A stretch of DNA of 64,000 bases, from NCBI GenBank assembly GCA_000720995.1, contig JOEL01000031.1, forward strand, positions 62,001 through 126,000, given 5' to 3'. A program made the position numbers and the translations under genes. The DNA comes from Streptomyces celluloflavus. Its GTDB lineage: Bacteria; Actinomycetota; Actinomycetes; Streptomycetales; Streptomycetaceae. Within the stretch, counting starts at the first letter, position 1; the number at the start of each line of letters is the position of its first letter. Shown here one piece after another: positions 1-64,000 of the stretch. The notes beneath the pieces are model-generated. The model saw only the letters and a program-made list of their open reading frames with translations, was not told the origin of the DNA and did not search any database.

Positions 1-1
1 G

Positions 2-589
2 GTGCCCTGGGACGGCACCTGGCATCTGGTCGCCTTCGCCGTGCCCGAGAGCATCCGCACCGCGCGCGACGCCCTGCGGACCGCGCTCACCCGGCTCGGC
101 GGCGCCCCCGTGCAGGGCGGCCTCTACGTCAGCGCCAACGGCTGGGAACCGTACGTCGAGGAGCAGGCCCGCCAGCTCGACGTCCTCGGCCACCTCACCT
201 TCCTCACCACGCGCGACCTGCGCCAGGGCGAGGAGCGCGATCCCGTCGCCCTCGCCCGCGCCCTGTGGCCGCTGGACGAGATCGCCGAGGCCCATCACCG
301 CCTCGCCGCCGTCGCCCGGCCGCGGCTGAGCCGGCTGGAGGAGACCGGACTGACGGCCCCCGAGCGGCTGAGCATCGCGGTCGAACTGGCCGCCGAGTTC
401 TCCCGCGCCATGGAGCACGACCCCCTCCTGCCACCCGAACTGCTCCCGCAGCCCTGGTCCGGCACCCAGGCCCGGGAAATCGTCGCGCGGTGCTGGTCGC
501 TGCTGGACACGTACGAGGCGGCGGACGAGGGCATCAGCCTCTTCCAGCTCTACCGGGACGTGGTCCCGCCGACGGCCGCCGGGGGGTGA
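2..589 (+). CDS. PaaX-family transcriptional regulator, C-terminal part (5' end outside window)
   Basis: The frame is already open at the first base, so this is the C-terminal 195 residues of a longer protein. The segment from 'WDGTWHLVAFAVPES' through 'GGAPVQGGLYVSANGWEPYV' and the all-helical tail ending 'LDTYEAADEGISLFQLYRDV' fit the central and C-terminal domains of PaaX-like regulators. These normally have about 280-300 residues and carry an N-terminal winged helix, which is off the left edge here. Known PaaX proteins repress phenylacetyl-CoA catabolic genes, but actinobacteria carry many paralogues of unknown ligand. Nothing downstream points to a target. Confidence 0.75.
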   Translation: MPWDGTWHLVAFAVPESIRTARDALRTALTRLGGAPVQGGLYVSANGWEPYVEEQARQLDVLGHLTFLTTRDLRQGEERDPVALARALWPLDEIAEAHHRLAAVARPRLSRLEETGLTAPERLSIAVELAAEFSRAMEHDPLLPPELLPQPWSGTQAREIVARCWSLLDTYEAADEGISLFQLYRDVVPPTAAGG

Positions 590-732
590 GGGCCGCGGCG
601 GGCGGCGGGGCGCCTGCGGCACCCGGACCGGCGCACCGCGGCGTGGGCGGCCCTGCGCCTTGCGGTCCGCGTCGGCCACAGCGTCCAGCGGTGGGTGGTG
701 CCGTCCGGTGCTGTGGGCTCGCGGCGCCCTCC

Positions 733-1008
733 TCAGCCCGGCAGGGACCAGGACGGTCCGGTCGGTTCGCCGATCCATACGGTCTGTGTGGTCGAGGTCG
801 TGGTCTCATTCGAGGTCTCGGACGCCTTGTGTTTGTCCATGACCGGGACTTCGCGGCCGTCCGAGGACAGCCACCTGCCGGTCTGTGTGTGCGGGTCCAA
901 GACGATGTCGGAGTACGGCAGACGGGCCGTGCGCGGGAAGGGCCTCATCCGGCCAAGTCCCCACGGGGGCAGTGTTGTTGAGGTCGTGGCCGCTGTCGTT
1001 GCTTTCAT
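733..1008 (-). CDS. putative ATP-grasp-modified RiPP (graspetide) precursor, orphan
   Basis: This 91-residue peptide has the layout of the actinobacterial graspetide precursor family (tgmA-like): a leader containing 'PPWGLGRMRPFPRTARLPY', then 'LDPHTQTGRWLSSDGREV', a 'MDKHK' hinge, and a Ser/Thr-rich tail with 'ETTTSTTQT'. In characterised relatives the leader is bound by an ATP-grasp ligase that forms ester or amide crosslinks between Thr/Ser/Lys and acidic tail residues. The start ATG at 1008 has a GGGAG ribosome site 5 nt upstream. No ATP-grasp ligase or O-methyltransferase lies between here and 3.2 kb, and the only gene upstream on the same strand is an anti-sigma-type ATPase 65 nt away. 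The tail has few acidic residues for a classical core, so the product may be unmodified or modified in trans. Confidence 0.65.
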   Translation of the reverse strand: MKATTAATTSTTLPPWGLGRMRPFPRTARLPYSDIVLDPHTQTGRWLSSDGREVPVMDKHKASETSNETTTSTTQTVWIGEPTGPSWSLPG

Positions 1009-1073
1009 GAGTTCTCCCTATCGTGTCGGGATGTGCGTGGTCGAGGGGGCCGGCGCCGGTCTGATCGTGGCTG

Positions 1074-1469
1074 TCAGATGCGGTTGACCGTGAGGTGCGC
1101 CCACACTGTCTTGCCGGGGTCGCGTGGGCGGATGCCCCAGTTCTCCGACAGTGCGTCGACGATGAGCAGGCCCCGGCCGGAGAGGTCGTCCGGGCCGGGC
1201 TTGCGGAGTTCGGGCATCCGCCACTGGTAGGAGTCGGAGACTTCCAGGATCAGCAGGCCGCCTCGGCGGCGCAGGCCCAGTTCGAAGAACTCGCCTGTGC
1301 CCTTGGCGTGGCTGATGACGTTACCCGTCAACTCGCTGGTGATCAGGGTGGCGGCGTCAACGAGGCCGCCGAGCTTCCACTCCGTCAGGAGTGCTTCTAC
1401 GTGGTGGCGAGCTGCCGGTACGGAGCTCTTGCGGATCCGGAACCTCATCACGTGCGTGCGCCCGGACAT
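1074..1469 (-). CDS. ATP-binding protein, anti-sigma factor-like HATPase_c_2 (RsbW type)
   Basis: The 131-residue protein is a single GHKL ATPase domain: 'LITSELTGNVISHAKG' carries the N-box, 'LEVSDSY' the G1 Asp, and 'SGRGLLIVDALSENWG' the G2 lid. This is the standard short form found in dozens of copies in Streptomyces, related to SpoIIAB/RsbW serine kinases but usually of unknown partner. The start ATG has a GGGGGA ribosome site. It is transcribed away from the XRE/DUF397 cassette and towards the graspetide-like precursor. Small ATPases of this kind often neighbour XRE-DUF397 pairs, so the divergent layout probably reflects a linked regulatory module. Confidence 0.85.
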   Translation of the reverse strand: MSGRTHVMRFRIRKSSVPAARHHVEALLTEWKLGGLVDAATLITSELTGNVISHAKGTGEFFELGLRRRGGLLILEVSDSYQWRMPELRKPGPDDLSGRGLLIVDALSENWGIRPRDPGKTVWAHLTVNRI

Positions 1470-1678
1470 ATGTCCCCCAAGGGTGGTGGGCAGGCGGAAC
1501 CTTGATCACTCACGGTCTCGTTTCAGTGGCACGGAGTGATGTGATTGAAGCTAGGGGTGCAACAGGGCAACTTGCAAGTCATTGGTAGATGTAAATTTAC
1601 GAGCCACGTAGAGTCTCAACAGCCTGGTGCGCGCGGTCAGTTACCGTGCATCCTGGAAGCGGACGACAGGGAGATGGC
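1470..1678. promoter_or_regulatory. divergent intergenic region between ATPase and XRE genes, with short palindromes
   Basis: This AT-richer spacer separates two divergent regulatory genes. It contains CTTGCAAG (1571-1578) and GTAAATTTAC (1591-1600), both perfect short palindromes that are unusual in GC-rich DNA. They are candidate operator sites for the adjacent XRE protein. No further evidence is visible. Confidence 0.3.
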
Positions 1679-2548
1679 ATGCCCGCAGGTGGGAAGCCCA
1701 CAGTGCGCAGTCGGCGGCTCGGTGCGGCCCTCAAGAGGTATCGACTCGCCGCTCATCTCGACCAGGAGCACGCGGCCGAGGCGCTTGGCTGCTCCACGGC
1801 GAAGGTCAGCCGCGTCGAAGCGGGCATCAGTGCGTCGCGCGTCGGGGATGTGCGGATCCTGCTGGACCTCTACGGCGTGGGCGACGCCAACGTAAGGGCG
1901 CATTTGGAGCACCTCGCCCGGATGAGCAACAAGCGGGGCTGGTGGCTCGACTACGCGGGCATGGTCAGTGATGAGCATGCTGATGTGATCGCGCTGGAGA
2001 CCGACGCGTCGTACATCCGGACGTGGCAACCGCTCTTCATCCCCGGACTGCTGCAAACGCCCGGCTACTTCAAGACGCTTGCCGGTGCCAGCGTGACAGT
2101 GCATCCGCCCGAGACCATCGAAAAGGCCATGGCGGTCCGGCGGGAACGTAAACGGGTCATCGAAGAAGCCGGATCGCATTTCGCCGCGGTCGTCTGGGAG
2201 CCGGCGCTGACTGCTCCCATGCCGTCAAGGGAAGTGCACCGCGAGCAGCTGATGTACGTCCTCGACGCCGCTCGGCGGCAGAACGTCACGGTGCAGGTCC
2301 TGCCGTATTCGGAATGGAGTGCCGCACACATGGCGTCGCACTTCGTCCTGTACTCGTTCGGCCCCGAGCCTGCCCCTGAAGCCGTCGCGTTCGACAGCAC
2401 GACGAGCACCGTGCTCATCGAGGACTTGGAAGACGTGGCCAAGCATGCGCGGATCTTCGAAGCGCTCCGGTCGGCCGCGTTGAGTCCGAAGCGAAGTCTG
2501 GCTTTCCTGGAGAATGTGATAGCGGGTATTCCGAAGAGTGAGGGGTGA
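1679..2548 (+). CDS. XRE-family regulator with DUF5753 domain
   Basis: The protein has 289 residues. Residues 13-70 form a Cro/C1-type helix-turn-helix ('ALKRYRLAAHLDQEHAAEALGCSTAKVSRVEAG'-like region, described here in parts: turn at AEALGCSTAKVSRVE). The rest is the DUF5753 sensor-like domain typical of the WhiJ-like family of Streptomyces, with 'YIRTWQPLFIPGLLQTPGY' and the late 'ILPYSEW'-type segment written here as VQVLPYSEW. ATG 1679 was chosen over the upstream frame because AGGGAG lies 5 nt before it. The stop overlaps the spacer to a DUF397 gene, its usual partner. These pairs modulate development or antibiotic production in studied cases; the ligand is unknown. Confidence 0.88.
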   Translation: MPAGGKPTVRSRRLGAALKRYRLAAHLDQEHAAEALGCSTAKVSRVEAGISASRVGDVRILLDLYGVGDANVRAHLEHLARMSNKRGWWLDYAGMVSDEHADVIALETDASYIRTWQPLFIPGLLQTPGYFKTLAGASVTVHPPETIEKAMAVRRERKRVIEEAGSHFAAVVWEPALTAPMPSREVHREQLMYVLDAARRQNVTVQVLPYSEWSAAHMASHFVLYSFGPEPAPEAVAFDSTTSTVLIEDLEDVAKHARIFEALRSAALSPKRSLAFLENVIAGIPKSEG

Positions 2549-2553
2549 CATCG

Positions 2554-2763
2554 ATGAGGTCTCGGGACATCGTCACTGAATTCGTCAAGGCCAGTGCATC
2601 GCAGGGGATAGATCAGGAATGCGTGGAAGTCGCGCACACCGCCGACGGTGGCCGGGCCGTCCGGGACAGTAAGGACCGCGACGGTGGGACGCAGTTCCAC
2701 ACGCCCGCCGCCTGGGCCGCGTTTGTCGACGGGGTGAAGGTGGGGGCGTTCGAGGCGCTGTGA
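2554..2763 (+). CDS. DUF397 small protein, copy 1
   Basis: This 69-residue protein is of the DUF397 type (BldB/AbaA-ORFD-like small partners of XRE regulators), with the family core 'CVEVAHTADGGRAVRDSK' and the end 'WAAFVDGVKVGAFEAL'. ATG 2554 is preferred because it aligns with the start of the second copy at 3036; a GTG at 2545 overlapping the preceding stop is an alternative. It sits directly behind the XRE-DUF5753 gene and is almost certainly cotranscribed. Its central 81 bases are identical to those in copy 2. Confidence 0.85.
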   Translation: MRSRDIVTEFVKASASQGIDQECVEVAHTADGGRAVRDSKDRDGGTQFHTPAAWAAFVDGVKVGAFEAL

Positions 2764-2856
2764 CGGTCGCGTATGAGCGGCGGGGGGGCTTCCGGGGTTC
2801 GGAGGTCGTCGGGCTGCGCGCGGAGGGGTGCGGACATCCGGCGTCGGGCGCCGAGC

Positions 2857-3039
2857 CCTCAGGCTGTCGCTTACGACACCACCACAAGCTCCGTGCTCTT
2901 CGAAGACCCGGAGGACATGGCCACGCATGCCCAGATCTTCGAAACTCTGAGATCCGCCGCGCTGACACCCGACCAGAGCCTGTCGTTCATCCGGCGGGCG
3001 ATGAAGGAAATCCCGGAGAGCGAGAGGGAAAAGGAATGA
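2857..3039 (+). pseudogene. truncated second XRE/DUF5753 regulator (C-terminal fragment only)
   Basis: The frame encodes 'AVAYDTTTSSVLFEDPEDM' and then 'ATHAQIFETLRSAALTPDQS', which match the C-terminal 60 residues of the intact regulator upstream ('AVAFDSTTSTVLIEDLEDV' and onwards). The HTH and most of DUF5753 are missing. The join lies in the downstream flank of DUF397 copy 1, near the shared bases GCCGAGCC. An open frame beginning at 2773 runs into it, but its first 30 residues are translated from intergenic DNA. The final TGA overlaps the ATG of DUF397 copy 2. Confidence 0.75.
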
Positions 3040-3245
3040 AGAACCGAGACATCGTCACCGCATTCCAGAAGGCCAGTGCTTCCTCAGGGCCGACCAATGA
3101 CTGCGTGGAAGTCGCGCACACCGCCGACGGTGGCCGGGCCGTCCGGGACAGTAAGGACCGCGACGGTGGGACGCAGTTCCACGCGTCCGCCGCTTGGGCC
3201 GCGTTTGTCGACGGAGTGAAGGCGGGGGCGTTCGAGGCGCTGTGA
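3036..3245 (+). CDS. DUF397 small protein, copy 2
   Basis: A 69-residue paralogue of the gene at 2554, identical over most of its middle but diverged at both ends (N-terminus MKNRDIVTAFQKASAS). ATG 3036 overlaps the stop of the truncated regulator (ATGA), and GAGAGGGAAAAGGA upstream supplies a ribosome site. Because its XRE partner is reduced to a fragment, it either works with the intact regulator at 1679 or is a relic kept by gene conversion. Confidence 0.8.
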   Translation: MKNRDIVTAFQKASASSGPTNDCVEVAHTADGGRAVRDSKDRDGGTQFHASAAWAAFVDGVKAGAFEAL

Positions 3246-3619
3246 CGGTCCCGTATGGGCAGCGGGGGACCTTCCGGGAACCGGAGGTCGACGGGCTGCA
3301 CGTGGAGGGGTGCGGACACCGGCGTTGGGCGCCGAGCGGGGCGCGTGAGTGCGTCGTCACGGCCTGGGGCGGGTGGGCGCGTGGGCGGGACGGCGGGTTC
3401 GCCGGGTTCGGCAATGTCGCGTGGGGCGGCGGGGCCCATGCCCTCTCCCGGACACGGTCGGGGCGGGGCCGGTCGTGGAGGCCGTGCGGGGAGCGGGGAG
3501 CAAGGGGAGGCGCCGCCCCAGGCCCGGGGCGCCCGCCCCGGCGCCGTTCGCGGCCGGGGAGAGTCCGGGGCGCGCGCCGGGTCATCGGCCCCCGCGCCGC
3601 CCCGTCGTAGGCTGCCCCC
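3246..3619 (+). other. intergenic region upstream of glmS
   Basis: These 374 bases carry the diverged tail of the DUF397 repeat in the first 95 bases and then G-rich sequence with no convincing gene. No glmS ribozyme or recognisable riboswitch was seen. The glmS promoter must lie here, but I could not assign -35/-10 boxes. Confidence 0.5.
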
Positions 3620-5467
3620 ATGTGCGGAATCGTGGGATATGTGGGCGGGCAGCCCGCCCTTGATGTGGTTCTGGCCGGGCTGAAGCGGCTGGAGTACCGG
3701 GGTTACGACTCGGCGGGGGTCGCCGTGCTGGCCGATGGCGGGCTGGCGGCGGCCAAGAAGGCGGGGAAACTCGCCAACCTGGAGAAGGAGCTGGCGGACC
3801 GTCCGCTGCCGACCGGGACGACCGGGATCGGGCACACCCGGTGGGCCACGCACGGCGGGCCCACCGACCGCAACGCCCATCCGCATCTGGACAACGCCGG
3901 CCGGGTGTCCGTCGTCCACAACGGCATCATCGAGAACTTCGCGGCGCTGCGGACCGAACTCACCGACCGCGGGCACGAGTTGGTGTCCGAGACGGATACC
4001 GAGGTCGTCGCGCACCTGCTGGCCGAGGCGTACTCGTCGTGCGGCGATCTGCCGGAGTCGATGCGGCAGGTGTGCCGGCGGCTGGAGGGCGCGTTCACGC
4101 TGGTCGCGGTGCACGCCGACGTACCGGATCTGGTCGTCGGGGCGCGCCGCAACTCGCCGCTGGTGGTCGGCGTCGGGGAGGACGAGGCGTTCCTGGCCTC
4201 GGACGTGGCGGCGTTCATCGCGTACACCCGGGAGGCCGTCGAACTGGGCCAGGACCAGGTTGTGGAGCTGCGCCGGGACGGTGTGACGGTGACGGACTTC
4301 GACGGCGCCCCGGCGAAGGTGCGGGCGTACCACGTCGACTGGGACGCGTCGGCGGCCGAGAAGGACGGCTACGACTACTTCATGCTGAAGGAGATCGCCG
4401 AGCAGCCGAAGGCGGTCGCGGACACCCTGCTGGGGCGGATCGACGCCTCGGGGGTGCTCGCGCTGGACGAGGTGCGCATCGCGCCGTCGGTGCTGCGCGA
4501 GGTCGACAAGGTCGTCATCGTGGCGTGCGGGACGGCGTACCACGCGGGCATGATCGCCAAGTACGCGATCGAGCACTGGACGCGGATCCCCTGCGAGACC
4601 GAGCTGGCCAGCGAGTTCCGCTACCGCGACCCGATCATGGACCCGCGGACGCTGGTGATCGCCATCAGCCAGTCCGGCGAGACCATGGACACGCTGATGG
4701 CGCTGCGGCACGCCCGTGAGCAGGGCGCGAAGGTGCTCGCGATCTGCAATACGAACGGGTCCACGATCCCACGGGAGTCGGACGCGGTGCTGTACACGCA
4801 CGCCGGGCCCGAGGTCGCCGTCGCCTCCACGAAGGCGTTCCTGACGCAGCTGGTGGCCTGCTATCTGGTCGCGCTCTACCTGGCGCAGGTACGGGGCACC
4901 AAATGGGGCGACGAGATCCGCGACGTGGTGCGCGAACTGGCGGCCATCGGCACCCAGGTCGAGGAGGTGCTCGGCACGATGGAGCCGGTGCGCGAGCTGG
5001 CGCGCGGCCTCGCCCACAAGAACACGGTGCTCTTCCTGGGGCGGCACGTCGGCTACCCGGTGGCCCTGGAGGGCGCGCTGAAGCTGAAGGAACTCGCGTA
5101 CATGCACGCGGAGGGATTCGCGGCCGGTGAGCTCAAGCACGGGCCGATCGCGCTGATCGAGGAGGATCTGCCGGTGGTCGTGGTGGTGCCGTCGCCGCGC
5201 GGCCGCTCGGTGCTGCACGACAAGATCGTCTCCAACATCCAGGAGATCCGGGCCCGCGGGGCGCGCACCATCGTGATCGCGGAGGAGGGCGACGAGGCGG
5301 TGGCCCCGTACGCCGACCACCTCGTACGGATCCCGCGCACCCCGGTGCTGCTCCAGCCGCTGGTGTCGGTGGTGCCGCTCCAGGTCTTCGCCTGTGAGCT
5401 GGCCACCGCCCGCGGCAACGAGGTCGACCAGCCGCGCAACCTCGCCAAGTCCGTGACGGTGGAGTGA
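3620..5467 (+). CDS. glmS: glutamine--fructose-6-phosphate aminotransferase (isomerizing)
   Basis: The 615-residue enzyme converts fructose-6-phosphate and glutamine to glucosamine-6-phosphate, the first step to UDP-GlcNAc for peptidoglycan. 'MCGIVGYVG' exposes the N-terminal nucleophile Cys of a class II glutaminase domain (about residues 2-220). Two SIS sugar-isomerase domains follow, with '[10 protein letters not shown]', '[18 protein letters not shown]' and '[19 protein letters not shown]'. The protein ends with 'LAKSVTVE', as in the family. The length is normal. It starts a gene run (acpS, nnr, alr) with cell-envelope and cofactor roles; acpS begins 4 nt after its stop. Confidence 0.97.
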
Positions 5468-5471
5468 ACCG

Positions 5472-5840
5472 GTGATCATCGGGGTGGGGATCGACGTCGC
5501 CGAGATCGAGCGGTTCGGCGCGGCGCTGGAGCGGACACCGGAGCTGGCACGGCGGCTCTTCATCGAACAGGAGCTGCTGCTGGCGAGCGGCGAGCGCCGC
5601 GGGACCGCCTCGCTGGCGGCCCGGTTCGCCGCCAAGGAGGCGGTGGCCAAGGCGCTCGGCGCGCCCGGCGGACTGCACTGGACGGATGCCGAGGTGTACG
5701 TCGAGGACAGCGGCCAGCCACGGCTGCGGGTCCGCGGCACGGTCGCGGCGCGCGCGGCGGAGCTGGGCGTACGGGCGTGGCATGTGTCGCTCAGCCATGA
5801 CGCGGGCGTCGCGTCGGCGGTGGTGATCGCCGAGGGGTAG
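5472..5840 (+). CDS. acpS: holo-[acyl-carrier-protein] synthase
   Basis: AcpS transfers the 4'-phosphopantetheine arm of CoA to acyl carrier proteins. The 122-residue protein shows the small trimeric-type signature: '[12 protein letters not shown]' with the Mg-binding Asp, '[13 protein letters not shown]' with the catalytic Glu/Lys helix, and '[16 protein letters not shown]' near the C-terminus. GTG 5472 follows the glmS stop closely, so the two genes are probably cotranscribed. Confidence 0.95.
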
Positions 5841-5923
5841 CGGCGGGGCGGCCGCCCGGGTGCGGCGCTCCGCTCCCCGTCCGGGTGCGGTGCCCGCCGC
5901 GGCGCGGGTGTGAGACTGACCGC

Positions 5924-7348
5924 ATGAGGACTGCCTACAGCGTGGAGAGCGTGCGGGCCGCGGAGCGGGAGCTGATGGCCCGGCTGCCGGACGGGGCGTT
6001 GATGCAGCGGGCGGCGGCCGGACTGGCCACCGCCTGCGCGGAGTTGCTGGGACGGGTGTACGGCGCCCGGGTGGTGCTGCTGGTCGGCAGCGGCGACAAC
6101 GGCGGCGACGCGCTGTACGCGGGCGCCCGGCTGGCGCGCCGCGGGGCCGGGGTCGCCGCCGTACTGCTGTCGCCCGAGCGGGCGCACGGCGGCGGACTGG
6201 CCGCGCTGCGGGCGGCCGGCGGGCGGGTGTCGGCCGACGCGGACCGGGACCTCGCACGGGCCGATCTGGTCGTGGACGGCATCGTCGGCATCGGCGGCCG
6301 GGGCGGGCTGCGCCCCGAGGCGGCCCGGCTCGCCCGCGTGGCACGGGAGTCGGCGACCGTGGTGGCCGTCGATCTGCCGAGCGGGGTCGACGCGGACAGC
6401 GGCGAGGTGCACGGGGACGCCGTACGGGCCGATGCGACGGTGACGTTCGGGGCGTACAAGCCGGGGCTGCTGATCGATCCGGCGCGCGAGGCGGCGGGCG
6501 CGCTGCGGCTGGTGGACATCGGGCTCGCGCCGCCCGCGGTGGCCGATGTGGAGGCGTTGCAGCACGCGGACGTGGCCGAGCTGCTGCCGCGGCCGACCGC
6601 CGAGAGCGACAAGTACCGGCGCGGGGTGGTCGGCGTGGTCGCCGGCTCGGCGCGCTATCCGGGCGCGGCGGTGCTGGCGGTGGCGGGCGCGCTGCGCGGG
6701 GGCGCGGGGGCCGTACGGTACGTCGGCCCGGCCGCCGACGCGGTGCTCGCGCGGTTCCCGGAGACGCTGGTGCACGCCGGGCCGCCCGGCAAGGCGGGCC
6801 GGGTCCAGGCATGGGTGATCGGACCGGGCCTCGGCGACGACGCGGACCCGCTGGACGAGGTGCTGGCCGCGGACGTGCCGGTGCTGGTGGACGCGGACGG
6901 GCTGCGCTTCCTGACCCCGGAGCGGGTCCGCGCCAGGACCGCGGGCACCCTGCTGACCCCGCACGCCGGCGAGGCCGCGGCGCTGCTGGGCCGGGGCCGG
7001 GACGAGGTCGAGGCGGCCCGGCTGCACTCCGTACGGGAGCTGGCCGGGCGGTACGCCGCCACCGTGCTGCTGAAGGGCTCGACGACGCTGGTCGCCGACG
7101 CGGCCGGGCCCGTACGGGTCAACCCCACCGGGACGGGCTGGCTGGCGACGGCGGGCAGCGGCGATGTGCTCTCCGGGGTGACCGGGGCGCTGCTCGCCGC
7201 CGGGCTGCCGGCCCGCGACGCGGGGTCCGTCGGCGCGTATCTGCACGGGCTGGCGGCCCGCCGCGCGGCCGGTCCGACGGGCGCCCCGATCCTGGCGTCG
7301 GAGGTCGCCGGTCACCTGGCCGCGGCCTGGCGGGACGTACAGGACTGA
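5924..7348 (+). CDS. nnr: bifunctional NAD(P)H-hydrate epimerase / ADP-dependent dehydratase
   Basis: Nnr repairs hydrated NAD(P)H. The 474-residue product has an N-terminal YjeF_N epimerase domain (about 1-200; 'GSGDNGGDALYAGARL', 'VAVDLPSGVDADSG') and a C-terminal ribokinase-like dehydratase (about 215-470; 'WVIGPGLGDDAD', 'LLTPHAGEAAALLGRG', and the catalytic loop 'GTGWLATAGSGDVLSGVTGALL', given here in two parts TGWLATAGSGDVLSG and VTGALL). ATG 5924 ('MRTAYSVESVRAAE') is the family-typical start; an upstream in-frame ATG would add an unlikely 13 residues. The ribosome site is weak. Confidence 0.93.
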   Translation: MRTAYSVESVRAAERELMARLPDGALMQRAAAGLATACAELLGRVYGARVVLLVGSGDNGGDALYAGARLARRGAGVAAVLLSPERAHGGGLAALRAAGGRVSADADRDLARADLVVDGIVGIGGRGGLRPEAARLARVARESATVVAVDLPSGVDADSGEVHGDAVRADATVTFGAYKPGLLIDPAREAAGALRLVDIGLAPPAVADVEALQHADVAELLPRPTAESDKYRRGVVGVVAGSARYPGAAVLAVAGALRGGAGAVRYVGPAADAVLARFPETLVHAGPPGKAGRVQAWVIGPGLGDDADPLDEVLAADVPVLVDADGLRFLTPERVRARTAGTLLTPHAGEAAALLGRGRDEVEAARLHSVRELAGRYAATVLLKGSTTLVADAAGPVRVNPTGTGWLATAGSGDVLSGVTGALLAAGLPARDAGSVGAYLHGLAARRAAGPTGAPILASEVAGHLAAAWRDVQD

Positions 7349-7462
7349 CCGGGCGATCCGGCCGGGTATGCCCAGGTCACGCACCCGCCTGCCGGAGCGA
7401 CGGGGGACACCGGGGCGCCGGTCCCCCGGAGTACGGCGGTGCCGCCTGAGACACTGAGGAAG

Positions 7463-8641
7463 ATGAACGAGACAGCAATGCGTGCCCGCGCCGCCATCGA
7501 CCTCGCCGCCGTCCGGTCGAACGTCCGCGCACTGCGCCGCCGCGCACCCGGGGCAGAGCTGATGGCCGTGGTCAAGTCCGACGGCTACGGACACGGTGCG
7601 GTGCGGTGCGGCCGCGCCGCCCGCGCGGCCGGTGCGAGCTGGCTGGGTACGGCGCTCCCGGAGGAGGCGTTCGCGCTGCGGGCGGCGGGGGACACCGGGC
7701 GGCTGATGTGCTGGCTGTGGACGCCCGGCGGCCCCTGGCACCAGGCGATCGAGCAGGACATCGACGTCTCGGTGAGCGGCCTGTGGGCGCTGCGCGAGGT
7801 GACCGTGGCGGCGCAAGCCTGCGCCCGCCCCGCCCGCGTCCAGCTCAAGGTCGACACCGGTCTCGGCCGCAACGGCTGCCAGCCCGCCGACTGGCCGGAG
7901 CTGATCGCCGCCGCCCGCGCCGCCGAGGTGGCGGGGGAGCTCACGGTCACCGGCGTCTGGTCCCACTTCGCCTGCGCCGACGAGCCCGGACACCCCTCGA
8001 TCGCGCTCCAGCTGACCGCCTTCCGGCAGGCCCTGGCGGACGCCGCGGCGGCCGGGCTGCGCCCCGAGGTACGGCATATCGCCAACACCCCGGCGCTGCT
8101 CACCCTCCCCGAGGCCCACTTCGACCTGGTCCGCTCCGGTATCGGCGTCTACGGCGTCTCGCCCAGCCCCGAGATCGGCATCCCGGAGGACTTCGGGCTG
8201 CGGCCCGCGATGACGCTGGAGGCGTCGCTGGCGTCGGTCAAGCGGGTCCCGGGCGGCCACGGCGTCTCGTACGGCCACCACTACACGACGCCCGGTGACA
8301 CCACCCTCGCGCTGGTCCCGCTCGGCTACGCCGACGGCATCCCGCGGCACGCCTCCGGCAGCGGCCCGGTGCTGGTCGCGGGCAAGTGGCGGACGGTCGC
8401 CGGCCGGATCGCGATGGACCAGTTCGTGGTGGACCTGGGCGGCGACGGCGCGCGGCCGGGCGATCCGGCCGTGCTGTTCGGGCCGGGGGACCGCGGCGAG
8501 CCGACCGCCGAGGACTGGGCCAGGGCGACCGGCACCATCGGCTACGAGATCGTCACCCGGATCGGCACCCGGGTGCCACGCGTCTTCCTGGATAGTGAGG
8601 TGCACGACGAAGGAGTCGGCGGCCAGGGGGGCAGGGCATGA
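7463..8641 (+). CDS. alr: alanine racemase
   Basis: This PLP enzyme makes D-alanine for peptidoglycan. The 392-residue protein has the PLP lysine at K38 in 'AVVKSDGYGHG', the second catalytic Tyr in 'LGYADGIPRHASG', and 'GRIAMDQFVVDLG' in the C-terminal beta domain. The loop after K38 reads SDGYGHG rather than the commoner ANAYGHG, a variant also known in streptomycetes. ATG 7463 has GAGGA 3 nt upstream. The stop overlaps the next ATG (ATGA), so translation is likely coupled to the hydrolase. Confidence 0.96.
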   Translation: MNETAMRARAAIDLAAVRSNVRALRRRAPGAELMAVVKSDGYGHGAVRCGRAARAAGASWLGTALPEEAFALRAAGDTGRLMCWLWTPGGPWHQAIEQDIDVSVSGLWALREVTVAAQACARPARVQLKVDTGLGRNGCQPADWPELIAAARAAEVAGELTVTGVWSHFACADEPGHPSIALQLTAFRQALADAAAAGLRPEVRHIANTPALLTLPEAHFDLVRSGIGVYGVSPSPEIGIPEDFGLRPAMTLEASLASVKRVPGGHGVSYGHHYTTPGDTTLALVPLGYADGIPRHASGSGPVLVAGKWRTVAGRIAMDQFVVDLGGDGARPGDPAVLFGPGDRGEPTAEDWARATGTIGYEIVTRIGTRVPRVFLDSEVHDEGVGGQGGRA

Positions 8642-9915
8642 CGGAAGGCAAGGAGACCGCGGCCAAGGCGGTCGGGGCGGCGGCCGACGCGGCCGGCAAC
8701 TGGTCCAGGGCCGGGCGGCACGCGGGCATCGCCGGCGCGGCGATCGGCGTGGTGGCGGCGGGCGCCGCGGCCGGGGTGGCGCTGGAGCGGATGACGGTCG
8801 GCCGCGGGATGCGCCGCCGGGCCCGGCTGGCGCTGGACGCGGCGGGCCCGTACGGCACGCTGCGCGGCACCCCCGGCACGGTGATCGCGGAGGATGGCAC
8901 CGCGCTGTACTACGAGGTCGACGAGGCGGGCGGCGCGGCGGGCCACGCGTCGGCCGAGGCGCCGAAGAAGCGGTCCGGCGGCTCCGGGACGGCGGGCCAG
9001 GGCGCCTACCGCAAGCGGCTGCGGGCGGCGCTCGGGCGGCGCTCCCCGGAGCTCACCGTGGTCTTCAGCCACGGCTACTGCCTGAGCCAGGACGCCTGGC
9101 ACTTCCAGCGCGCCGCGCTGCGCGGCACGGTGCGCACCGTCCACTGGGACCAGCGCAGCCACGGCCGCTCGGCCCGCGGGCTCGCCCAGCTCGACGGCTC
9201 CGAGCCGGTCACCATCGACCTGCTGGGCCGGGATCTGAAGGCGGTGCTGGACGCCGCCGCGCCCGAGGGACCGATCGTGCTGGTCGGGCACTCCATGGGC
9301 GGGATGACGGTGATGGCGCTGGCCGACCAGTTCCCCGAGTACGTCGCGGAACGGGTGGCCGGGGTGGCCCTCATCGGCACCTCCGCGGGCCGGCTCAGCG
9401 AGGTCGCCTTCGGGCTGCCGGCGCTGGGCGTCAAGGCGTTCCACCGGCTGGCGCCGGGCGTGCTCAAGGCGCTGGGCGCGCAGAGCGAGATGGTCGAGCG
9501 GGGGCGGCGGGCCACCGCCGACCTGTTCGCGGGGATCGTCAAGCGCTATTCGTTCGGTACGCCCGAGGACGTGGATCCGGGCGTCGCCCGGTTCGGTGAG
9601 CGGCTGATCGAGGCGACCCCCATCGATGTGGTCGCCGAGTTCTACCCGGCCTTCGCGGAGCACGACAAGACCGAGGCGCTGGTGGCGTACGACCGGGTGC
9701 CCGCGCTGGTGCTCGCGGGGGAGAAGGACCTGATCACCCCGGCCGACCACAGCCGGGCCATCGCCGAGCTGCTGCCCACGGCCGAGCTGGTGTGCCTGCC
9801 CGGCGCCGGGCATCTGGTGATGCTGGAGCGCCCCGACGAGGTCAACGAGCAACTGGTGTCGCTGGTGGAGCGGGCGTGCGCGACGGCGCGCAGCTCCCGC
9901 TCCGCGCGGGCCTGA
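8638..9915 (+). CDS. alpha/beta hydrolase, membrane-anchored or secreted-like
   Basis: The 425-residue protein has an N-terminal Ala-rich hydrophobic segment ('GIAGAAIGVVAAGAAAGVAL'), probably an anchor, followed by an alpha/beta hydrolase fold. The nucleophile elbow 'VGHSMGGMTV' puts Ser at residue 219, 'LAGEKDLITPADHS' carries the acid and 'PGAGHLVMLERP' the His, so the triad looks complete. The substrate is unknown. The gene is conserved between alr and tsaE in Streptomyces and translationally coupled to alr. Confidence 0.88.
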   Translation: MTEGKETAAKAVGAAADAAGNWSRAGRHAGIAGAAIGVVAAGAAAGVALERMTVGRGMRRRARLALDAAGPYGTLRGTPGTVIAEDGTALYYEVDEAGGAAGHASAEAPKKRSGGSGTAGQGAYRKRLRAALGRRSPELTVVFSHGYCLSQDAWHFQRAALRGTVRTVHWDQRSHGRSARGLAQLDGSEPVTIDLLGRDLKAVLDAAAPEGPIVLVGHSMGGMTVMALADQFPEYVAERVAGVALIGTSAGRLSEVAFGLPALGVKAFHRLAPGVLKALGAQSEMVERGRRATADLFAGIVKRYSFGTPEDVDPGVARFGERLIEATPIDVVAEFYPAFAEHDKTEALVAYDRVPALVLAGEKDLITPADHSRAIAELLPTAELVCLPGAGHLVMLERPDEVNEQLVSLVERACATARSSRSARA

Positions 9916-10033
9916 ACGAGGGACCCGAGAGGCCCGGACGGAACCCCGGGCGGCCCGGCCGGGGCGCCGGTCCGGGCCGTCGGCCGGACGCGGGCCCGGC
10001 ACGGCCGGCCGCCGGGCCCGTACCATTTGCGGC

Positions 10034-10570
10034 ATGAGCACCACTGCCGCGACCACCCACGTCACGATCAAGTCCCCCGACCAGATGCAGGAGTTGGGCC
10101 GCAGACTGGCCGCGCTGCTGCGCCCCGGTGACCTGGTGCTGCTCACCGGCGAGCTGGGCGCGGGCAAGACGACGCTGACCCGCGGCCTCGGCGAGGGCCT
10201 GGGCGTGCGCGGCGCGGTGACCTCCCCGACCTTCGTGATCGCCCGGGTGCACCCCTCGCTGACCGGCGGTCCGGCGCTGGTGCACGTGGACGCGTACCGG
10301 CTCGGCGGCGGTCTGGACGAGATGGAGGACCTGGACCTGGACGTCTCGCTGCCCGAGTCGGTGGTGGTCGTGGAGTGGGGCGACGGCAAGGTCGAGGAGC
10401 TGTCCGAGGACCGGCTGCACGTCGTCATCGCGCGGGCGGTGGGCGCGGACGCCCCGGGCGGTCTGGCCGACGCCCTGGAGAGCGACGCGGACGACGTACG
10501 CGAGGTGACGGTCACCGGCATCGGCGCGCGCTGGGCCGACGCCGGTCTGCCCGCCCTCGCACCCCGCTGA
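10034..10570 (+). CDS. tsaE: tRNA (adenosine(37)-N6)-threonylcarbamoyltransferase complex ATPase subunit
   Basis: TsaE is the P-loop ATPase that works with TsaB and TsaD to form t6A37 in ANN-decoding tRNAs. The 178-residue protein has a Walker A 'GELGAGKTTLTRGLG', then 'VTSPTFVIARVH' and 'LVHVDAYRLGG', and a Walker B-like 'VVVEWGDG'. The partners tsaB and tsaD lie 12-14 kb downstream instead of close by, because foreign DNA occupies the gap. Confidence 0.95.
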   Translation: MSTTAATTHVTIKSPDQMQELGRRLAALLRPGDLVLLTGELGAGKTTLTRGLGEGLGVRGAVTSPTFVIARVHPSLTGGPALVHVDAYRLGGGLDEMEDLDLDVSLPESVVVVEWGDGKVEELSEDRLHVVIARAVGADAPGGLADALESDADDVREVTVTGIGARWADAGLPALAPR

Positions 10571-11293
10571 CCGCGCCGTACCCCGCCCGGCCGGGGGCCG
10601 GTGGTGCCGGACCGCGCCAGAGATTTCAGTGCCCGAGGCTCTGACCTGGGCATTGAAATCTTTCGTGAAGTGACTTACGTCACATTCGCCGCACGAAAAG
10701 TTTCACTACCCGCACGGACCCGGCGGGGGTCCGAGGGGCTGTTCACCCAGTGTGATCGAGGACGGCAAGTGAGGGGTGCCCAGGAAGACGCGGGCCGTCG
10801 CCTGGGGCCATGGCGAGACTCTCTGCGGCGTAGGTTCATTGGTCACCTGATGATCTGGCCGTCGCGGGTGCGTACTGCGGGGACCGCGATTCTCATCGAC
10901 CGTACGATTCGCTCCAGCCGGTCCGTGGTGCCCTGGGGTGGGCGCTTGCGCCACGCTTGGTGCAGCGGTAGCGCTTGGGCAGGTAGCGGCCGGGAGGCGA
11001 AGTCGATGATCTCGCGGGCGGTGGACCACGGGTTGCTGCTGAAAACGATCTCTCAGCGCATCGCCACGTTCCGTTTAGCGTCAGATGCACTCAGCTATTC
11101 AGCTGAACGGCATCAGGACCCGGCCTACGGATCGCAATCTCAACCGGAGTCCCTGCCGACGACCCCTCGAAGGAGAAGAACGCGATGGGCCCCGCCCCCC
11201 CCGTCGGCGGCGACGTAAACCACGGCATGCCCGACCGCGTGCCAAGGCGTGGAAGTGACCGTGCACGTCCTGCCTTGAGAGCTGTCTGCGAAT
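10571..11293. other. left edge of island: non-coding DNA with hairpin and coding debris
   Basis: These 723 bases have no intact gene. The first 100 hold the hairpin and 14-bp repeat described separately. On the minus strand between about 10853 and 11057 a stop-bounded frame reads coding-like residues ('EIVFSSNPWSTAREIIDFA' onward to 'VRTRDGQIIR'), apparently the tail of a lost protein that I do not recognise. IS630 begins at the right end. Confidence 0.45.
10621..10661. repeat. inverted repeat hairpin at left island edge
   Basis: AGATTTCAGTGCCC (10621-10634) pairs with GGGCATTGAAATCT (10648-10661) with one G-T mismatch and a 13-nt loop. Immediately overlapping, TGAAATCTTTCGTG (10654-10667) recurs at 21548-21561 on the far side of the island. 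The position, 50 bp after the tsaE stop, also allows a terminator role, but the AT-rich stem ends are atypical of Streptomyces terminators. Confidence 0.7.
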
Positions 11294-11370
11294 CCTGGCT
11301 ATTGAACTTGATTGGGTGATGTCGGGGCGTTGGCCTGAAGGTGTGTGGGTTGGTTCGGTAGCTGTGGGGT

Positions 11371-11910
11371 GTGAGATACGCGCAGGGCGGCGGCTTGACC
11401 GACGCCAAGAGGGCTGCGAGGGAGCGGATCCGGCTGGAGGCAGTCGGTCACTTCGAGGGTGGCACGAAGAACAGAGAGATCGCTGCCGCGCTGCGGGTGA
11501 GTGAGCGGTCGGTGGAACGTTGGCGCCGGCAGTGGCGGGAGCACGGCAGGGAAGGTGTCCGGTCGAAGGGTTCGCCCGGGCGCCCGAGGCTGTCCGGTGA
11601 GCAGATGGCCAGGTTGGAGCGGGAGTTGGAACATGGCCCGCTGGCTCATGGACGGGCGGACCAGCGGTGGACGCTGGCGCGAGTGAAGACGTTGATCGGG
11701 CAGTTGTTCCACGTCAGCTACACCGTGGAGGGGACGTGGCAGCTGCTCAGGCGGCATGGCTGGTCGTGGCAGCAGCCTGCTCGGCGGGCGATCGAACGCG
11801 ACGACGATGCAGTGGATTTGTGGAAGAAGGAGGTGTGGCCGCGGGTAAAAGCACCGCGGCGGCCCGCGGGGCCTGGATCGTCTGCGAGGACGAGGCCAGT
11901 CAGTCGCTGA
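11371..11910 (+). CDS. IS630 transposase, first reading frame (HTH part)
   Basis: The upstream frame supplies the DNA-binding half: two helix-turn-helix segments around 'REIAAALRVSERSVERWRRQ' and 'TLARVKTLIGQLFHVSY', ending in 'RHGWSWQQPARRA' before the switch. The frame runs on to a stop at 11910 with a tail unlike the family. At 11847-11850 an AAAA run followed by GC allows a -1 shift from GTA-AAA-GCA into the frame that encodes the catalytic half; the joined protein would be about 354 residues, the usual IS630 size. GTG 11371 is the likely start. Confidence 0.8.
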   Translation: MRYAQGGGLTDAKRAARERIRLEAVGHFEGGTKNREIAAALRVSERSVERWRRQWREHGREGVRSKGSPGRPRLSGEQMARLERELEHGPLAHGRADQRWTLARVKTLIGQLFHVSYTVEGTWQLLRRHGWSWQQPARRAIERDDDAVDLWKKEVWPRVKAPRRPAGPGSSARTRPVSR

Positions 11911-12434
11911 GGCCGCCACGGGCCAGGACCTGGGGCCGGGTTGGCCGGACGCCGGTGGTCCGGGTGCGGGGCCGGGGTTCCGGACGCGTCTCCATGGCCG
12001 GAATGACGTGCTTCAAGAACGGGGAGCGTTCACGGCTGATCTACAGCTTCCGCGTCCATCGGGGAGGCAAGGGCGAGCCCAAGGGTTTCACCTGGCAGGA
12101 CTACCGCGACCTGAGAGTGCGGGCACACAACCAGCTCAGTGGCCCGATGGTCCTGGTCTGGGACAACCTGCGGACTCATCTGATGTCACAGATGAAGGCT
12201 TTCATCGCCGAAAACGACGGCTGGTTGACGGTGTTCCACTTCCCCGCCTACGCGCCCGATCTCAACCCGCAGGAGGGCATCTGGTCGCTGGTGAAACGCG
12301 CCATCGGCAACCTCGCCGCCGCAAACCTCGACCAGCTGGCCACCGCCGTGAAACGCAGCCTCAAGAAGGTCCAGTACCGCCCACACCTGATCAACGGCTG
12401 CCTCACGGGCACCGGCCTGACCATGGAAACCTGA
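11850..12434 (+). CDS. IS630 transposase, second reading frame (DDE catalytic part)
   Basis: From the slip site onward this frame reads 'GAWIVCEDEASQSLRPP', 'LVWDNLRTH' and 'DLNPQEGIWSLVKRAIGNLA', which carry the D, D and E of the IS630/Tc1-like DDE domain in the right order and spacing. It has no ribosome site or start of its own near the join, so expression by -1 frameshifting from the upstream frame is the natural reading. The catalytic residues are intact, so the element may still be active. Confidence 0.8.
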   Translation, partial: STAAARGAWIVCEDEASQSLRPPRARTWGRVGRTPVVRVRGRGSGRVSMAGMTCFKNGERSRLIYSFRVHRGGKGEPKGFTWQDYRDLRVRAHNQLSGPMVLVWDNLRTHLMSQMKAFIAENDGWLTVFHFPAYAPDLNPQEGIWSLVKRAIGNLAAANLDQLATAVKRSLKKVQYRPHLINGCLTGTGLTMET

Positions 12435-12598
12435 TCCCGATCAGACCGACATCACGCATTCAAATTCAGTAGCCAGGCCGATGTTCTGCTGCCTCAGCAG
12501 CACGGATCCTGGCTCAATGAAGTCGTAGCCCTCGCTCTCCTGGGTCTGTACCTGACGCGGCACAGATCCCATGGCGACTCGTGCCAACAGCTCTAAAA

Positions 12599-12635
12599 GT
12601 GGTCTGGGTGCCGCATGATGCGGCACCCAGACCAC
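12599..12635. promoter_or_regulatory. perfect 37-bp palindrome upstream of HTH gene
   Basis: GTGGTCTGGGTGCCGCAT (12599-12616) is followed by a single G and its exact reverse complement (12618-12635). It ends 25 bp before the ATG at 12661. As RNA it would fold into an 18-bp stem; as DNA it could be a large operator. No T-run follows, which argues against a simple terminator. Confidence 0.6.
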
Positions 12636-12660
12636 TCCTTGCTACGCGCCCGGAGCCCAC

Positions 12661-12954
12661 ATGTATCAGGCACGACATCACATCGGAGTGGTCCTGGAGC
12701 AGATCTGCTTGCAGGCACACTTGACGGCTGAAGCAGTAGCTCACCGGAGCGGATTCACTCCTCGCGACGTTGCCGACTTCCTATCCGGCGATCGATTCCA
12801 CAGCAGACTCTTCATTTTGCGTTTTGCGCAGATCAGCAGAACAGAGTCACAACTCCTAGTCAGAGTTTGGGAAGATGAAGATGAAGATGAACGACATCTC
12901 CGGCTGTCCGGCCGTAGAGAGAACTCCTGTAGGACTGCCAGGAGCCCGCAATGA
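12661..12954 (+). CDS. small HTH-like hypothetical protein
   Basis: This 97-residue protein begins 'MYQARHHIGVVLEQICLQAH' and contains 'LTAEAVAHRSGFTPRDVADF', which resembles the turn of a Cro/C1-type helix-turn-helix. An acidic run follows (EDEDEDE). A GGAG site lies 6 nt before the ATG. The composition is less GC-biased than the core genes. The last codons overlap another possible start (ATGA at 12951), suggesting the head of a small operon that has since decayed. Confidence 0.5.
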   Translation: MYQARHHIGVVLEQICLQAHLTAEAVAHRSGFTPRDVADFLSGDRFHSRLFILRFAQISRTESQLLVRVWEDEDEDERHLRLSGRRENSCRTARSPQ

Positions 12955-13160
12955 CCCTTCCCAGACGCCACTACCGTCGCGGTGGTCAGCTTTCGGCTCC
13001 AGCGTGATCCGCCGGACAGGTTCAGGCGGCAGCCGGAGGCAGACCTACGGGAACGCTTGAAAGCCTCCGCAGATGTCATTGCGGCGGTGCCCTTGATAGC
13101 CGAGTTTCCCAAGAAGTGATCGTTATCGACGAGTACGAGGCTGAGGGCTCCCGTGTCCAT
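12951..13160 (+). pseudogene. decayed small coding remnants downstream of HTH gene
   Basis: A stop-free segment from about 12955 to 13119 reads 'DLRERLKASADVIAAVPLIA' and 'EFPKK' before TGA, with a possible GTG start at 12982. It overlaps (GTGA) a frame beginning 'VIVIDEYEAEGSRVH' that stops matching anything at about 13160, where P-type ATPase sequence begins abruptly. I do not recognise the family. The overlapping starts look like an operon cut by a recombination join. Confidence 0.35.
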
Positions 13161-13572
13161 ACAAGATCACCGCCGTCCAGGAACTGGATCAGGCCGGGCG
13201 CAAGGTGCTGGTGGTCGGCGAAAGGTCAACGATGCTCCCGCACTTGCCATCGCCCACACTGGCATCGCCATGGGCCAGGCCGGCTCTGATCTTGCCCTGG
13301 AGACCGCCGACGCCGTCGTGGTCCGTGACGCACCGGCCACCATCCCCGCCGCCGTCGCGCTCTCCCGCCGCGCGCGGCGCCTAGTGGTGCAGAACCTGGT
13401 CATCGCCGCCACCTTCATCACCAGCCCGGTCATCTGGGACCTGGCCAGGACCCTGCCGCTGCCGTTCGGCGTCGCCGGGTGTGAGGGATCCACCATCATC
13501 ATGATCCTGAACGGCCGGCGCCTGATGGCGGATGCCGCATGGCGCTGCGCCCGCAGCGGGAACGGCAAGTGA
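13161..13572 (+). pseudogene. heavy-metal P-type ATPase fragment with frameshift
   Basis: The segment reads 'KITAVQELDQAGRKVLVVGE' and then, one frame over, 'VNDAPALAIAHTGIAMGQAG', 'SDLALETADAVVVRD' and 'LSRRARRLVVQNLVIAA'. This is the end of the P domain and the last membrane helices of a CtpD/ZntA-like pump. The GDGVNDAP motif is broken by loss of one base near 13222. Only about 140 of roughly 650 residues are present, so it is both truncated and frameshifted and cannot function. Confidence 0.85.
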
Positions 13573-13861
13573 GCCACCGCAGCCGCCTGGCCGCCCCCGT
13601 GAGCGTGGGGGCGGCCCGCTGCACGGTCACCACCTGCCGCTGCGGCACGACGGAGATCCCTGGCCTGGACCACGCCAAGCCATCGAACCGTGACCCGTCC
13701 GATCCGGCAGCCAGGTCCTGCTCGCGCAGCGGGGTGAAGTCGACGTCCAGCGACACTTCGGCAATGCCCGCACGTGCCTTACACGCTTTCATCTCGACTA
13801 CCAGCAGATTTCCTTGACAACCCCAGGCAACGCTCGGAGTCATGAATAAGCGTTGGGGGAA
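13573..13861. other. gap with weak coding signals
   Basis: No convincing gene. A minus-strand frame 13499-13843 ('MTPSVAWGCQGNLLVVEMKA' onward) has fairly coding-like codon use over its first two thirds but then runs antisense into the ATPase relic. A plus-strand segment ending near 13847 reads 'VLLAQRGEVDVQRHFGNART'. Either may be the remains of a lost gene. Confidence 0.3.
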
Positions 13862-14539
13862 TTACGTACCGTGGATGTATGCAGTGGGAGCGACCCTGTG
13901 CGCTTCGATGCGGTCGCTGCGAATGAGATGATCCGCTAGTTTTTCCGAGCACGCTACATACGTGGACGACAGGTCCCAGTCACAGGCGACGACCCAGCTG
14001 CGGTCCTCGGGCCACCAGTGCTCCGGCCCGCCGTAGTCTTCGCCGGTATGTCCCCTGACTGCCTCCAGGCTGGAGAGCGAAGACTTCCAAACAAGGGGCT
14101 CTTCGTCGTTGAGGCGCCTGCCGAGTTCATAGCTGAAGAAAACCGCTTGGCCTGGTGCTGTGGAATCCGACAGAATTCTCACCAGTTCCTGGCGAGTATC
14201 TGCGTCAGCTTCCGCCTCAGTGGTTTCCCACTGTTCCCCGACGGGCGGATTCAGTACCTCCTGCCTCAGCAGCCTGCTCGTGAGCTCGCCGTGAAATCGG
14301 ACACAGGCGGCCTCGGCCATCTCTCGCCACGTCCTTCGCAGCCCGGGGGCCTCCTCCAGCCACCACGGGTGGAAGACACGTACATACGCCGGGAACCCCT
14401 CAGGGACAACCTCGGTGACGACATGGTGTCGTGCGTGGATGGAAGGCGTCAGCCGCTCTCGTAGCCAGCTCAGCACCTGCTCGGGGTCCGGTTCAGGCAT
14501 GAACTTGTCAGCCACTTCCTTGTTCTGCATGTTCTCCAT
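13862..14539 (-). CDS. hypothetical protein, candidate immunity protein of the adjacent toxin
   Basis: A 225-residue soluble acidic protein with no signal peptide or membrane segment ('MENMQNKEVADKFMPEPDPE' start; the end reads 'VVACDWDLSSTYVACSEKLA' and 'DHLIRSDRIEAHRVAPTAYI'). The WWPED...VACDWDLSSTYVACS block recurs in my memory of small Streptomyces hypotheticals, but I cannot name the family. It lies immediately downstream of the polymorphic toxin gene on the same strand, where a cytoplasmic immunity protein is expected. Starts at 14539 or 14530 (MQNKE, with GGAG close by) are both possible. The immunity role is inferred from position only. Confidence 0.55.
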   Translation of the reverse strand: MENMQNKEVADKFMPEPDPEQVLSWLRERLTPSIHARHHVVTEVVPEGFPAYVRVFHPWWLEEAPGLRRTWREMAEAACVRFHGELTSRLLRQEVLNPPVGEQWETTEAEADADTRQELVRILSDSTAPGQAVFFSYELGRRLNDEEPLVWKSSLSSLEAVRGHTGEDYGGPEHWWPEDRSWVVACDWDLSSTYVACSEKLADHLIRSDRIEAHRVAPTAYIHGT

Positions 14540-14600
14540 TATCCCGGATGATACCCACGGCAGCGCACTTCGTCTGCTGAGGGGAATCCCGGCAGTATGC

Positions 14601-14635
14601 GGATGCCCCGCTGGAGGATTTCCGGCGGGGCATCC
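14601..14635 (-). terminator. hairpin between toxin and candidate immunity gene
   Basis: GGATGCCCCGC (14601-14611) pairs perfectly with GCGGGGCATCC (14625-14635) across a 13-nt loop. It lies 33 bp beyond the toxin stop and could end or weaken transcription before the candidate immunity gene. Confidence 0.6.
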
Positions 14636-14667
14636 AAGCAAGCTCTCGTGAATATGGTCAGAACCCG

Positions 14668-17600
14668 CTACTCCTGGGGGAGGTGCACCTTGGGGGTCTT
14701 CTTCCCCTTGTTCACGCCGTACGGCCAGATGTTGATCGTCACTCCACCAGACTTCGACTTCGGGCGCCATATGATGACGGTCTTGTCGCTCAACATATAG
14801 CTTTCCATGCCTCCGATATCCGGGATCCGATCACCGTCCTTGGCCCACCGCTCGAAGGCCGTACGCATCTCTTCCGGAGTTTCGATCTCCCTGACGTGCT
14901 TGCTCTTCTCGCTCCGAGGCAGATCCGCGAACTCAGACGCCCACTTGCAGTCCGAGTTGTGGACCAGGACCGAAGCGTTCCCGGCCTTCGTATAGAAGGT
15001 GTGAATGCCGCTGACCGTGAGGTTGTAGACCTTCTGGGGTGCGGTCCACGCCTTGGTCGCTGTGACCCTGACCCAGGTGCCGGACGCGGTGCGGAGCATC
15101 GAGCCCGGCTTGATCTCACCAGCGGCGACCCAGCTTCGCCGGCCCTCCAGCCAGAAAGGGTGGCCCTCGGTCGCGGTGATCTTGCCGAAGGCACCGCCCT
15201 TGTCACCGTCGGTGTCGACGGTCAGCTCGATCAATTGCTTGATGCCGTTGCCGACGATGACGTCGTCAACAGGCCGTGCCTCGGTCCTCCCTGTTGTGGG
15301 ATCGGTGGCTAGGACCCTGTCGCCGACCTTGACGTCCTTGATCTGCTTGGCGGAGCCATCGGCCATCACCACCGGGGTTTCCGGGGTAAAGCTGTTCACC
15401 GGACACGGCGGGGCCCACTTCCGGCCACCGCTGAAGAGCTTCTTGAAGAACTTCGTGAACTTCTTGCCACCCTTGAGGACCTTGCCACCGCTGGCGAAAC
15501 CGCCACCGGGAGCAATACCGATACACGAGGTGACGGCGTCCACGACTTCACCCTCGGCGCCGTACCAGGCGCAGTTGGCTCCGTTGGCCGCGTTGCTGAC
15601 TACGGGGATGCTGGTGCTGCCAGCGGCGTCGAGGAGGAGGTGGCCGCCGTCCTTGGCGACCTGTCCCCAGTCGATCTTGCCTTCGTTGGCGATGAACGCT
15701 TCCCGCACCCGGTTGACTTCGTCGAGCTCCTTCTGACTCTGCTCGTCTTGTCGCCCTTCCTCGGCTTCCTTGGCCTCCAGGTCAAGCTTGATCTGCATGG
15801 CCTCGCTGGCGGCCTTGTCTGCGGCGTCGCTGTCCATGCCCGCCTCGACGGCGGCCTTGCGGGCCTCGTGGTACGCCGTCCATGCCTCGTTGGCTGAATT
15901 GCGGGCCGACTGCGCCGAGTTCGCGGCGAGCGTTGCAGACAATTCGGCCCGCTGTGCTGCCTTCTCGGCATCGGCGGCGGCGGCGCTGGCCTGTCTAGCG
16001 GACTTGGCGGCCTGGCGTGCTGACTCTTCCGCCTTGGTGGCCGAATCCTCGGCCTGCTTCGCGTAGTCCTGGGCCTTCTTGGCGGACTTCTTGGCCTCCT
16101 CGGCGGCCTTGTTGGCCTCGTCGGCGGCCTTCTGCGCACGCAGCCACGCCTCATGCGCCTTGTGGGCGTTCTCCTGGGCCTTGGCCACGATGCCGTCGCC
16201 GGTGGCGATCAGGCTCTGGAGACGGGCGTTGTGGGTGGCAGCGAGGTAGTCCTTGCGCTGAGCGGAGTACTGGCCGACCTCGATGAAGGTGTGCAGCAGT
16301 TCCGGCGGACCCTCCAGGGCGATCTTCGCCGCGGCCTCCACTTCGGGACCGCCGTTGGTCAGCAGCTGGTTGGTGCGGACCCGCTCGTCGATCGCGCGGC
16401 TCTCGTACTGGCCCTTGTTGAGGAATTCCAGGAGCTTTTGCGGGGAGTCGGAGTCCAGCGCGGCGTTGGCGGCCTTCTTCACTCCCGGGGCGGCGTTGGT
16501 AGAGATCTGCGAGATGCGGACGCGGTAGTCGACGACCGCGGCCTTGTGCTGGCCGGTGAGCAGGAACTCGTGGATCTGCTTGGCGTCGCCCTTGAGGGCG
16601 CTCTCCGCTGCTTTCTTCACGGCAGGTGACAGGCCGTCGTCGGCGAGGTTCTCGACCCGGTCGCGCTCGTCCTGCTCGGCGGCCTTCTTCCAGCCGGAGA
16701 CGGCGTAGCGGCGTACGTCGTCGTCCGAGTCGGCCAGTGCCATCTCAGCAGCGGTTTGGCTCCAAGGGCCGCCGGTCTCCAGTACCAGGAGGGCGAACTT
16801 GCGGCCGGCCTGGACGACCTGCTGGGGGTCCGTGCCGGGCTTGGAGGCTTCCTCGACCAGGCGTTTGGCTTCGGCGTCGCGCTCCTTGGCCTTCTTCGCC
16901 TTCTCGGCCTCCTTGGCTTCGTCCTTGTCGTACTCGGCCTTGAGGTCCTTGGCCTCCTCCATGGCGGCCGCGGTCCGGGCGGTGCGGTCCTCGTCCTCGG
17001 ACTTGCGCATCAGCTCGTACGTCTTACGGGCCTGTGCGATCGCGCCGCTGGCCTCGTTGGCAGCCGCCTGGGCGCCCTCGTAGTGTTCCTTGGCCTTGTT
17101 GGCGGCCTGGGTCGATTCACCGGCATGCTTGGCCGCTTCGTCCGCGGCCGCCGCAGCGTTACGCGCATGTTCGGCTGCCGAGTTGGCCTTCTTGCGTGCC
17201 TCGTAGGCGGCACTGGCGGAAGCACGTGCGAGGGCACCCGCCTCGGACGCGGCGCGCTTGGCCTCGCGGGCGTTGCGCTTGGCCTGGTCGGCCGCCGCCC
17301 TGGCTTCGGCCGAGTGCGCCCCGGCTGCATCTGCGAAGTTGCTTGCTTGATATGCCGCGTTGGCCGCCGCCTCCGCGTTGTCACCGGCGCTGGCCGCCGC
17401 GTCCGCCGCATCGCCGGCCTTGGTCGCCGCGATGCCCGCTTGCTCGGACGCTTGGCCAGCATTCTCGGCGCTCTTGGCCGCGTCCCGGGCCTGTTCGGCC
17501 GCCTTGCGTGCCGCGGATGCCTGCGAGGCGTCCGAGACCGCGTTGGCAGCGGCGTTACGGGCCCGGGCGGCGGCGTTGGCCGCACCGGCCGCCGCATTCG

Positions 17601-18621
17601 CCGCCTGCGCCGCCGCACTCGCCGCGATCCGCGCCGCCGCGTTGGCCGCCCGCGCCGCGCCGATCGCGCGCTGCGCCGCGCGCGCTGCGCCGCGCGCGCT
17701 CTCGGCAGCCGACGCTGCCCAGCCGGCCGCCGCGCCGGCGTCCTGGCGGGCCTTCTCGGTCTCCCGCTTCGCGATCTCCGCCTGCCGCTTGGCATCCTCG
17801 GACGCCTTCACCGCGCGGTCGGCCGCGTCCTTGGCAGCCTGGGTCTCACGCGCAGCCTGCTCACCGGCCTCCTTGGCCTGTTGAGCCAACTGCTCGACGG
17901 ATGCCTGCTCCTGGTCCCGGGCGCGGGCCACGTACTGGCCCACCTCAAGGAATTCGCGTACGTCCTGCGGAGAGCCGTCCAGGGCGACGTTGGCGGCCTC
18001 CTTGGTGGCCTGCCCCCCGGCGGTCATGCTCTGCATGACCTTGACCCGGTCGTCGACCTCCTTGGCCCCGTACTGCTTCTTGAACAGAAATTCGCGGACG
18101 TTGTCGGGGGTGCCGTCCAGCGCGGTGTTGCCCGCTTTCTTCACCCCTGGACCGGCGTTGGAGATGATCTGTGAGACGCGGACCCGCTGGTCCAGCTCAA
18201 GCGGCTTCTCCCAGCCGTCCTTCAGGAACTTCCGCAGCTCTTCCGGATCGTCGCTGTCGAGGGCCTTGTCTGCCGCCGCGCGCACACCTGGCCCGCCCCA
18301 GGACTGGATCTGAGATGCCTCGACGCGGTTGTCCAGGGTCTCCCGGATGTCCTTTTCACGGTCCAGGAAGCGCTGTATATCGGCGTCGGTGCCCATGAGG
18401 GCTGCCTCCGCCGCGGCCTTGACGCCCGGCCCGCCCTCCTTCCAGAACGCGACGACCTTCCCCCGGTCGGTTGCCGAAGAGGGATTGGCGGTGCCCCCGT
18501 CATTCTGCTTTTCCGCCGCATGAACCGGAGTTGTTCCGACCATCCCCGCGACGAGCGCCAGTGGCAGTACACCCGCGCAGACAGCGCGTATGCCCAGCAG
18601 CCACTTTCCTCTCGTTCTCAC
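14668..18621 (-). CDS. secreted polymorphic toxin: ALF-like repeats, Ala-rich coiled coil, HINT domain, novel C-terminal toxin
   Basis: This 1317-residue protein starts with a Sec signal peptide (residues 1-35, cleavage near PVHA/AEK). Residues 54-232 hold about four ALF-type repeats of roughly 45 residues ('GGPGVKAAAEAALMGTDADI', 'NAGPGVKKAGNTALDGTPDN'), a second repeat block occurs near 630-840, and long Ala/Glu/Lys-rich coiled coils follow each. A pretoxin HINT domain spans C1073 to N1222: it begins 'CPVNSFTPETPVVMADG', has 'TEGHPFW' and ends 'VLVHN', so the self-cleavage residues are present. The final 95 residues ('SDCKWASEFADLPRSEKSKH' to 'GKKTPKVHLPQE') are the payload, which I cannot assign to a named family. 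GTG 18621 has AAGGG about 10 nt upstream. Confidence 0.85.
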   Translation of the reverse strand: MRTRGKWLLGIRAVCAGVLPLALVAGMVGTTPVHAAEKQNDGGTANPSSATDRGKVVAFWKEGGPGVKAAAEAALMGTDADIQRFLDREKDIRETLDNRVEASQIQSWGGPGVRAAADKALDSDDPEELRKFLKDGWEKPLELDQRVRVSQIISNAGPGVKKAGNTALDGTPDNVREFLFKKQYGAKEVDDRVKVMQSMTAGGQATKEAANVALDGSPQDVREFLEVGQYVARARDQEQASVEQLAQQAKEAGEQAARETQAAKDAADRAVKASEDAKRQAEIAKRETEKARQDAGAAAGWAASAAESARGAARAAQRAIGAARAANAAARIAASAAAQAANAAAGAANAAARARNAAANAVSDASQASAARKAAEQARDAAKSAENAGQASEQAGIAATKAGDAADAAASAGDNAEAAANAAYQASNFADAAGAHSAEARAAADQAKRNAREAKRAASEAGALARASASAAYEARKKANSAAEHARNAAAAADEAAKHAGESTQAANKAKEHYEGAQAAANEASGAIAQARKTYELMRKSEDEDRTARTAAAMEEAKDLKAEYDKDEAKEAEKAKKAKERDAEAKRLVEEASKPGTDPQQVVQAGRKFALLVLETGGPWSQTAAEMALADSDDDVRRYAVSGWKKAAEQDERDRVENLADDGLSPAVKKAAESALKGDAKQIHEFLLTGQHKAAVVDYRVRISQISTNAAPGVKKAANAALDSDSPQKLLEFLNKGQYESRAIDERVRTNQLLTNGGPEVEAAAKIALEGPPELLHTFIEVGQYSAQRKDYLAATHNARLQSLIATGDGIVAKAQENAHKAHEAWLRAQKAADEANKAAEEAKKSAKKAQDYAKQAEDSATKAEESARQAAKSARQASAAAADAEKAAQRAELSATLAANSAQSARNSANEAWTAYHEARKAAVEAGMDSDAADKAASEAMQIKLDLEAKEAEEGRQDEQSQKELDEVNRVREAFIANEGKIDWGQVAKDGGHLLLDAAGSTSIPVVSNAANGANCAWYGAEGEVVDAVTSCIGIAPGGGFASGGKVLKGGKKFTKFFKKLFSGGRKWAPPCPVNSFTPETPVVMADGSAKQIKDVKVGDRVLATDPTTGRTEARPVDDVIVGNGIKQLIELTVDTDGDKGGAFGKITATEGHPFWLEGRRSWVAAGEIKPGSMLRTASGTWVRVTATKAWTAPQKVYNLTVSGIHTFYTKAGNASVLVHNSDCKWASEFADLPRSEKSKHVREIETPEEMRTAFERWAKDGDRIPDIGGMESYMLSDKTVIIWRPKSKSGGVTINIWPYGVNKGKKTPKVHLPQE

Positions 18622-18961
18622 TCTGCGAACCCTTCATTTTGGATCATGGTTGCCGATTTTCGGCATCGCGAGCATAACTGCCTTGTTGGATAGGGGCATT
18701 CGGCGGCTCGATCCCTGAATTAGGGGCGCCATACGAGCTTCAGGGAAGCGGCGGGTGCAGGGTGTACGTCATCCTTCTGGGTCAGACAGACGTCACCGTA
18801 AATGGTTGCAAAAACGCTCAATTTCGTTGCCGATCCGTTACTAAAGGAACCTTGTCGACTTGCACGATTACGCGAGTGATAAGTTTGCGGCTGCCCTATG
18901 TACGGGATATTCACCGCGGCCGATCTGGCCGCCGTTTACCACCTGGAAGGAACTACTGGTG
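18622..18961. other. divergent intergenic region between toxin and small secreted protein
   Basis: About 340 bases of lower-GC DNA separate the toxin start from the small secreted gene and must carry two divergent promoters. I see no strong palindrome or clear -35/-10 pair and no gene. Confidence 0.4.
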
Positions 18962-19489
18962 ATGCTTCGCGCGCGCAGAATGCTGGTCGTCGGCGCTATT
19001 GGTGCCATCACCGCCGTCGCGGGGGCTACCACCTTCGCTGTGGCTCAGGCCGCCCCGAAGCCCGCGGGTGCCTCCGTCGTTCAGCAGGCCGCAGCCGGTG
19101 AACTGCCGCCTCCGGCGGTTGAGGACTTCGAGTACCCGGGTGCGGAGAAGATTTTCAAAGAGCGAGGCATCAAGCTCATCAAGGGCGATGGGCACATCCT
19201 GCTCGCCGAGTGCAGCCAGGCCCGGGACATCACGCTGGAGCGTCGCTGGGACGACGACCCCACCGACTACCAGATCTGCTTCAGGGTGACTGGCAAGAAG
19301 GGTGTCCTGTCCCTCTCCATCCCCGAGACCTTCAATGTCAAGGCCGGTGACCAGGCCGTACGAGCCACCCTGACCGCCGATGGCAAGACCCAGGTCGTCG
19401 ACGTCCCCAAGAACACGCGGAAGACCGTAGGCGAGGGCGTCAACCCTGACGCCCCGCAAACCACACTGGTCGAGCTCCGCGTCGGCTGA
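18962..19489 (+). CDS. small secreted hypothetical protein
   Basis: The 175-residue product has a clear signal peptide ('MLRARRMLVVGAIGAITAVA' then GATTFAVAQAAPKP) and a mature domain of about 130 residues with no recognised family ('FEYPGAEKIFKERGIKLIKG', 'WDDDPTDYQICFRV'). It has two Cys that could pair. A GTG directly before the ATG (18959) is better spaced from GAAGGA and may be the real start. It is followed after 107 bp by the protease-like gene on the same strand, suggesting a secreted pair. Confidence 0.7.
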   Translation: MLRARRMLVVGAIGAITAVAGATTFAVAQAAPKPAGASVVQQAAAGELPPPAVEDFEYPGAEKIFKERGIKLIKGDGHILLAECSQARDITLERRWDDDPTDYQICFRVTGKKGVLSLSIPETFNVKAGDQAVRATLTADGKTQVVDVPKNTRKTVGEGVNPDAPQTTLVELRVG

Positions 19490-19596
19490 GCTGCTCCGCC
19501 ATGGGTCGAATGCGGCACACGCCCGGCAAGCGCCGGATGCTGCTGTCGGCCTCGTAGACATCCGCCCCGCCCCTCACCACCCGCAAGGTAAGAATT

Positions 19597-21168
19597 GTGA
19601 CTGGAATCCGCCCGCGCGCCGCGAGGGTAACCGGTGCTTTTGCCGCGGCCGTCGTGGCCGGCACACTGACCGTCACCCCGGCGCAGGCCGTCGTCGGCGA
19701 AGCCACCAACAACAGCAGCTACGAGTTCACCGCCAAGCTCGACATCGGTGCCGGTACACGTAATTGCACCGGCGCGCTTGTCGACCCCCAGTGGGTGGTC
19801 AGCGCGGCCAGCTGCTTTACTGACAAGCCCGGCCAAGAACTCAAGATCTCTGCAGGAAAGCCCACCCTGAAGACGACGGCAACCATCGGCCGCACCGATC
19901 TCGCCACGACGAAGGGGGCCGTGGCCGAGGTCGTCGAGCTCGTCCCCCGCGCGGACCGGGACCTGGTGATGGCACGCCTTGCCAAGCCGGTGCCCGGCAT
20001 CACGCCTGTCAACATCGCCGAGACCGCCCCCGTCAAGGGCGACGTGCTGAGCGTCACCGGGTATGGGCGCACCAAGACCGAGTGGGTTCCCAACCAGCTC
20101 CACACCGGTGCGTTCACGGTCGACTCGGTGGCCGACACCATGCTCGGCATCAGCGGCAAGCCCAACACCGACGCAGCCATCTGCAAGGGAGACGCCGGCG
20201 GACCCGCCTTCCGTAGCACCAACGGCACCGCCGAGCTGATCGCCATCAACAGCCGCTCGTGGGGAGGCGGTTGCCTAGGCGAGGACGAAACCCGCACCGA
20301 CGCTGTCAACGCGCGTGTGGACGATATTGCGGGCTGGATCCAGCAGATCCGACTGTCGGCTCTGGTTCCGGACGTCACCTCGGTCATGACAACGGGGGAC
20401 TTCAACGGCGACGGGCGCACCGACATCGCCGCGGTGACGAAGGACGGCAACCTGCACGCCTTCTACGGCCGCGCCGACGGCACCTTCGAATACGGCCGCC
20501 CGCTGTGGACACCGGACGGTTCCTGGAAGGGCACCACAAAGATCATCGGCGGTGACTTCAACGGCGACGGGCACACAGACATAGCTGCTGTGTGGGGCAA
20601 CGGCTCCCTGCGCTTGTACGCGGCGGACGCGAACGGCAACCTGACTGCCAACAAGCCGATGTGGGTGGACGAGAAGACCAACTGGAACGACATGCTCCAC
20701 CTGGCCCGCTTCAAGACGGACGCCTCCGGCCGCGACGGCCTGCTCACCGTCTGGGGCGGCGGTCCCAAGGGCGCCCTTTACGCCTACGACGCCGGCCCCA
20801 GCGGTGCTCTGAACGGCAACAAGCGCAACATGTGGCGGGATGCCACCTGGCAACACATGACGAAGATCGCCACCGGCGACTTCAACGGCGACGGCCGCGA
20901 CGACATCGTCGCCGTCACCAACGTCGGCGGCCTGTCCCGCTACACCCGCTACGACAGCACCACCGGAGGCGGCCTCAGCGACGGCGTCTCTATGTGGCAC
21001 GACAACGGCTGGGGCGGTACCCAGATCCTGCTGGCCGGCGACTTCGACGGCGACGGCAACACAGACATCGGCTCGCTGTGGAGCAACCAGCAGCGCTTCA
21101 ACTTCTACAAGGGTGATGGGAAGGGCAACCTCGCCGAAGGCACCCACGCCTGGCCCCGCGTCCCCTGA
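19597..21168 (+). CDS. secreted trypsin-like protein with FG-GAP repeats, catalytically dead
   Basis: A 523-residue secreted protein: signal peptide to about residue 31, an S1 trypsin-like domain to about 255, then at least four FG-GAP/VCBS-type calcium-loop repeats with 'GDFNGDGRTDIAAV' (near 268, 315), 'GDFNGDGRDDIVAV' (near 428) and 'GDFDGDGNTDIGSL' (near 488). The expected AAHC is 'SAASC', so the catalytic His is Ser72. The Asp in 'RDLVMARL' (D122) remains. The expected GDSGGP is 'GDAGGP', so the nucleophile Ser is Ala200. Two of three triad residues are gone while the fold looks intact, so it is a pseudoprotease, perhaps a binding or adhesion protein. GTG 19597 follows AAGG. Confidence 0.88.
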   Translation: MTGIRPRAARVTGAFAAAVVAGTLTVTPAQAVVGEATNNSSYEFTAKLDIGAGTRNCTGALVDPQWVVSAASCFTDKPGQELKISAGKPTLKTTATIGRTDLATTKGAVAEVVELVPRADRDLVMARLAKPVPGITPVNIAETAPVKGDVLSVTGYGRTKTEWVPNQLHTGAFTVDSVADTMLGISGKPNTDAAICKGDAGGPAFRSTNGTAELIAINSRSWGGGCLGEDETRTDAVNARVDDIAGWIQQIRLSALVPDVTSVMTTGDFNGDGRTDIAAVTKDGNLHAFYGRADGTFEYGRPLWTPDGSWKGTTKIIGGDFNGDGHTDIAAVWGNGSLRLYAADANGNLTANKPMWVDEKTNWNDMLHLARFKTDASGRDGLLTVWGGGPKGALYAYDAGPSGALNGNKRNMWRDATWQHMTKIATGDFNGDGRDDIVAVTNVGGLSRYTRYDSTTGGGLSDGVSMWHDNGWGGTQILLAGDFDGDGNTDIGSLWSNQQRFNFYKGDGKGNLAEGTHAWPRVP

Positions 21169-21318
21169 GCGCTGATTCCTGATGTAGTACACCCATCGTG
21201 CGCCACCGGGTTTCGGACCGGATGACGAGCTAGATAACGAGCGGAAGGCTCGCATCCGTGAGGTCGCTGACCTGATCGCAGGGCCTACCTGCCCCTGAGG
21301 ACCGCACGTAGCCTGAAG
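21169..21318. other. short gap with coding debris
   Basis: After the pseudoprotease stop a frame reads 'PDDELDNERKARIREVADLI' and AGPTCP before TGA at about 21299, which looks like the C-terminus of a lost protein. No start or ribosome site is visible. Confidence 0.3.
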
Positions 21319-21363
21319 TGAGGAGTGCCCGCAGCCGTTGGAATCGGCTGCGGGCACTCCTCA
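21319..21363 (+). terminator. strong terminator hairpin
   Basis: TGAGGAGTGCCCGCAGCC (21319-21336) pairs perfectly with 21346-21363 around a 9-nt loop, an 18-bp stem. It probably ends transcription of the pseudoprotease pair. Confidence 0.85.
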
Positions 21364-21545
21364 TGCTTGTACGACGTGAAACGGCACAGCCGGACAGCGA
21401 TGGGCCTCGGGTCACGTCACCGGAGCTGCGACCCGAGGCGTTCACGGGGCTGGGTCAGCACACGATGCCAACCACGGCTGCGCAGCACGACAGCCGGGGC
21501 CTGCCTCGTCTCTACCGAGCCACAGCAGTCACCCTTAGTGGTCGC

Positions 21546-21606
21546 ACTGAAATCTTTCGTGCGTTACTGAAATCTCCACTGAAATGAATCTTGCGTTACT
21601 GAAATC
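21546..21606 (+). repeat. cluster of ACTGAAATC repeats at right island edge
   Basis: ACTGAAATC occurs at 21546, 21566 and 21598, with ACTGAAATG at 21578; GCGTTACTGAAATCT appears twice (21561-21575 and 21593-21607). The left-edge hairpin at 10621-10661 is built from the same word in inverted orientation, tying the two edges together. Confidence 0.7.
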
Positions 21607-21708
21607 TTCAGAGCCAGCCGACGGGTGGGTCCCGCACTTTCCGACAGGTCGTCGGCAAGATGTTGCGCGCGCGGTGCCGGGCATGGTGACATGGGATGCA
21701 GAGAGCTG

Positions 21709-21724
21709 GTTAGGTCAACCTAAC
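21709..21724. promoter_or_regulatory. short palindrome upstream of small hypothetical gene
   Basis: GTTAGGTCAACCTAAC has 7-bp arms with a 2-nt centre and lies 36 bp before ATG 21760. The half sites resemble DtxR/IdeR iron boxes, but the spacing is too short for that consensus, so the binding protein is unknown. Confidence 0.35.
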
Positions 21725-21759
21725 TTCCGCTGCCTGCCCCAGGAGCCCGGGAGGCGTTC

Positions 21760-22083
21760 ATGTCGGCCCACCACACCTCCCCCACGTCCGAAGAGCGCGG
21801 GGGCGCCCCCCTCGCGGCGGCCGGGCGCGCCGAGGACGATGCGCCCGAGCAGCCGCCCACGATGAACCAGCTGCTGGCGGCGTGCGCCGCGGCCAGCGCT
21901 GTCTCCACGCCTCCGAGAGCCCCCGCGGCCGCCCGGGTGGGCAAACCCGCGGGGCCTGTCGACGAGAACACCGAAAGCACTGAGGACACCGAAGACGCAG
22001 CGGACGCCGATCGCACCGTGGCCGGGGCGGGAGCGCGGACCGGGCGCCCGCCGGCGGCCACCCAGGGGTGCGACGCGGCGTGA
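21760..22083 (+). CDS. small Ala/Pro-rich hypothetical protein
   Basis: This 107-residue protein starts 'MSAHHTSPTSEERGGAPLAA' and contains 'TMNQLLAACAAASAVSTPPR', then an acidic Thr/Glu run. A GGGAGG ribosome site 5 nt before the ATG makes expression likely. It is low-complexity and probably disordered except for the central helix. I do not recognise a function. Its place just before the tsaB region suggests it is part of the native chromosome rather than of the island. Confidence 0.6.
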   Translation: MSAHHTSPTSEERGGAPLAAAGRAEDDAPEQPPTMNQLLAACAAASAVSTPPRAPAAARVGKPAGPVDENTESTEDTEDAADADRTVAGAGARTGRPPAATQGCDAA

Positions 22084-22128
22084 TGCGCGGGCGCCGTCAT
22101 CCGTAGGGGCGATATGCGGGGCGGGCGG

Positions 22129-22698
22129 TCAGGCGACGACGACGACCTTCGCACCGCGCAGCGCGAAGTCCCACATGGCCTTGCCGTCGTCCCGGGACTC
22201 GCGGACACCGCCGGTCTTCTTGGCCGGGTCCAGGCCCGGCTTCGAGCCGTCGACCGCCGCGCTGAAACCGATCACGACGTTGTCCACGCTGGCGAACCGC
22301 ACGACGTGCTCGATCGCGATGCCGTCGGAGCCCGTCACACTCACCGAACGCGAGGTGACCGAGTACGTCCCCAGGGGCGGGCTGACGGTGCTCGGCGCGA
22401 CCGCGAACGTCCGCCGCGCCTTGCCGTCCGCGCCGACCAGCCAGACCCGCTTGGCGCCGAGCGCGTAGACGACCCGCTCGCCGGTGCCGGACGCCGCGGG
22501 GATCGCGGGGGGCGCGGGGGCCTTCGCCCTCTTGGTGTGCGGATCCGCCGGGGTCTTGGCGGCGGTGGGGTCGCCGCCCTTCCGGGCCTGCGTGAGCTGG
22601 TCCGGCGCGGACGCCGCGGCCTGGTAGCCGAGCACGCCGACCACGACCACGGCCGCCGCGGTGAGAGCGACGACGATCGAGCTGCTCTTAGCGGGCAC
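22129..22698 (-). CDS. secreted/anchored L,D-transpeptidase-like protein lacking the catalytic Cys
   Basis: GTG 22698 (AAGGTGG upstream) gives 189 residues: an N-terminal membrane anchor ('SSSIVVALTAAAVVVVGVLG'), a Pro/Ala linker, and a C-terminal domain. The domain has the run of a YkuD fold: 'RVVYALGAKRVWLVGADGKA', 'PPLGTYSVTS', and finally 'KKTGGVRESRDDGKAMWDFA' with GAKVVVV. In true L,D-transpeptidases the last block reads SHGCxR before a similar helix; here it is TGGVRE, so both His and Cys are absent. The similarity is judged by eye. It would be a non-enzymatic cell-wall-associated protein. Confidence 0.55.
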   Translation of the reverse strand: MPAKSSSIVVALTAAAVVVVGVLGYQAAASAPDQLTQARKGGDPTAAKTPADPHTKRAKAPAPPAIPAASGTGERVVYALGAKRVWLVGADGKARRTFAVAPSTVSPPLGTYSVTSRSVSVTGSDGIAIEHVVRFASVDNVVIGFSAAVDGSKPGLDPAKKTGGVRESRDDGKAMWDFALRGAKVVVVA

Positions 22699-22827
22699 CG
22701 CTGTGCCACCTTTCCGTACTCTCCGCCGGCGGCGGTAGGGCCCCGAGCCCGGCTGACTAACTGCTTGGATGTGGGCCGACCGTAGCACCGCGCCGGGCAC
22801 CACCGGCCGAGCCGTAGTCTTAAAGGC

Positions 22828-23487
22828 GTGCTGCTGCTAGCTCTTGACACCGCCACCCCTGCCGTCACCGTCGCGCTCCACGACGGTTCCCGGGTCCTCG
22901 CCGAGTCGCGCCAGGTGGACGCGCGCCGGCACGGCGAACTGCTGCTGCCGGCCGTCGACCGGGTGCTGGCGGAGGCCGGCCGCACCCTCGACGCGGTCAG
23001 CGACATCGTCGTCGGCGTCGGCCCCGGCCCGTACACCGGCCTGCGGGTCGGACTGGTCACCGCGGCGACCTTCGGGGCCGCGCTGGACGTCCCGGTGCAC
23101 GGGCTGTGCTCCCTGGACGGCCTCGCGTACGCCGCCGGTCTGACGGAGCCCTTCGTGGTGGCGACGGACGCCCGCCGCAAGGAGGTCTACTGGGCGCGCT
23201 ACGGCGATGCCCGGACCCGGCTGACCGAACCCGCCGTGGACCGCCCCGCGGACCTCGCCGACCAGATGGCCGGCGTCCCGGCGGTGGGCGCGGGCGCGCT
23301 GCTGTACGCCTCGGTCTTCACCGGCGTCCGGCGCGAGGGGCCCGAGCACCAGTCCGCCGGTGCGCTCGCCGCGCTGGCCGCCGAGAAACTCGCGGCCGGT
23401 ACGGAGTTCCTGCCCGCCCGGCCGCTGTACCTGCGCCGGCCGGACGCCCAGGTCCCGGCCAACTACAAGGTGGTCACCCCGACGTGA
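22828..23487 (+). CDS. tsaB: tRNA threonylcarbamoyladenosine biosynthesis protein TsaB
   Basis: TsaB is the scaffold partner of TsaD in the t6A complex. The 219-residue protein has the ASKHA N-lobe signature '[15 protein letters not shown]', then '[19 protein letters not shown]' and '[19 protein letters not shown]'. GTG 22828 starts directly at the conserved strand. Its stop overlaps the rimI start (GTGA), so the three genes tsaB-rimI-tsaD form one unit. Confidence 0.94.
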
Positions 23488-24122
23488 CGCCCGCCGCGAG
23501 GAACGGAGCGCCGACGGGCGAGGTGCCCGCCTTGGCCCCCGTGCTGCGCGAGCTGCGCTGGTGGGACCTGGACGCGGTGCTGGAGCTGGAGCGCGCGCTC
23601 TTCCCCGAGGACGCCTGGTCGCCGGGGATGTTCTGGTCCGAGCTGGCGTACGCCCGCGGCCCGCGGGCCAACCGCCGCTATGTCGTGGCCGAGGCGGCCG
23701 GCCGGCTGGTCGGCTACGGCGGGCTCGCCGCGGTCGACGGCACCGGCGACATCCAGACCATCGCCACCGCCCGCGACCAGTGGGGCACCGGTCTGGGCGC
23801 CCGGCTGCTGACCGAGCTGCTGTCGGCGGCCACCGCTTTCGAGTGCCGGGAGGTGCTGCTGGAGGTGCGGGTCGACAACGTCCGCGCGCAGCGCCTGTAC
23901 GAGCGCTTCGGCTTCGAACCGATCGGCTTCCGGCGCGGCTACTACCAGCCGGGCAACGTCGACGCCCTGGTGATGCGCCGTACCGGTACGGACCCCGACA
24001 CCGACCCGGACAGCGACCCCGACCCCGACCCGGACGCCGACGTCGATCCGGCCGGTGCCACCGGCGCCCCGCCGGGCTCCACCGCCCCCACCGCCCCTTC
24101 CGACTCCGTACAAGGAACCTGA
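23484..24122 (+). CDS. rimI: ribosomal protein S18-alanine N-acetyltransferase, with acidic C-terminal tail
   Basis: A GNAT acetyltransferase of the RimI group: '[20 protein letters not shown]', acetyl-CoA site '[17 protein letters not shown]' (the usual Q/RxxGxG/A), and '[20 protein letters not shown]' followed by the '[18 protein letters not shown]' end. The core is about 165 residues. It is followed by a roughly 45-residue tail built of Asp-Pro/Asp-Thr dipeptides and Pro/Ala, absent from most homologues. GTG 23484 overlaps the tsaB stop. Confidence 0.92.
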
Positions 24123-24127
24123 GAACC

Positions 24128-25273
24128 ATGGCTGACTCACGCGGCGGACCGCTGGTCCTCGGCATCGAGACCTCCTGCGACGAGACCGGTGTCGGCATCG
24201 TCCGCGGGCACACCCTCCTCGCCGACGCGGTCGCCTCCAGCGTCGACGAGCACGCGCGCTTCGGCGGCGTGGTGCCCGAGGTGGCCTCGCGGGCGCATCT
24301 GGAGGCGATGGTGCCCACGATCCAGCGCGCGCTGAAGGACGCCGGGGTCGCGGCGAGCGATCTGGACGGTATCGCGGTCACCGCGGGTCCCGGCCTGGCG
24401 GGCGCGCTGCTGGTCGGTGTCTCGGCCGCGAAGGCGTACGCGTACGCCCTCGGCAAGCCGCTGTACGGCGTCAACCACCTCGCCTCGCACATCTGCGTCG
24501 ACCAGCTGGAGCACGGCGCGCTGCCCGAGCCGACCATGGCGCTGCTGGTGAGCGGCGGCCACTCGTCGCTGCTGCTGGCCCCCGACATCACCGCCGACGT
24601 CCGCCCGCTGGGCGCCACCATCGACGACGCGGCGGGCGAGGCGTTCGACAAGATCGCGCGGGTGCTGCACCTGGGCTTCCCGGGCGGCCCGGTCATCGAC
24701 CGCTACGCGCGCGAGGGGAACCCGGACGCGATCCGCTTCCCGCGCGGGCTGACCGGCCCGCGCGACCCCGTCTACGACTTCTCCTTCTCCGGTCTGAAGA
24801 CCGCGGTCGCGCGCTGGATCGAGGCGAAGCGGGCGGCCGGTGAGCACGTCCCGGTCGCGGATGTCGCGGCGTCCTTCCAGGAGGCCGTGGTGGACGTGCT
24901 GACCCGTAAGGCCGTCCGGGCCTGCAAGGACCACGGCGTGGACCATCTGATGATCGGCGGCGGGGTCGCGGCCAACACCCGGCTGCGGGCGATGGCGCAG
25001 CGCCGCTGCGAGGACGCGGGCATCACCCTGCGGGTGCCGCGGCCCAAGCTGTGCACGGACAACGGCGCGATGGTCGCGGCGCTCGGCGCGGAGATGGTGG
25101 CCCGGGGCCGGGCGGCCTCCGCCTGGGACCTGTCCGCGGACTCCTCCCTGCCGGTGACCGACCCGCACGTCCCCGGCGAGCCGCCGGCGGCGAGCCCCGG
25201 CCACGCCCACCACCCGCACGCGCACGGTCATGACCACGTCCACGAGGTCAGCAAGGACAACCTCTACTCCTGA
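24128..25273 (+). CDS. tsaD: tRNA N6-adenosine threonylcarbamoyltransferase
   Basis: TsaD transfers the threonylcarbamoyl group to A37. The 381-residue protein carries '[16 protein letters not shown]', the metal-binding His pair in '[11 protein letters not shown]', '[12 protein letters not shown]', '[12 protein letters not shown]' and '[14 protein letters not shown]', all typical. The C-terminus has a His-rich extension ('[17 protein letters not shown]') beyond the usual end, likely a metal-binding tail with no known role. Confidence 0.96.
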
Positions 25274-25396
25274 CGCCCGCCCCGCCGCCCGGGTCGTGCC
25301 CCCGCTTCCCCGCTCCCCGCCGGTCCGCCGTCCGCGCGAACGACTTACCCTGAGCGGGAGCGGTTGGCTTGCACGCACACGGGGAGGCGGCGGACT

Positions 25397-25762
25397 GTGC
25401 ACTGGTTCTGGTGGGTGTTCATCTTTTTCGCGGTAGGCGGTTTCGCCAAGGTGGCCGACGCCGGGCGGACGGCCCTGCGCACCCGGCACGAGCGCAAGAT
25501 GGAGCGCCTGGAGTCCGCGCGGCAAGAGCGCAAGGAGCTGGCGGACGCCGACCGGACGCCCGAGCCGGTGTGCGGCTGCACGCACCATCTCGCCAAGCAC
25601 GACAAGCAGGGCAAATGCCATGAGCTGGTCCAGACGCCGGTCGCCTGGGACGCGGACCAGAAGCCGGTCCGCTACGAGGCCGGCCCCTGCACCTGCCAGC
25701 AGTACATCGGCCCGCAGCCGCTCTCGCAGATCTACGCCGAGGACCTCACCGACCGGGAGTGA
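25397..25762 (+). CDS. small membrane protein with Cys/His motif
   Basis: GTG 25397 gives 121 residues: one N-terminal membrane helix ('VHWFWWVFIFFAVGGFAKVA'), a charged helix, then 'CGCTHHLAKHDKQGKCHE' and a later 'CTCQQY', whose Cys and His could bind zinc. It is conserved next to tsaD in Streptomyces as far as I recall, of unknown function. Its last 17 bases overlap the convergent methyltransferase gene. Confidence 0.75.
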   Translation: MHWFWWVFIFFAVGGFAKVADAGRTALRTRHERKMERLESARQERKELADADRTPEPVCGCTHHLAKHDKQGKCHELVQTPVAWDADQKPVRYEAGPCTCQQYIGPQPLSQIYAEDLTDRE

Positions 25763-27008
25763 GCTCGGCGGCCGGATGCCCCAGCAGCATGGTGGGGGCG
25801 CCGGCGACCCGGGTGAGGAAGATGGTGCAGGAGCGCCGCCCGCTGCCCAGCTTCAGCTTCTTGCGCAGTTCCTCCGGCTCCACCGCCGAACCGCGCTTCT
25901 TGATCACCGCGATGCCGACCTCGCGCTCCCGCAGCAGCGCCTTGAGCTTCTTGACGTTGAAGGGCAGCACATCGGTGATCGCGTAGGCGGTCGCGTACGG
26001 GGTCTCGGTGAGGGTGTCCGCGGTGATGTAGGCGATCGTCGGGTCGATCAGCCGGCCGCCGGTTTGCCGGGCGACGTCCGCGACGAGATGGGCGCGGATG
26101 ACCGCGCCGTCCGGCTCGTACAGCCAGGCGCCGACCGGCCCCGGCTCCGGGTCCGGCAGCCCCGCGCCGAGCAGGGAGTCACCGGCCGGCAGCAGGGTGG
26201 CCCGGCGGCCGCCGGGGACGATGCGGTGGGCGGCACCGGCCATCGCGTCCGGCGCAGCCGGTGCGCTCCCCGGTGTCCCGCCGAACCACACCACCGCCTC
26301 CTTCACCTTGCCCGCGTCGGAGATCCACTCGGTCTCGGCGTCCGCCGGCAGCGCGTCGTGCGGCACCCCGGGGGCGATCTTCAGCGCCGCGTACGGCGCG
26401 GTACGGGCGGCCTCGACGGCCCAGGACAGCGGCGGTGAGTACGCCTCCGGGTCGAAGATCCGGCCGCCCCGCACCCCGCCGCGCCTGGCCGGGTCGACGA
26501 AGACGGCGTCGTATCCGGTGGTGTCCACCTCGGTGACATCGGCGCAGCGGACCTCGATCAGCTCCGCCAGTCCCAGCGCCTCGGCGTTGGCGCGGGCGGC
26601 GGCGCAGGCCAGCGGGTCGCGGTCGACCGCGAGCACCGAGATCCCGGCCCTGGCCAGGGCGAGGGCGTCCCCGCCGATACCGCAGCAGAGGTCGGCCAGC
26701 GTACGGACGCCGAGCGCGGCGAGCCGGGCGGCGCGGTGCGCGGCGACGACGGCGCGGGTGGACTGCTCGACGCCGTGCGGGGTGAAGTACATCAGCCGCG
26801 CGTCCGCCCCGAACTTCGCCGCCGCCCGCTGCCGCAGCTGCGCCTGGCCGAGCGCCGCGGAGACCAGCGGCGCCGGATGGTCCTTGCGCAGCCGGGTCGC
26901 GGTCGTCAGTTCGTCGGCCGGATCGTGGTCGCGCAGTGCGGTCAGCAGCGCCTGCCCCTCGGGGGCGAGCAGCGCGGCGAAGGTGTCGAGGTCGGTCACC
27001 TGCCCCAT
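25746..27008 (-). CDS. THUMP-like class I SAM-dependent methyltransferase
   Basis: The 420-residue protein starts 'MGQVTDLDTFAALLAPEGQA'. It has a Rossmann methyltransferase core with motif I 'TLADLCCGIGGDALALARAG', motif II 'VLAVDRDPLACAAA', and 'DAVFVDPARRGG' at motif IV. The C-terminal third ('VKKLKALLREREVGIAVIKK') corresponds to the THUMP-like domain. The substrate is probably RNA, judging from the domain, but is not established. ATG 27008 is the family-consistent start. Confidence 0.85.
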   Translation of the reverse strand: MGQVTDLDTFAALLAPEGQALLTALRDHDPADELTTATRLRKDHPAPLVSAALGQAQLRQRAAAKFGADARLMYFTPHGVEQSTRAVVAAHRAARLAALGVRTLADLCCGIGGDALALARAGISVLAVDRDPLACAAARANAEALGLAELIEVRCADVTEVDTTGYDAVFVDPARRGGVRGGRIFDPEAYSPPLSWAVEAARTAPYAALKIAPGVPHDALPADAETEWISDAGKVKEAVVWFGGTPGSAPAAPDAMAGAAHRIVPGGRRATLLPAGDSLLGAGLPDPEPGPVGAWLYEPDGAVIRAHLVADVARQTGGRLIDPTIAYITADTLTETPYATAYAITDVLPFNVKKLKALLREREVGIAVIKKRGSAVEPEELRKKLKLGSGRRSCTIFLTRVAGAPTMLLGHPAAELTPGR

Positions 27009-27302
27009 TGTGGGCCAGCCGGCGGACCGCTTCCGCGCGCGGGGCGGGGGTGGCCCGGTGCGGCGCGGCGGCGCTGCCGCGATCCGGCGTCCTGCGTCGT
27101 GCCGGACCTCTGGGGGCGGGGGAGCGCGGGGCGGGGCCCGTACGGGGGTGGCGCGGACCAGGTCGGCGCGCTGCCCGAGGCGGCGCGCCGGGTGCCGCGG
27201 ACGGCCGCGCGCCGGGGCTGTACCGTCGCGCGGCCGGCGGACCACGTGCAGCCCCGGCGGACCACCTGCGGGGCGGCCGGGGGCGGCGGTGTGGCTGGGA
27301 GG

Positions 27303-28799
27303 CTACGCCTCGGGTTCGAGCTCGGGCTCCGCCCGGCGGCGGCCGCGTCCGCGGCGCCCCTGCCGGTTGGCCCCCGGGCCCACCGGTTCGCGGCGGCGCT
27401 GGGCGCTGTCGCTGATGCGGATGAGCAGCGCGATCATCACCCAGTTCGCGACGAGGGACGAACCGCCCTTGGCCAGGAACGGCAGGGCCTTGCCGGTGAG
27501 CGGGATCAGGCCGGTGACACCGCCGGCGACGACGAAGACCTGGAGCAGCAGCGCGCCGGCGAGCCCGACCGCCAGCAGTTTGCCGAACGGGTCGCGGGCG
27601 GTCAGGCTCACCCGCAGACCGCGCTGGGCGAGCAGCGCGTACAGCATCAGGATCGCCATCACCCCGGCCAGGCCCAGCTCCTCGCCCACGGTGGTGAGGA
27701 TGAAGTCGCTGTTGCCGGCGAAGCCGATCAGCTCCGGGTGGCCCTGGCCCAGTCCGCTGCCGCTGATGCCGCCGCTGCCGAAGCTGAACAGCGCCTGGGC
27801 GGCCTGGTCGGAGATCAGGCCGGGCGGCCGCTGGCCCTCGGGCAGGAAGATGTCCATGGGGTGCAGCCAGGCCATGATGCGGCCCTTGACGTGCGGTTCG
27901 ATGGAACCGACGGTGACGGCGCCCACCGCGGCCATCGCCAGGCCGCAGAGCACCCAGCTGGTCCGCTCGGTGGCCATGTACAGCATGATCACGAAGACGC
28001 CGAAGAAGATCAGCGAGGTGCCGAGGTCACGCTCGAAGACCAGCACCAGCAGGCTGATGACCCAGATGGTGAAGATCGGCCCGAGCTGTCGGCCGGGCGG
28101 CAGCTGGACGCCCATGACGCGGCGGCCGGTCAGCGCCAGGGCGTCGCGGTTGACGGTGAGATAGCCCGCGAAGAACACCGCGATCATGATCTTGACGAAC
28201 TCGCCGGGCTGCATCGACAGCGGCCCGAGAATGATCCACCGCTTGGCGCCGAACTGGTCGGCGCCGAAGAAGGCCGGCGCCATCAGCAGGATCAGCGCGA
28301 CCGCCATCGTCAGATAGATGTAGCGCTGGAGGATGCGGTGGTCGCGCAGCAGCAGCAGGATCGCTATGCAGACCGCCACCCCGATCACGGTCCACACCAG
28401 CTGGCCGCTCGCCGCCTGGGCGATCTTCAGCCGGGGCTTCGCCGCGTAGGTGATGTCCAGGCGGTGCAGCAGCACCAGCCCGATCCCGGTCAGCAAGGTG
28501 GCCAGCGGAAGGATCAGCGGGTCGGCGCGCGGTGCGAAGCGGCGGACGACCAGGTGCGGGACGAGCGCCACGAAGAAGATGCTGACGGCGAAGCCCGTCA
28601 GCCCGTCGGGCAGCTTCCCGGTCATCGACAGACCGGTGTAGGCGTACCCGAAGACCGTGATCAGGACGACGAAACCGAGCAGCCACGCCTCGGTTCTGCG
28701 GCGGTTGGGCGCCTGGGCGAGGGCGGCGAACGTCATCGTCCGTTCGGCATCGCCCTCCTCCGGCTCGTCGGTCCTGGGTGCGCCGGTCAGTCCACGCAC
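27303..28799 (-). CDS. FtsW/RodA/SpoVE-family (SEDS) peptidoglycan polymerase
   Basis: This 498-residue polytopic membrane protein (about ten helices) contains 'QPGEFVKIMIAVFFAGYL', 'VLVFERDLGTSLIFFGVFV' and 'GFAGNSDFILTTVGEELGLA', hallmarks of the SEDS glycosyltransferases that polymerise lipid II. Short basic and acidic tails lie in the cytoplasm. GTG 28799 follows GGAGGA. It overlaps the end of the LCP gene by 13 nt, so the two wall genes are coupled. Which growth mode it serves (division, sporulation or tip growth) cannot be told from sequence. Confidence 0.9.
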   Translation of the reverse strand: MRGLTGAPRTDEPEEGDAERTMTFAALAQAPNRRRTEAWLLGFVVLITVFGYAYTGLSMTGKLPDGLTGFAVSIFFVALVPHLVVRRFAPRADPLILPLATLLTGIGLVLLHRLDITYAAKPRLKIAQAASGQLVWTVIGVAVCIAILLLLRDHRILQRYIYLTMAVALILLMAPAFFGADQFGAKRWIILGPLSMQPGEFVKIMIAVFFAGYLTVNRDALALTGRRVMGVQLPPGRQLGPIFTIWVISLLVLVFERDLGTSLIFFGVFVIMLYMATERTSWVLCGLAMAAVGAVTVGSIEPHVKGRIMAWLHPMDIFLPEGQRPPGLISDQAAQALFSFGSGGISGSGLGQGHPELIGFAGNSDFILTTVGEELGLAGVMAILMLYALLAQRGLRVSLTARDPFGKLLAVGLAGALLLQVFVVAGGVTGLIPLTGKALPFLAKGGSSLVANWVMIALLIRISDSAQRRREPVGPGANRQGRRGRGRRRAEPELEPEA

Positions 28800-30022
28800 G
28801 GGATTCCTCCGCCATCGATCGTCTTGGCCGCGGGTCCGGACGAAGTGGGTCCGGATTTCGGCTCGGCAGTCGGGGAGGTAGACGAGGACGGTGCAGTCGG
28901 GGTTGCGGAGGACGGGGCAGGTGTGTCCGAGTTGGCACCGATGGCTTTCGAGACCAGCCGCTTGATCGTCTGCGGGTCGACCACGTTGATGTCCTCCCCG
29001 TTGTGCCGACCGAAACGTTCGATCGGCAGTGTCGAGAACTCTACGTTCCCGCCGGAGAGGTTCTTCGCCTGCTGGATGAACGACAGCAGATCCCAGCCCT
29101 GGTCGATGACCAGATCCTGCTTGGCGACGTCCAGCAGCCGCACCAGCCGCAGCGGGTCGGTGAAGGTGCCCGCGGAGTTCAGTTTCTGCGTGGCGGAGGC
29201 GAGAAATGCCTGCTGGCGGCGGGTGCGGTCCAGGTCACCGGCCGGCAGTCCGTGCCGCTGGCGGACGAACGCGAGCGACTGCGGCCCGTTCAGCGTCTGC
29301 TTGCCGGCCGGGAAGTCGGCGCCGGAGTAGCGGTCCTTGACCGGGTGCTTCAGGCATACCGTCACACCGTCGAGCGCATCGGCGATGTGCAGGAAGCCCG
29401 CCAGGTTCACCTCGGCGAAGTGATCGATCGGCACCCCGAGGAAGTTCCGTACGGTCTCGATCTCGGCCTTGCGGCCGGCCTCCCGGCCCTCGCGCTCCAG
29501 CTGCCCGTGATCGGTGACGCCCTGCTTCACGAGGGCGTCCTCCTTGGCCGCCTTCGCCAGCCCGTACGCCTTCTTGATCTTGTCCTTGCCGTGCCCGGGT
29601 ATCTCGACGAAGTCGTCCCGGGGTATGGAGAACGCCTTGGCCCGCCCGCCGTTCCCCGGGACGTGCAGCAGGATCAGGGTGTTGGTGTTGTAGCCGCCGA
29701 TGTCGGAACTGCCGGCGTGCAGTTTCTGGAGCACGTCCGCCGGCAGATCGTTCCCCTCCTGGTCCTTACGGCTGTCCAGCCCCATCAGCAGGATGTTGGT
29801 GGCCCCGCCGGCGGAGCGCGGCGCGTTCTTGTCGAGCGCGTGCGAGGAGCCGATCTGCCGGGCCAGATCGTCGTAGAGGTACCAGCCGCAGCCGGCGGCG
29901 GCGAGCACGAGCACACTCACAGTCACCAGAATCCGGCGCCCGAGCCGTCGCCGCGAGCTCTTGCGCGATGCCGCGCGCCGATGCTGCCGTGTCACAGTCC
30001 GACCATGCTGACGGTGCTTCAT
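28787..30022 (-). CDS. LytR-CpsA-Psr (LCP) family cell-wall ligase
   Basis: The 411-residue protein has a basic N-terminus, one signal-anchor helix ('RILVTVSVLVLAAAGCGWYL'), and an extracellular LCP domain: 'TNILLMGLDSRKDQEGNDLP', 'GYNTNTLILLHV', 'FSIPRDDFVEIPGHGKDKIK', and 'SLAFVRQRHGLPAGDLDRTR'. The conserved Asp and Arg residues that bind the polyprenyl-phosphate substrate are present. LCP proteins attach anionic glycopolymers to peptidoglycan. It ends in a Ser/Thr/Pro-rich tail. It lies between a two-component system and a SEDS gene on one strand. Confidence 0.92.
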   Translation of the reverse strand: MKHRQHGRTVTRQHRRAASRKSSRRRLGRRILVTVSVLVLAAAGCGWYLYDDLARQIGSSHALDKNAPRSAGGATNILLMGLDSRKDQEGNDLPADVLQKLHAGSSDIGGYNTNTLILLHVPGNGGRAKAFSIPRDDFVEIPGHGKDKIKKAYGLAKAAKEDALVKQGVTDHGQLEREGREAGRKAEIETVRNFLGVPIDHFAEVNLAGFLHIADALDGVTVCLKHPVKDRYSGADFPAGKQTLNGPQSLAFVRQRHGLPAGDLDRTRRQQAFLASATQKLNSAGTFTDPLRLVRLLDVAKQDLVIDQGWDLLSFIQQAKNLSGGNVEFSTLPIERFGRHNGEDINVVDPQTIKRLVSKAIGANSDTPAPSSATPTAPSSSTSPTAEPKSGPTSSGPAAKTIDGGGIPCVD

Positions 30023-30045
30023 CCGACCAGGGTGGGCGGCGCTTC

Positions 30046-30070
30046 CTGAAGAAGACCTGAAACTTCTGAA
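30046..30070 (-). promoter_or_regulatory. CTGAA direct repeats upstream of LCP gene
   Basis: CTGAA occurs at 30046, 30057 and 30066, about one helical turn apart, in the short gap before the LCP start. Direct repeats with this spacing are how OmpR-type response regulators bind, and such a regulator is encoded just upstream, but this link is inference. Confidence 0.35.
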
Positions 30071-30077
30071 AAGCCCT

Positions 30078-31511
30078 TCAGGAGCCCGGCGGCCGGGGCG
30101 CGGCCGGCGGGAGCGGCGCCGGGAAGCTCGCCACCAGGCGGGCCCCGGTGAGCAGACCGTCCGGTTCACCGGCCACCGTCAGGTCGCCGCCGTGGGCGCG
30201 GGCGATACCGCGGGCGATGGCCAGGCCGAGGCCGCTCCCGCCGCGCTCGCGGTCGCGCGCCGCGTCCAGCCGGGCGAACCGCTCGAAGACCAGCTCCCGG
30301 TCGGCCGGGGCGATCCCCGGCCCGTCGTCGGCGACCTCCAGCCGCGCCCCGCCGCCCGGCAGCGGCTCGGCCGTGATCCGCACCCGGGAGCCGGCGTACC
30401 GCAGGGCGTTGTCGACGAGATTGGTCAGTAGCCGCTCCAACTGGGCCGGGTCGCCGCGGACCGGCACCGGCGCCTGGGCCCGTACCGCCAGCGGCACCCG
30501 CGGCGCCCGCCGCCGGGCCGCCTCCTCGGCCGCCAGCAGCGCCAGGTCCACCGGCTCCGCGGCCCGCGGCGGATGCGCGTCGAGCCGGGCGAGCAGCAGC
30601 AGATCGGCGGCGATCCGCTGGAGCCGCTCGGTGTCGCCGAGCGCCGCCCGCACCGCCTCGGCGAGCGCGGGGCCCGGCTCGCCGGCCAGCGCCACCTCCA
30701 GCCGGGAGCGGACCGCGGCGATCGGGTTGCGCAGCTCGTGCGAGGCGTCGGCGACGAGCTGGCGCTGGCGCCCCACCGCCTCCTCCAGCCGGTCCAGGGT
30801 CGCGTTGACCGTACGGGCCAGCAGCGCCACCTCGTCACCGCCCGCCGGGTCCGGCACCCGCCGGTCCAGCTCGCGCTCCGTGACGGCGGCCAGCTCCGTA
30901 CGGATCGCGGTGACCGGCCGCAGCGCCAGCCCGGTCACCGCCCAGGCGATGGCGGCCGCCAGGATGATCAGCAGCGGCGCCACCACCAGCATCCCCACCC
31001 GGACGGCGTGCGTGGCGTCGTCCACGTCGGAGAGCACGGTCACGGCGTAGACGTACCGCTCCCCGCCGCCGGGCGGCGCGGCCCGCACCACGACCACGTC
31101 CGCGCGTTCGTTCGCCGCGACCGGCCCGCCGACGACGATCTGCGAGGCGGAGTCCTGCTCCGCCGGCGGCCGGAAGCCGGCCAGGTCGGCGGCGAGCGAC
31201 GCGGCCTGCCACCGGCTCGCGGCGACGACCCCGCCCGTCCCGTCCGTCACCAGCACCACATCGACCCCGGACGCGGGTGCGCCGAGCTGCTCGGGGAGGG
31301 TGCCGGTGTCCACCTGCGCGGCGACCTTGCGGGCGGCCAGTTCGGTGCGGCCCGTGGTGTTGTCCAGGAGGTTGGCCCGCAGCGTCGCGGCGAGCCAGCC
31401 GCCGCCGACGGTGAGCACCAGCGCCATGGTCAGCGCGGCGGCCACCGCGGCCCGGCCGCGGACCGTACGCGGCCGCAGCCGCCGCAGCCACCCGGTGGGG
31501 CGGTCAGCCAT
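30078..31511 (-). CDS. sensor histidine kinase
   Basis: A 477-residue membrane kinase: one helix near the N-terminus ('AAVAAALTMALVLTVGGGWL'), an extracellular region of about 125 residues, a second helix ('LVVAPLLIILAAAIAWAVTG'), HAMP, a dimerisation domain with 'DASHELRNPIAAVRSRLEVA' (the phospho-His) and a catalytic domain with 'LVDNALRYA', 'VADDGPGIAP' and 'GGSGLGLAIARGIARAHGG'. ATG 31511 overlaps the regulator's stop by 8 nt. The signal is unknown; adjacency to LCP and SEDS genes hints at the envelope. Confidence 0.94.
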   Translation of the reverse strand: MADRPTGWLRRLRPRTVRGRAAVAAALTMALVLTVGGGWLAATLRANLLDNTTGRTELAARKVAAQVDTGTLPEQLGAPASGVDVVLVTDGTGGVVAASRWQAASLAADLAGFRPPAEQDSASQIVVGGPVAANERADVVVVRAAPPGGGERYVYAVTVLSDVDDATHAVRVGMLVVAPLLIILAAAIAWAVTGLALRPVTAIRTELAAVTERELDRRVPDPAGGDEVALLARTVNATLDRLEEAVGRQRQLVADASHELRNPIAAVRSRLEVALAGEPGPALAEAVRAALGDTERLQRIAADLLLLARLDAHPPRAAEPVDLALLAAEEAARRRAPRVPLAVRAQAPVPVRGDPAQLERLLTNLVDNALRYAGSRVRITAEPLPGGGARLEVADDGPGIAPADRELVFERFARLDAARDRERGGSGLGLAIARGIARAHGGDLTVAGEPDGLLTGARLVASFPAPLPPAAPRPPGS

Positions 31512-32187
31512 CGTCCGCGGCCATCCGGTACCCGGTCCCGTGCACGGTCCGGATCGAGCGCCGTCCGAACGGCACGTCGATCTTCTTGCGCAGCGACGAG
31601 ACATACACCTCGACGATGTTCGGATCGATCTCGGTGGGGGAGTCCCACACCTCGTCGAGGATGTCCTGCTTGGCGACGGCCTGCCCGTCGCCCGCCATCA
31701 GACAGGCCAGCACGCCCAGCTCGCGGGCGGTCAGCTCCACCTCGACGTCGCCGCGGCGGCACCTGCGGCCCTCGGTGTCCAGCGTCAGATCACCGGCCTG
31801 GAGGGTGCGCGGCCGGGCCCGCCCGTCCCGTGTCCGCCGCCCCAGCGCGCGCAGCCGGGCCAGCAGCACGACGAAGGAGAACGGCTTGGTCAGGTAGTCG
31901 TCGGCGCCCGCGTCCAGCCCCTCGGCCTCGTCGTACTCGCCGTCCTTCGCGGTCAGCATCAGCACCGGCGTCCAGTCGCCGTGCCGCCGCAGCCGCCCGC
32001 AGATCTCGTATCCGCTGGGGCCCGGCAGCATCACGTCCAGCACGATCGCGTCGTACGGCCCGGTCAGCGCGAGCTCCAGACCGCGGTGGCCGTCATGGGC
32101 GACGTCCACCCAGTGCCCCTCGGCCCCGAGCCCCCGCCGCAGGGAGTCCGCGAGCCCGTCTTCGTCCTCGACGACCAAAATGCGCAT
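31504..32187 (-). CDS. OmpR/PhoB-family response regulator
   Basis: A 227-residue regulator with a receiver domain (acidic pocket 'VVEDEDG', phospho-Asp in 'AIVLDVMLPGPSGYEICGRL', Lys in 'DYLTKPFSF') and a C-terminal winged helix ('VELTARELGVLACLMAGDGQ', 'VEVYVSSLRKKIDVPFG', 'IRTVHGTGYRM'). It is the first gene of the RR-HK pair and lies divergent to groES. ATG 32187 is the normal start for the family. Confidence 0.95.
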   Translation of the reverse strand: MRILVVEDEDGLADSLRRGLGAEGHWVDVAHDGHRGLELALTGPYDAIVLDVMLPGPSGYEICGRLRRHGDWTPVLMLTAKDGEYDEAEGLDAGADDYLTKPFSFVVLLARLRALGRRTRDGRARPRTLQAGDLTLDTEGRRCRRGDVEVELTARELGVLACLMAGDGQAVAKQDILDEVWDSPTEIDPNIVEVYVSSLRKKIDVPFGRRSIRTVHGTGYRMAADDG

Positions 32188-32328
32188 CTGCTCCGTGCCC
32201 CACGTTGTCGGGTGATCCCGCCGTATCTCGTCCTGTCTGCATTGTGACTGCCGCCGGGGACGACGGCCCCTGACGGGCAGCCGCGGTGGCCGGGCGGCCC
32301 GCGGAACGCGGGTGCCGGGACCGCCGCG

Positions 32329-32355
32329 CTGGCACTCCGCTTGACCGAGTGCTAA
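32329..32355 (+). promoter_or_regulatory. CIRCE element 1 (HrcA operator)
   Basis: TGGCACTC (from 32330) - N9 - GAGTGCTAA (to 32355) matches the CIRCE consensus TTAGCACTC-N9-GAGTGCTAA with small changes on the left arm. The spacer contains the -35 box of groES. Confidence 0.9.
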
Positions 32356-32369
32356 CCGCGTCATAGTGT
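32341..32369 (+). promoter_or_regulatory. groES promoter, sigma-70-type
   Basis: TTGACC (32341-32346) and TAGTGT (32364-32369) are separated by 17 nt, a good housekeeping-sigma promoter. Its -35 box is inside CIRCE 1 and its start site falls next to CIRCE 2, so HrcA would block polymerase at both. Confidence 0.75.
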
Positions 32370-32374
32370 CAGCG

Positions 32375-32401
32375 TTGGCACTCTCCACCGGGGAGTGCCA
32401 A
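32375..32401 (+). promoter_or_regulatory. CIRCE element 2 (HrcA operator)
   Basis: TTGGCACTC-N9-GAGTGCCAA (32375-32401) is a perfect inverted repeat close to the CIRCE consensus, about 100 bp before groES. Confidence 0.92.
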
Positions 32402-32501
32402 ACACAGCGACGGGCAGATCCGGCACCCGCGACGACGGATCCACCTGGTCGCCACCTCAGACAGTTAACCCCGTGAGATCTCCGAAGGGGGAGGTCGGAT
32501 C

Positions 32502-32810
32502 GTGACGACCGCCAGCTCCAAGGTTGCCATCAAGCCGCTTGAGGACCGCATTGTGGTCCAGCCGCTCGACGCCGAGCAGACCACGGCCTCGGGCCTGGTC
32601 ATTCCGGACACTGCCAAGGAGAAGCCCCAGGAGGGCGTCGTCCTGGCCGTTGGCCCGGGCCGCTTCGAGGACGGCAACCGTCTTCCGCTCGACGTGAGCA
32701 CCGGTGACATCGTGCTTTACAGCAAGTACGGCGGCACCGAGGTGAAGTACAACGGCGAGGACTACCTCGTTCTCTCGGCTCGCGACGTTCTCGCGATCAT
32801 CGAGAAGTAA
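32502..32810 (+). CDS. groES: co-chaperonin GroES
   Basis: The 102-residue protein forms the heptameric lid of the chaperonin. '[20 protein letters not shown]' and the mobile loop '[19 protein letters not shown]' are typical, as is the end '[15 protein letters not shown]'. GTG 32502 has GGGGGAGG upstream. Heat-shock control by HrcA is indicated by the two CIRCE sites. Confidence 0.98.
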
Positions 32811-32831
32811 TTCACCCAGAATTGCCTAGAT

Positions 32832-32878
32832 CTGCGCCCCTGGTTCCCGCGTCTAAACAACCCGGGGCAGGGGCGCAG
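32832..32878 (+). terminator. hairpin between groES and groEL
   Basis: CTGCGCCCCTG (32832-32842) pairs with CAGGGGCGCAG (32868-32878) around a 25-nt loop and is followed by TT. It may attenuate or process the groES-groEL transcript, adjusting the ratio of the two proteins. Confidence 0.6.
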
Positions 32879-32937
32879 TTCGTTTGACGCGACGACGGCC
32901 GCCGGGCGCGGACCGGGATCGCAACGAGAGGACTTGA

Positions 32938-34572
<1,635 letters not shown>

Positions 34573-34606
34573 CGCGGGCAGTCCCGCCGGTGTAGTCACA
34601 CCACGG

Positions 34607-34647
34607 CCGAGGCCCGGTTCCCGCTCTGTGCGGGGACCGGGCCTCGG
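34607..34647 (+). terminator. terminator after groEL
   Basis: CCGAGGCCCGGTTCCCGC (34607-34624) pairs with 34630-34647 (one wobble) around a 5-nt loop. It separates groEL from the convergent DUF5954 gene. Confidence 0.85.
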
Positions 34648-34677
34648 TCATGTGCGGCACCCGTCCGGTGCCCGCCG

Positions 34678-35784
34678 TCATCTGCCGCGGCGGACGGCCT
34701 GGCGGCGGGCCTCCTCCTCTTCCCACAGACCGCGCAACTTCTCGGCCCGCTCGTCGAGTTCGAGCGGCTCGTCCTCGCCCCGCCACAGCCCCCGCGCCTT
34801 GAGGTCGCGGACCTGGACCTCGATGGGCTGCTCCGGGTCGTAGTCGGAAGGACGCGGGCCCTCGGGCCCGTCCGGGCCGATCCGGACCAGCCGCTCGACC
34901 CGGGTCACCCGGAAACGGCTCCCGGCGACGCTCGCCCCGTTGCTCCGCTTCGCGTCGAGCCGGTCCGCCACCCGTGCGTACACCGCGCGCTCCGCCTCGT
35001 CGAGATCCAGCGTGAACGGGGCCATCACGCGCAGCCAGCCGGCCAGGGCGTCCCGCGCGCCCTGCGGTGTCGAGTGCGAGGCGCCCGGGTTGTGGGCCTG
35101 CCAGCGCCCGTCCGTCCGCTCGGAGACCATGAACACGGCGGGCATCAGCACCCCGCCGGGATGCGTCACACAGGCCCGCCGCGCGTCCGCCGCGATCTCC
35201 GGCGGCGCGCCGGGCGGGGCCCCGACGAACTGGATGAGGTCCAGTTTGAGGATGCCGTCGGCCAGCCCGGTGCCGGTGTACGGGTCGATCACGAAGCCCT
35301 TGGTCCGCGAGGGCAGCCGGTGCGATTCACCGACCTCCCCCGGGTCGGGGTCGGTGGGCCGGGGCGGCTCGGGGCCGCCGGTGCCCATCCGGATGAAGCG
35401 CGAGGCGCGCGCGATCGTGAACCTCGTGCCCAGGATGCTCAGTTCGTCGACGACCTCACGGTCCATGCGCGCGGCCGCCGCCAGCCACTTGCGCCGATCC
35501 CGCTCCGCGCCGGATTCCTCGGCCGCCTTGGCCCGCCGCCGGAACTCCGACCCGAGCGTGTCCCGCGCGCCCTGCGGCGTATCGCTGCCGTACTCGGAGA
35601 GCTCCCAGCCGCCCGTCTCACACTCCCGGGCGTGGAAGAACTCCGGCAGCCCCACCCCCATCAGCTCGGGGTAGCGCTCTCTGGCCTGCCATGCCTCCCG
35701 TTCGGCGAGGGCCGCGATCGGGCTCTCCTGATGAGTCACCCGGATCGCCAGATAGGCGGGGGTCGTGTCTCCGTAACCGTCCAT
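34678..35784 (-). CDS. DUF5954 family protein
   Basis: A 368-residue soluble protein recognisable as the Streptomyces DUF5954 family: 'DTTPAYLAIRVTHQESPIAA', 'YPELMGVGLPEFFHARECET', 'RTKGFVIDPYTGTGLADGIL' and a repeated 'RFRVTRVERLVRIGPDGPE'. The two halves resemble each other (TPQGARD occurs in both), suggesting an internal duplication. The function is unknown. ATG 35784 (MDGYGDTTPAY) is the family start. Confidence 0.8.
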   Translation of the reverse strand: MDGYGDTTPAYLAIRVTHQESPIAALAEREAWQARERYPELMGVGLPEFFHARECETGGWELSEYGSDTPQGARDTLGSEFRRRAKAAEESGAERDRRKWLAAAARMDREVVDELSILGTRFTIARASRFIRMGTGGPEPPRPTDPDPGEVGESHRLPSRTKGFVIDPYTGTGLADGILKLDLIQFVGAPPGAPPEIAADARRACVTHPGGVLMPAVFMVSERTDGRWQAHNPGASHSTPQGARDALAGWLRVMAPFTLDLDEAERAVYARVADRLDAKRSNGASVAGSRFRVTRVERLVRIGPDGPEGPRPSDYDPEQPIEVQVRDLKARGLWRGEDEPLELDERAEKLRGLWEEEEARRQAVRRGR

Positions 35785-35946
35785 GTACAGACTGTGCGCA
35801 CAAACCGCCGTGTGCCACACGGGGATTCGCGGAATTCGCGCGCTTCGCGCATGCGGCGGGGCGGCGGACGCGGCGGGGTGGCGGGTGCGCGGGCGGGGCG
35901 CTCGGCCACGGCTCCGGCGGAGTGCTGCCGGGCCGTGGCGTATCCG

Positions 35947-36123
35947 CTAACTGTGGATGTGGTACCCGCACCCCGGGTTCTGGCACGTCCAGTGGATCAG
36001 CGGGCCGGCCGGCTGGGCCGTGAGCAGTCCGCCGCACATCCGCGGGCAGATCACGGACCGCCCTTCCCGCTCCCCGCTGAGCGGCGCCCACCAGCCTTGC
36101 TGGTGCCCTGGTTTTTCACTCAT
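35947..36123 (-). CDS. small zinc-ribbon-like protein
   Basis: A 58-residue protein ('MSEKPGHQQGWWAPLSGERE' start) with 'CPRMCGGLL' and 'WTCQNPGCGYHIH', two Cys-x3/x4-Cys knuckles spaced like a zinc ribbon. Such small proteins are conserved in Streptomyces beside unrelated genes. The function is unknown. Confidence 0.7.
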   Translation of the reverse strand: MSEKPGHQQGWWAPLSGEREGRSVICPRMCGGLLTAQPAGPLIHWTCQNPGCGYHIHS

Positions 36124-36227
36124 GGGCACACTCTCTCACCCCTGGCGGGCAGGCGGCCGGGGATGCCGGGCCGGGACCGCGGCACCTCGGCCACCCGCGT
36201 TACGGGGTGCGGGACGCGGCCCGCGCG

Positions 36228-37286
36228 TCAGGCCGACCGGTGCAGGCCCTCGGGGTGCACCGGGTCGGCGAACGGGCGGCCCCGGGTGTAGCGCTCGATC
36301 TCGTCCAGGGCGAGGTCGGCCATGCGGTGCAGTTCGCCGCCGAGCGAACCGGCCACATGGGGGGTGAGCAGGACGTTCGGCAGGTCGTACAACGGCGAGG
36401 CGGGCGGCGGGAGTTCGGGGGCGGTGACGTCCAGTACCGCGTTGAGGCGGCCGCGGGTCAGCTCCGGGAGCAGCGCGGTCTCGTCGACGAGGGAGCCGCG
36501 CGCGGTGTTGATGAGGGTGGCGCCGTCCGGCATCAGGGCCAGCTCGCGGGCGCCGAGCAGATGGTGGGTGGCGGGCAGTTCCGGGGCGTGCACGGTGACG
36601 ATGTCGCTGTCCGCGCAGAGGGTGTCGAGGGGGACGGAGGTCGCGCCCAGGCGGGCGGCCTCGGCGGCGTCCACGTACGGGTCGTGCAGCAGGACCCGCA
36701 GGTCGAAGGGGCGCAGCAGGTCGATGACGCGGCGGCCGATGCGGGAGGCGCCGATGACGCCGATGGTGCGGCGGTAGTTGCCCGCGGTGGCCAGTTCGCG
36801 CTGCCAGTCGTGCGGGGCGCGCAGAGCGCGGTAGCGGTGCGCGGTGTGCAGCACCCGCTTGTTGGCGAAGAGGATCGCGGCGAGGGTGTATTCGGCGACC
36901 GGCAGCGCGTTGGCGGCGGCGGCCGAGGTGACGGCGATACCGCGCGCCCAACAGGCGTCGGTGATGTGGTGTTTGACCGAACCGGCGGCATGGACGACGG
37001 CGCGCAGCCGGGGGGCCGCGGCCAGTACGCCGGCGGTGAGCGGCGGGGCACCCCAGCAGGTCAGGAGGACTTCGGCGCCGGCGAGGGCGGCGGCCACCTC
37101 GGGGGTCGGATCGGTCAACTCATGGCCGACGAGACGGGAGTTGGTGCGGGTGAGTGCCGTGAGGCGGGTGTGGTGCCGGGGCGCGAGGAGCCGGTCGGCG
37201 ATGCCGGGGCCCATGGACAGCAGCAGACCGGGCCGGGCGGACGGGGTCGTGGCGGGGCCGGGGGGATTGTCAGTGGTGGGGTGCAT
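36228..37286 (-). CDS. D-isomer specific 2-hydroxyacid dehydrogenase
   Basis: The 352-residue protein has the NAD fold 'TIGVIGASRIGRRVIDLLRP', the active-site Arg in 'LINTARGSLVDETALL', and the His in 'LLTPHVAGSLGGELHRM'. These belong to the D-3-phosphoglycerate dehydrogenase/glyoxylate reductase superfamily. It is the last gene of the sugar ABC operon, so the substrate may be an acid from the imported sugar. It starts 66 bp after the second permease. Confidence 0.88.
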   Translation of the reverse strand: MHPTTDNPPGPATTPSARPGLLLSMGPGIADRLLAPRHHTRLTALTRTNSRLVGHELTDPTPEVAAALAGAEVLLTCWGAPPLTAGVLAAAPRLRAVVHAAGSVKHHITDACWARGIAVTSAAAANALPVAEYTLAAILFANKRVLHTAHRYRALRAPHDWQRELATAGNYRRTIGVIGASRIGRRVIDLLRPFDLRVLLHDPYVDAAEAARLGATSVPLDTLCADSDIVTVHAPELPATHHLLGARELALMPDGATLINTARGSLVDETALLPELTRGRLNAVLDVTAPELPPPASPLYDLPNVLLTPHVAGSLGGELHRMADLALDEIERYTRGRPFADPVHPEGLHRSA

Positions 37287-37352
37287 GGTGGAACCAGTGC
37301 TCCTTCGCGGTCGCGCGGTCGCACAGGCGCGCGGTCGTCCGGCGGTTCGTCG

Positions 37353-38348
37353 TCATTTGACGCTGCCGGCGGCGAGGCCGGCCTTCCAGTGCCGCTGGAG
37401 GGCGACGAAGGCGATGACCAGCGGAATGACGGCGAGCAGCGAGCCGGTGACGACGAGGGGGTAGTAGGACGGCTCGGCGTGGGTGTTGCTGTTCCACGCG
37501 TACAGGCCGAGGCTGAGCGGGAAGAGGCGCTGGTCGGAGAGCATGACCAGGGGGAGGAAGAAGTTGTTCCAGATCGCGGTGAACTGGAAGAGGAAGATCG
37601 TCACGAAGCCCGGCATGAGCATGCGCAGGCCGATCGACCAGAAGATCCGCAGCTCGCCCGCGCCGTCCATACGGGCGGCCTCGATCGCCTCACCGGGCAC
37701 ATAACCGGCGCTGAAGACCCGTGCGAGATAGACCCCGAACGGATGCGCGAGGACGGGTATCAGCACCGACCAGTAGGTGTTGACGAGACCGGTCTTGGCG
37801 GCGAGCAGGTACAGCGGCAGGGCGAGCGCCGTGGTGGGCACCAGCACCCCGAGCAGCACGACGCCGAACAGCCGCTCCTTGCCGGGGAATTCGTAGGTGT
37901 CGAAGGCGTATCCGGCGGCCACGGACACCAGCGCGGAGAGCAGGGCGCCGCCGCCCGCGTAGAGCAGGCTGTTGGCGTACCAGCGGAAGTAGACGCCATC
38001 GTTGTAGGAGGCCAGACGGGAGAGGTTGCCGCCGAGGTCGAAGCCCTCGAAGGAGAAGGCGTTCCCGGCCAGCAGCCCGCCGGCGTCCTTGGTGGCGGCG
38101 GTGACCAGCCAGACGAGGGGGAAGAGGGTGTAGAGCACGGCGAGCACGAGCGTGCCGTTGACGGCGGCCTTGGAGAGCCAGCGGCTGCGGGACGGGCGGG
38201 CGGCGGCGCGGACGGTGCCGCGGGGCGCGCGTTGTACGGGGGCGGTGCCGGGGGTGCCCGCGGGGGTGGCCGCGGCCCGGTCGCCGGGCCGGTCGGTTCC
38301 GTCGGCCGGGGCCGCTGTCGCGGGGCCGGCCGTGGTGCGGTCCGTCAC
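37353..38348 (-). CDS. carbohydrate ABC transporter permease (CUT1, MalG-like)
   Basis: A 331-residue permease with a long disordered N-terminal tail (about 55 residues, Ala/Pro/Thr) before six helices. The binding-protein-dependent signature is 'EAIEAARMDGAGELRIFWSI', the EAA loop that docks on the ATPase. GTG 38348 overlaps the stop of the first permease (GTGA). No ATP-binding subunit is encoded nearby; CUT1 importers in Streptomyces commonly share the MsiK ATPase. Confidence 0.9.
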   Translation of the reverse strand: MTDRTTAGPATAAPADGTDRPGDRAAATPAGTPGTAPVQRAPRGTVRAAARPSRSRWLSKAAVNGTLVLAVLYTLFPLVWLVTAATKDAGGLLAGNAFSFEGFDLGGNLSRLASYNDGVYFRWYANSLLYAGGGALLSALVSVAAGYAFDTYEFPGKERLFGVVLLGVLVPTTALALPLYLLAAKTGLVNTYWSVLIPVLAHPFGVYLARVFSAGYVPGEAIEAARMDGAGELRIFWSIGLRMLMPGFVTIFLFQFTAIWNNFFLPLVMLSDQRLFPLSLGLYAWNSNTHAEPSYYPLVVTGSLLAVIPLVIAFVALQRHWKAGLAAGSVK

Positions 38349-39250
38349 GCTGTCCTGCCCTTCGTCCGGGACCGGGGGGTGCGCTGCGAGAGGCGGGTGA
38401 TGGCGAAGGACAGCACCGCCGCGGCGAGCGCGAGGAGGACGGACGCGGCGGCCGCCAGTCCGTAGTCGTTGCGGGTGAAGGCCGCGGCGTAGGCGTACAT
38501 GTTCGGTGTCCAGGAGGAGGTGAGCGCGGCGGAGGACGCCTGGTTGATGATCAGCGGTTCGGTGAAGAGCTGGAGGGAGCCGATCACGGTGAAGAGGGCG
38601 ACCATCACGACCGAGGAGCGGATCAGCGGGATCTTGATACCGGTCGCGATCCGCCAGGCGCCCGCACCGTCCACCGTCGCGGCCTCGATCACCGAGCGGT
38701 CGATGGCCTGGAGGGCGGCGTAGAAGATGACCATGTTGTAGCCGAGCCACTCCCACAGCGCGATGTTGACGACGGCGGGCAGCGCGCCGCCGGGGGAGAG
38801 GAAGGAGAAGTCGAGGCCGCCGGACTTCAGCGCGCCGATGACCGGGCTGAGTTGGGGGGTGTAGAGGTAGACCCAGATCAGCGCCGCGATGATGCCGGGC
38901 ACGGCGTGCGGCAGGAAGAGCGCGAGCTGGAAGAAGCGCCGGGCCCGCGCCAGCGCCGAGTCCAGCAGCAGCGCGAGCGCCAGCCCGCCGGCCAGCAGCA
39001 GCGGTATGTAGAGCGCGCAGTAGCCGATCAGGACGAGGAAACCGTCGCGGAAGGCGTGGTCGCCCAGCGCCGTGAGGTAGTTGCCGAGGCCGGTGAAGAC
39101 CGTCTGCGTACCGCCGAACCCGAGCCCCGACTGCTGTTCGGTGAAGAGGCTCAGCCACAGCGCGTAGCCGATCGGCACCACCATCACCACGGTGAACAGG
39201 ACGAAGAACGGCGTCAGCAGGACGGTGACGGCGCGCGCCTTGGGGCTCAC
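38345..39250 (-). CDS. carbohydrate ABC transporter permease (CUT1, MalF-like)
   Basis: The 301-residue permease begins at GTG 39250 overlapping the binding-protein stop (GTGA). It has six predicted helices ('VTVLLTPFFVLFTVVMVVPI' first) and the EAA loop 'SVIEAATVDGAGAWRIATGI'. It pairs with the downstream permease to form the channel. Confidence 0.92.
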   Translation of the reverse strand: MSPKARAVTVLLTPFFVLFTVVMVVPIGYALWLSLFTEQQSGLGFGGTQTVFTGLGNYLTALGDHAFRDGFLVLIGYCALYIPLLLAGGLALALLLDSALARARRFFQLALFLPHAVPGIIAALIWVYLYTPQLSPVIGALKSGGLDFSFLSPGGALPAVVNIALWEWLGYNMVIFYAALQAIDRSVIEAATVDGAGAWRIATGIKIPLIRSSVVMVALFTVIGSLQLFTEPLIINQASSAALTSSWTPNMYAYAAAFTRNDYGLAAAASVLLALAAAVLSFAITRLSQRTPRSRTKGRTA

Positions 39251-40563
39251 TGGCCGGCGACTTTCAGCCCGCGCTTGCGCAGCTCCCGCACGGTCGCGTC
39301 CTGGGCCGACCGTACGGCGTCGGCGAGGGTGCCGTTGCCGTCCGCGGCCTTGCCGAACGCGTCCTTGAGCGTGGTGTTGGTGGTGCCGCCGGTCGGGCCC
39401 CAGGCCCAGTCCCGCTTGATGGCGGCGGCGGCGCCGTCGAAGAGCCCGTAGAGGTCCTGGCCGCCGTAGAAGCCGGTGTCGAACGCCTTCTTGGCGACCG
39501 GGCGGAGCGCCGCGGCGGCCGGGTAGGCGCTGGAGTCGCCGGAGGAGAGCCGGGCCTTGATGGCGTCCGGCGAGGTGGACATCCAGGTCGCGAACTTCAC
39601 GGCCGCCGCGGCCTGGTGGCTGTCCTTGGTGACGGCCCAGGTGGAGCCGCCGAGCATGCCGCCGGCCGGTTTCCCGTCCCAGGTCGGCATCGGGGCCGCG
39701 GCCCACTTGCCGCTCTGGTCGGGGACGAGTCCCTTCAGCGCGCCCGCGCCCCAGGAGGCGCCGAGGTAGCCGACGGTGTCGCCGCTCTTGAGCGCGCCGG
39801 TCCACGCGGGGCTGAAGGAGGTGGCGCTGTTGACCAGGCCGTCGTCGAGCAGGCCCTGCCAGTAGGCGGTGACCTTCTTGGTGGCCGGATCGGTGGTGTC
39901 CACCTTCCAGGCGTCGCCCTCGGTGGCGAACCACCGCGCGCCCGCCTGCCAGACCATCGCCTCGAAGGTCGTCGGGTCGTCCGGGAAGAACGTGCCGATC
40001 CGGGCCTTCGGGTCGGCCTTCTTGACGGCGGCCGCCGCGGTCCGGAACTCGTCCCAGGTCTTCGGCACCTCGATCTTGTGCTGGGTGAAGAAGTCCTTGC
40101 GGTAGTAGTACGTCTGCGGTGCGGCGTCGAAGGGCACCGCCCAGTTCTTGCCGCCCAGCGTGGTCAGCTCCACGGCCTGCGGCAGCAGCTGCTTCTTGAG
40201 GTCGTCGGTGACGTACTGGGTGATGTCCTGGAGCGAGCCCTGGCTGACGAACTCGGGGAGCGAGGGGTACTCGATGCTGACCAGGTCGGGGGCGTTGCCC
40301 GCCTTGACCGCGTTGGCGATCTTCGCGTAGCCGCCGGCCCCGCCCGACGGGATCTCCTCGTACTTCACGGTGATGTCGTCATGGGTGGCGTTGAACGCGT
40401 CCACGGTCTGCTTGGTGCCCTTGGCCCAGCCCCAGTAGGTGATCGTGACGTGGCCGCCGTCTCCTGCGGCGGCGGGGTCACCGCCGCCGCAGGCCGTCAG
40501 TACGGCGAGGGCGGCCGTGGCACCGGCTATCGCGACAGAGGTTCTGCTCCAACTGCGGCTCAT
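39247..40563 (-). CDS. extracellular sugar-binding lipoprotein (ABC transporter)
   Basis: A 438-residue solute-binding protein with a lipobox 'AVLTAC' (lipidated Cys25) and a type-1 binding fold: 'VTITYWGWAKGTKQTVDAFN', 'VKAGNAPDLVSIEYPSLPEF' and 'YRKDFFTQHKIEVPKTWDEF'. It heads the importer operon. The ligand is unknown; by context a plant or microbial oligosaccharide or uronide. Confidence 0.93.
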   Translation of the reverse strand: MSRSWSRTSVAIAGATAALAVLTACGGGDPAAAGDGGHVTITYWGWAKGTKQTVDAFNATHDDITVKYEEIPSGGAGGYAKIANAVKAGNAPDLVSIEYPSLPEFVSQGSLQDITQYVTDDLKKQLLPQAVELTTLGGKNWAVPFDAAPQTYYYRKDFFTQHKIEVPKTWDEFRTAAAAVKKADPKARIGTFFPDDPTTFEAMVWQAGARWFATEGDAWKVDTTDPATKKVTAYWQGLLDDGLVNSATSFSPAWTGALKSGDTVGYLGASWGAGALKGLVPDQSGKWAAAPMPTWDGKPAGGMLGGSTWAVTKDSHQAAAAVKFATWMSTSPDAIKARLSSGDSSAYPAAAALRPVAKKAFDTGFYGGQDLYGLFDGAAAAIKRDWAWGPTGGTTNTTLKDAFGKAADGNGTLADAVRSAQDATVRELRKRGLKVAGQ

Positions 40564-40663
40564 GACACGGCTCCTGGGCTGACGGCCTGACGGGGGAAGG
40601 AAAGCGGGAAGCGATGGCGGCGATCCTTGGGCCCGGAATGAGCGAAGTCAAGAGCGAAAGATT

Positions 40664-40673
40664 GAATGATCGA
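40664..40673 (-). promoter_or_regulatory. candidate operator half-site upstream of importer operon
   Basis: GAATGATCGA at 40664-40673 recurs in inverted orientation (TCGATCATTC) at 42029-42038 in the divergent promoter region of the regulator and the DUF2264 gene. A shared word at both promoters of the locus suggests the binding site of the local regulator. Confidence 0.45.
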
Positions 40674-40742
40674 AAAAAGAACAAAGTGTGAGCGCTCGGA
40701 GGCGGGACGGAACGGCGGGGCCGGACCGTCCGGAGGCGGCGG

Positions 40743-41927
40743 CTACCCGCGTGCCGCCCGCGCCTCGGCCGCCCCGCAGGAGGCCCGCACCCGCAGACGG
40801 GGCAGCAGGGCGAGATGCCGCCGCGGCGCGGGCTCGGCCCGGCCCCCCGTCCCGTCGCCCGCACCGCCTTCGAGCCCGTCTCCCGGCCCGGTCCCCGGCC
40901 CGCCCGAGGCCCCGCCGCCCGCCCGCCCGCGCAACCGCTCCAGCAGCAACTCGGTGGCCAGCCGACCCACTTCGCGCTTGGGCGGGGCCACCGCCGTCAG
41001 CGGGGTGTCCGCCAGCGCCGCCACCTCGTCGTCGTACGCGACCAGCGCCAGCTCGCCCGGCACCCGTATGCCCAGCTCCGCCAGCCGCTGCACCAACTGG
41101 ATCGCGTCCACGTCGTTGTGCACCAGCGCCGCCGTCACCCGCCCCGCCGTCACCGCCGTCCACAGCGCCTGCACGCCCCGCTCGAACCCTTCCGGATCGC
41201 GGCCGGCCGGCGCGTCGATCACCGGATGCGGCCGCTCCAGCCCCAGGGCGCGCAGCGCCTCGTCGTAACCGGTGCGCACCGCGAGCGCCGTCGGGCTGTC
41301 CGCGCGGGCCACCAGCACCGGCGCCGCATGGCCCTGCCCGGCCAGATGGCGCAGCGCCAGCAGCACCCCGTGGGCGTGGTCGGAGCACACCCGGTCCAGC
41401 GCCGCCAGCGGACCGCCCGGATCGGCCGTCCGCTCCAGCAGCACGGCGGGGACCGGGAGGCCGGCCAGCCAGCCGCCGTGTTCGGCCGGATCGGCGCGGT
41501 CGCGCCAGCCCGGCGCGACCAGCAGCCCCTCGGCGCCGGCCGCCAGCAGCCCCTCGGCCCGCGTCCGGTCCCCCTCGGGCCGGTAGTCGGATATCCGCAG
41601 GACCAGCCGGGCCCCGGCCCGCGCCGCCGCCTCGTGCGCGCCGTGGATCACCTCGGCGAAGTAGTACGTGGCCGACGGCGCGAGCAGCCCGAGCACCGGC
41701 CTGGCCCCCAGGCCGCCGGCCCCCGCCTCCCCGGTGCGCGGCCGGGGCCAGGACACCGACCCGTGCGCCCGCTCGACCAGGCCCTTGCGGGTCAGCGTCT
41801 CGACGTCCCGCCGTACGGTCACCGGCGACACCCCGAGTCGGGCGGCGAGGTCGGTGACCCGGGCCGTGCCGTGCTCCCGTACCAAGGTCAGCAGGCGGTC
41901 GTGGCGTTGCACTGCACTCTCACGCAC
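40743..41927 (-). CDS. DeoR-type HTH / LacI-type sensor hybrid regulator
   Basis: The 394-residue protein has an N-terminal DeoR-type winged helix ('RHDRLLTLVREHGTARVTDL', 'LGVSPVTVRRDVETLTRKG') fused to a LacI-like periplasmic-binding domain ('LGLLAPSATYYFAEVIHGAH', 'ALVHNDVDAIQLVQRLAELG'). A Gly-rich linker is inserted near residue 345. Such hybrids repress sugar operons and release DNA on binding ligand. It is flanked by the importer operon and the divergent DUF2264 gene, its likely targets. Confidence 0.87.
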   Translation of the reverse strand: MRESAVQRHDRLLTLVREHGTARVTDLAARLGVSPVTVRRDVETLTRKGLVERAHGSVSWPRPRTGEAGAGGLGARPVLGLLAPSATYYFAEVIHGAHEAAARAGARLVLRISDYRPEGDRTRAEGLLAAGAEGLLVAPGWRDRADPAEHGGWLAGLPVPAVLLERTADPGGPLAALDRVCSDHAHGVLLALRHLAGQGHAAPVLVARADSPTALAVRTGYDEALRALGLERPHPVIDAPAGRDPEGFERGVQALWTAVTAGRVTAALVHNDVDAIQLVQRLAELGIRVPGELALVAYDDEVAALADTPLTAVAPPKREVGRLATELLLERLRGRAGGGASGGPGTGPGDGLEGGAGDGTGGRAEPAPRRHLALLPRLRVRASCGAAEARAARG

Positions 41928-41991
41928 GGCGGCGTTCCCCTCCCAGCAGGCGGCCCGAGGCGGCCGGATGGCGGCCGAGCCTAGTCCAGCC

Positions 41992-42041
41992 CGATCGTTC
42001 CGAATCGACCGGAGCGGAGAACGCTCAATCGATCATTCGAT
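41992..42041. promoter_or_regulatory. divergent regulator/DUF2264 control region with candidate operators
   Basis: The 193-bp spacer contains AATCGATCATTCGATC (42027-42042) and a weaker CGATCGTTC (41992-42000). The former shares TCGATCATTC with the importer promoter. Confidence 0.45.
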
Positions 42042-42120
42042 CCCGCTCTCTTGACGACCGATCGCCCACGGCTGAAGGATTCCCGCATCGCCCGGCCACC
42101 CAGCCACCCCAGGGGAGCCC

Positions 42121-44493
42121 ATGCCCCAACTCCCGTCCCACTCCCGCCCGCACCCCTTCACCCTCCCTCCCGAGGACCGCGACCGCAGCCCGTACACCGG
42201 CTGGACCCGCGCCCACTGGGAGGCGGCGGCCGACGGCCTGTTGTGCGCCACCGCCCCGTACGCGTCCCCGCGCCACGGCCTCATCTCCCTTCCCGGCCCC
42301 CGTCCCAGCTTCTCCGGACCCCGCTCGGACGGCCTCGAAGGCTTCGCCCGGACGTTCCTGCTCGCCGCCTTCCGGCTCGCCGGTGACGACGGCCGCGATC
42401 CGCACGGCCTCCTCGACCGCTACGCCCAGGGCCTCACCTCCGGAACCGAAAGCCCCACCTTCGACACGGAGTTGGCGCCCGGCCAACCGGACTCCTGGCC
42501 CCGGATAGAAACCGTCCGGCAGGCGTACGTCGAGGCCGCCTCGGTAGCCCTCGGCCTGCGGCTGACCCGCCGCCGGCTCTGGGACACCCTCGACGACCGG
42601 GTCCGCGCCCGCATCGCGGAATGGCTGCTGCCCACCCTCGAACCGCCCCCCATCGACAACAACTGGTGGCTCTTCGGCCTCACCGTCGGCGGCTTCCTGC
42701 TCGACGCGGGCATCGAGACCGAACGGGCGCAGGCCGCCATCGACCGCGCGCTGGCCCGCATAGACGACTGGTACCGCGGCGACGGCTGGTACAGCGACGG
42801 CGACAACCGCGCCTTCGACCACTACAACGCCTGGGCCCTGCACTTCTACCCCGTCCTGCACGCCCACCTCAGCGGCGACGCCGCCCTGCTGGCCACCCAC
42901 GGCGCGCGCCTGCACGCCCAACTCACCTCCTACACGCGGCTCTTCGACACCAACGGCGCCCCGATACCCTTCGGCCGCTCGCTCACCTACCGCTTCGCCG
43001 CCACCGCCGCCCCCTGGCTCGGTGCCCTCACCGGCCACACCCCGCTCACCCCCGGCGCCACCCGCCGCCTCGCCTCGGGCGCCCTGCGCCACTTCCTCGA
43101 CCGCGGCGCCGTCACCGAGGACGGCCTGCTGCCCCTCGGCTGGTACGGCCCGTACGCCCCGATGCTCCAGGGCTACTCGGGACCGGCTTCGCCCTACTGG
43201 GCCTCCAAGGGATTCCTCGGCCTCCTGCTGCCCGCCGACCACCCCGCCTGGACGGGCCCCGAGGAACCCCTCCCTGCCGAAACCGCCGACGCCGTCTTCC
43301 CCCTGGGGCCGACCGGTCTGCTCGTCCAGTCCACCGCGTCCGACGGCCTGGTCCGCCTCCACAACCACGGCAGCAACTCCGTCCTCGCCGCCGCGGACCC
43401 GTACTACGCCCGCTACGCCTACTCCACCCGCACCGGCCCTACGGGCTTCACCGGCCTGGCCGGCCCCACGGCGCCCGGTTTCCTGGCCGGTGCCACGGCC
43501 CCGGCCGGCCCGACCGGGCCCATGGTGCCCAAGGGCCTGGCCGATGGTTCCGCGTCCGTCGGTTTGGCGGGCGGCTCGGCCCCCGATGGCCTGGCCGGAG
43601 ACACCGCCTTCACTCCGGCGAACGGCTCCGCCCCCAACGGCCTGGTCGGTGACTCTGCCTCTGCCGCCCTGGCGGGCGGCTCCGCGTCCGACGGTTTGGC
43701 GGGTGACTTGGCCCCCGCCGGCCCGGCCGGTCCCATGGTGCTCAAGGGCCTGGCCGACGGTTCCGCGTCCGATGGCCTGGCCGGAGACACGGCCTCCACT
43801 CCGGCGACCGGCTCCGCCCCCAACGGCCTGACCGGTGACTCTGCCTCTGCCGTCCCGGCGGGTGACTCCGCTTCCGCCGTCCCGGCGGGCGATTCCGCGT
43901 CCGACGTCCTGGCGGGCGACTCCACCTCCGACAACCACTTCGCCCTGCTCATCGACGGCAGCCCGACCACCCGCGGCCCCGCCACTCCGCACGGCACCGG
44001 CCCCGACTGGGCCGCCTCCACCCACACCCCCCGCCACGCCGACGGCACCGAACTCCCCGGCGTCCGAATACTGTCCGCCACCCTCGTCCACGGCCGCGCC
44101 GAACTCCGCGCCCACCTCGTCACTGGTGCCACCCCCGGCACCCCCGTACGCCAGACCGGCTGGGCCACCACCCCCGACGGCCCGACCGCCCAACTCCACC
44201 CCGTACACGGCTACTCCGGCCCACCCCGCGAGACCGCCACCGGCAGCACCCCCTTCGGTCCGCACACCCGCACCGCCACCCTGGACGGCACCGTCTCCGC
44301 CCCCCAGGGAGCCCTCTTCATCTCCCTGGCCTCCCTCACCGCGGACCCCACTCCCGCCCCCCTGCACACCCTGGCGACCACCCGCATCACCCCCTACGCC
44401 ATCCACGTCACCTGGCACGACGGCACCACCTCGCACCTGCCCTTCCCCCACCACTCACCTGTCTCTCCTCCACCACCCACCCACGGAAGGTGA
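42121..44493 (+). CDS. DUF2264 domain protein with a large repetitive insertion
   Basis: A 790-residue protein. Residues 15-430 match the DUF2264 (alpha/alpha toroid, glycoside-active-like) family: 'DGLEGFARTFLLAAFRLAGD', 'PIDNNWWLFGLTVGGFLLDA', 'DDWYRGDGWYSDGDNRAFDH', 'GYSGPASPYWASKGFLGLLL'. Family members act on uronide-type sugars in some loci, but biochemical roles are sparse. Residues 439-606 are a Gly/Ala/Ser repeat (units like DGLAGDSASA) inserted between the strands of the C-terminal region, absent from homologues as far as I know. AGGGGAG precedes ATG 42121. Confidence 0.85.
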   Translation: MPQLPSHSRPHPFTLPPEDRDRSPYTGWTRAHWEAAADGLLCATAPYASPRHGLISLPGPRPSFSGPRSDGLEGFARTFLLAAFRLAGDDGRDPHGLLDRYAQGLTSGTESPTFDTELAPGQPDSWPRIETVRQAYVEAASVALGLRLTRRRLWDTLDDRVRARIAEWLLPTLEPPPIDNNWWLFGLTVGGFLLDAGIETERAQAAIDRALARIDDWYRGDGWYSDGDNRAFDHYNAWALHFYPVLHAHLSGDAALLATHGARLHAQLTSYTRLFDTNGAPIPFGRSLTYRFAATAAPWLGALTGHTPLTPGATRRLASGALRHFLDRGAVTEDGLLPLGWYGPYAPMLQGYSGPASPYWASKGFLGLLLPADHPAWTGPEEPLPAETADAVFPLGPTGLLVQSTASDGLVRLHNHGSNSVLAAADPYYARYAYSTRTGPTGFTGLAGPTAPGFLAGATAPAGPTGPMVPKGLADGSASVGLAGGSAPDGLAGDTAFTPANGSAPNGLVGDSASAALAGGSASDGLAGDLAPAGPAGPMVLKGLADGSASDGLAGDTASTPATGSAPNGLTGDSASAVPAGDSASAVPAGDSASDVLAGDSTSDNHFALLIDGSPTTRGPATPHGTGPDWAASTHTPRHADGTELPGVRILSATLVHGRAELRAHLVTGATPGTPVRQTGWATTPDGPTAQLHPVHGYSGPPRETATGSTPFGPHTRTATLDGTVSAPQGALFISLASLTADPTPAPLHTLATTRITPYAIHVTWHDGTTSHLPFPHHSPVSPPPPTHGR
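43440..43940 (+). repeat. in-frame tandem repeats inside the DUF2264 gene
   Basis: Degenerate units of about 30-45 bp encode GLAGDSAS/GLADGSAS-like words. A larger copy is visible: the segment starting CATGGTGC at 43521 recurs at 43734 (213-bp offset) with few changes. All lengths keep frame, consistent with slippage-driven growth under coding constraint. Confidence 0.8.
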
Positions 44494-45440
44494 GGGGACG
44501 CAGGGGTCGGGTGCGGGGACGTAAAGCGAAGCAGTCCCCGCAACTCCGACCCCTGCGTCCCCTCACCGCCCCTGAAAGCCCCGCGCAGCGGAAACCAACA
44601 CGAACGGCGCCGCACCCGGCAACGCGCGGAGGCGGTGGCCAGCGCATCAGAAGGAAAAGCGGCGCCGCACTCGGCAATACGGGGGAGGCCCTGCGCAGCG
44701 GAAGGGGAAAGACGGCGCTGCACCTGGCAACGCGGCGGTCCGCACAGCGGAAAGAAGACAATGGCGCCGCCCCCGGCCATCCGGGGAAGTACCGCCGACC
44801 GCGGCGCCACGGGCAATCCGAAGCACCAACAGGAACGTCCCCGCACGTCGGAAAAGGACGGCGCCGCACCCCACAACGTGGGAGAAACCCGGAGCGCCAG
44901 CGACTACCGCCCCGCGCAGCGGAGAGGAACGCCAGCCGATGCGGCGCCGCACCCTACAGCGTGGGTAGATGCGGAGCGTCAGCGCCGACCGCAGCGGAAA
45001 AGAGAACAAGCGGCGCAGCACTCGGCAACGGCGGGTAGAGGCGCCCCGCGAAGCGGAAAGGAAATCAACGGCGCCGCACCCGGCCATCCGGGGAAGCACC
45101 GCCGACCGCCGCGCCGCGGGCAATCCGGAGCGCCAACAGGAACGTCCCCGCACGTCGGAAAAGGACGGCGCCGCACCCCACAACGTGGGAGAAACCCGGA
45201 GCGCCAGCGACTACCGCCCCGAGCAGCGGAGAGGAATGCCGGCCGACGCGGCGCCGCACCCTACGACGTGGGTAATTGCGGAGCGTCAGCGCCGACCGCA
45301 GCGGAAAGGAACTCCGGCCGGCACGGCGCCGCACCCTGCAACGTGAGGAAAAGGAGCGTCAGCGCCGACCGCAGCGGAGAGGAACGCCGGCCGACACGCC
45401 GCCGCACCCCACAACGTGGGGAAAAACGGAGCGCCAGCGA
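44494..45440. repeat. interspersed repeat array in a convergent intergenic region
   Basis: About 950 bp between the convergent DUF2264 and SDR genes contain no gene but at least nine copies of a degenerate word, GGCGCCGCACCC followed by variable CAACGTGG-like bases, alternating with CGCAGCGGAAAGGAA-like words at roughly 60-90 bp. A 228-bp block (44773-45000) recurs at 45080-45307 (offset 307), with 89 bp identical (44826-44914 and 45133-45221). Both strands stay open over long frames as a by-product. No cas genes and no constant spacer length are present. Confidence 0.8.
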
Positions 45441-46214
45441 CTACCGCGGACCATACTTCCGCCCCGTCCGCGAAGTGATCCCGCCGAGCACCCCGCGAGG
45501 CGCCAGCTTCACCGCGCTCACCAGCGCCTTGTACCGCGGGTCCGGGACGGACAGGGACTTGCCGCGTGCCAGGTCCCGCATCGCCGCGTCGACCAGTTTG
45601 CCGGCGTCCAGCCACAGCCAGCCGGGGATGTTGTCGGTGCCCATCCCGGCCCGCTGGTGGAACTCGGTCCGTACGAAGCCGGGGCAGAGCGCCATCAGCC
45701 GGACCCCGCTGCCCGCCAGGTCACGCGCGGCGCCCTGGGTGAACTGCACGACCCACGCCTTGCTCGCCCCGTACGTCCCGCGCGGTACGAACGCCGCCAC
45801 CGACGCGACGTTGACGACCGCGCCCCGCCGCCGGTCCCGCATTCCGCGGACCGCGGCCGTCGTGAGTCGCAGCACCGCCTCGCAGTGCACCTTCAGCATC
45901 GTCAGCTCATCGGCCATCGGCACTTCGAGGTACTCGCCCTTGTTGCCGAACCCCGCGTTGTTCACCAGCAGGTCCACCGGACGCGTGGGGTCCGCGAGCC
46001 GCTCCTCGACGGCGGCGATGCCCTCCTCCGTCGCCAGATCGGCGCGGAGCACCTCCGCTTCGATGCCGTGCCGGTCGTGCAGTTCGGTCGCCTGCTCGCG
46101 CAGCCGCTTCTCGTCGCGCGCCACCAGCACCACGCTGTGGCCGTCGCTCGCGAGCCGCCGGGCGAACGCCGCCCCGATGCCCGCCGTCGCTCCCGTGATC
46201 AGTGCAGTCGTCAT
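45441..46214 (-). CDS. short-chain dehydrogenase/reductase
   Basis: A 257-residue classical SDR: cofactor motif 'ALITGATAGIGAAFARRLAS', 'LLVNNAGFGNKG', catalytic Ser in 'NVASVAAFVPRG' and Tyr/Lys in 'YGASKAW'. The C-terminus matches the group of NAD(P)-dependent reductases of unknown substrate common in actinobacteria. The active site is intact. Confidence 0.9.
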   Translation of the reverse strand: MTTALITGATAGIGAAFARRLASDGHSVVLVARDEKRLREQATELHDRHGIEAEVLRADLATEEGIAAVEERLADPTRPVDLLVNNAGFGNKGEYLEVPMADELTMLKVHCEAVLRLTTAAVRGMRDRRRGAVVNVASVAAFVPRGTYGASKAWVVQFTQGAARDLAGSGVRLMALCPGFVRTEFHQRAGMGTDNIPGWLWLDAGKLVDAAMRDLARGKSLSVPDPRYKALVSAVKLAPRGVLGGITSRTGRKYGPR

Positions 46215-46293
46215 ACGGGCACGCTATCCGCCCCGGGCGCGGCGCCGATGCCCCGGAGCGCGCCGGCGCCCGCCCCCTTCGGCCGGCCTCCCG

Positions 46294-46959
46294 TCAGCTC
46301 GCCGCCTGCGCCACGTACTTGACCGCCTTGGCCCGCGCCTCCGGATGCAGTGCGTCCCCGACCGCGAGCAGCCGCGGCAGCAGCTCCCGTTGGGTCGTCA
46401 GCGCCCGGAACATCAGCGCGACGGTCACGTCGTGGTCCGGGCGGTGAACCACCTCGACGGTGTCCCCGGAGCGGATCTCGCCCGGTTCGAGCACCCGCAG
46501 ATACGCACCGGGCGCCCCGGCCGCCGTGAACCGCTTGATCCAGCCATGTTCGCCCAGCCAGCCCTGGAACGTCCGGCACGGAATCCGCGGTGAGGTCACC
46601 TCCAGCAGCAGCCGGTCGCCGATCCGCCAGCGCTCGCCGACCAGGGCGCCGTTGACCTCGACGCCGGCGGTGGTGAGGTTCTCGCCGAACACGCCGTTGC
46701 CCAGCTCGCGGCCCAGCTCCCGCTGCCAGGCGTCCAGGTCCTCGCGGGCGTAGGCGTACACGGCTTGGTCGTCGCCGCCGTGATGGCGGGTGTCGACGAC
46801 CGCGTCGCCCGCCAGCCCGCTCGCGCCGACGCCCTTGGGGCCCGGCGCGGCGACCGCCACCGGACCGTCCACGGGCTGCTTGTCGATACCCGTCCCGGCC
46901 GGGGAGTCGGTGTGCTCGGATGGTGTGGGGCGCCCCACGTTCACGGAAAGCAACTTCAT
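46294..46959 (-). CDS. MOSC domain protein (YiiM-like)
   Basis: The 221-residue protein from ATG 46959 (MKLLSVNVGRP) has the MOSC core: 'GDAVVDTRHHGGDDQAVYAY', 'NGVFGENLTTAGVEVNGALV', 'TSPRIPCRTFQGWLGEHGWI'. The last carries the conserved Cys that handles sulfur or a molybdenum-cofactor-bound hydroxylamine reductase in YiiM. It is divergent from the LysR gene, which may regulate it. Confidence 0.88.
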   Translation of the reverse strand: MKLLSVNVGRPTPSEHTDSPAGTGIDKQPVDGPVAVAAPGPKGVGASGLAGDAVVDTRHHGGDDQAVYAYAREDLDAWQRELGRELGNGVFGENLTTAGVEVNGALVGERWRIGDRLLLEVTSPRIPCRTFQGWLGEHGWIKRFTAAGAPGAYLRVLEPGEIRSGDTVEVVHRPDHDVTVALMFRALTTQRELLPRLLAVGDALHPEARAKAVKYVAQAAS

Positions 46960-47039
46960 AAAGGTCACGCTAAGCCAATCCAGCCAAAGCGTGTAGTGAG
47001 TAATCTGCCCTCCCTCCAAGGCTCGCTTATGCTTGAAGA

Positions 47040-47951
47040 ATGATCGAGGCCCGTCATCTCCGTGTGCTGCGCGCCGTCGCCAGGACCGGTTCCTTCTCCG
47101 CCGCCGCCCGCGAGCTGGGCTGCACCCAGCCCGCCGTCAGCCAGCAGATGAAGGCCCTGGAGCAGTCCGCCGGCACCCCGCTCCTGGTCCGTACGGGACG
47201 CGAGATGCGGCTGACGCAGGCGGGCGAGGCGCTGGTACGGCACGCCGTCGGCATCCTGGCGGGGCTCACCGCCGCGGAGGAGGAGGTCGCCGCCATCGCG
47301 GGCCTGCGGGCCGGCCGGGTGCGGCTGGTGTCGTTCCCCTCCGGCAGTTCGACGCTGGTGCCGACCGCGCTGGCGGCGATGCGCGCCGCGTACCCCGGCA
47401 CCCGGGTCTCGCTGGTCGAGGCCGAACCGCCGCGCTCGATCGAGATGCTGCGCAACGGCGACTGCGAGATCGCGCTGGCCTTCCGCTATCCCGAGGTGCG
47501 CGGCGCGGACCCGGCAGCCGGGGCGGAGTGGGACGACCTGGTCGCCCGCCCGATCCTGGCGGACCGGCTGATCGGGCTGGTCCCGGACGGCCACCGGCTG
47601 GCGCAGGCCGGTACGGCACGGTTCGCCGAACTGGCCGACGACCCGTGGATCGGCGGCTGCCCGCGCTGCCGGAGGCACCTCGTGGAGGTCTGCGAGAACG
47701 CCGGCTTCACCCCGCGTATCGACTTCGCCACCGACGACTACCCGGCGGTGATCGGCCTGGTCGGCGCGGGCCTGGGCGTCGCCGCCCTGCCCGAGCTGAC
47801 CCTGGCGTCCGTACGCCCCAAGGGCGCCACGACGGTACGGCTGGAACCGGCCGTACACCGCGAGATCGTCGCGCTCACGCTGCCGGACCTGGCGCAGGTC
47901 CCCGCGGTCGAGGCGATGCTCGATCAACTGGTCGAGGCCGCAGGGCACTGA
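47040..47951 (+). CDS. LysR-family transcriptional regulator
   Basis: A 303-residue LysR regulator: winged helix 'HLRVLRAVARTGSFSAAARE' and 'LGCTQPAVSQQMKALEQSAG', followed by a two-lobed effector domain ('VRLVSFPSGSSTLVPTALAA', 'GLVGAGLGVAALPELTLASV'). It is divergent from the MOSC gene with 80 bp between, the usual arrangement for a LysR and its target. The effector is unknown. Confidence 0.92.
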   Translation: MIEARHLRVLRAVARTGSFSAAARELGCTQPAVSQQMKALEQSAGTPLLVRTGREMRLTQAGEALVRHAVGILAGLTAAEEEVAAIAGLRAGRVRLVSFPSGSSTLVPTALAAMRAAYPGTRVSLVEAEPPRSIEMLRNGDCEIALAFRYPEVRGADPAAGAEWDDLVARPILADRLIGLVPDGHRLAQAGTARFAELADDPWIGGCPRCRRHLVEVCENAGFTPRIDFATDDYPAVIGLVGAGLGVAALPELTLASVRPKGATTVRLEPAVHREIVALTLPDLAQVPAVEAMLDQLVEAAGH

Positions 47952-47978
47952 CGGCCTGGGACGGCTGCGGGGGTTTCG

Positions 47979-48124
47979 CGGGTGGGGCTTCGCCTGGTGG
48001 GGCTTCACCCGGTGTCATTCCGTAGGTGAGGTCCACCCGGTGTCCTTCACCATGTGGGACCTCATGCGGGACCTCGTGGGACCTCACCCCGTGGTCTTCA
48101 CCCAGTGGTCTTCACCCGGTGCGG
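47979..48124. repeat. degenerate 14-15 bp tandem array (GGTG...TTCACC)
   Basis: About ten degenerate copies of a unit like GGTGGGGCTTCACCC follow the LysR stop. Each unit starts GGTG and ends CACC, so it is weakly self-complementary and the array could fold into many small hairpins. Confidence 0.6.
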
Positions 48125-48464
48125 ACGTGCTCCTCATACGGGGCGACGGCCCGGCCGCCGTTCGAGTGACCGGGACGCGGCGCGGCGGCGAGGGGAATGC
48201 CGCAGCGCGAAGCGCCGCAGTGGACCAGCGACGAGAAGCGCCGCAGTGGAGTAGTGACGAGAAGCATCGCGGTGAAGCAGCGACGAGAAGCGTCGCGATG
48301 AAGCGGTGACGAGGGGCGGGCGTGGGCGGGCACGGGGCGCCCGCGGCGGCGCGAGCCGGCCGGGGAAGGCCCGCCGGAGTTCTCCCGGGGCCTTCCCGCT
48401 GCTCGCGGAGGGTTTTCGCGGAGCGTGTGGTGTGCGTGCTTCCCGGTGCGGCGGCTCCGGACGG
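48125..48464. other. intergenic region between LysR and whiD, no gene
   Basis: No gene is supported. The stretch contains the 26-bp tandem repeat (48227-48314), and the remainder is GC-rich spacer up to the whiD stop. Confidence 0.5.
48227..48314. repeat. 26-bp tandem repeat, about 3.4 copies
   Basis: Units begin at 48227, 48253, 48279 and 48305 with the shape AGYGACGAGAAGC followed by RYCGCRRTGRARY. A partial copy may precede. The period is exactly 26 bp, which is neither coding-frame nor helical-turn spacing. Confidence 0.75.
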
Positions 48465-48797
48465 TCAGAGGCCGGTCACGCCGACGTGGTGGGTCATCGA
48501 GGTCGCGGGGACCAGCCGGTGCCGGGCCCGGCCCATGAGCTCCTCGCGCTCGTCCTCGGTCAGTCCGCCCCAGACCCCGTAGGGCTCGCGGACCGCCAGC
48601 GCGTGCGCCGCACATTCGGCCCGTACGGGGCAGCGCATGCAGACCTCCTTCGCCGATGTCTCACGCGCGCTACGAGCCGCTCCGCGCTCGCCCTCGGGGT
48701 GGAAGAAGAGCGAGCTGTCCACGCCGCGGCAGGCGGCCAGCAACTGCCAGTCCCAGAGGTCTGCGTTCGGGCCCGGGAGGCGGGAGAAATCTGCCAT
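48465..48797 (-). CDS. whiD: WhiB-like sporulation regulator WhiD
   Basis: WhiD is a [4Fe-4S] Wbl protein needed for late spore maturation in Streptomyces. The 110-residue product starts 'MADFSRLPGPNADLWDWQLL', has the four cluster Cys at 23, 53, 56 and 62 ('CRG', 'CMRCPVRAEC') and the G-V-W-G-G turn at 74-78. It matches my memory of S. coelicolor WhiD nearly throughout except the C-terminal 15 residues, which vary among species. The start agrees with the known protein. It is divergent from bldM. Confidence 0.96.
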   Translation of the reverse strand: MADFSRLPGPNADLWDWQLLAACRGVDSSLFFHPEGERGAARSARETSAKEVCMRCPVRAECAAHALAVREPYGVWGGLTEDEREELMGRARHRLVPATSMTHHVGVTGL

Positions 48798-48846
48798 TGC
48801 TAATCCCCTCGAAGCGATGCTGTTGCGGGCTCGGTGCTGAAGACCG

Positions 48847-48871
48847 TACATCTACTGTCTAAGTAGATGTA
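48847..48871. promoter_or_regulatory. 25-bp palindrome in the whiD promoter
   Basis: TACATCTACT (48847-48856) and its exact reverse complement AGTAGATGTA (48862-48871) flank 5 nt, about 50 bp before the whiD start. It does not resemble the BldD (AGTGA-N-TCACC) or BldM (TCAC...GTGA) sites and is a candidate operator of another regulator. Confidence 0.6.
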
Positions 48872-49025
48872 AATATGACTCATTGCGAATCTAGCCGCAG
48901 TTGGCACGAAAATGAAAGGAAGAGGGCCAAATAGGGCATAGGGTGCGCGCGCGACCACCGGTACGGCGATGAACCGTCTGCGTATCCGGTCACTTACGGA
49001 GCGTGCCGAACCCGGTCGTCGAGGC

Positions 49026-49053
49026 CGTAACTCTTTCGAGTGACCGTCGTTGA
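49026..49053 (+). promoter_or_regulatory. bldM promoter of sigma-BldN type
   Basis: CGTAAC (49026-49031) and CGTTGA (49048-49053) are separated by 16 nt. This is the arrangement reported for BldN-dependent bldMp1 in S. coelicolor. Confidence 0.75.
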
Positions 49054-49176
49054 GTGTGCGGAGGCGATTGGCAGAGGTAGCCGTCGGGCATCTGTCCGAG
49101 GCCGTCAATCGCACAGGTGACGATATGTATCAGCCTGGAGGCTCAAGGTGACGCGCATCAGCTGCGGAGGACGGTC

Positions 49177-49788
49177 ATGACATCCGTCCTCGTCTGCGAC
49201 GACTCCCCGCTTGCCCGAGAGGCGCTCCGTCGGGCGGTTGCGACCGTTCCCGGCGTCGAGCGTGTGACGACGGCGGCCAACGGCGAGGAAGTCCTCCGCC
49301 GCTGGGGCGCCGATCGCTCGGACTTGATTCTGATGGACGTACGGATGCCCGGTCTCGGCGGTGTCGAGACCGTGCGGCGGCTGCTGTCCGCCGACCCCGG
49401 CGCCCGGATCATCATGCTCACGGTGGCCGAGGATCTGGACGGGGTCGCGCTCGCGGTCGCCGCCGGTGCCCGCGGCTATCTGCACAAGGACGCCTCGCGC
49501 GCCGAGCTGCGCGCCACGGTGACCCAGGCGCTTGCCGACCCGACGTGGCGGCTCGCCCCGCGTCGGCTGCGGTCCGCCGAGATGGGCGCGGCGCCGACTC
49601 TGACCGCCCGGGAGATCCAGGTGCTGGAGGGCATGAGCCACGGCCGCTCCAACGCCGAGATCGGCCGGGAGCTGTTCCTCTCCGAGGACACGGTCAAGAC
49701 GCACGCCCGGCGCCTCTTCAAGAAGCTCGGCGCATCCGACCGGGCACACGCGGTGGCGCTGGGCTTCCGCTGGGGACTGGTCCGCTGA
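49177..49788 (+). CDS. bldM: atypical response regulator BldM
   Basis: BldM is an orphan response regulator required for aerial hyphae; it acts as a homodimer and with WhiI. The 203-residue protein has a receiver domain with D8, D9 and D54 ('ILMDVRMPG') and a LuxR-type HTH ('LTAREIQVLEGMSHGRSNAE', 'LFLSEDTVKTHARRLFKKLG'). ATG 49177 has GGAGG upstream. It is flanked by whiD and shbA in the order known from Streptomyces. Confidence 0.96.
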   Translation: MTSVLVCDDSPLAREALRRAVATVPGVERVTTAANGEEVLRRWGADRSDLILMDVRMPGLGGVETVRRLLSADPGARIIMLTVAEDLDGVALAVAAGARGYLHKDASRAELRATVTQALADPTWRLAPRRLRSAEMGAAPTLTAREIQVLEGMSHGRSNAEIGRELFLSEDTVKTHARRLFKKLGASDRAHAVALGFRWGLVR

Positions 49789-49914
49789 CCGCGGTGTGAG
49801 GCGCTGCGCAACGGGGTTGCGGCGTTCGTCCCTTGATGAGGTGGCGAAGGCCGCAGCCCCGCCGCGTGGGCACCCGGCGCCGAAACGTCACGCGATGCCG
49901 CATCCTTGACGTGT

Positions 49915-49951
49915 GACTCCTCCCCGGCGGAGGCCGGGGCTTCTCACTCGG
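49915..49951. repeat. IS200/IS605-like terminal hairpin or REP-type palindrome
   Basis: CCCCGGC (49922-49928) - GGAG - GCCGGGG (49933-49939) within ACTCCTCCCCGG...CCGGGGCTTCTCAC resembles the foldback ends common to IS200/IS605 elements and derived repeats in streptomycetes. No transposase or TnpB is nearby, so it would be a solitary remnant. Confidence 0.45.
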
Positions 49952-49966
49952 CCAGAAGAGACCCTG

Positions 49967-50095
49967 ATGACGGACAAGCCCTGCCCGGTGCCGTTCGGCA
50001 CGGGCTACAAGCTACCGACGGGGTCCGGGGGCCGGTATGGGCACAACCCGATCGGGGGAGGCGTGGGACGTGGGTTCCAGAACGACGGCTCGTAA
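49967..50095 (+). CDS. possible 42-residue peptide between bldM and shbA
   Basis: ATG 49967 opens a frame '[20 protein letters not shown]' rich in Gly, ending 'GRGFQNDGS'. Ribosome binding is weak (AGAAGAGA). It is too short to judge, and I include it only because its codon use is normal. Confidence 0.3.
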
Positions 50096-50159
50096 CGGTT
50101 CGGTGCACAACAACAGGGGTGATGCCGCGAGCGGCGCCGCGTCAAGGCACCATGGACCG

Positions 50160-50735
50160 ATGCGCGATGACGGCAATCAGGAGATCGGTGATCTCGTCGC
50201 ACGCGCCGTCGAGGGCGATCGGCGGGCCACGCACGACCTCCTGGCCCATGTGCACCCTCTCGCTCTGCGCTACTGCCGCACCCGGCTCTCCCGGCTGCCG
50301 GGGGACGCCCGGCACTTCGTGGAGGACCTGGCGCAGGAGGTCTGTGTCGCGGTGCTCTGCGCGCTGCCGCGCTACCGGGACACCGGTAAGCCCTTCGAGG
50401 CGTTCGTCTTCGCCATCGCCGGCCACAAGGTCGCCGATCTGCAACGGGCCGCGATGCGCGGTCCCGGCAGTACGGCCGTGCCGTCCGACGAGATGCCCGA
50501 GCAGCCGGACGACTCCCTCGGCCCCGAGGAGCGGGCGCTGCTGAGCAGCGACGCCGAGTGGGCCAAGAAACTGCTGGCGAACCTGCCGGAGAACCAGCGC
50601 GAGCTGGTGCTGCTGCGGGTCGCGGTCGGGCTGACGGCCGAGGAGACCGGGCAGATGCTGGGGATGTCGCCCGGTGCGGTGCGGGTCGCCCAGCACCGCG
50701 CGCTCAGCCGGCTGCGGGCGCTCGCCGAGCAGTAG
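50160..50735 (+). CDS. shbA: principal-like ECF sigma factor ShbA
   Basis: ShbA is the ECF-type sigma factor that drives transcription of the housekeeping hrdB gene in Streptomyces. The 191-residue product has region 2 ('[20 protein letters not shown]', '[19 protein letters not shown]') and region 4 ('[20 protein letters not shown]', '[20 protein letters not shown]'). Its position between bldM and guaB matches S. coelicolor. ATG 50160 gives the expected N-terminus, though the ribosome site is poor and earlier starts cannot be excluded. Confidence 0.9.
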
Positions 50736-50888
50736 CGGTCGGCGGTCGGTCGGCGGGGTGCCCCCGGTGCCCCGCGGGAATCCCTTGGGGCGGCGGGGCG
50801 GCTCGGTAGAAACGTACGAGTGATGAGGCCCTCATCGGCCGTGGAATGGGACACCTCTCCAGGCCGTTAGCATGGGAGTCCGCGCTGA

Positions 50889-52504
<1,616 letters not shown>

Positions 52505-52616
52505 CGAGGCGAGTAAGCCCCGCAGGCGTGGCGGAAGCCCGTGGCCGTACCGCGGCCGCGGGTTTTCGTGTGTCGGGGATACTGGAACGGCAGACTTAGA
52601 GGGAAAGGCCACACAC

Positions 52617-53744
52617 GTGACTGAGATCGAGATCGGACGCGGCAAGCGCGGCCGCCGGGCATATGCCTTCGACGACATCGCCGTCGTCCCGAGTCGCCGC
52701 ACCCGCGACCCGAAGGAGGTCTCGATCGCCTGGCAGATCGACGCCTACCGTTTCGAGCTGCCGTTCCTGGCCGCTCCGATGGACTCCGTGGTCTCGCCGC
52801 GGACCGCGATCCGCATCGGTGAGCTGGGCGGTCTGGGCGTCCTCAACCTGGAGGGTCTGTGGACCCGGTACGAGGACCCGGAGCCGCTGCTCGCGGAGAT
52901 CGCGGAGCTGGACGGTGAGACGGCCACCAAGCGGTTGCAGGAGATCTACGCCGCGCCGATCAAGGAAGAGCTGATCGGGCAGCGGATCAAGGAGGTGCGC
53001 GACTCGGGTGTCGTGACCGCCGCCGCGCTGTCGCCGCAGCGCACCGCCCAGTTCTCCAAGGCGGTCGTGGACGCGGGCGTGGACATCTTCGTGATCCGCG
53101 GCACCACCGTCTCCGCCGAGCACGTCTCGTCGGCCGCCGAGCCGCTGAATCTGAAGCAGTTCATCTACGAGCTGGACGTCCCGGTCATCGTCGGCGGCTG
53201 CGCCACGTACACCGCGGCGCTGCACCTGATGCGGACCGGCGCGGCCGGTGTGCTGGTCGGGTTCGGCGGCGGCGCGGCGCACACCACCCGTAACGTCCTG
53301 GGCATCCAGGTCCCGATGGCGACGGCGGTGGCGGATGTCGCCGCCGCGCGCCGGGACTACATGGACGAGTCCGGCGGCCGGTATGTGCATGTCATCGCCG
53401 ACGGCGGCGTGGGCTGGTCCGGCGACCTGCCGAAGGCGATCGCCTGCGGTGCGGACGCGGTGATGATGGGCTCGCCGCTGGCCCGTGCGACGGACGCGCC
53501 CGGCCGCGGCCACCACTGGGGCATGGAGGCCGTGCACGAGGACGTGCCGCGGGGCAAGCGGATGGACCTCGGCGCGGTCGGCACGACGGAGGAGATCCTC
53601 CTCGGGCCCTCGAACACGCCCGACGGGTCGATGAACTTCTTCGGTGCGCTGCGCCGGGCGATGGCCACCACGGGCTACTCCGAGCTCAAGGAGTTCCAGC
53701 GGGTCGAGGTGACGGTCGCGCCGTCGCAGCACGACAACCGCTAG
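52617..53744 (+). CDS. guaB3: GuaB3-type IMP dehydrogenase-related protein
   Basis: A 375-residue TIM-barrel protein of the actinobacterial GuaB3 group, conserved next to guaB. It keeps parts of the IMPDH barrel ('RAYAFDDIAVVPSRRTRDPK', 'LPFLAAPMDSVVSPRTAIRI', 'VIADGGVGWSGDLPKAIACG') but lacks the CBS domains and the catalytic Cys loop (the corresponding 'LVGFGGGAAHTTRNVLG' has no Cys), so it cannot act as a normal IMPDH. GTG 52617 is preceded by AGAGGGAAAGG. Confidence 0.92.
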   Translation: MTEIEIGRGKRGRRAYAFDDIAVVPSRRTRDPKEVSIAWQIDAYRFELPFLAAPMDSVVSPRTAIRIGELGGLGVLNLEGLWTRYEDPEPLLAEIAELDGETATKRLQEIYAAPIKEELIGQRIKEVRDSGVVTAAALSPQRTAQFSKAVVDAGVDIFVIRGTTVSAEHVSSAAEPLNLKQFIYELDVPVIVGGCATYTAALHLMRTGAAGVLVGFGGGAAHTTRNVLGIQVPMATAVADVAAARRDYMDESGGRYVHVIADGGVGWSGDLPKAIACGADAVMMGSPLARATDAPGRGHHWGMEAVHEDVPRGKRMDLGAVGTTEEILLGPSNTPDGSMNFFGALRRAMATTGYSELKEFQRVEVTVAPSQHDNR

Positions 53745-53786
53745 CGGCGGACCGGCCCGGGGCACGGCCACCGGGTCCCGTACGTG

Positions 53787-53827
53787 ACGCGGCGGCCCGG
53801 CGACATCATGTCGCCGGGCCGCCGCGT
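53787..53827. terminator. bidirectional terminator between guaB3 and the sugar dehydrogenase
   Basis: A 19-bp perfect stem (53787-53805 with 53809-53827) and 3-nt loop is followed by TTTT on the plus strand. It sits between convergent genes. Confidence 0.9.
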
Positions 53828-53863
53828 TTTGCGGTTCCGGGGCCCTCCCGCGCCGGTTGCGGG

Positions 53864-55111
53864 TCAGAGCCGGTGGGCGGTGCCCGTAGGGGTCGCGCCC
53901 CGGGTGTCCAGGAGGAGCTGGGCCTTGGCCGCCAGGCCCTGGAGGTCGTAGGTGCGGTGGGGCTGGAGGAGGAGCGTCAGATCGGCGTCGGCCGCGGCCT
54001 CGTAGGGGGAATCGGCCCGGGGGACGGGGCGGCCCCGCACGTTCCACCGGGGGACGTAGGGGTCGTGGTAGGTGAGCTGCGCGCCCAGTGCCATGAGGCG
54101 GGTGGCGATCTCGCGGGCCGGGGAGCCCTCCTGGTCGCCGGTGTCGGGCCGGTAGCTGACACCGAGGAGCAGGACGCGGGCGCCGCGGGCGGACTTGCCG
54201 TGCTCGTTGAGCAGGGTGGCGCAGCGCTGGATGACATAGCGCGGCATCCGGCCGTTGACCTCCTGGGCGAGTTCGACCATGCGGAGCGGGTAGCCCGGTG
54301 AACGTCCTTTGTAGGAGAGGCAGTTGGGGTCGATGGCTCCGGAGTGGCCGCCCACGCCGGGGCCGGGGCGGAACGCCTGGAAGCCGAAGGGCTTCGTCTC
54401 GGCGCAGCGGATGACGTCCCACAGGTCGACGCCGATGTCGTGGCAGAAGACCGCCATCTCGTTCAGCAGGGCGATGTTGACGTGGCGGTAGTTGGTCTCC
54501 AGGACCTTGGCCGTCTCCGCCTCGCGGGGGCCGCGGGCGCGGACGACCTTGTCGGTCAGCCGCCCGTAGAACGCCGCGGCGGCCTCGGTGCAGGCGGGGG
54601 TGAGGCCGCCGATGACCTTGGGGGTGTTGCCATAGCGGTAAGTGCGGTTGCCGGGGTCGTGCCGGTGGGGTGAGCAGGCGAGGTGGAAGTCGCGGCCGGC
54701 GGTCAGTCCCGACCCCGCTTCGAGCAGGGGGCGCAGGAATTCCTCGGTGGTGCCCGGGTAGGCGGTCGATTCGAGGATGACGGTGGTGTGCGGGCGCAGC
54801 TGCGCGGCCAGGGTGCGGGCCGCGTCGGCGACGCCGGTCAGGTCCACGGCGCGGTCCTCGCCGAGCGGTGTGGGGGTGCAGATGACGGCCGTGCGGACCT
54901 TGCCGAGGGCGGCGGGGTCGGCGGTGGTGCGGAAACCGCCGGCGAGCAGGCGGCGGATCTCGGTGGCGGACAGCGGCCCGTCGGCGACCGAGGGGGCGGC
55001 CGCGTGCGGGTCGGGGTCGTAGCCGACGGTGCTGATGCCGGCGGTGGTGGCGGCCTGGGCGAGCGGGAGGCCGAGGTGTCCGAGGCCGATGACGGCGAGG
55101 TCTGCGGGCAT
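53864..55111 (-). CDS. UDP-sugar (nucleotide sugar) dehydrogenase family protein with altered active site
   Basis: The 415-residue protein has the NAD fold 'DLAVIGLGHLGLPLAQAATT', 'ESTAYPGTTEEF', the middle helix with 'AETAKVLETNYRHVNIALLN', and a C-terminal domain 'VLLLGVSYRPDTGDQEGSPA'. It belongs to the UDP-glucose/UDP-ManNAc dehydrogenase family. The catalytic Cys normally in GGHCxPVDP is replaced: here 'GGHSGAIDPN' has Ser257, with a Cys only at 264. The usual SPERxxPG also reads SPHRHDPG. Activity as a four-electron oxidase is doubtful. ATG 55111 (AAGGA upstream) is preferred over 55150. Confidence 0.85.
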   Translation of the reverse strand: MPADLAVIGLGHLGLPLAQAATTAGISTVGYDPDPHAAAPSVADGPLSATEIRRLLAGGFRTTADPAALGKVRTAVICTPTPLGEDRAVDLTGVADAARTLAAQLRPHTTVILESTAYPGTTEEFLRPLLEAGSGLTAGRDFHLACSPHRHDPGNRTYRYGNTPKVIGGLTPACTEAAAAFYGRLTDKVVRARGPREAETAKVLETNYRHVNIALLNEMAVFCHDIGVDLWDVIRCAETKPFGFQAFRPGPGVGGHSGAIDPNCLSYKGRSPGYPLRMVELAQEVNGRMPRYVIQRCATLLNEHGKSARGARVLLLGVSYRPDTGDQEGSPAREIATRLMALGAQLTYHDPYVPRWNVRGRPVPRADSPYEAAADADLTLLLQPHRTYDLQGLAAKAQLLLDTRGATPTGTAHRL

Positions 55112-55305
55112 GCCGCGGCTGTCCTTCCCGAGCGATTCCGGATGGCGCATAAGTAGACTAAGCCGACATTCGACTCAGAATGGATATTGGCCGATCGGGG
55201 TGGCGGGGTGTTGCCGCCGCCCGCGACGGAGGGGGACTGACGGCACGTAGCGCGGACAGAATCGACCGACGGGGGGTGTGGCCCCGATCACAGCGGGAGG
55301 CAGTG

Positions 55306-57012
55306 GTGAAGACAGCGACACTGGGACCGGCGCAGCGTGCCGAGGCGCTCGCCCGAATGGCGGAGCGGGAGCTGGACATCTTGGTGGTCGGCGGCGGAGT
55401 CGTCGGCGCCGGTACGGCACTGGACGCGGCGACGCGCGGGCTGGCCACCGGACTGGTCGAGGCGCGCGACTGGGCCTCCGGCACCTCCAGCCGCTCCAGC
55501 AAGCTCATCCACGGCGGCCTGCGGTATCTGGAGATGCTGGACTTCGCGCTGGTCAGAGAGGCGCTGAAGGAACGCGGACTGCTGCTGGAGCGGCTGGCGC
55601 CGCATCTGGTGAAGCCGGTGCCGTTCCTCTACCCGCTGCAGCACAAGGGCTGGGAGCGCTGGTACGCCGGTTCGGGCGTCGCGCTCTACGACGCCATGTC
55701 GGTCTCGTCCGGGCACGGCCGCGGGCTGCCGATCCACCGGCATCTCTCCCAGCGCCGCGCCCTGCGGGTGGCGCCCTGCCTCAAGAAGGAGGCCCTGGTC
55801 GGGGCGTTGCAGTACTACGACGCACAGATGGATGACGCGCGCTTCGTGATGACGCTGGTGCGGACCGCCGCGGCGTACGGGGCCCAGGTCGCCAACCGGG
55901 CCCGCGTGGTGGGCTTCCTGCGCGAGGGCGAGCGGGTGGTCGGCGCGCGGGTGCAGGACGTCGAGGCGGGCGGCGAGTACGAGATCCGCGCCCGGCAGAT
56001 CGTCAACGCCACCGGGGTGTGGACCGATGACACCCAGGCGCTGATCGGTGAGCGCGGGCAGTTCCACGTCCGCGCGTCCAAGGGGATCCACCTGGTCGTG
56101 CCCAAGGACCGCATCCACGCGACGACCGGGCTGATCCTGCGCACCGAGAAGAGCGTGCTCTTCGTCATCCCGTGGGGACGGCACTGGATCATCGGGACGA
56201 CGGACACCGACTGGGATCTGGACAAGGCCCATCCGGCGGCGTCCAGCGCCGATATCGACTATCTGCTGGAGCATGTCAACTCGGTCCTCGCCACGCCGCT
56301 GACCAGGGACGACGTGGAAGGCGTCTATGCGGGCCTGCGGCCGCTGCTGGCCGGTGAGTCGGACGCGACCAGCAAGCTGTCGCGTGAGCACACGGTCGCG
56401 CACCCGGTGCCCGGCCTCGTCGTGGTCGCGGGCGGCAAGTACACGACGTACCGGGTGATGGCCAAGGACGCCGTGGACGAGGCGGTGCACGCGCTGGACC
56501 AGCGGGTCGCCGAGTGCGTGACGGAGGACGTGCCGCTGGTCGGCGCCGAGGGCTACAAGGCGCTGTGGAACGCGCGGGCCCGCACCGCGGCGCGCACCGG
56601 CCTGCACGTGGCGCGCGTGGAGCATCTGCTGAACCGCTACGGCTCGCGCGCCGAGGAGCTGCTGGAGCTGGTGGTGGCCGATCCGTCGCTGGGCGAACCG
56701 CTGGCCGCCGCCGACGACTATCTGCGGGCCGAGGTCGTGTACGCCTGCACGCACGAGGGCGCCCGCCACCTCGACGACGTACTGACCCGGCGGACCCGCA
56801 TCTCCATCGAGACCTTCGACCGGGGCACCCGCAGCGCCCGCGAGGTGGCCGAGCTGATGGCGCCCGCGCTGGGCTGGGACACCGACCGGGTCGAGAAGGA
56901 GATCGCCCACTACGAGAAACGGGTGGAGGCGGAGCGCGAATCGCAGCGGCAGCCGGACGATCTGACGGCGGACGCGGCACGGCTGGGCGCACCGGACATC
57001 GTGCCGTCGTAG
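55306..57012 (+). CDS. glpD: glycerol-3-phosphate dehydrogenase (FAD)
   Basis: GlpD oxidises glycerol-3-phosphate to dihydroxyacetone phosphate at the membrane. The 568-residue protein has the FAD motif 'LDILVVGGGVVGAGTALDAA', 'GTSSRSSKLIHGGLRYLEML', and 'VLFVIPWGRHWIIGTTDTDW', and the C-terminal cap with 'CTHEGARHLDDVLTRRTRIS'. GTG 55306 follows GGGAGG by 5 nt. It is divergent from the sugar dehydrogenase and monocistronic here; no glpK or glpF is adjacent. Confidence 0.95.
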   Translation: MKTATLGPAQRAEALARMAERELDILVVGGGVVGAGTALDAATRGLATGLVEARDWASGTSSRSSKLIHGGLRYLEMLDFALVREALKERGLLLERLAPHLVKPVPFLYPLQHKGWERWYAGSGVALYDAMSVSSGHGRGLPIHRHLSQRRALRVAPCLKKEALVGALQYYDAQMDDARFVMTLVRTAAAYGAQVANRARVVGFLREGERVVGARVQDVEAGGEYEIRARQIVNATGVWTDDTQALIGERGQFHVRASKGIHLVVPKDRIHATTGLILRTEKSVLFVIPWGRHWIIGTTDTDWDLDKAHPAASSADIDYLLEHVNSVLATPLTRDDVEGVYAGLRPLLAGESDATSKLSREHTVAHPVPGLVVVAGGKYTTYRVMAKDAVDEAVHALDQRVAECVTEDVPLVGAEGYKALWNARARTAARTGLHVARVEHLLNRYGSRAEELLELVVADPSLGEPLAAADDYLRAEVVYACTHEGARHLDDVLTRRTRISIETFDRGTRSAREVAELMAPALGWDTDRVEKEIAHYEKRVEAERESQRQPDDLTADAARLGAPDIVPS

Positions 57013-57050
57013 CCGGGGGCTCGGGTGACGGACCCGCGCCCCGGCGGCCG

Positions 57051-58349
57051 TCAGGGACCGGACCGGGCCGTCCGCCCGCGCGTGGCGGCGGCCCGGTGCC
57101 CCGCGGTGCGCCGGGACGGTGGGCAGAACTCCGCGGTCAGCACGTCCGTGCCGTGCCCCGGGACGGCGAGCGGCGCGGTGTTGACCCGGTAGCTGACGAG
57201 GTGCCGGCCGTCGGCGGTGCCCGCGGTCTGCGCGTACGAGCCGTTGATATCGCCGTTGTGGCCCCAGACCGTGACACCACAGGGCAGCACGGTGGCGTAC
57301 AGGCCGAGGCCGTAGGCGCCGCCGGTGCCCCGCTCGCTGCGCAGCTGGGCCATCTGACGCGGCGGCAGCAGCGCGCCGCCGAGCAGCGCCGCGAAGAACC
57401 GGTTGAGGTCGCCGAGGGTGGTGACCATCTCGCCGGCCGCCCCCGCCCGGCTCGGGTCCAGGGCTGTGACGTCCACCCGGCGGCCGCCGGCCCGGGAGTA
57501 GGCGCGGCCGTGCGGCTCGGGCAGGTCCGGGTCGGTGCCGGGGAAGGAGGTGTCGCGGAGCCCGACGGGGCCGATGACGCGGCGGCGGATCTCCTCGGCG
57601 TACGGGTGCCCGGTGACGCCCCTGATGAGCAGGCCGAGGACGAGGTAGTTGGTGTTGGAGTAGGCGAAGGGGGCGCCGCGCCCGCCCGCCGGGCCGTGCG
57701 AGCGGGGACCGGCGGCGGCCGTCGGTTGGTGGCTCAGCGCGATCCGCAGCAGCTCCGCCGGGGTGTGGTGGTCGTAGCGGTGGGCGCGGAACCCCCTGCC
57801 GCGCAGCTGCCGGGCGAGCCTCGGATCCGCGGTGTAGTCGAACAAGCCGGTCGTGTGGTCCAGCAGCTGGCGGACCGTTACCTGGCGCAGGACGCCGCGT
57901 TCGCCCGGCCCGATGCCCGGTACGCCCGGCGGCAGATGCCGGTCCGCGGTGTCGTCCAGGGACAGCTTTCCCTCGGCGGCGAGTTGCAGGACGACGGTCG
58001 CGACCACGGTCTTGGTGAGGCTGCCGGCCCGGAAGTGGTCGGTGCGCTTCATAGGGCGACCGGTGCGCAGATCGGCGACACCCGCCGTGGTGAAACGGGA
58101 GGCGCGGATGCGGCCGTCGCGGGTGCTGAGCGAGGCGGCGCCCGGGGCCCCGTCGGCCACCAGCCGGTCCAGGGCGCGCCCGGCCGCGGCCGACGGCGCC
58201 CCGGTCTCCGCGGGCGGGACCCGGTCGCGCCGCGGTGCGCCCGTACAGCCCGTCAGGGCCAGTGTCAGGGCGGCGGCCAGGGCGGTGAGCGCGATGGTAC
58301 GGCGGCGGGCGGCGCTCGCCGAGGCGGCGCGAGGTGACCGCAGCGTCAT
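57051..58349 (-). CDS. serine beta-lactamase / D-Ala-D-Ala carboxypeptidase-like lipoprotein
   Basis: A 432-residue lipoprotein (lipobox near 'LALTGC', Cys35) of the class C / DD-peptidase superfamily: 'GSLTK' holds the SxxK nucleophile (S110, K113), 'FAYSNTNYLVLG' the YxN, and 'VWGHNGDINGSYAQ' the HxG that replaces KTG. All three are intact. It could be a penicillin-binding carboxypeptidase, an esterase or a beta-lactamase; sequence does not decide. Confidence 0.88.
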   Translation of the reverse strand: MTLRSPRAASASAARRRTIALTALAAALTLALTGCTGAPRRDRVPPAETGAPSAAAGRALDRLVADGAPGAASLSTRDGRIRASRFTTAGVADLRTGRPMKRTDHFRAGSLTKTVVATVVLQLAAEGKLSLDDTADRHLPPGVPGIGPGERGVLRQVTVRQLLDHTTGLFDYTADPRLARQLRGRGFRAHRYDHHTPAELLRIALSHQPTAAAGPRSHGPAGGRGAPFAYSNTNYLVLGLLIRGVTGHPYAEEIRRRVIGPVGLRDTSFPGTDPDLPEPHGRAYSRAGGRRVDVTALDPSRAGAAGEMVTTLGDLNRFFAALLGGALLPPRQMAQLRSERGTGGAYGLGLYATVLPCGVTVWGHNGDINGSYAQTAGTADGRHLVSYRVNTAPLAVPGHGTDVLTAEFCPPSRRTAGHRAAATRGRTARSGP

Positions 58350-58540
58350 CGGGACTCCCGTTCGTCGGGGCCATCATGACGGGTGCGCGCGGTGCCGTCC
58401 GTCGCGGACCCGGGCCTTCCCCACGGCTGCGGATGAGGGAGAATGAAGGCTCTGCCAGGGTGGGTTGTCCGAGTTGGGCCAGTTTGGTGAGCGACGGAAA
58501 AGCGAAGCTGCCAACTCGGCTGGATTACAGAGGGGATTCA

Positions 58541-60556
58541 GTGGGCGACGAGGTCGAGATGGACGGCAAGGAGGGCAGGCTGCTCGCCGGCCGGTACCGG
58601 CTCGCCGATGTTCTCGGCCGGGGCGGCATGGGCACGGTATGGCGTGCTCGCGACGAGGTCCTGGGCCGTACGGTCGCGGTCAAGGAGCTGCGCTTCCCGG
58701 GCGGGGTCGAGGAGGACGAGAAGCGTCGTCTGATCACCCGCACCCTGCGCGAGGCCAAGGCGATCGCCCGGATCCGCAACAACGGTGCCGTGACGGTCTT
58801 CGACGTGGTCGACGAGGACGACCGGCCGTGGATCGTGATGGAGCTCGTCGAGGGCCGCTCGCTGGCCGAGGTCATCCGCGACGACGGCGCGCTCACCCCG
58901 CGCCGCTCCGCCGAGGTCGGCCTCGCCGTACTGGACGTGCTGCGCGCCGCCCACCGCGAGGGCATCCTGCACCGCGATGTGAAGCCGTCCAACGTCCTGA
59001 TGTCGGACGACGGCCGCGTCGTACTGACCGACTTCGGCATCGCGCAGGTCGAGGGCGACCCCTCCGTCACCTCCACCGGCATGCTCGTCGGCGCGCCCTC
59101 GTACATCTCGCCGGAGCGGGCCCGCGGGCACAAGCCCGGCCCGCCCGCCGACATGTGGTCGCTGGGCGGCCTGCTGTACGCCTGCGTCGAGGGCGTACCG
59201 CCGTACGACAAGGGGTCGGCGATCGCGACGCTGACGGCGGTGATGACCGAGCCGGTCGACCCGCCGAAGAGCGCCGGTGCGCTGGAAGAGGTCATCTACG
59301 GCCTGCTGGTGAAGAACCCGGCGGGCCGGCTGGACGACGCGGGCGCCCGCGCCCTGCTGCTGGACGTCGTGCACGGACCGGAGGACACCGGTCCGCAGGC
59401 GCCGGAGCCCGCCCTGGACGCCACCCGCGCGATGGCGCTGCCGACGGTGCCCGAGGAGCGGGCCCCGGCCCGCCCCGCGGCCCGGCCGGCGAAGCCGAAG
59501 CCGAAGGCGGCCGGACCGAAGCCGCAGCGCAAACCGAAGCCCGCGCAGCAGACACGGCCGGGTACGGCCGGCAGCGGGGCGGCCGGGGCGCCGGGCGCGC
59601 CGGAGCGGGCCGGGTCCGGGCAGCCGCCGGCCGGAGCGGCGGGCCGGTACGGGACGGACCGCCCGGCGGGGGACCGCCCGGCGACGGACCGGCCGGGATT
59701 CGACAAGGACGCCGCCAAGGAGCGGATGCGCGGCGCCCTCCGGTCCGTGCGCGAGGCCGCCACCGCCGCGACCGCCGCGACCCGCGCCGGCTCCGGACCG
59801 GGCGACGGCAGCAGCCGGCCGGCCCCGCCGCGGGCCTCGGTGACCGATGTGGTCCCGCGCCGCACCCTGATCATCGTGGCCGTGGTGATCGCGGTGGCGA
59901 TCGTGGGCACGGTGCTGGCGTTCGCGCTCGGCGGCGACGGCCCGAGCACGGATGCGTCCGGCACGAAGGACAAGGCGTCCGCGAGCCAGGCATCGTCCAC
60001 GGCGGACCGGTCCGGTACCGGCGAGGAGCCCGCGAAGCAGCTGCCGGGCACCCCGCCGCCGCAGTCGGGCAGCGGCGCCGCGAAGGACGGCCAGGCGCTG
60101 CCGGACGGCTTCGGTGCGGTCGCCAACGGCCAGTACCGGTTCGCCATGGCGATGCCCAAGGGGTTCCGGCAGTCGGGCACCGCGGGGAAGAACTCCGGCG
60201 CCATCTACAGCGCGTCGGGCGGCTTTCCGCGTGTCCAGGTCGACTACAACGCCAAGCCCGGCACCGACGCGGCGGCATCCTGGCACAGCCAGGAGCCGAG
60301 TGTGCGCGGCTCCAGCGACAACTACCACCTGATCGGCATCGCCCCCGTCAAGTGGCGGGACTATCCGACCGTCGCGGACTGGTCGTTCACCCGCACCCAG
60401 GGCGGTGTGCAGGTGCAGGTGCTCAACCGCGGTTTCAAGGCCGACGACAAGCACGGCTACGCCATCATGATCACCTGCAAGGCGGACGCGTGGTCGGACA
60501 CGGAGTGCCGGCAGCTGCGCGAGACGGCGTTCCAGACGTTCACGGTGAAGGACTGA
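58541..60556 (+). CDS. receptor-type serine/threonine protein kinase
   Basis: The 671-residue Hanks-type kinase has an active kinase domain (about residues 20-275): 'LGRGGMGTVWRARDE', 'VAVKELRF', 'GILHRDVKPSNVLM', 'LTDFGIAQV', 'GAPSYISPERARG'. A Pro/Ala/Lys-rich linker leads to a single membrane helix (about 443-466), then an extracellular domain of about 150 residues ('YRFAMAMPKGFRQSGTAGKN', 'PTVADWSFTRTQGGVQVQVL') related to that of the next protein. GTG 58541 follows AGAGGGGA. It is upstream of the pseudokinase gene. Confidence 0.93.
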   Translation: MGDEVEMDGKEGRLLAGRYRLADVLGRGGMGTVWRARDEVLGRTVAVKELRFPGGVEEDEKRRLITRTLREAKAIARIRNNGAVTVFDVVDEDDRPWIVMELVEGRSLAEVIRDDGALTPRRSAEVGLAVLDVLRAAHREGILHRDVKPSNVLMSDDGRVVLTDFGIAQVEGDPSVTSTGMLVGAPSYISPERARGHKPGPPADMWSLGGLLYACVEGVPPYDKGSAIATLTAVMTEPVDPPKSAGALEEVIYGLLVKNPAGRLDDAGARALLLDVVHGPEDTGPQAPEPALDATRAMALPTVPEERAPARPAARPAKPKPKAAGPKPQRKPKPAQQTRPGTAGSGAAGAPGAPERAGSGQPPAGAAGRYGTDRPAGDRPATDRPGFDKDAAKERMRGALRSVREAATAATAATRAGSGPGDGSSRPAPPRASVTDVVPRRTLIIVAVVIAVAIVGTVLAFALGGDGPSTDASGTKDKASASQASSTADRSGTGEEPAKQLPGTPPPQSGSGAAKDGQALPDGFGAVANGQYRFAMAMPKGFRQSGTAGKNSGAIYSASGGFPRVQVDYNAKPGTDAAASWHSQEPSVRGSSDNYHLIGIAPVKWRDYPTVADWSFTRTQGGVQVQVLNRGFKADDKHGYAIMITCKADAWSDTECRQLRETAFQTFTVKD

Positions 60557-60749
60557 CACCGCCCGGCAGCACTCCGCGGCGGGTGCGGTTGCGCCGGGCG
60601 GGCCGCAACTCCGCGGCCGGGCCCGTATCGTGAGACGCCGCGGGCCGTACACCTCCGCGATGGGCGGGAAAACGACCGGAAGTGACCGTAGGTGCGCGCC
60701 GCGGTCCGGCTCCGGGGACGGCTGGCAGCGCGCGCTGTGGGGAGGCGCC

Positions 60750-63128
60750 GTGGACGCGTACGCGGGGAGAGTGCTCGCCGAGCGCTACCGCCTGCCACTG
60801 CGGCCGGCGGGCGACGACGAGTTCACCGAGACCCGGGCACTGGACACGTACAGCGGGCAGGAGATCCTGCTCCGCCAAGTGCCGCTGCCGGAGGTCGTGG
60901 AGGCGGAGTTCGTCGACGAGGCGGCGCAGGACGGTGGCCGCGGCGGCGGTCCGTGGGACGGGCCGTACGGCGGCGCGGCCCCCGCGCTCCGGGGCGGCCG
61001 TGCGCGGGGCACGGGGGTGGCCGACCGCAGCCCCCGGGATCCCGCCGTACGGCGGGCGCTGGAGGCGGCGACGGCGGCGGCCCGGCTGCCCGACCACCCC
61101 CGGCTCGACCAGGTCTTCGACGTGTTCGTGCAGGACGGCAGCCTCTGGATCGCGGGCGAACTGATCCCGGCCCGCCCGCTGTCCGCGCTGCTCGCCGGGC
61201 GGACGCTCTCCCCGCACCGCGCCGCGGAAATAGCAGCCGACGTCCTCACGGCGCTGCGCACCCTGCACGCGCACGGCTGGCTCCACCGCAATATCACCGC
61301 CCGTACGGTCCTGATCTGCGACGACGGCCGGGCCATCCTGAGCGGTCTGGCGGTGGGCGCGGCCCAGGAGGCGCTCTGCGGGTACGACCCGGTGCCGGGA
61401 GAGGCAGGGGAGACGGGGGAGGCGACGGCGATCCGGGAGCCCGGCGCGGGGACCGGCGCGTTCCTGGTAAAGGCCCCGCCGCGCGATGTCGAACTTGCCA
61501 AGTACGCTCCTGCTGAGGGCAGTTCAGCCGGATCCGGGTCCGCCGCGTACGGCCGCCCGCTCGGTGGGCTCGCCGCGGAACGGGCGCGGCAGACGCGGCT
61601 GGCCGTCATCGGGCCCGTCACCGAACGCTGGGCACCGGAGCAGGCCGGGCCGGTGCACGAGGCGGGGCCGTCGGCGCCGCAGGCAGGCCCGGCCACCGAC
61701 CTGTGGGCGGTCGGCGCGCTGCTCTTCCGCGCGGTGCGGGGCCGTGCGCCGTACCCCGAGGAGAGCGCCGCCGAACTGGCCCGGCTGGTGTGCTCGTGGC
61801 CGCCCGTCACGGCCGAGGACTGCGGTGACCTGCGGCCCGTCGTCGAATCGCTGCTGTGCCGGGACCCCGCCGGCCGCCCGGACATCGAGGAACTGCGCGG
61901 CCGGCTGCGGTCGCTGATCCGTACGGCGCCCGAGGCGGAGATCGGCACCCGGGCGGTGACGATGCCGGCGCTGGACGGGGCCGCCGCCGATCCGCGACGG
62001 CTGCCGGCCGTGCGGCGGCGCGGCGAACTCGTCCGCGAGGGACGGCGGGAGAAGGGCCGGGACCGCCGCACACCGGGCTCGCGGCCACCGTCCGCCACAC
62101 CCGTCCCCGCGTCCGGCCCCGCTTCCGGACCGGCGGCGACCGCTCCCGTGCCTCGTCCGCGACGGCTCCCCGAGCAGTCCGATGCCCCTCGCCGGCCCCG
62201 GACCGAACGGCAGCCCCGGGCGACCGGACCCGCCAAGGCCATGGTCCCGGTGAAGCCGGCCAAGCAGCCCAAGCCGGTCGGACAGGCCAAGCCGGTGAAG
62301 CCGGTGAAGGGCCCCAAGAAGGCGTCCAAGTCCGCTCGGCAGCGGGCCGCTCAGCACAACGAGCAGCAGATGATGGGCCAGGTGGGACTGGAGCGGGTGG
62401 GGGCGGCGCCGACCGGCCCGCCGGACGCGGCGAGACCCTCGCGGGCGCCGCGCGCCCGCGGGCCGCGGCACCTCGGCCGGCTGCTGCTCGCCGTGATCCT
62501 GCTCCTGGTCGTGGCGGCGATCGCCTACGCCTTCGTGTTCATGCCGAAGTCGGGTGCGGACACCGGGGACGGTCCGGCCGGCGCCGACCGTACCGGCGCG
62601 GCGCCCGCGGGCCGGGGCGATGGGCGGGACGGGGGCGCGGGCGCCGGCGCAACGCAGACCACCGCGCCCGCGGGCCTCGCCAAGGGCTTCGAGGTGCGCA
62701 AGGACCCCCAGGGCTTCCAGGTCGCGGTCCGGAAGGGCTGGGAGCGGCGCGGTGCGAACGACCGGGGACAGGTCCGGTACGTCGGCGGCGACTACGAGCT
62801 GGTGATCGTGCCCGGTCGCGACACCACCGCCCACTTCGGCACCGACCCGATGGCGTACCAGCAGGACAGGGAGGCGGAGTTGCAGCCGTACCGCGACTCC
62901 GGCTGGTCCTCGTCGTCCCGGCTGCGGCGGACGGACGTCGGGAAGACCGCGATGGCGGAGGGCACCTTCACCTGGCGCGACAGCAGCGGCCGCGAGGTGT
63001 ACGTCCGCAACCTCGCGATGATCCACGACGGCCGCTACCACCTCGTCCTCGTCATCGGCCCGAACACCGGGCGCCGCGAGGCGGACCTCCTCTACCAGCA
63101 GGCCACGGACGCATACCGGCCCGGCTGA
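60750..63128 (+). CDS. membrane pseudokinase paralogous to the upstream Ser/Thr kinase
   Basis: A 792-residue protein with a kinase-like domain in which the key residues are lost: 'LHRNITARTVLICDDG' has HRN (N181) instead of HRD, the DFG site reads 'AILSGLAVG', and the strand that should carry the ATP-binding Lys is 'EILLRQVPL'. A Lys/Pro-rich linker (KPAKQPKPVGQAKPVKPVKG) precedes a membrane helix near 576-598, and the extracellular end ('FQVAVRKGWERRGANDRGQV', 'GTFTWRDSSGREVYVRNLAM') resembles that of the kinase. GTG 60750 is perfectly placed behind GGGGAGG. It may be a ligand or scaffold partner of the kinase. Confidence 0.88.
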   Translation: MDAYAGRVLAERYRLPLRPAGDDEFTETRALDTYSGQEILLRQVPLPEVVEAEFVDEAAQDGGRGGGPWDGPYGGAAPALRGGRARGTGVADRSPRDPAVRRALEAATAAARLPDHPRLDQVFDVFVQDGSLWIAGELIPARPLSALLAGRTLSPHRAAEIAADVLTALRTLHAHGWLHRNITARTVLICDDGRAILSGLAVGAAQEALCGYDPVPGEAGETGEATAIREPGAGTGAFLVKAPPRDVELAKYAPAEGSSAGSGSAAYGRPLGGLAAERARQTRLAVIGPVTERWAPEQAGPVHEAGPSAPQAGPATDLWAVGALLFRAVRGRAPYPEESAAELARLVCSWPPVTAEDCGDLRPVVESLLCRDPAGRPDIEELRGRLRSLIRTAPEAEIGTRAVTMPALDGAAADPRRLPAVRRRGELVREGRREKGRDRRTPGSRPPSATPVPASGPASGPAATAPVPRPRRLPEQSDAPRRPRTERQPRATGPAKAMVPVKPAKQPKPVGQAKPVKPVKGPKKASKSARQRAAQHNEQQMMGQVGLERVGAAPTGPPDAARPSRAPRARGPRHLGRLLLAVILLLVVAAIAYAFVFMPKSGADTGDGPAGADRTGAAPAGRGDGRDGGAGAGATQTTAPAGLAKGFEVRKDPQGFQVAVRKGWERRGANDRGQVRYVGGDYELVIVPGRDTTAHFGTDPMAYQQDREAELQPYRDSGWSSSSRLRRTDVGKTAMAEGTFTWRDSSGREVYVRNLAMIHDGRYHLVLVIGPNTGRREADLLYQQATDAYRPG

Positions 63129-63202
63129 CGCCCGGCGGGCCGCGGGCTCCGCGGCGGAAAATGGCGGTGCGGGCGCCGACACGGCCTGTTACGGTCACCG
63201 GC

Positions 63203-63253
63203 ATGAAGCGCGCTGCCATGACGACGACGCCGGAGAGTGTCCCGGCGCGCTGA
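63203..63253 (+). CDS. 16-codon leader peptide with a Thr-codon run (thrS attenuator)
   Basis: ATG 63203 encodes MKRAAMTTTPESVPAR and stops at 63251-63253. It has three consecutive ACG Thr codons (63221-63229) within a 16-residue frame, then a terminator 16 nt beyond the stop and a broken thrS. TACGGT (63190-63195) lies 7 nt before the ATG and no ribosome site is seen, which suggests a leaderless transcript. This is the plan of classical amino-acid attenuation, with ribosome stalling at Thr codons when charged tRNA-Thr is low. Confidence 0.6.
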   Translation: MKRAAMTTTPESVPAR

Positions 63254-63269
63254 CAGATGTCTTGATCCG

Positions 63270-63298
63270 AAGCCCCGGGGCGAGTGCCCCGGGGCTTT
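63270..63298 (+). terminator. attenuator terminator upstream of thrS relic
   Basis: AAGCCCCGGGGC (63270-63281) pairs perfectly with GCCCCGGGGCTT (63286-63297) around GAGT and is followed by TTT. It follows the Thr leader peptide and precedes the thrS relic by about 70 nt. Confidence 0.8.
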
Positions 63299-63365
63299 GC
63301 CATGGGGGTCCCGCCGGCCGGCGGCCGGGGAACGTCACTCGCCCGATATCCGCGAGGAGACCGCC

Positions 63366-63705
63366 ATGTACGACCACCGCAAACTCGGCCTGTTCGACAC
63401 CGACCCGCTGATCGGCGCGGGACTGCCCTAATGGCTGCCCGACGGCGCGACCGGACGGCACACCCTGGAGGAGTACATCCGCGCCGCCGAGCGGCGGGCG
63501 GGCTACCGGCACGTGTACTCGCCGGTGCTCGGCAAACGGGAGCTGTACGAGATCTCGGGGCACCGGTCGCACTACAGCGAGGATATGTTCCCCCGATGGA
63601 CCTCGGCGGCGAGCAGGTCGTCCTGCGGCCGAGCCTCTGTCCGCACCACGCGCTGATCTACCGCTCCCGCTCGCACCGTTACCGCGAACTGCCGCTGCGC
63701 ATGGC
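63366..63705 (+). pseudogene. threonyl-tRNA synthetase paralogue, broken
   Basis: ATG 63366 (GAGGAGA upstream) opens with '[20 protein letters not shown]' and, in frame or after shifts, '[20 protein letters not shown]', '[20 protein letters not shown]' and '[20 protein letters not shown]', the start of the catalytic domain of a short ThrRS that lacks the TGS and editing domains. A TAA stop at 63429 and the loss of one C in the C-run at 63590 break the frame, and the homology ends after 'LPLRMA', so over 250 residues are missing. It is a clear pseudogene. Paralogous ThrRS copies are known as resistance versions in producers of ThrRS inhibitors. Confidence 0.85.
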
Positions 63706-63707
63706 CG

Positions 63708-63887
63708 GTGGCGTCCGTTGCGTACAACGGCATCCTTCATGCGTACCAAACCACCCGGAATGCCCATGCGTGGGAGGTGGCGGCGCAACAATCGGCGTTC
63801 CGGCGACTCACGGCTGCATCCGAGGTCGGACCCGGCCCACAGGGCCGTGCTTCCTCAGGGACTGCCGAGGATGGAGACATGCGGTGA
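63708..63887 (+). CDS. small protein after thrS relic, possibly N-truncated
   Basis: GTG 63708 opens a 59-residue frame '[20 protein letters not shown]', '[20 protein letters not shown]', ending in GDMR. It reads as coding, but there is no ribosome site, and the start abuts the point where thrS homology ends, so it may be the tail of a fused or truncated gene. Its stop overlaps (GTGA) the next start. Confidence 0.45.
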
Positions 63888-64000
63888 ACCTTCGATTGAT
63901 CGCCCAATTCGCCCAAGGCGGCGGGCACAAGAAGGATGAAGGCGAGGGGGACGGACACCCCGGTCAGCCGTGGACGCCGACTGACGAGCCCACTCCCGAC
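63884..64000 (+). CDS. hypothetical protein, start only (runs off the right edge)
   Basis: GTG 63884 overlaps the preceding stop and opens '[20 protein letters not shown]' and onward to the window end, with an acidic Gly/Pro-rich stretch. Too little is present to assign a family. Confidence 0.4.

Follow-up and report, generated by a model that had tools for sequence, protein, structure and literature searches.

Introduction

The closest described relative of the locus analysed here is thrL of Streptomyces lividans TK24, which precedes the threonyl-tRNA synthetase gene thrS (SLIV_19410): thrL is a leaderless leader peptide gene with Thr codons (MKRVRPFLETTPGFVPAR), followed by one hairpin that carries no U-rich run, and its authors call the termination at thrL unclear (PMC8079986; this and the other papers are cited from the available parts of their texts). 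This transcriptome paper is the one directly relevant account that we have found in the literature, and the available part of it does not deal with the segment that we refer to as “segment E”, with the covariation of that segment, with the spread of the element over genera or with its mobility.

Other actinobacterial leaders share parts of this arrangement. The trpS and leuS attenuators of Streptomyces also combine a leader peptide that contains cognate codons with a downstream tRNA synthetase gene and ribosome stalling (PMC1262725, PMC8079986), but they concern another amino acid (PMC1262725). The LEU element of actinobacterial leuA consists of a leader peptide and an RNA that possibly forms a pseudoknot, or an alternative structure with the Shine-Dalgarno box; in that element, it is the run of leucine codons that forms the pairing with the Shine-Dalgarno box (PMC1262725), whereas in thrL the covarying partner is segment E, located past the hairpin. 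The translational T-box of actinobacterial ileS is comparable in that the charging of a tRNA controls a synthetase through a hairpin that sequesters the Shine-Dalgarno sequence (PMC1262725), but the thrL locus gives no T-box match. The available text of PMC1262725 reports no conserved structures upstream of threonine operons, and the name “thrS” is absent from it; our literature search found no papers on orphan attenuators. As a separate observation, a sigma-E binding site of the S. coelicolor threonyl-tRNA synthetase SCO3778 has been seen only in ethanol-stressed cells (PMC10771440, available part), while the available main text of PMC7157823 does not mention SCO3778.

Here, we have analysed a thrL-like locus in a 64,000-nucleotide stretch of Streptomyces celluloflavus DNA (contig JOEL01000031.1), which we refer to as “the window”. 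Our main reading, to which we assign a probability of roughly 80%, is that the locus represents the regulatory portion of a unit widespread among actinomycetes, composed of the probably leaderless thrL, a hairpin and a spare synthetase gene that we call thrS2; that the enzyme has recently been destroyed in this genome; and that in relatives with an intact enzyme the front end would act by stalling attenuation, with segment E as a probable gate.

Anatomy of the locus

The anatomy of the locus, as well as the conservation, the base-pair covariation and the damage that are presented in the following sections, have been established by computation. The elements to which we refer throughout the text are the following:

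63190..63195, + strand: –10-like hexamer TACGGT, located 7 nt 5′ of the start codon of the leader, read from the sequence and suggesting a leaderless start
63203..63253, + strand: thrL leader peptide gene, a 16-codon frame read from the sequence from the ATG at 63203 to the TGA at 63253, MKRAAMTTTPESVPAR; published homologue, thrL of S. lividans (PMC8079986, available part)
63221..63229, + strand: run of threonine codons ACG-ACG-ACG, the proposed sensor
63228..63233, + strand: segment A (CGCCGG), able by its sequence to pair with CCGGCG near the end of the leader
63238..63245, + strand: segment B (TGTCCCGG), the proposed antiterminator strand by fold prediction, with its partner CCGGGGCG in the 5′ arm of the hairpin
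63268..63299, + strand: hairpin C:D, CGAAGCCCCGGGGC-GAGT-GCCCCGGGGCTTTG, a perfect 14-bp stem with the loop GAGT, terminator-like without a T-run (sequence and terminator scan), beginning 14 bases past the stop codon of the leader
63307..63333, + strand: 27-base insertion between the hairpin and segment E, missing in ten aligned relatives, its exact placing being ambiguous
63336..63344, + strand: segment E (CACTCGCCC), complementary to the loop and the upper 5′ arm of the hairpin, and partly to the Shine-Dalgarno region (covariation counts)
63352..63359, + strand: segment F, the Shine-Dalgarno region of thrS2 (GCGAGGAG), from the sequence and the E:F counts
63366..63707, + strand: thrS2 relic, damaged and with approximately 70% lost at its 3′ end, from the alignment to intact relatives
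63884..64000, + strand: 51-codon frame that runs on to 64039, directly 5′ of a PIMT-like methyltransferase gene, from the sequence and related loci

The Thr-codon leader with ACG-ACG-ACG that an earlier note had read from this DNA is present, and the downstream thrS paralogue, which the same note had called broken, does carry a stop codon and a frameshift, in addition to the missing portion. As in the published thrL (PMC8079986), a short open reading frame with Thr codons lies directly 5′ of a thrS gene, which in this case is a relic; judged by its sequence, the locus is one more copy of the thrL-thrS unit described in S. lividans, as far as the available part of that account describes it. It differs from S. 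lividans thrL in the dead enzyme and in the 27-base insertion past the hairpin; a leader identical to that of S. lividans is present at two of the loci that we have collected (L050 and L054).

The 27-base insertion is found once in this genome by a repeat search, which rules it out as a genomic repeat. The leader core also has one match only in this genome, so the housekeeping thrS, an open frame of 669 aa located on another contig, has no such leader, and an assignment of the leader to the housekeeping gene is rejected. A T-box or another Rfam RNA is likewise rejected, since no curated model matches the region 62900-64000, where two matches lie far below the gathering score; the match of the element to sR035 reaches 17.6 bits, compared with a gathering score of 233 (E 0.036), stems mainly from the hairpin, which is GC-rich, and is missing in the loci L050, L003 and L041.

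Conservation and spread of the thrL-thrS2 unit

Searching 295 genomes of the genus with a 51-residue portion of the relic led to a collection of 134 thrS2-type loci, one per genome. The leader core is located at 133 of these 134 loci, with a recognisable start codon in 132; in 128 of these 132 leaders, the Thr run and the codon that follows it are ACGACGACGCCG, and the thrS2 frame looks intact at 127 of the 134 loci, i.e. the same leader does stand in front of intact thrS2 genes in relatives, where the earlier note had proposed to look for it. A hexamer of the form TAnnnT ends 6 or 7 nt 5′ of the start codon in 128 of the 132 leaders, compared with 4.5% of random 22-mers from the same regions, a placing that fits leaderless transcription of thrL. 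The 33-base leader core, searched with up to 3 mismatches, occurs in 116 of the 295 genomes, among them this genome, and the control, the same core read backwards, in none of the 295, by which a chance origin of the leader is rejected.

The unit extends beyond the genus. In another family of the order, thrS2 is located behind the leader core in 9 of 9 matches, and a fixed-pattern search of named genomes returned at least 119 stretches with the core, which are no separate sample, since 23 of them match loci of the genus set without a difference over 100 bases. Among the stretches listed, 102 carry an intact-looking thrS2 behind the core, 13 a partial one (11 of these are cut by the end of the stretch) and 4 have none; three of the latter are too short to judge, and L294 resembles another relic. 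Of the 80 titled rows listed, 30 are not titled Streptomyces and name Amycolatopsis, Nocardia, Kribbella, Kitasatospora, Nonomuraea, Frankia and other actinomycetes: thrL occurs in many genera of actinomycetes, and its core is nearly invariant among them.

Damage and age of the thrS2 relic

The relic begins with the ATG at 63366, its homology to relatives stops at 63707, and it corresponds to residues 1-118 of an intact relative with a length of 408 residues; within this portion, it carries a 12-base in-frame deletion, a TAA at 63429-63431 and a frameshift near 63590. Changes that are unique to the relic amount to 4 of 198 at codon positions 1 and 2 and to 4 of 52 at position 3, while the stretch from the leader to the Shine-Dalgarno region has 2 unique changes in 103 positions, plus the 27-base insertion; in ten intact relatives, the corresponding unique changes range over 0-6, 0-9 and 0-3. 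No clear excess of coding change is seen in the relic, its counts being within the range of these ten relatives, and thus the death of thrS2 in this genome looks recent.

In a young relic, an intact leader needs no selection, as its intactness is explained by passive inheritance; the leader remnant is probably passive, and the switch in this genome is most likely a young relic itself, with its sequence intact and its product gone. The claim of the earlier note that an attenuation system has been preserved after its target died stands with respect to the dead target, but not with respect to persistence by selection, given a recent loss within the range of the relatives and two stranded leaders without a hairpin in other genomes. 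Counts of the genome-unique changes were used to gauge selection after the death of thrS2, but with so few changes and so recent a death they do not discriminate.

Mobility and stranded leaders

Nucleotide homology between this genome and six relatives covers only 63130-63707, i.e. from the promoter to the end of the relic. When the contexts of 106 loci with longer flanks were clustered, the upstream flanks of 102 loci fell into 39 clusters (the largest of 43) and the downstream flanks of 105 loci into 36 (the largest of 55), with this genome alone in its cluster on both sides; ten records of a plasmid collection, some of them chromosome-sized, also carry the thrL-thrS2 unit. By this comparison of flanking sequences, the unit is one that moves between genomes.

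Seven of the 134 thrS2 loci are not intact (the window copy, L113, L130, L131, L007, L059 and L169); L007 and L059 have single frameshifts that are possible sequencing errors and were not counted as dead, and L169 is cut by a contig end. Six other genomes have a leader at a lost, truncated or damaged copy of thrS2, with the hairpin gone in two: thrS2 is truncated in G221 (L113), has an internal deletion in G099 (L130) and is multiply damaged in G224 (L131); G197 has a leader without a full thrS2 behind it, the switch being present up to the Shine-Dalgarno region; in G178 (L163), which is perhaps a later stage of decay, the end of the leader is changed (CCGGCCGGCTGA), the hairpin is lost or truncated and no thrS2 follows; and G022, which has a leader and thrS2 elsewhere (L119, L143), carries a second copy of the leader (L164, contig G022:C149) that has lost its hairpin and has a thrS2 fragment directly behind. 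These cases indicate that leaders repeatedly outlive thrS2 and that some of them then decay.

The region beyond the relic

The 51-codon frame that starts at 63884 overlaps the PIMT-like methyltransferase gene (64036-65220, its start being located outside the window), whose best NCBIfam match is TIGR04188, with 298.9 bits, below the cut-off of 380. Of 10 related loci inspected, at least 6 have a clearly similar peptide gene directly 5′ of the methyltransferase, and peptide and methyltransferase together look, by their layout, like a RiPP-type pair; no ATP-grasp enzyme was found among the eight proteins scanned. Between the relic and the pair, a 59-codon fragment (63708-63887) overlaps with its end the start of the peptide gene; it has no family match and finds only itself and one weak match in 150 genomes, and it is possibly the rear end of a gene that was cut at the junction with the thrS2 relic. 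A scan for sigma-70 promoters up to 64000 gave 0 sites, other promoter types being outside the scan. From its part in the window (63884-64000), the peptide gene, directly 5′ of the methyltransferase, continues in L032 (5885-7221), and the peptide ends with ...PTPDGGQPDGGGDHRK.

Proposed coordination of the leader and the hairpin by ribosome stalling

The mode of action that we infer for relatives with an intact thrS2 begins with the leader. When Thr-tRNA is scarce, the leader ribosome would stall on ACG-ACG-ACG and cover segment A, which would lie within its footprint; with segment A covered, segment B would be free to pair with the 5′ arm of the hairpin before the 3′ arm exists; with B:C paired, the 14-bp hairpin would not form and the thrS2 message would be made. 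When Thr-tRNA is ample, the ribosome would reach the stop codon and cover segment B, and the hairpin would form.

In folds of a transcript that ends in the hairpin loop, B:C pairing is predicted in 130 of 130 sequences if a ribosome on the first Thr codon is simulated by masking the RNA up to it, compared with 22 of 130 without the ribosome, but it is still predicted in 106 of 130 when the 5′ arm is shuffled; the GC-richness explains much of the pairing, which alone is weak evidence, and the informative part is the contrast between masked and unmasked RNA. Segment B hardly varies among the leaders, and B:C is a predicted pairing. In the window copy, masks reaching 31, 34 or 37 bases into the leader allow B:C, more weakly at 37, and a mask of 40 bases does not; with usual ribosome footprint lengths, these masks would represent a ribosome stalled on the Thr codons, three in number, and on the proline codon. 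The arrangement of leader and hairpin fits the geometry of classical ribosome-stalling attenuation, and for relatives with an intact thrS2 the proposed attenuator reading is well supported at the level of sequence and predicted folds.

The hairpin itself lacks the U-run that the intrinsic terminator of a trp-type attenuator carries: the 8 bases past the stem contain on average 2.2 T in 131 sequences, the window copy included, and a terminator scan of 63000-64000 found 0 sites. Lacking a T-run, the hairpin is at most a putative terminator. Of the “intrinsic-looking terminator” of the earlier note, what is left is a strong stem; its “textbook attenuator for tRNA-Thr charging” retains the conserved Thr run and a predicted geometry that fits, but not the U-run, and the translation gate that is presented in the next section may matter as much.

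Segment E and the Shine-Dalgarno region

Our counts suggest a second layer of control, in which pairing of segment E with the Shine-Dalgarno region would close the translation of thrS2, while pairing of segment E with the loop and the upper 5′ arm of the hairpin (C:E) would leave the ribosome-binding site open. In the 118 sequences with four-base loops, all ten possible C:E pairs are formed in 47, nine in 59, eight in 9 and seven in 3; 9 or 10 of the ten bases are paired in 106 of the 118, a level that 0 of 500 permutations reach, and 71 of the 118 lack at least one pair. When C:E pairing is scored by energy, none of 5000 permutations reaches the observed value (n=130), and in a partly overlapping set, 99 distinct sequences of 119, 0 of 1000 do; outside Streptomyces the signal is weaker, with 18 of 5000 permutations reaching it (n=25, the usable ones of the 30 rows not titled Streptomyces, among the 80 titled rows of the 119 stretches). 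The loops AAGT, GGGT, GAAC and GATC are matched in some species by the E segments CACTTGC, CACCCGC, CGTTCGC and CGATCGC, and in others they are not.

The column-wise counts come from an alignment of 80 sequences, chosen from the 108 distinct ones that passed the length and loop filters, from 130; it leaves out 28 that were judged hard to align, with a long or divergent stretch past the hairpin, among them the window copy and several in which E pairs less well (L096, L098, L111 and L126-L128), so that its C:E and E:F counts lean towards structure. The energy set (130), the four-base-loop set (118) and the 99 distinct of 119 are free of this choice. In the 80 aligned sequences, 96.7% of the C:E cells pair, with slid controls at 64.7% or below, and 14 cells are changed on both sides, compared with 3.4 in shuffles, while the pair types show no excess (10 vs 10.5). 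For E:F, 83.3% of the cells pair, with slid controls at 64.1% or below, and there are 27 double changes vs 14.6 in shuffles; the pairs changed on both sides (6 vs 5.1, reached by 178 of 500 shuffles) and the pair types (14 vs 14.1) show no excess. All of these covariation statistics ignore kinship: related sequences are not independent and no tree stands behind the counts.

By energy, E:F pairing is reached by 0 of 5000 permutations in 124 sequences, yet it lies only 0.8 sd below that of shuffled sequence, and the pairing of the Shine-Dalgarno region is barely above that of shuffles (0.686 vs 0.647, p 0.016). When the 3′ arm is blocked in nested folds, the Shine-Dalgarno site does not open, its accessibility rising in 20 and falling in 22 of 129 sequences, and hardly any C:E is produced, so that these folds reveal no route from the state of the leader to the site; the C:E helix would need a pseudoknot, which lies outside nested folds, and a pseudoknot of hairpin and E would fit. 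On these comparisons, segment E is probably a movable lid on the ribosome-binding site of thrS2, i.e. a translation gate. Relative to the available part of the published thrL account (PMC8079986), this covarying gate is new, and the literature searched, consisting of partial texts, holds no description of one for thrL.

Alternative readings of the element

The recurrence of M[KQ]RA...TTTPExVPAR across genera could indicate that the conserved product is a small functional peptide and not the RNA. The pattern of conservation, however, makes this highly improbable: the pairing bases of the leader are nearly fixed even at third codon positions, with GTC CCG GCG CGC in nearly every leader, the inner loop codes for different residues in different leaders (S, T, N, Q, R, W, Y, P and others), and the stretch between MxRA and TTT varies in both length and sequence; fixed third positions and a variable loop residue mean that the constraint acts on RNA, and a function at the level of the peptide has been rejected. 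Within an RNA-level reading, it is a tentative but serious possibility that the hairpin is no terminator at all and that control is purely translational, with E pairing in turn with the hairpin (perhaps in an H-type pseudoknot) or with the Shine-Dalgarno site of thrS2, and with the leader ribosome deciding. The missing T-run, the lack of any site in the terminator scan, the covarying helices of E with the loop and arm and with the Shine-Dalgarno region, the doubt about termination that the S. lividans authors express (PMC8079986, available part) and the pseudoknot-or-alternative LEU element reported for leuA (PMC1262725, available part) all agree with it, but segment B is placed as in transcription attenuators, and in simple folds the Shine-Dalgarno site stays as it is when the 3′ arm is blocked. 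About as doubtful, in our estimate, is a two-layer switch in its full form, in which the Thr leader would set the 14-bp hairpin, whose loop and upper arm would form a pseudoknot with the anti-Shine-Dalgarno segment E, closing or opening the synthetase site, the whole being mobile with thrS2 and, once the enzyme is dead, leaving a working Thr-responsive promoter-switch to the next gene.

What the switch would now control in this genome is a related matter. Located on the same strand, approximately 180 bases past the relic, the peptide/methyltransferase pair may possibly have come under thrL control, and the promoter and attenuator might even be kept by selection for driving the pair and making it threonine-responsive. 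Such retention would agree with this position, with the recurrence of a similar peptide gene before the methyltransferase in the related loci, with the overlap of the 59-codon fragment with the peptide start, as if the preceding gene had lost its front, and with the 0 terminator-like sites in 63000-64000; we nevertheless consider it unlikely, as the relic is young and its leader needs no selection to be intact, the 27-base insertion lies inside the switch, and stranded leaders in two other genomes have no hairpin. Our preferred reading is still that of a recently orphaned front end of the thrL-thrS2 unit.

Segment E offers a concrete, mutable second control point, through which regulation by a hairpin that lacks a U-run could be understood, and the genomes that have repeatedly lost thrS2 but kept the leader provide natural test cases for the fate of a regulatory RNA after the death of its gene. 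The reverse case is seen at one locus (L103, in G041), where the hairpin and thrS2 are present and the leader core was not found. In another genome that also has thrS2, a more distant thrS-like gene is located (L170, contig G014:C316), approximately 56% identical to thrS2.
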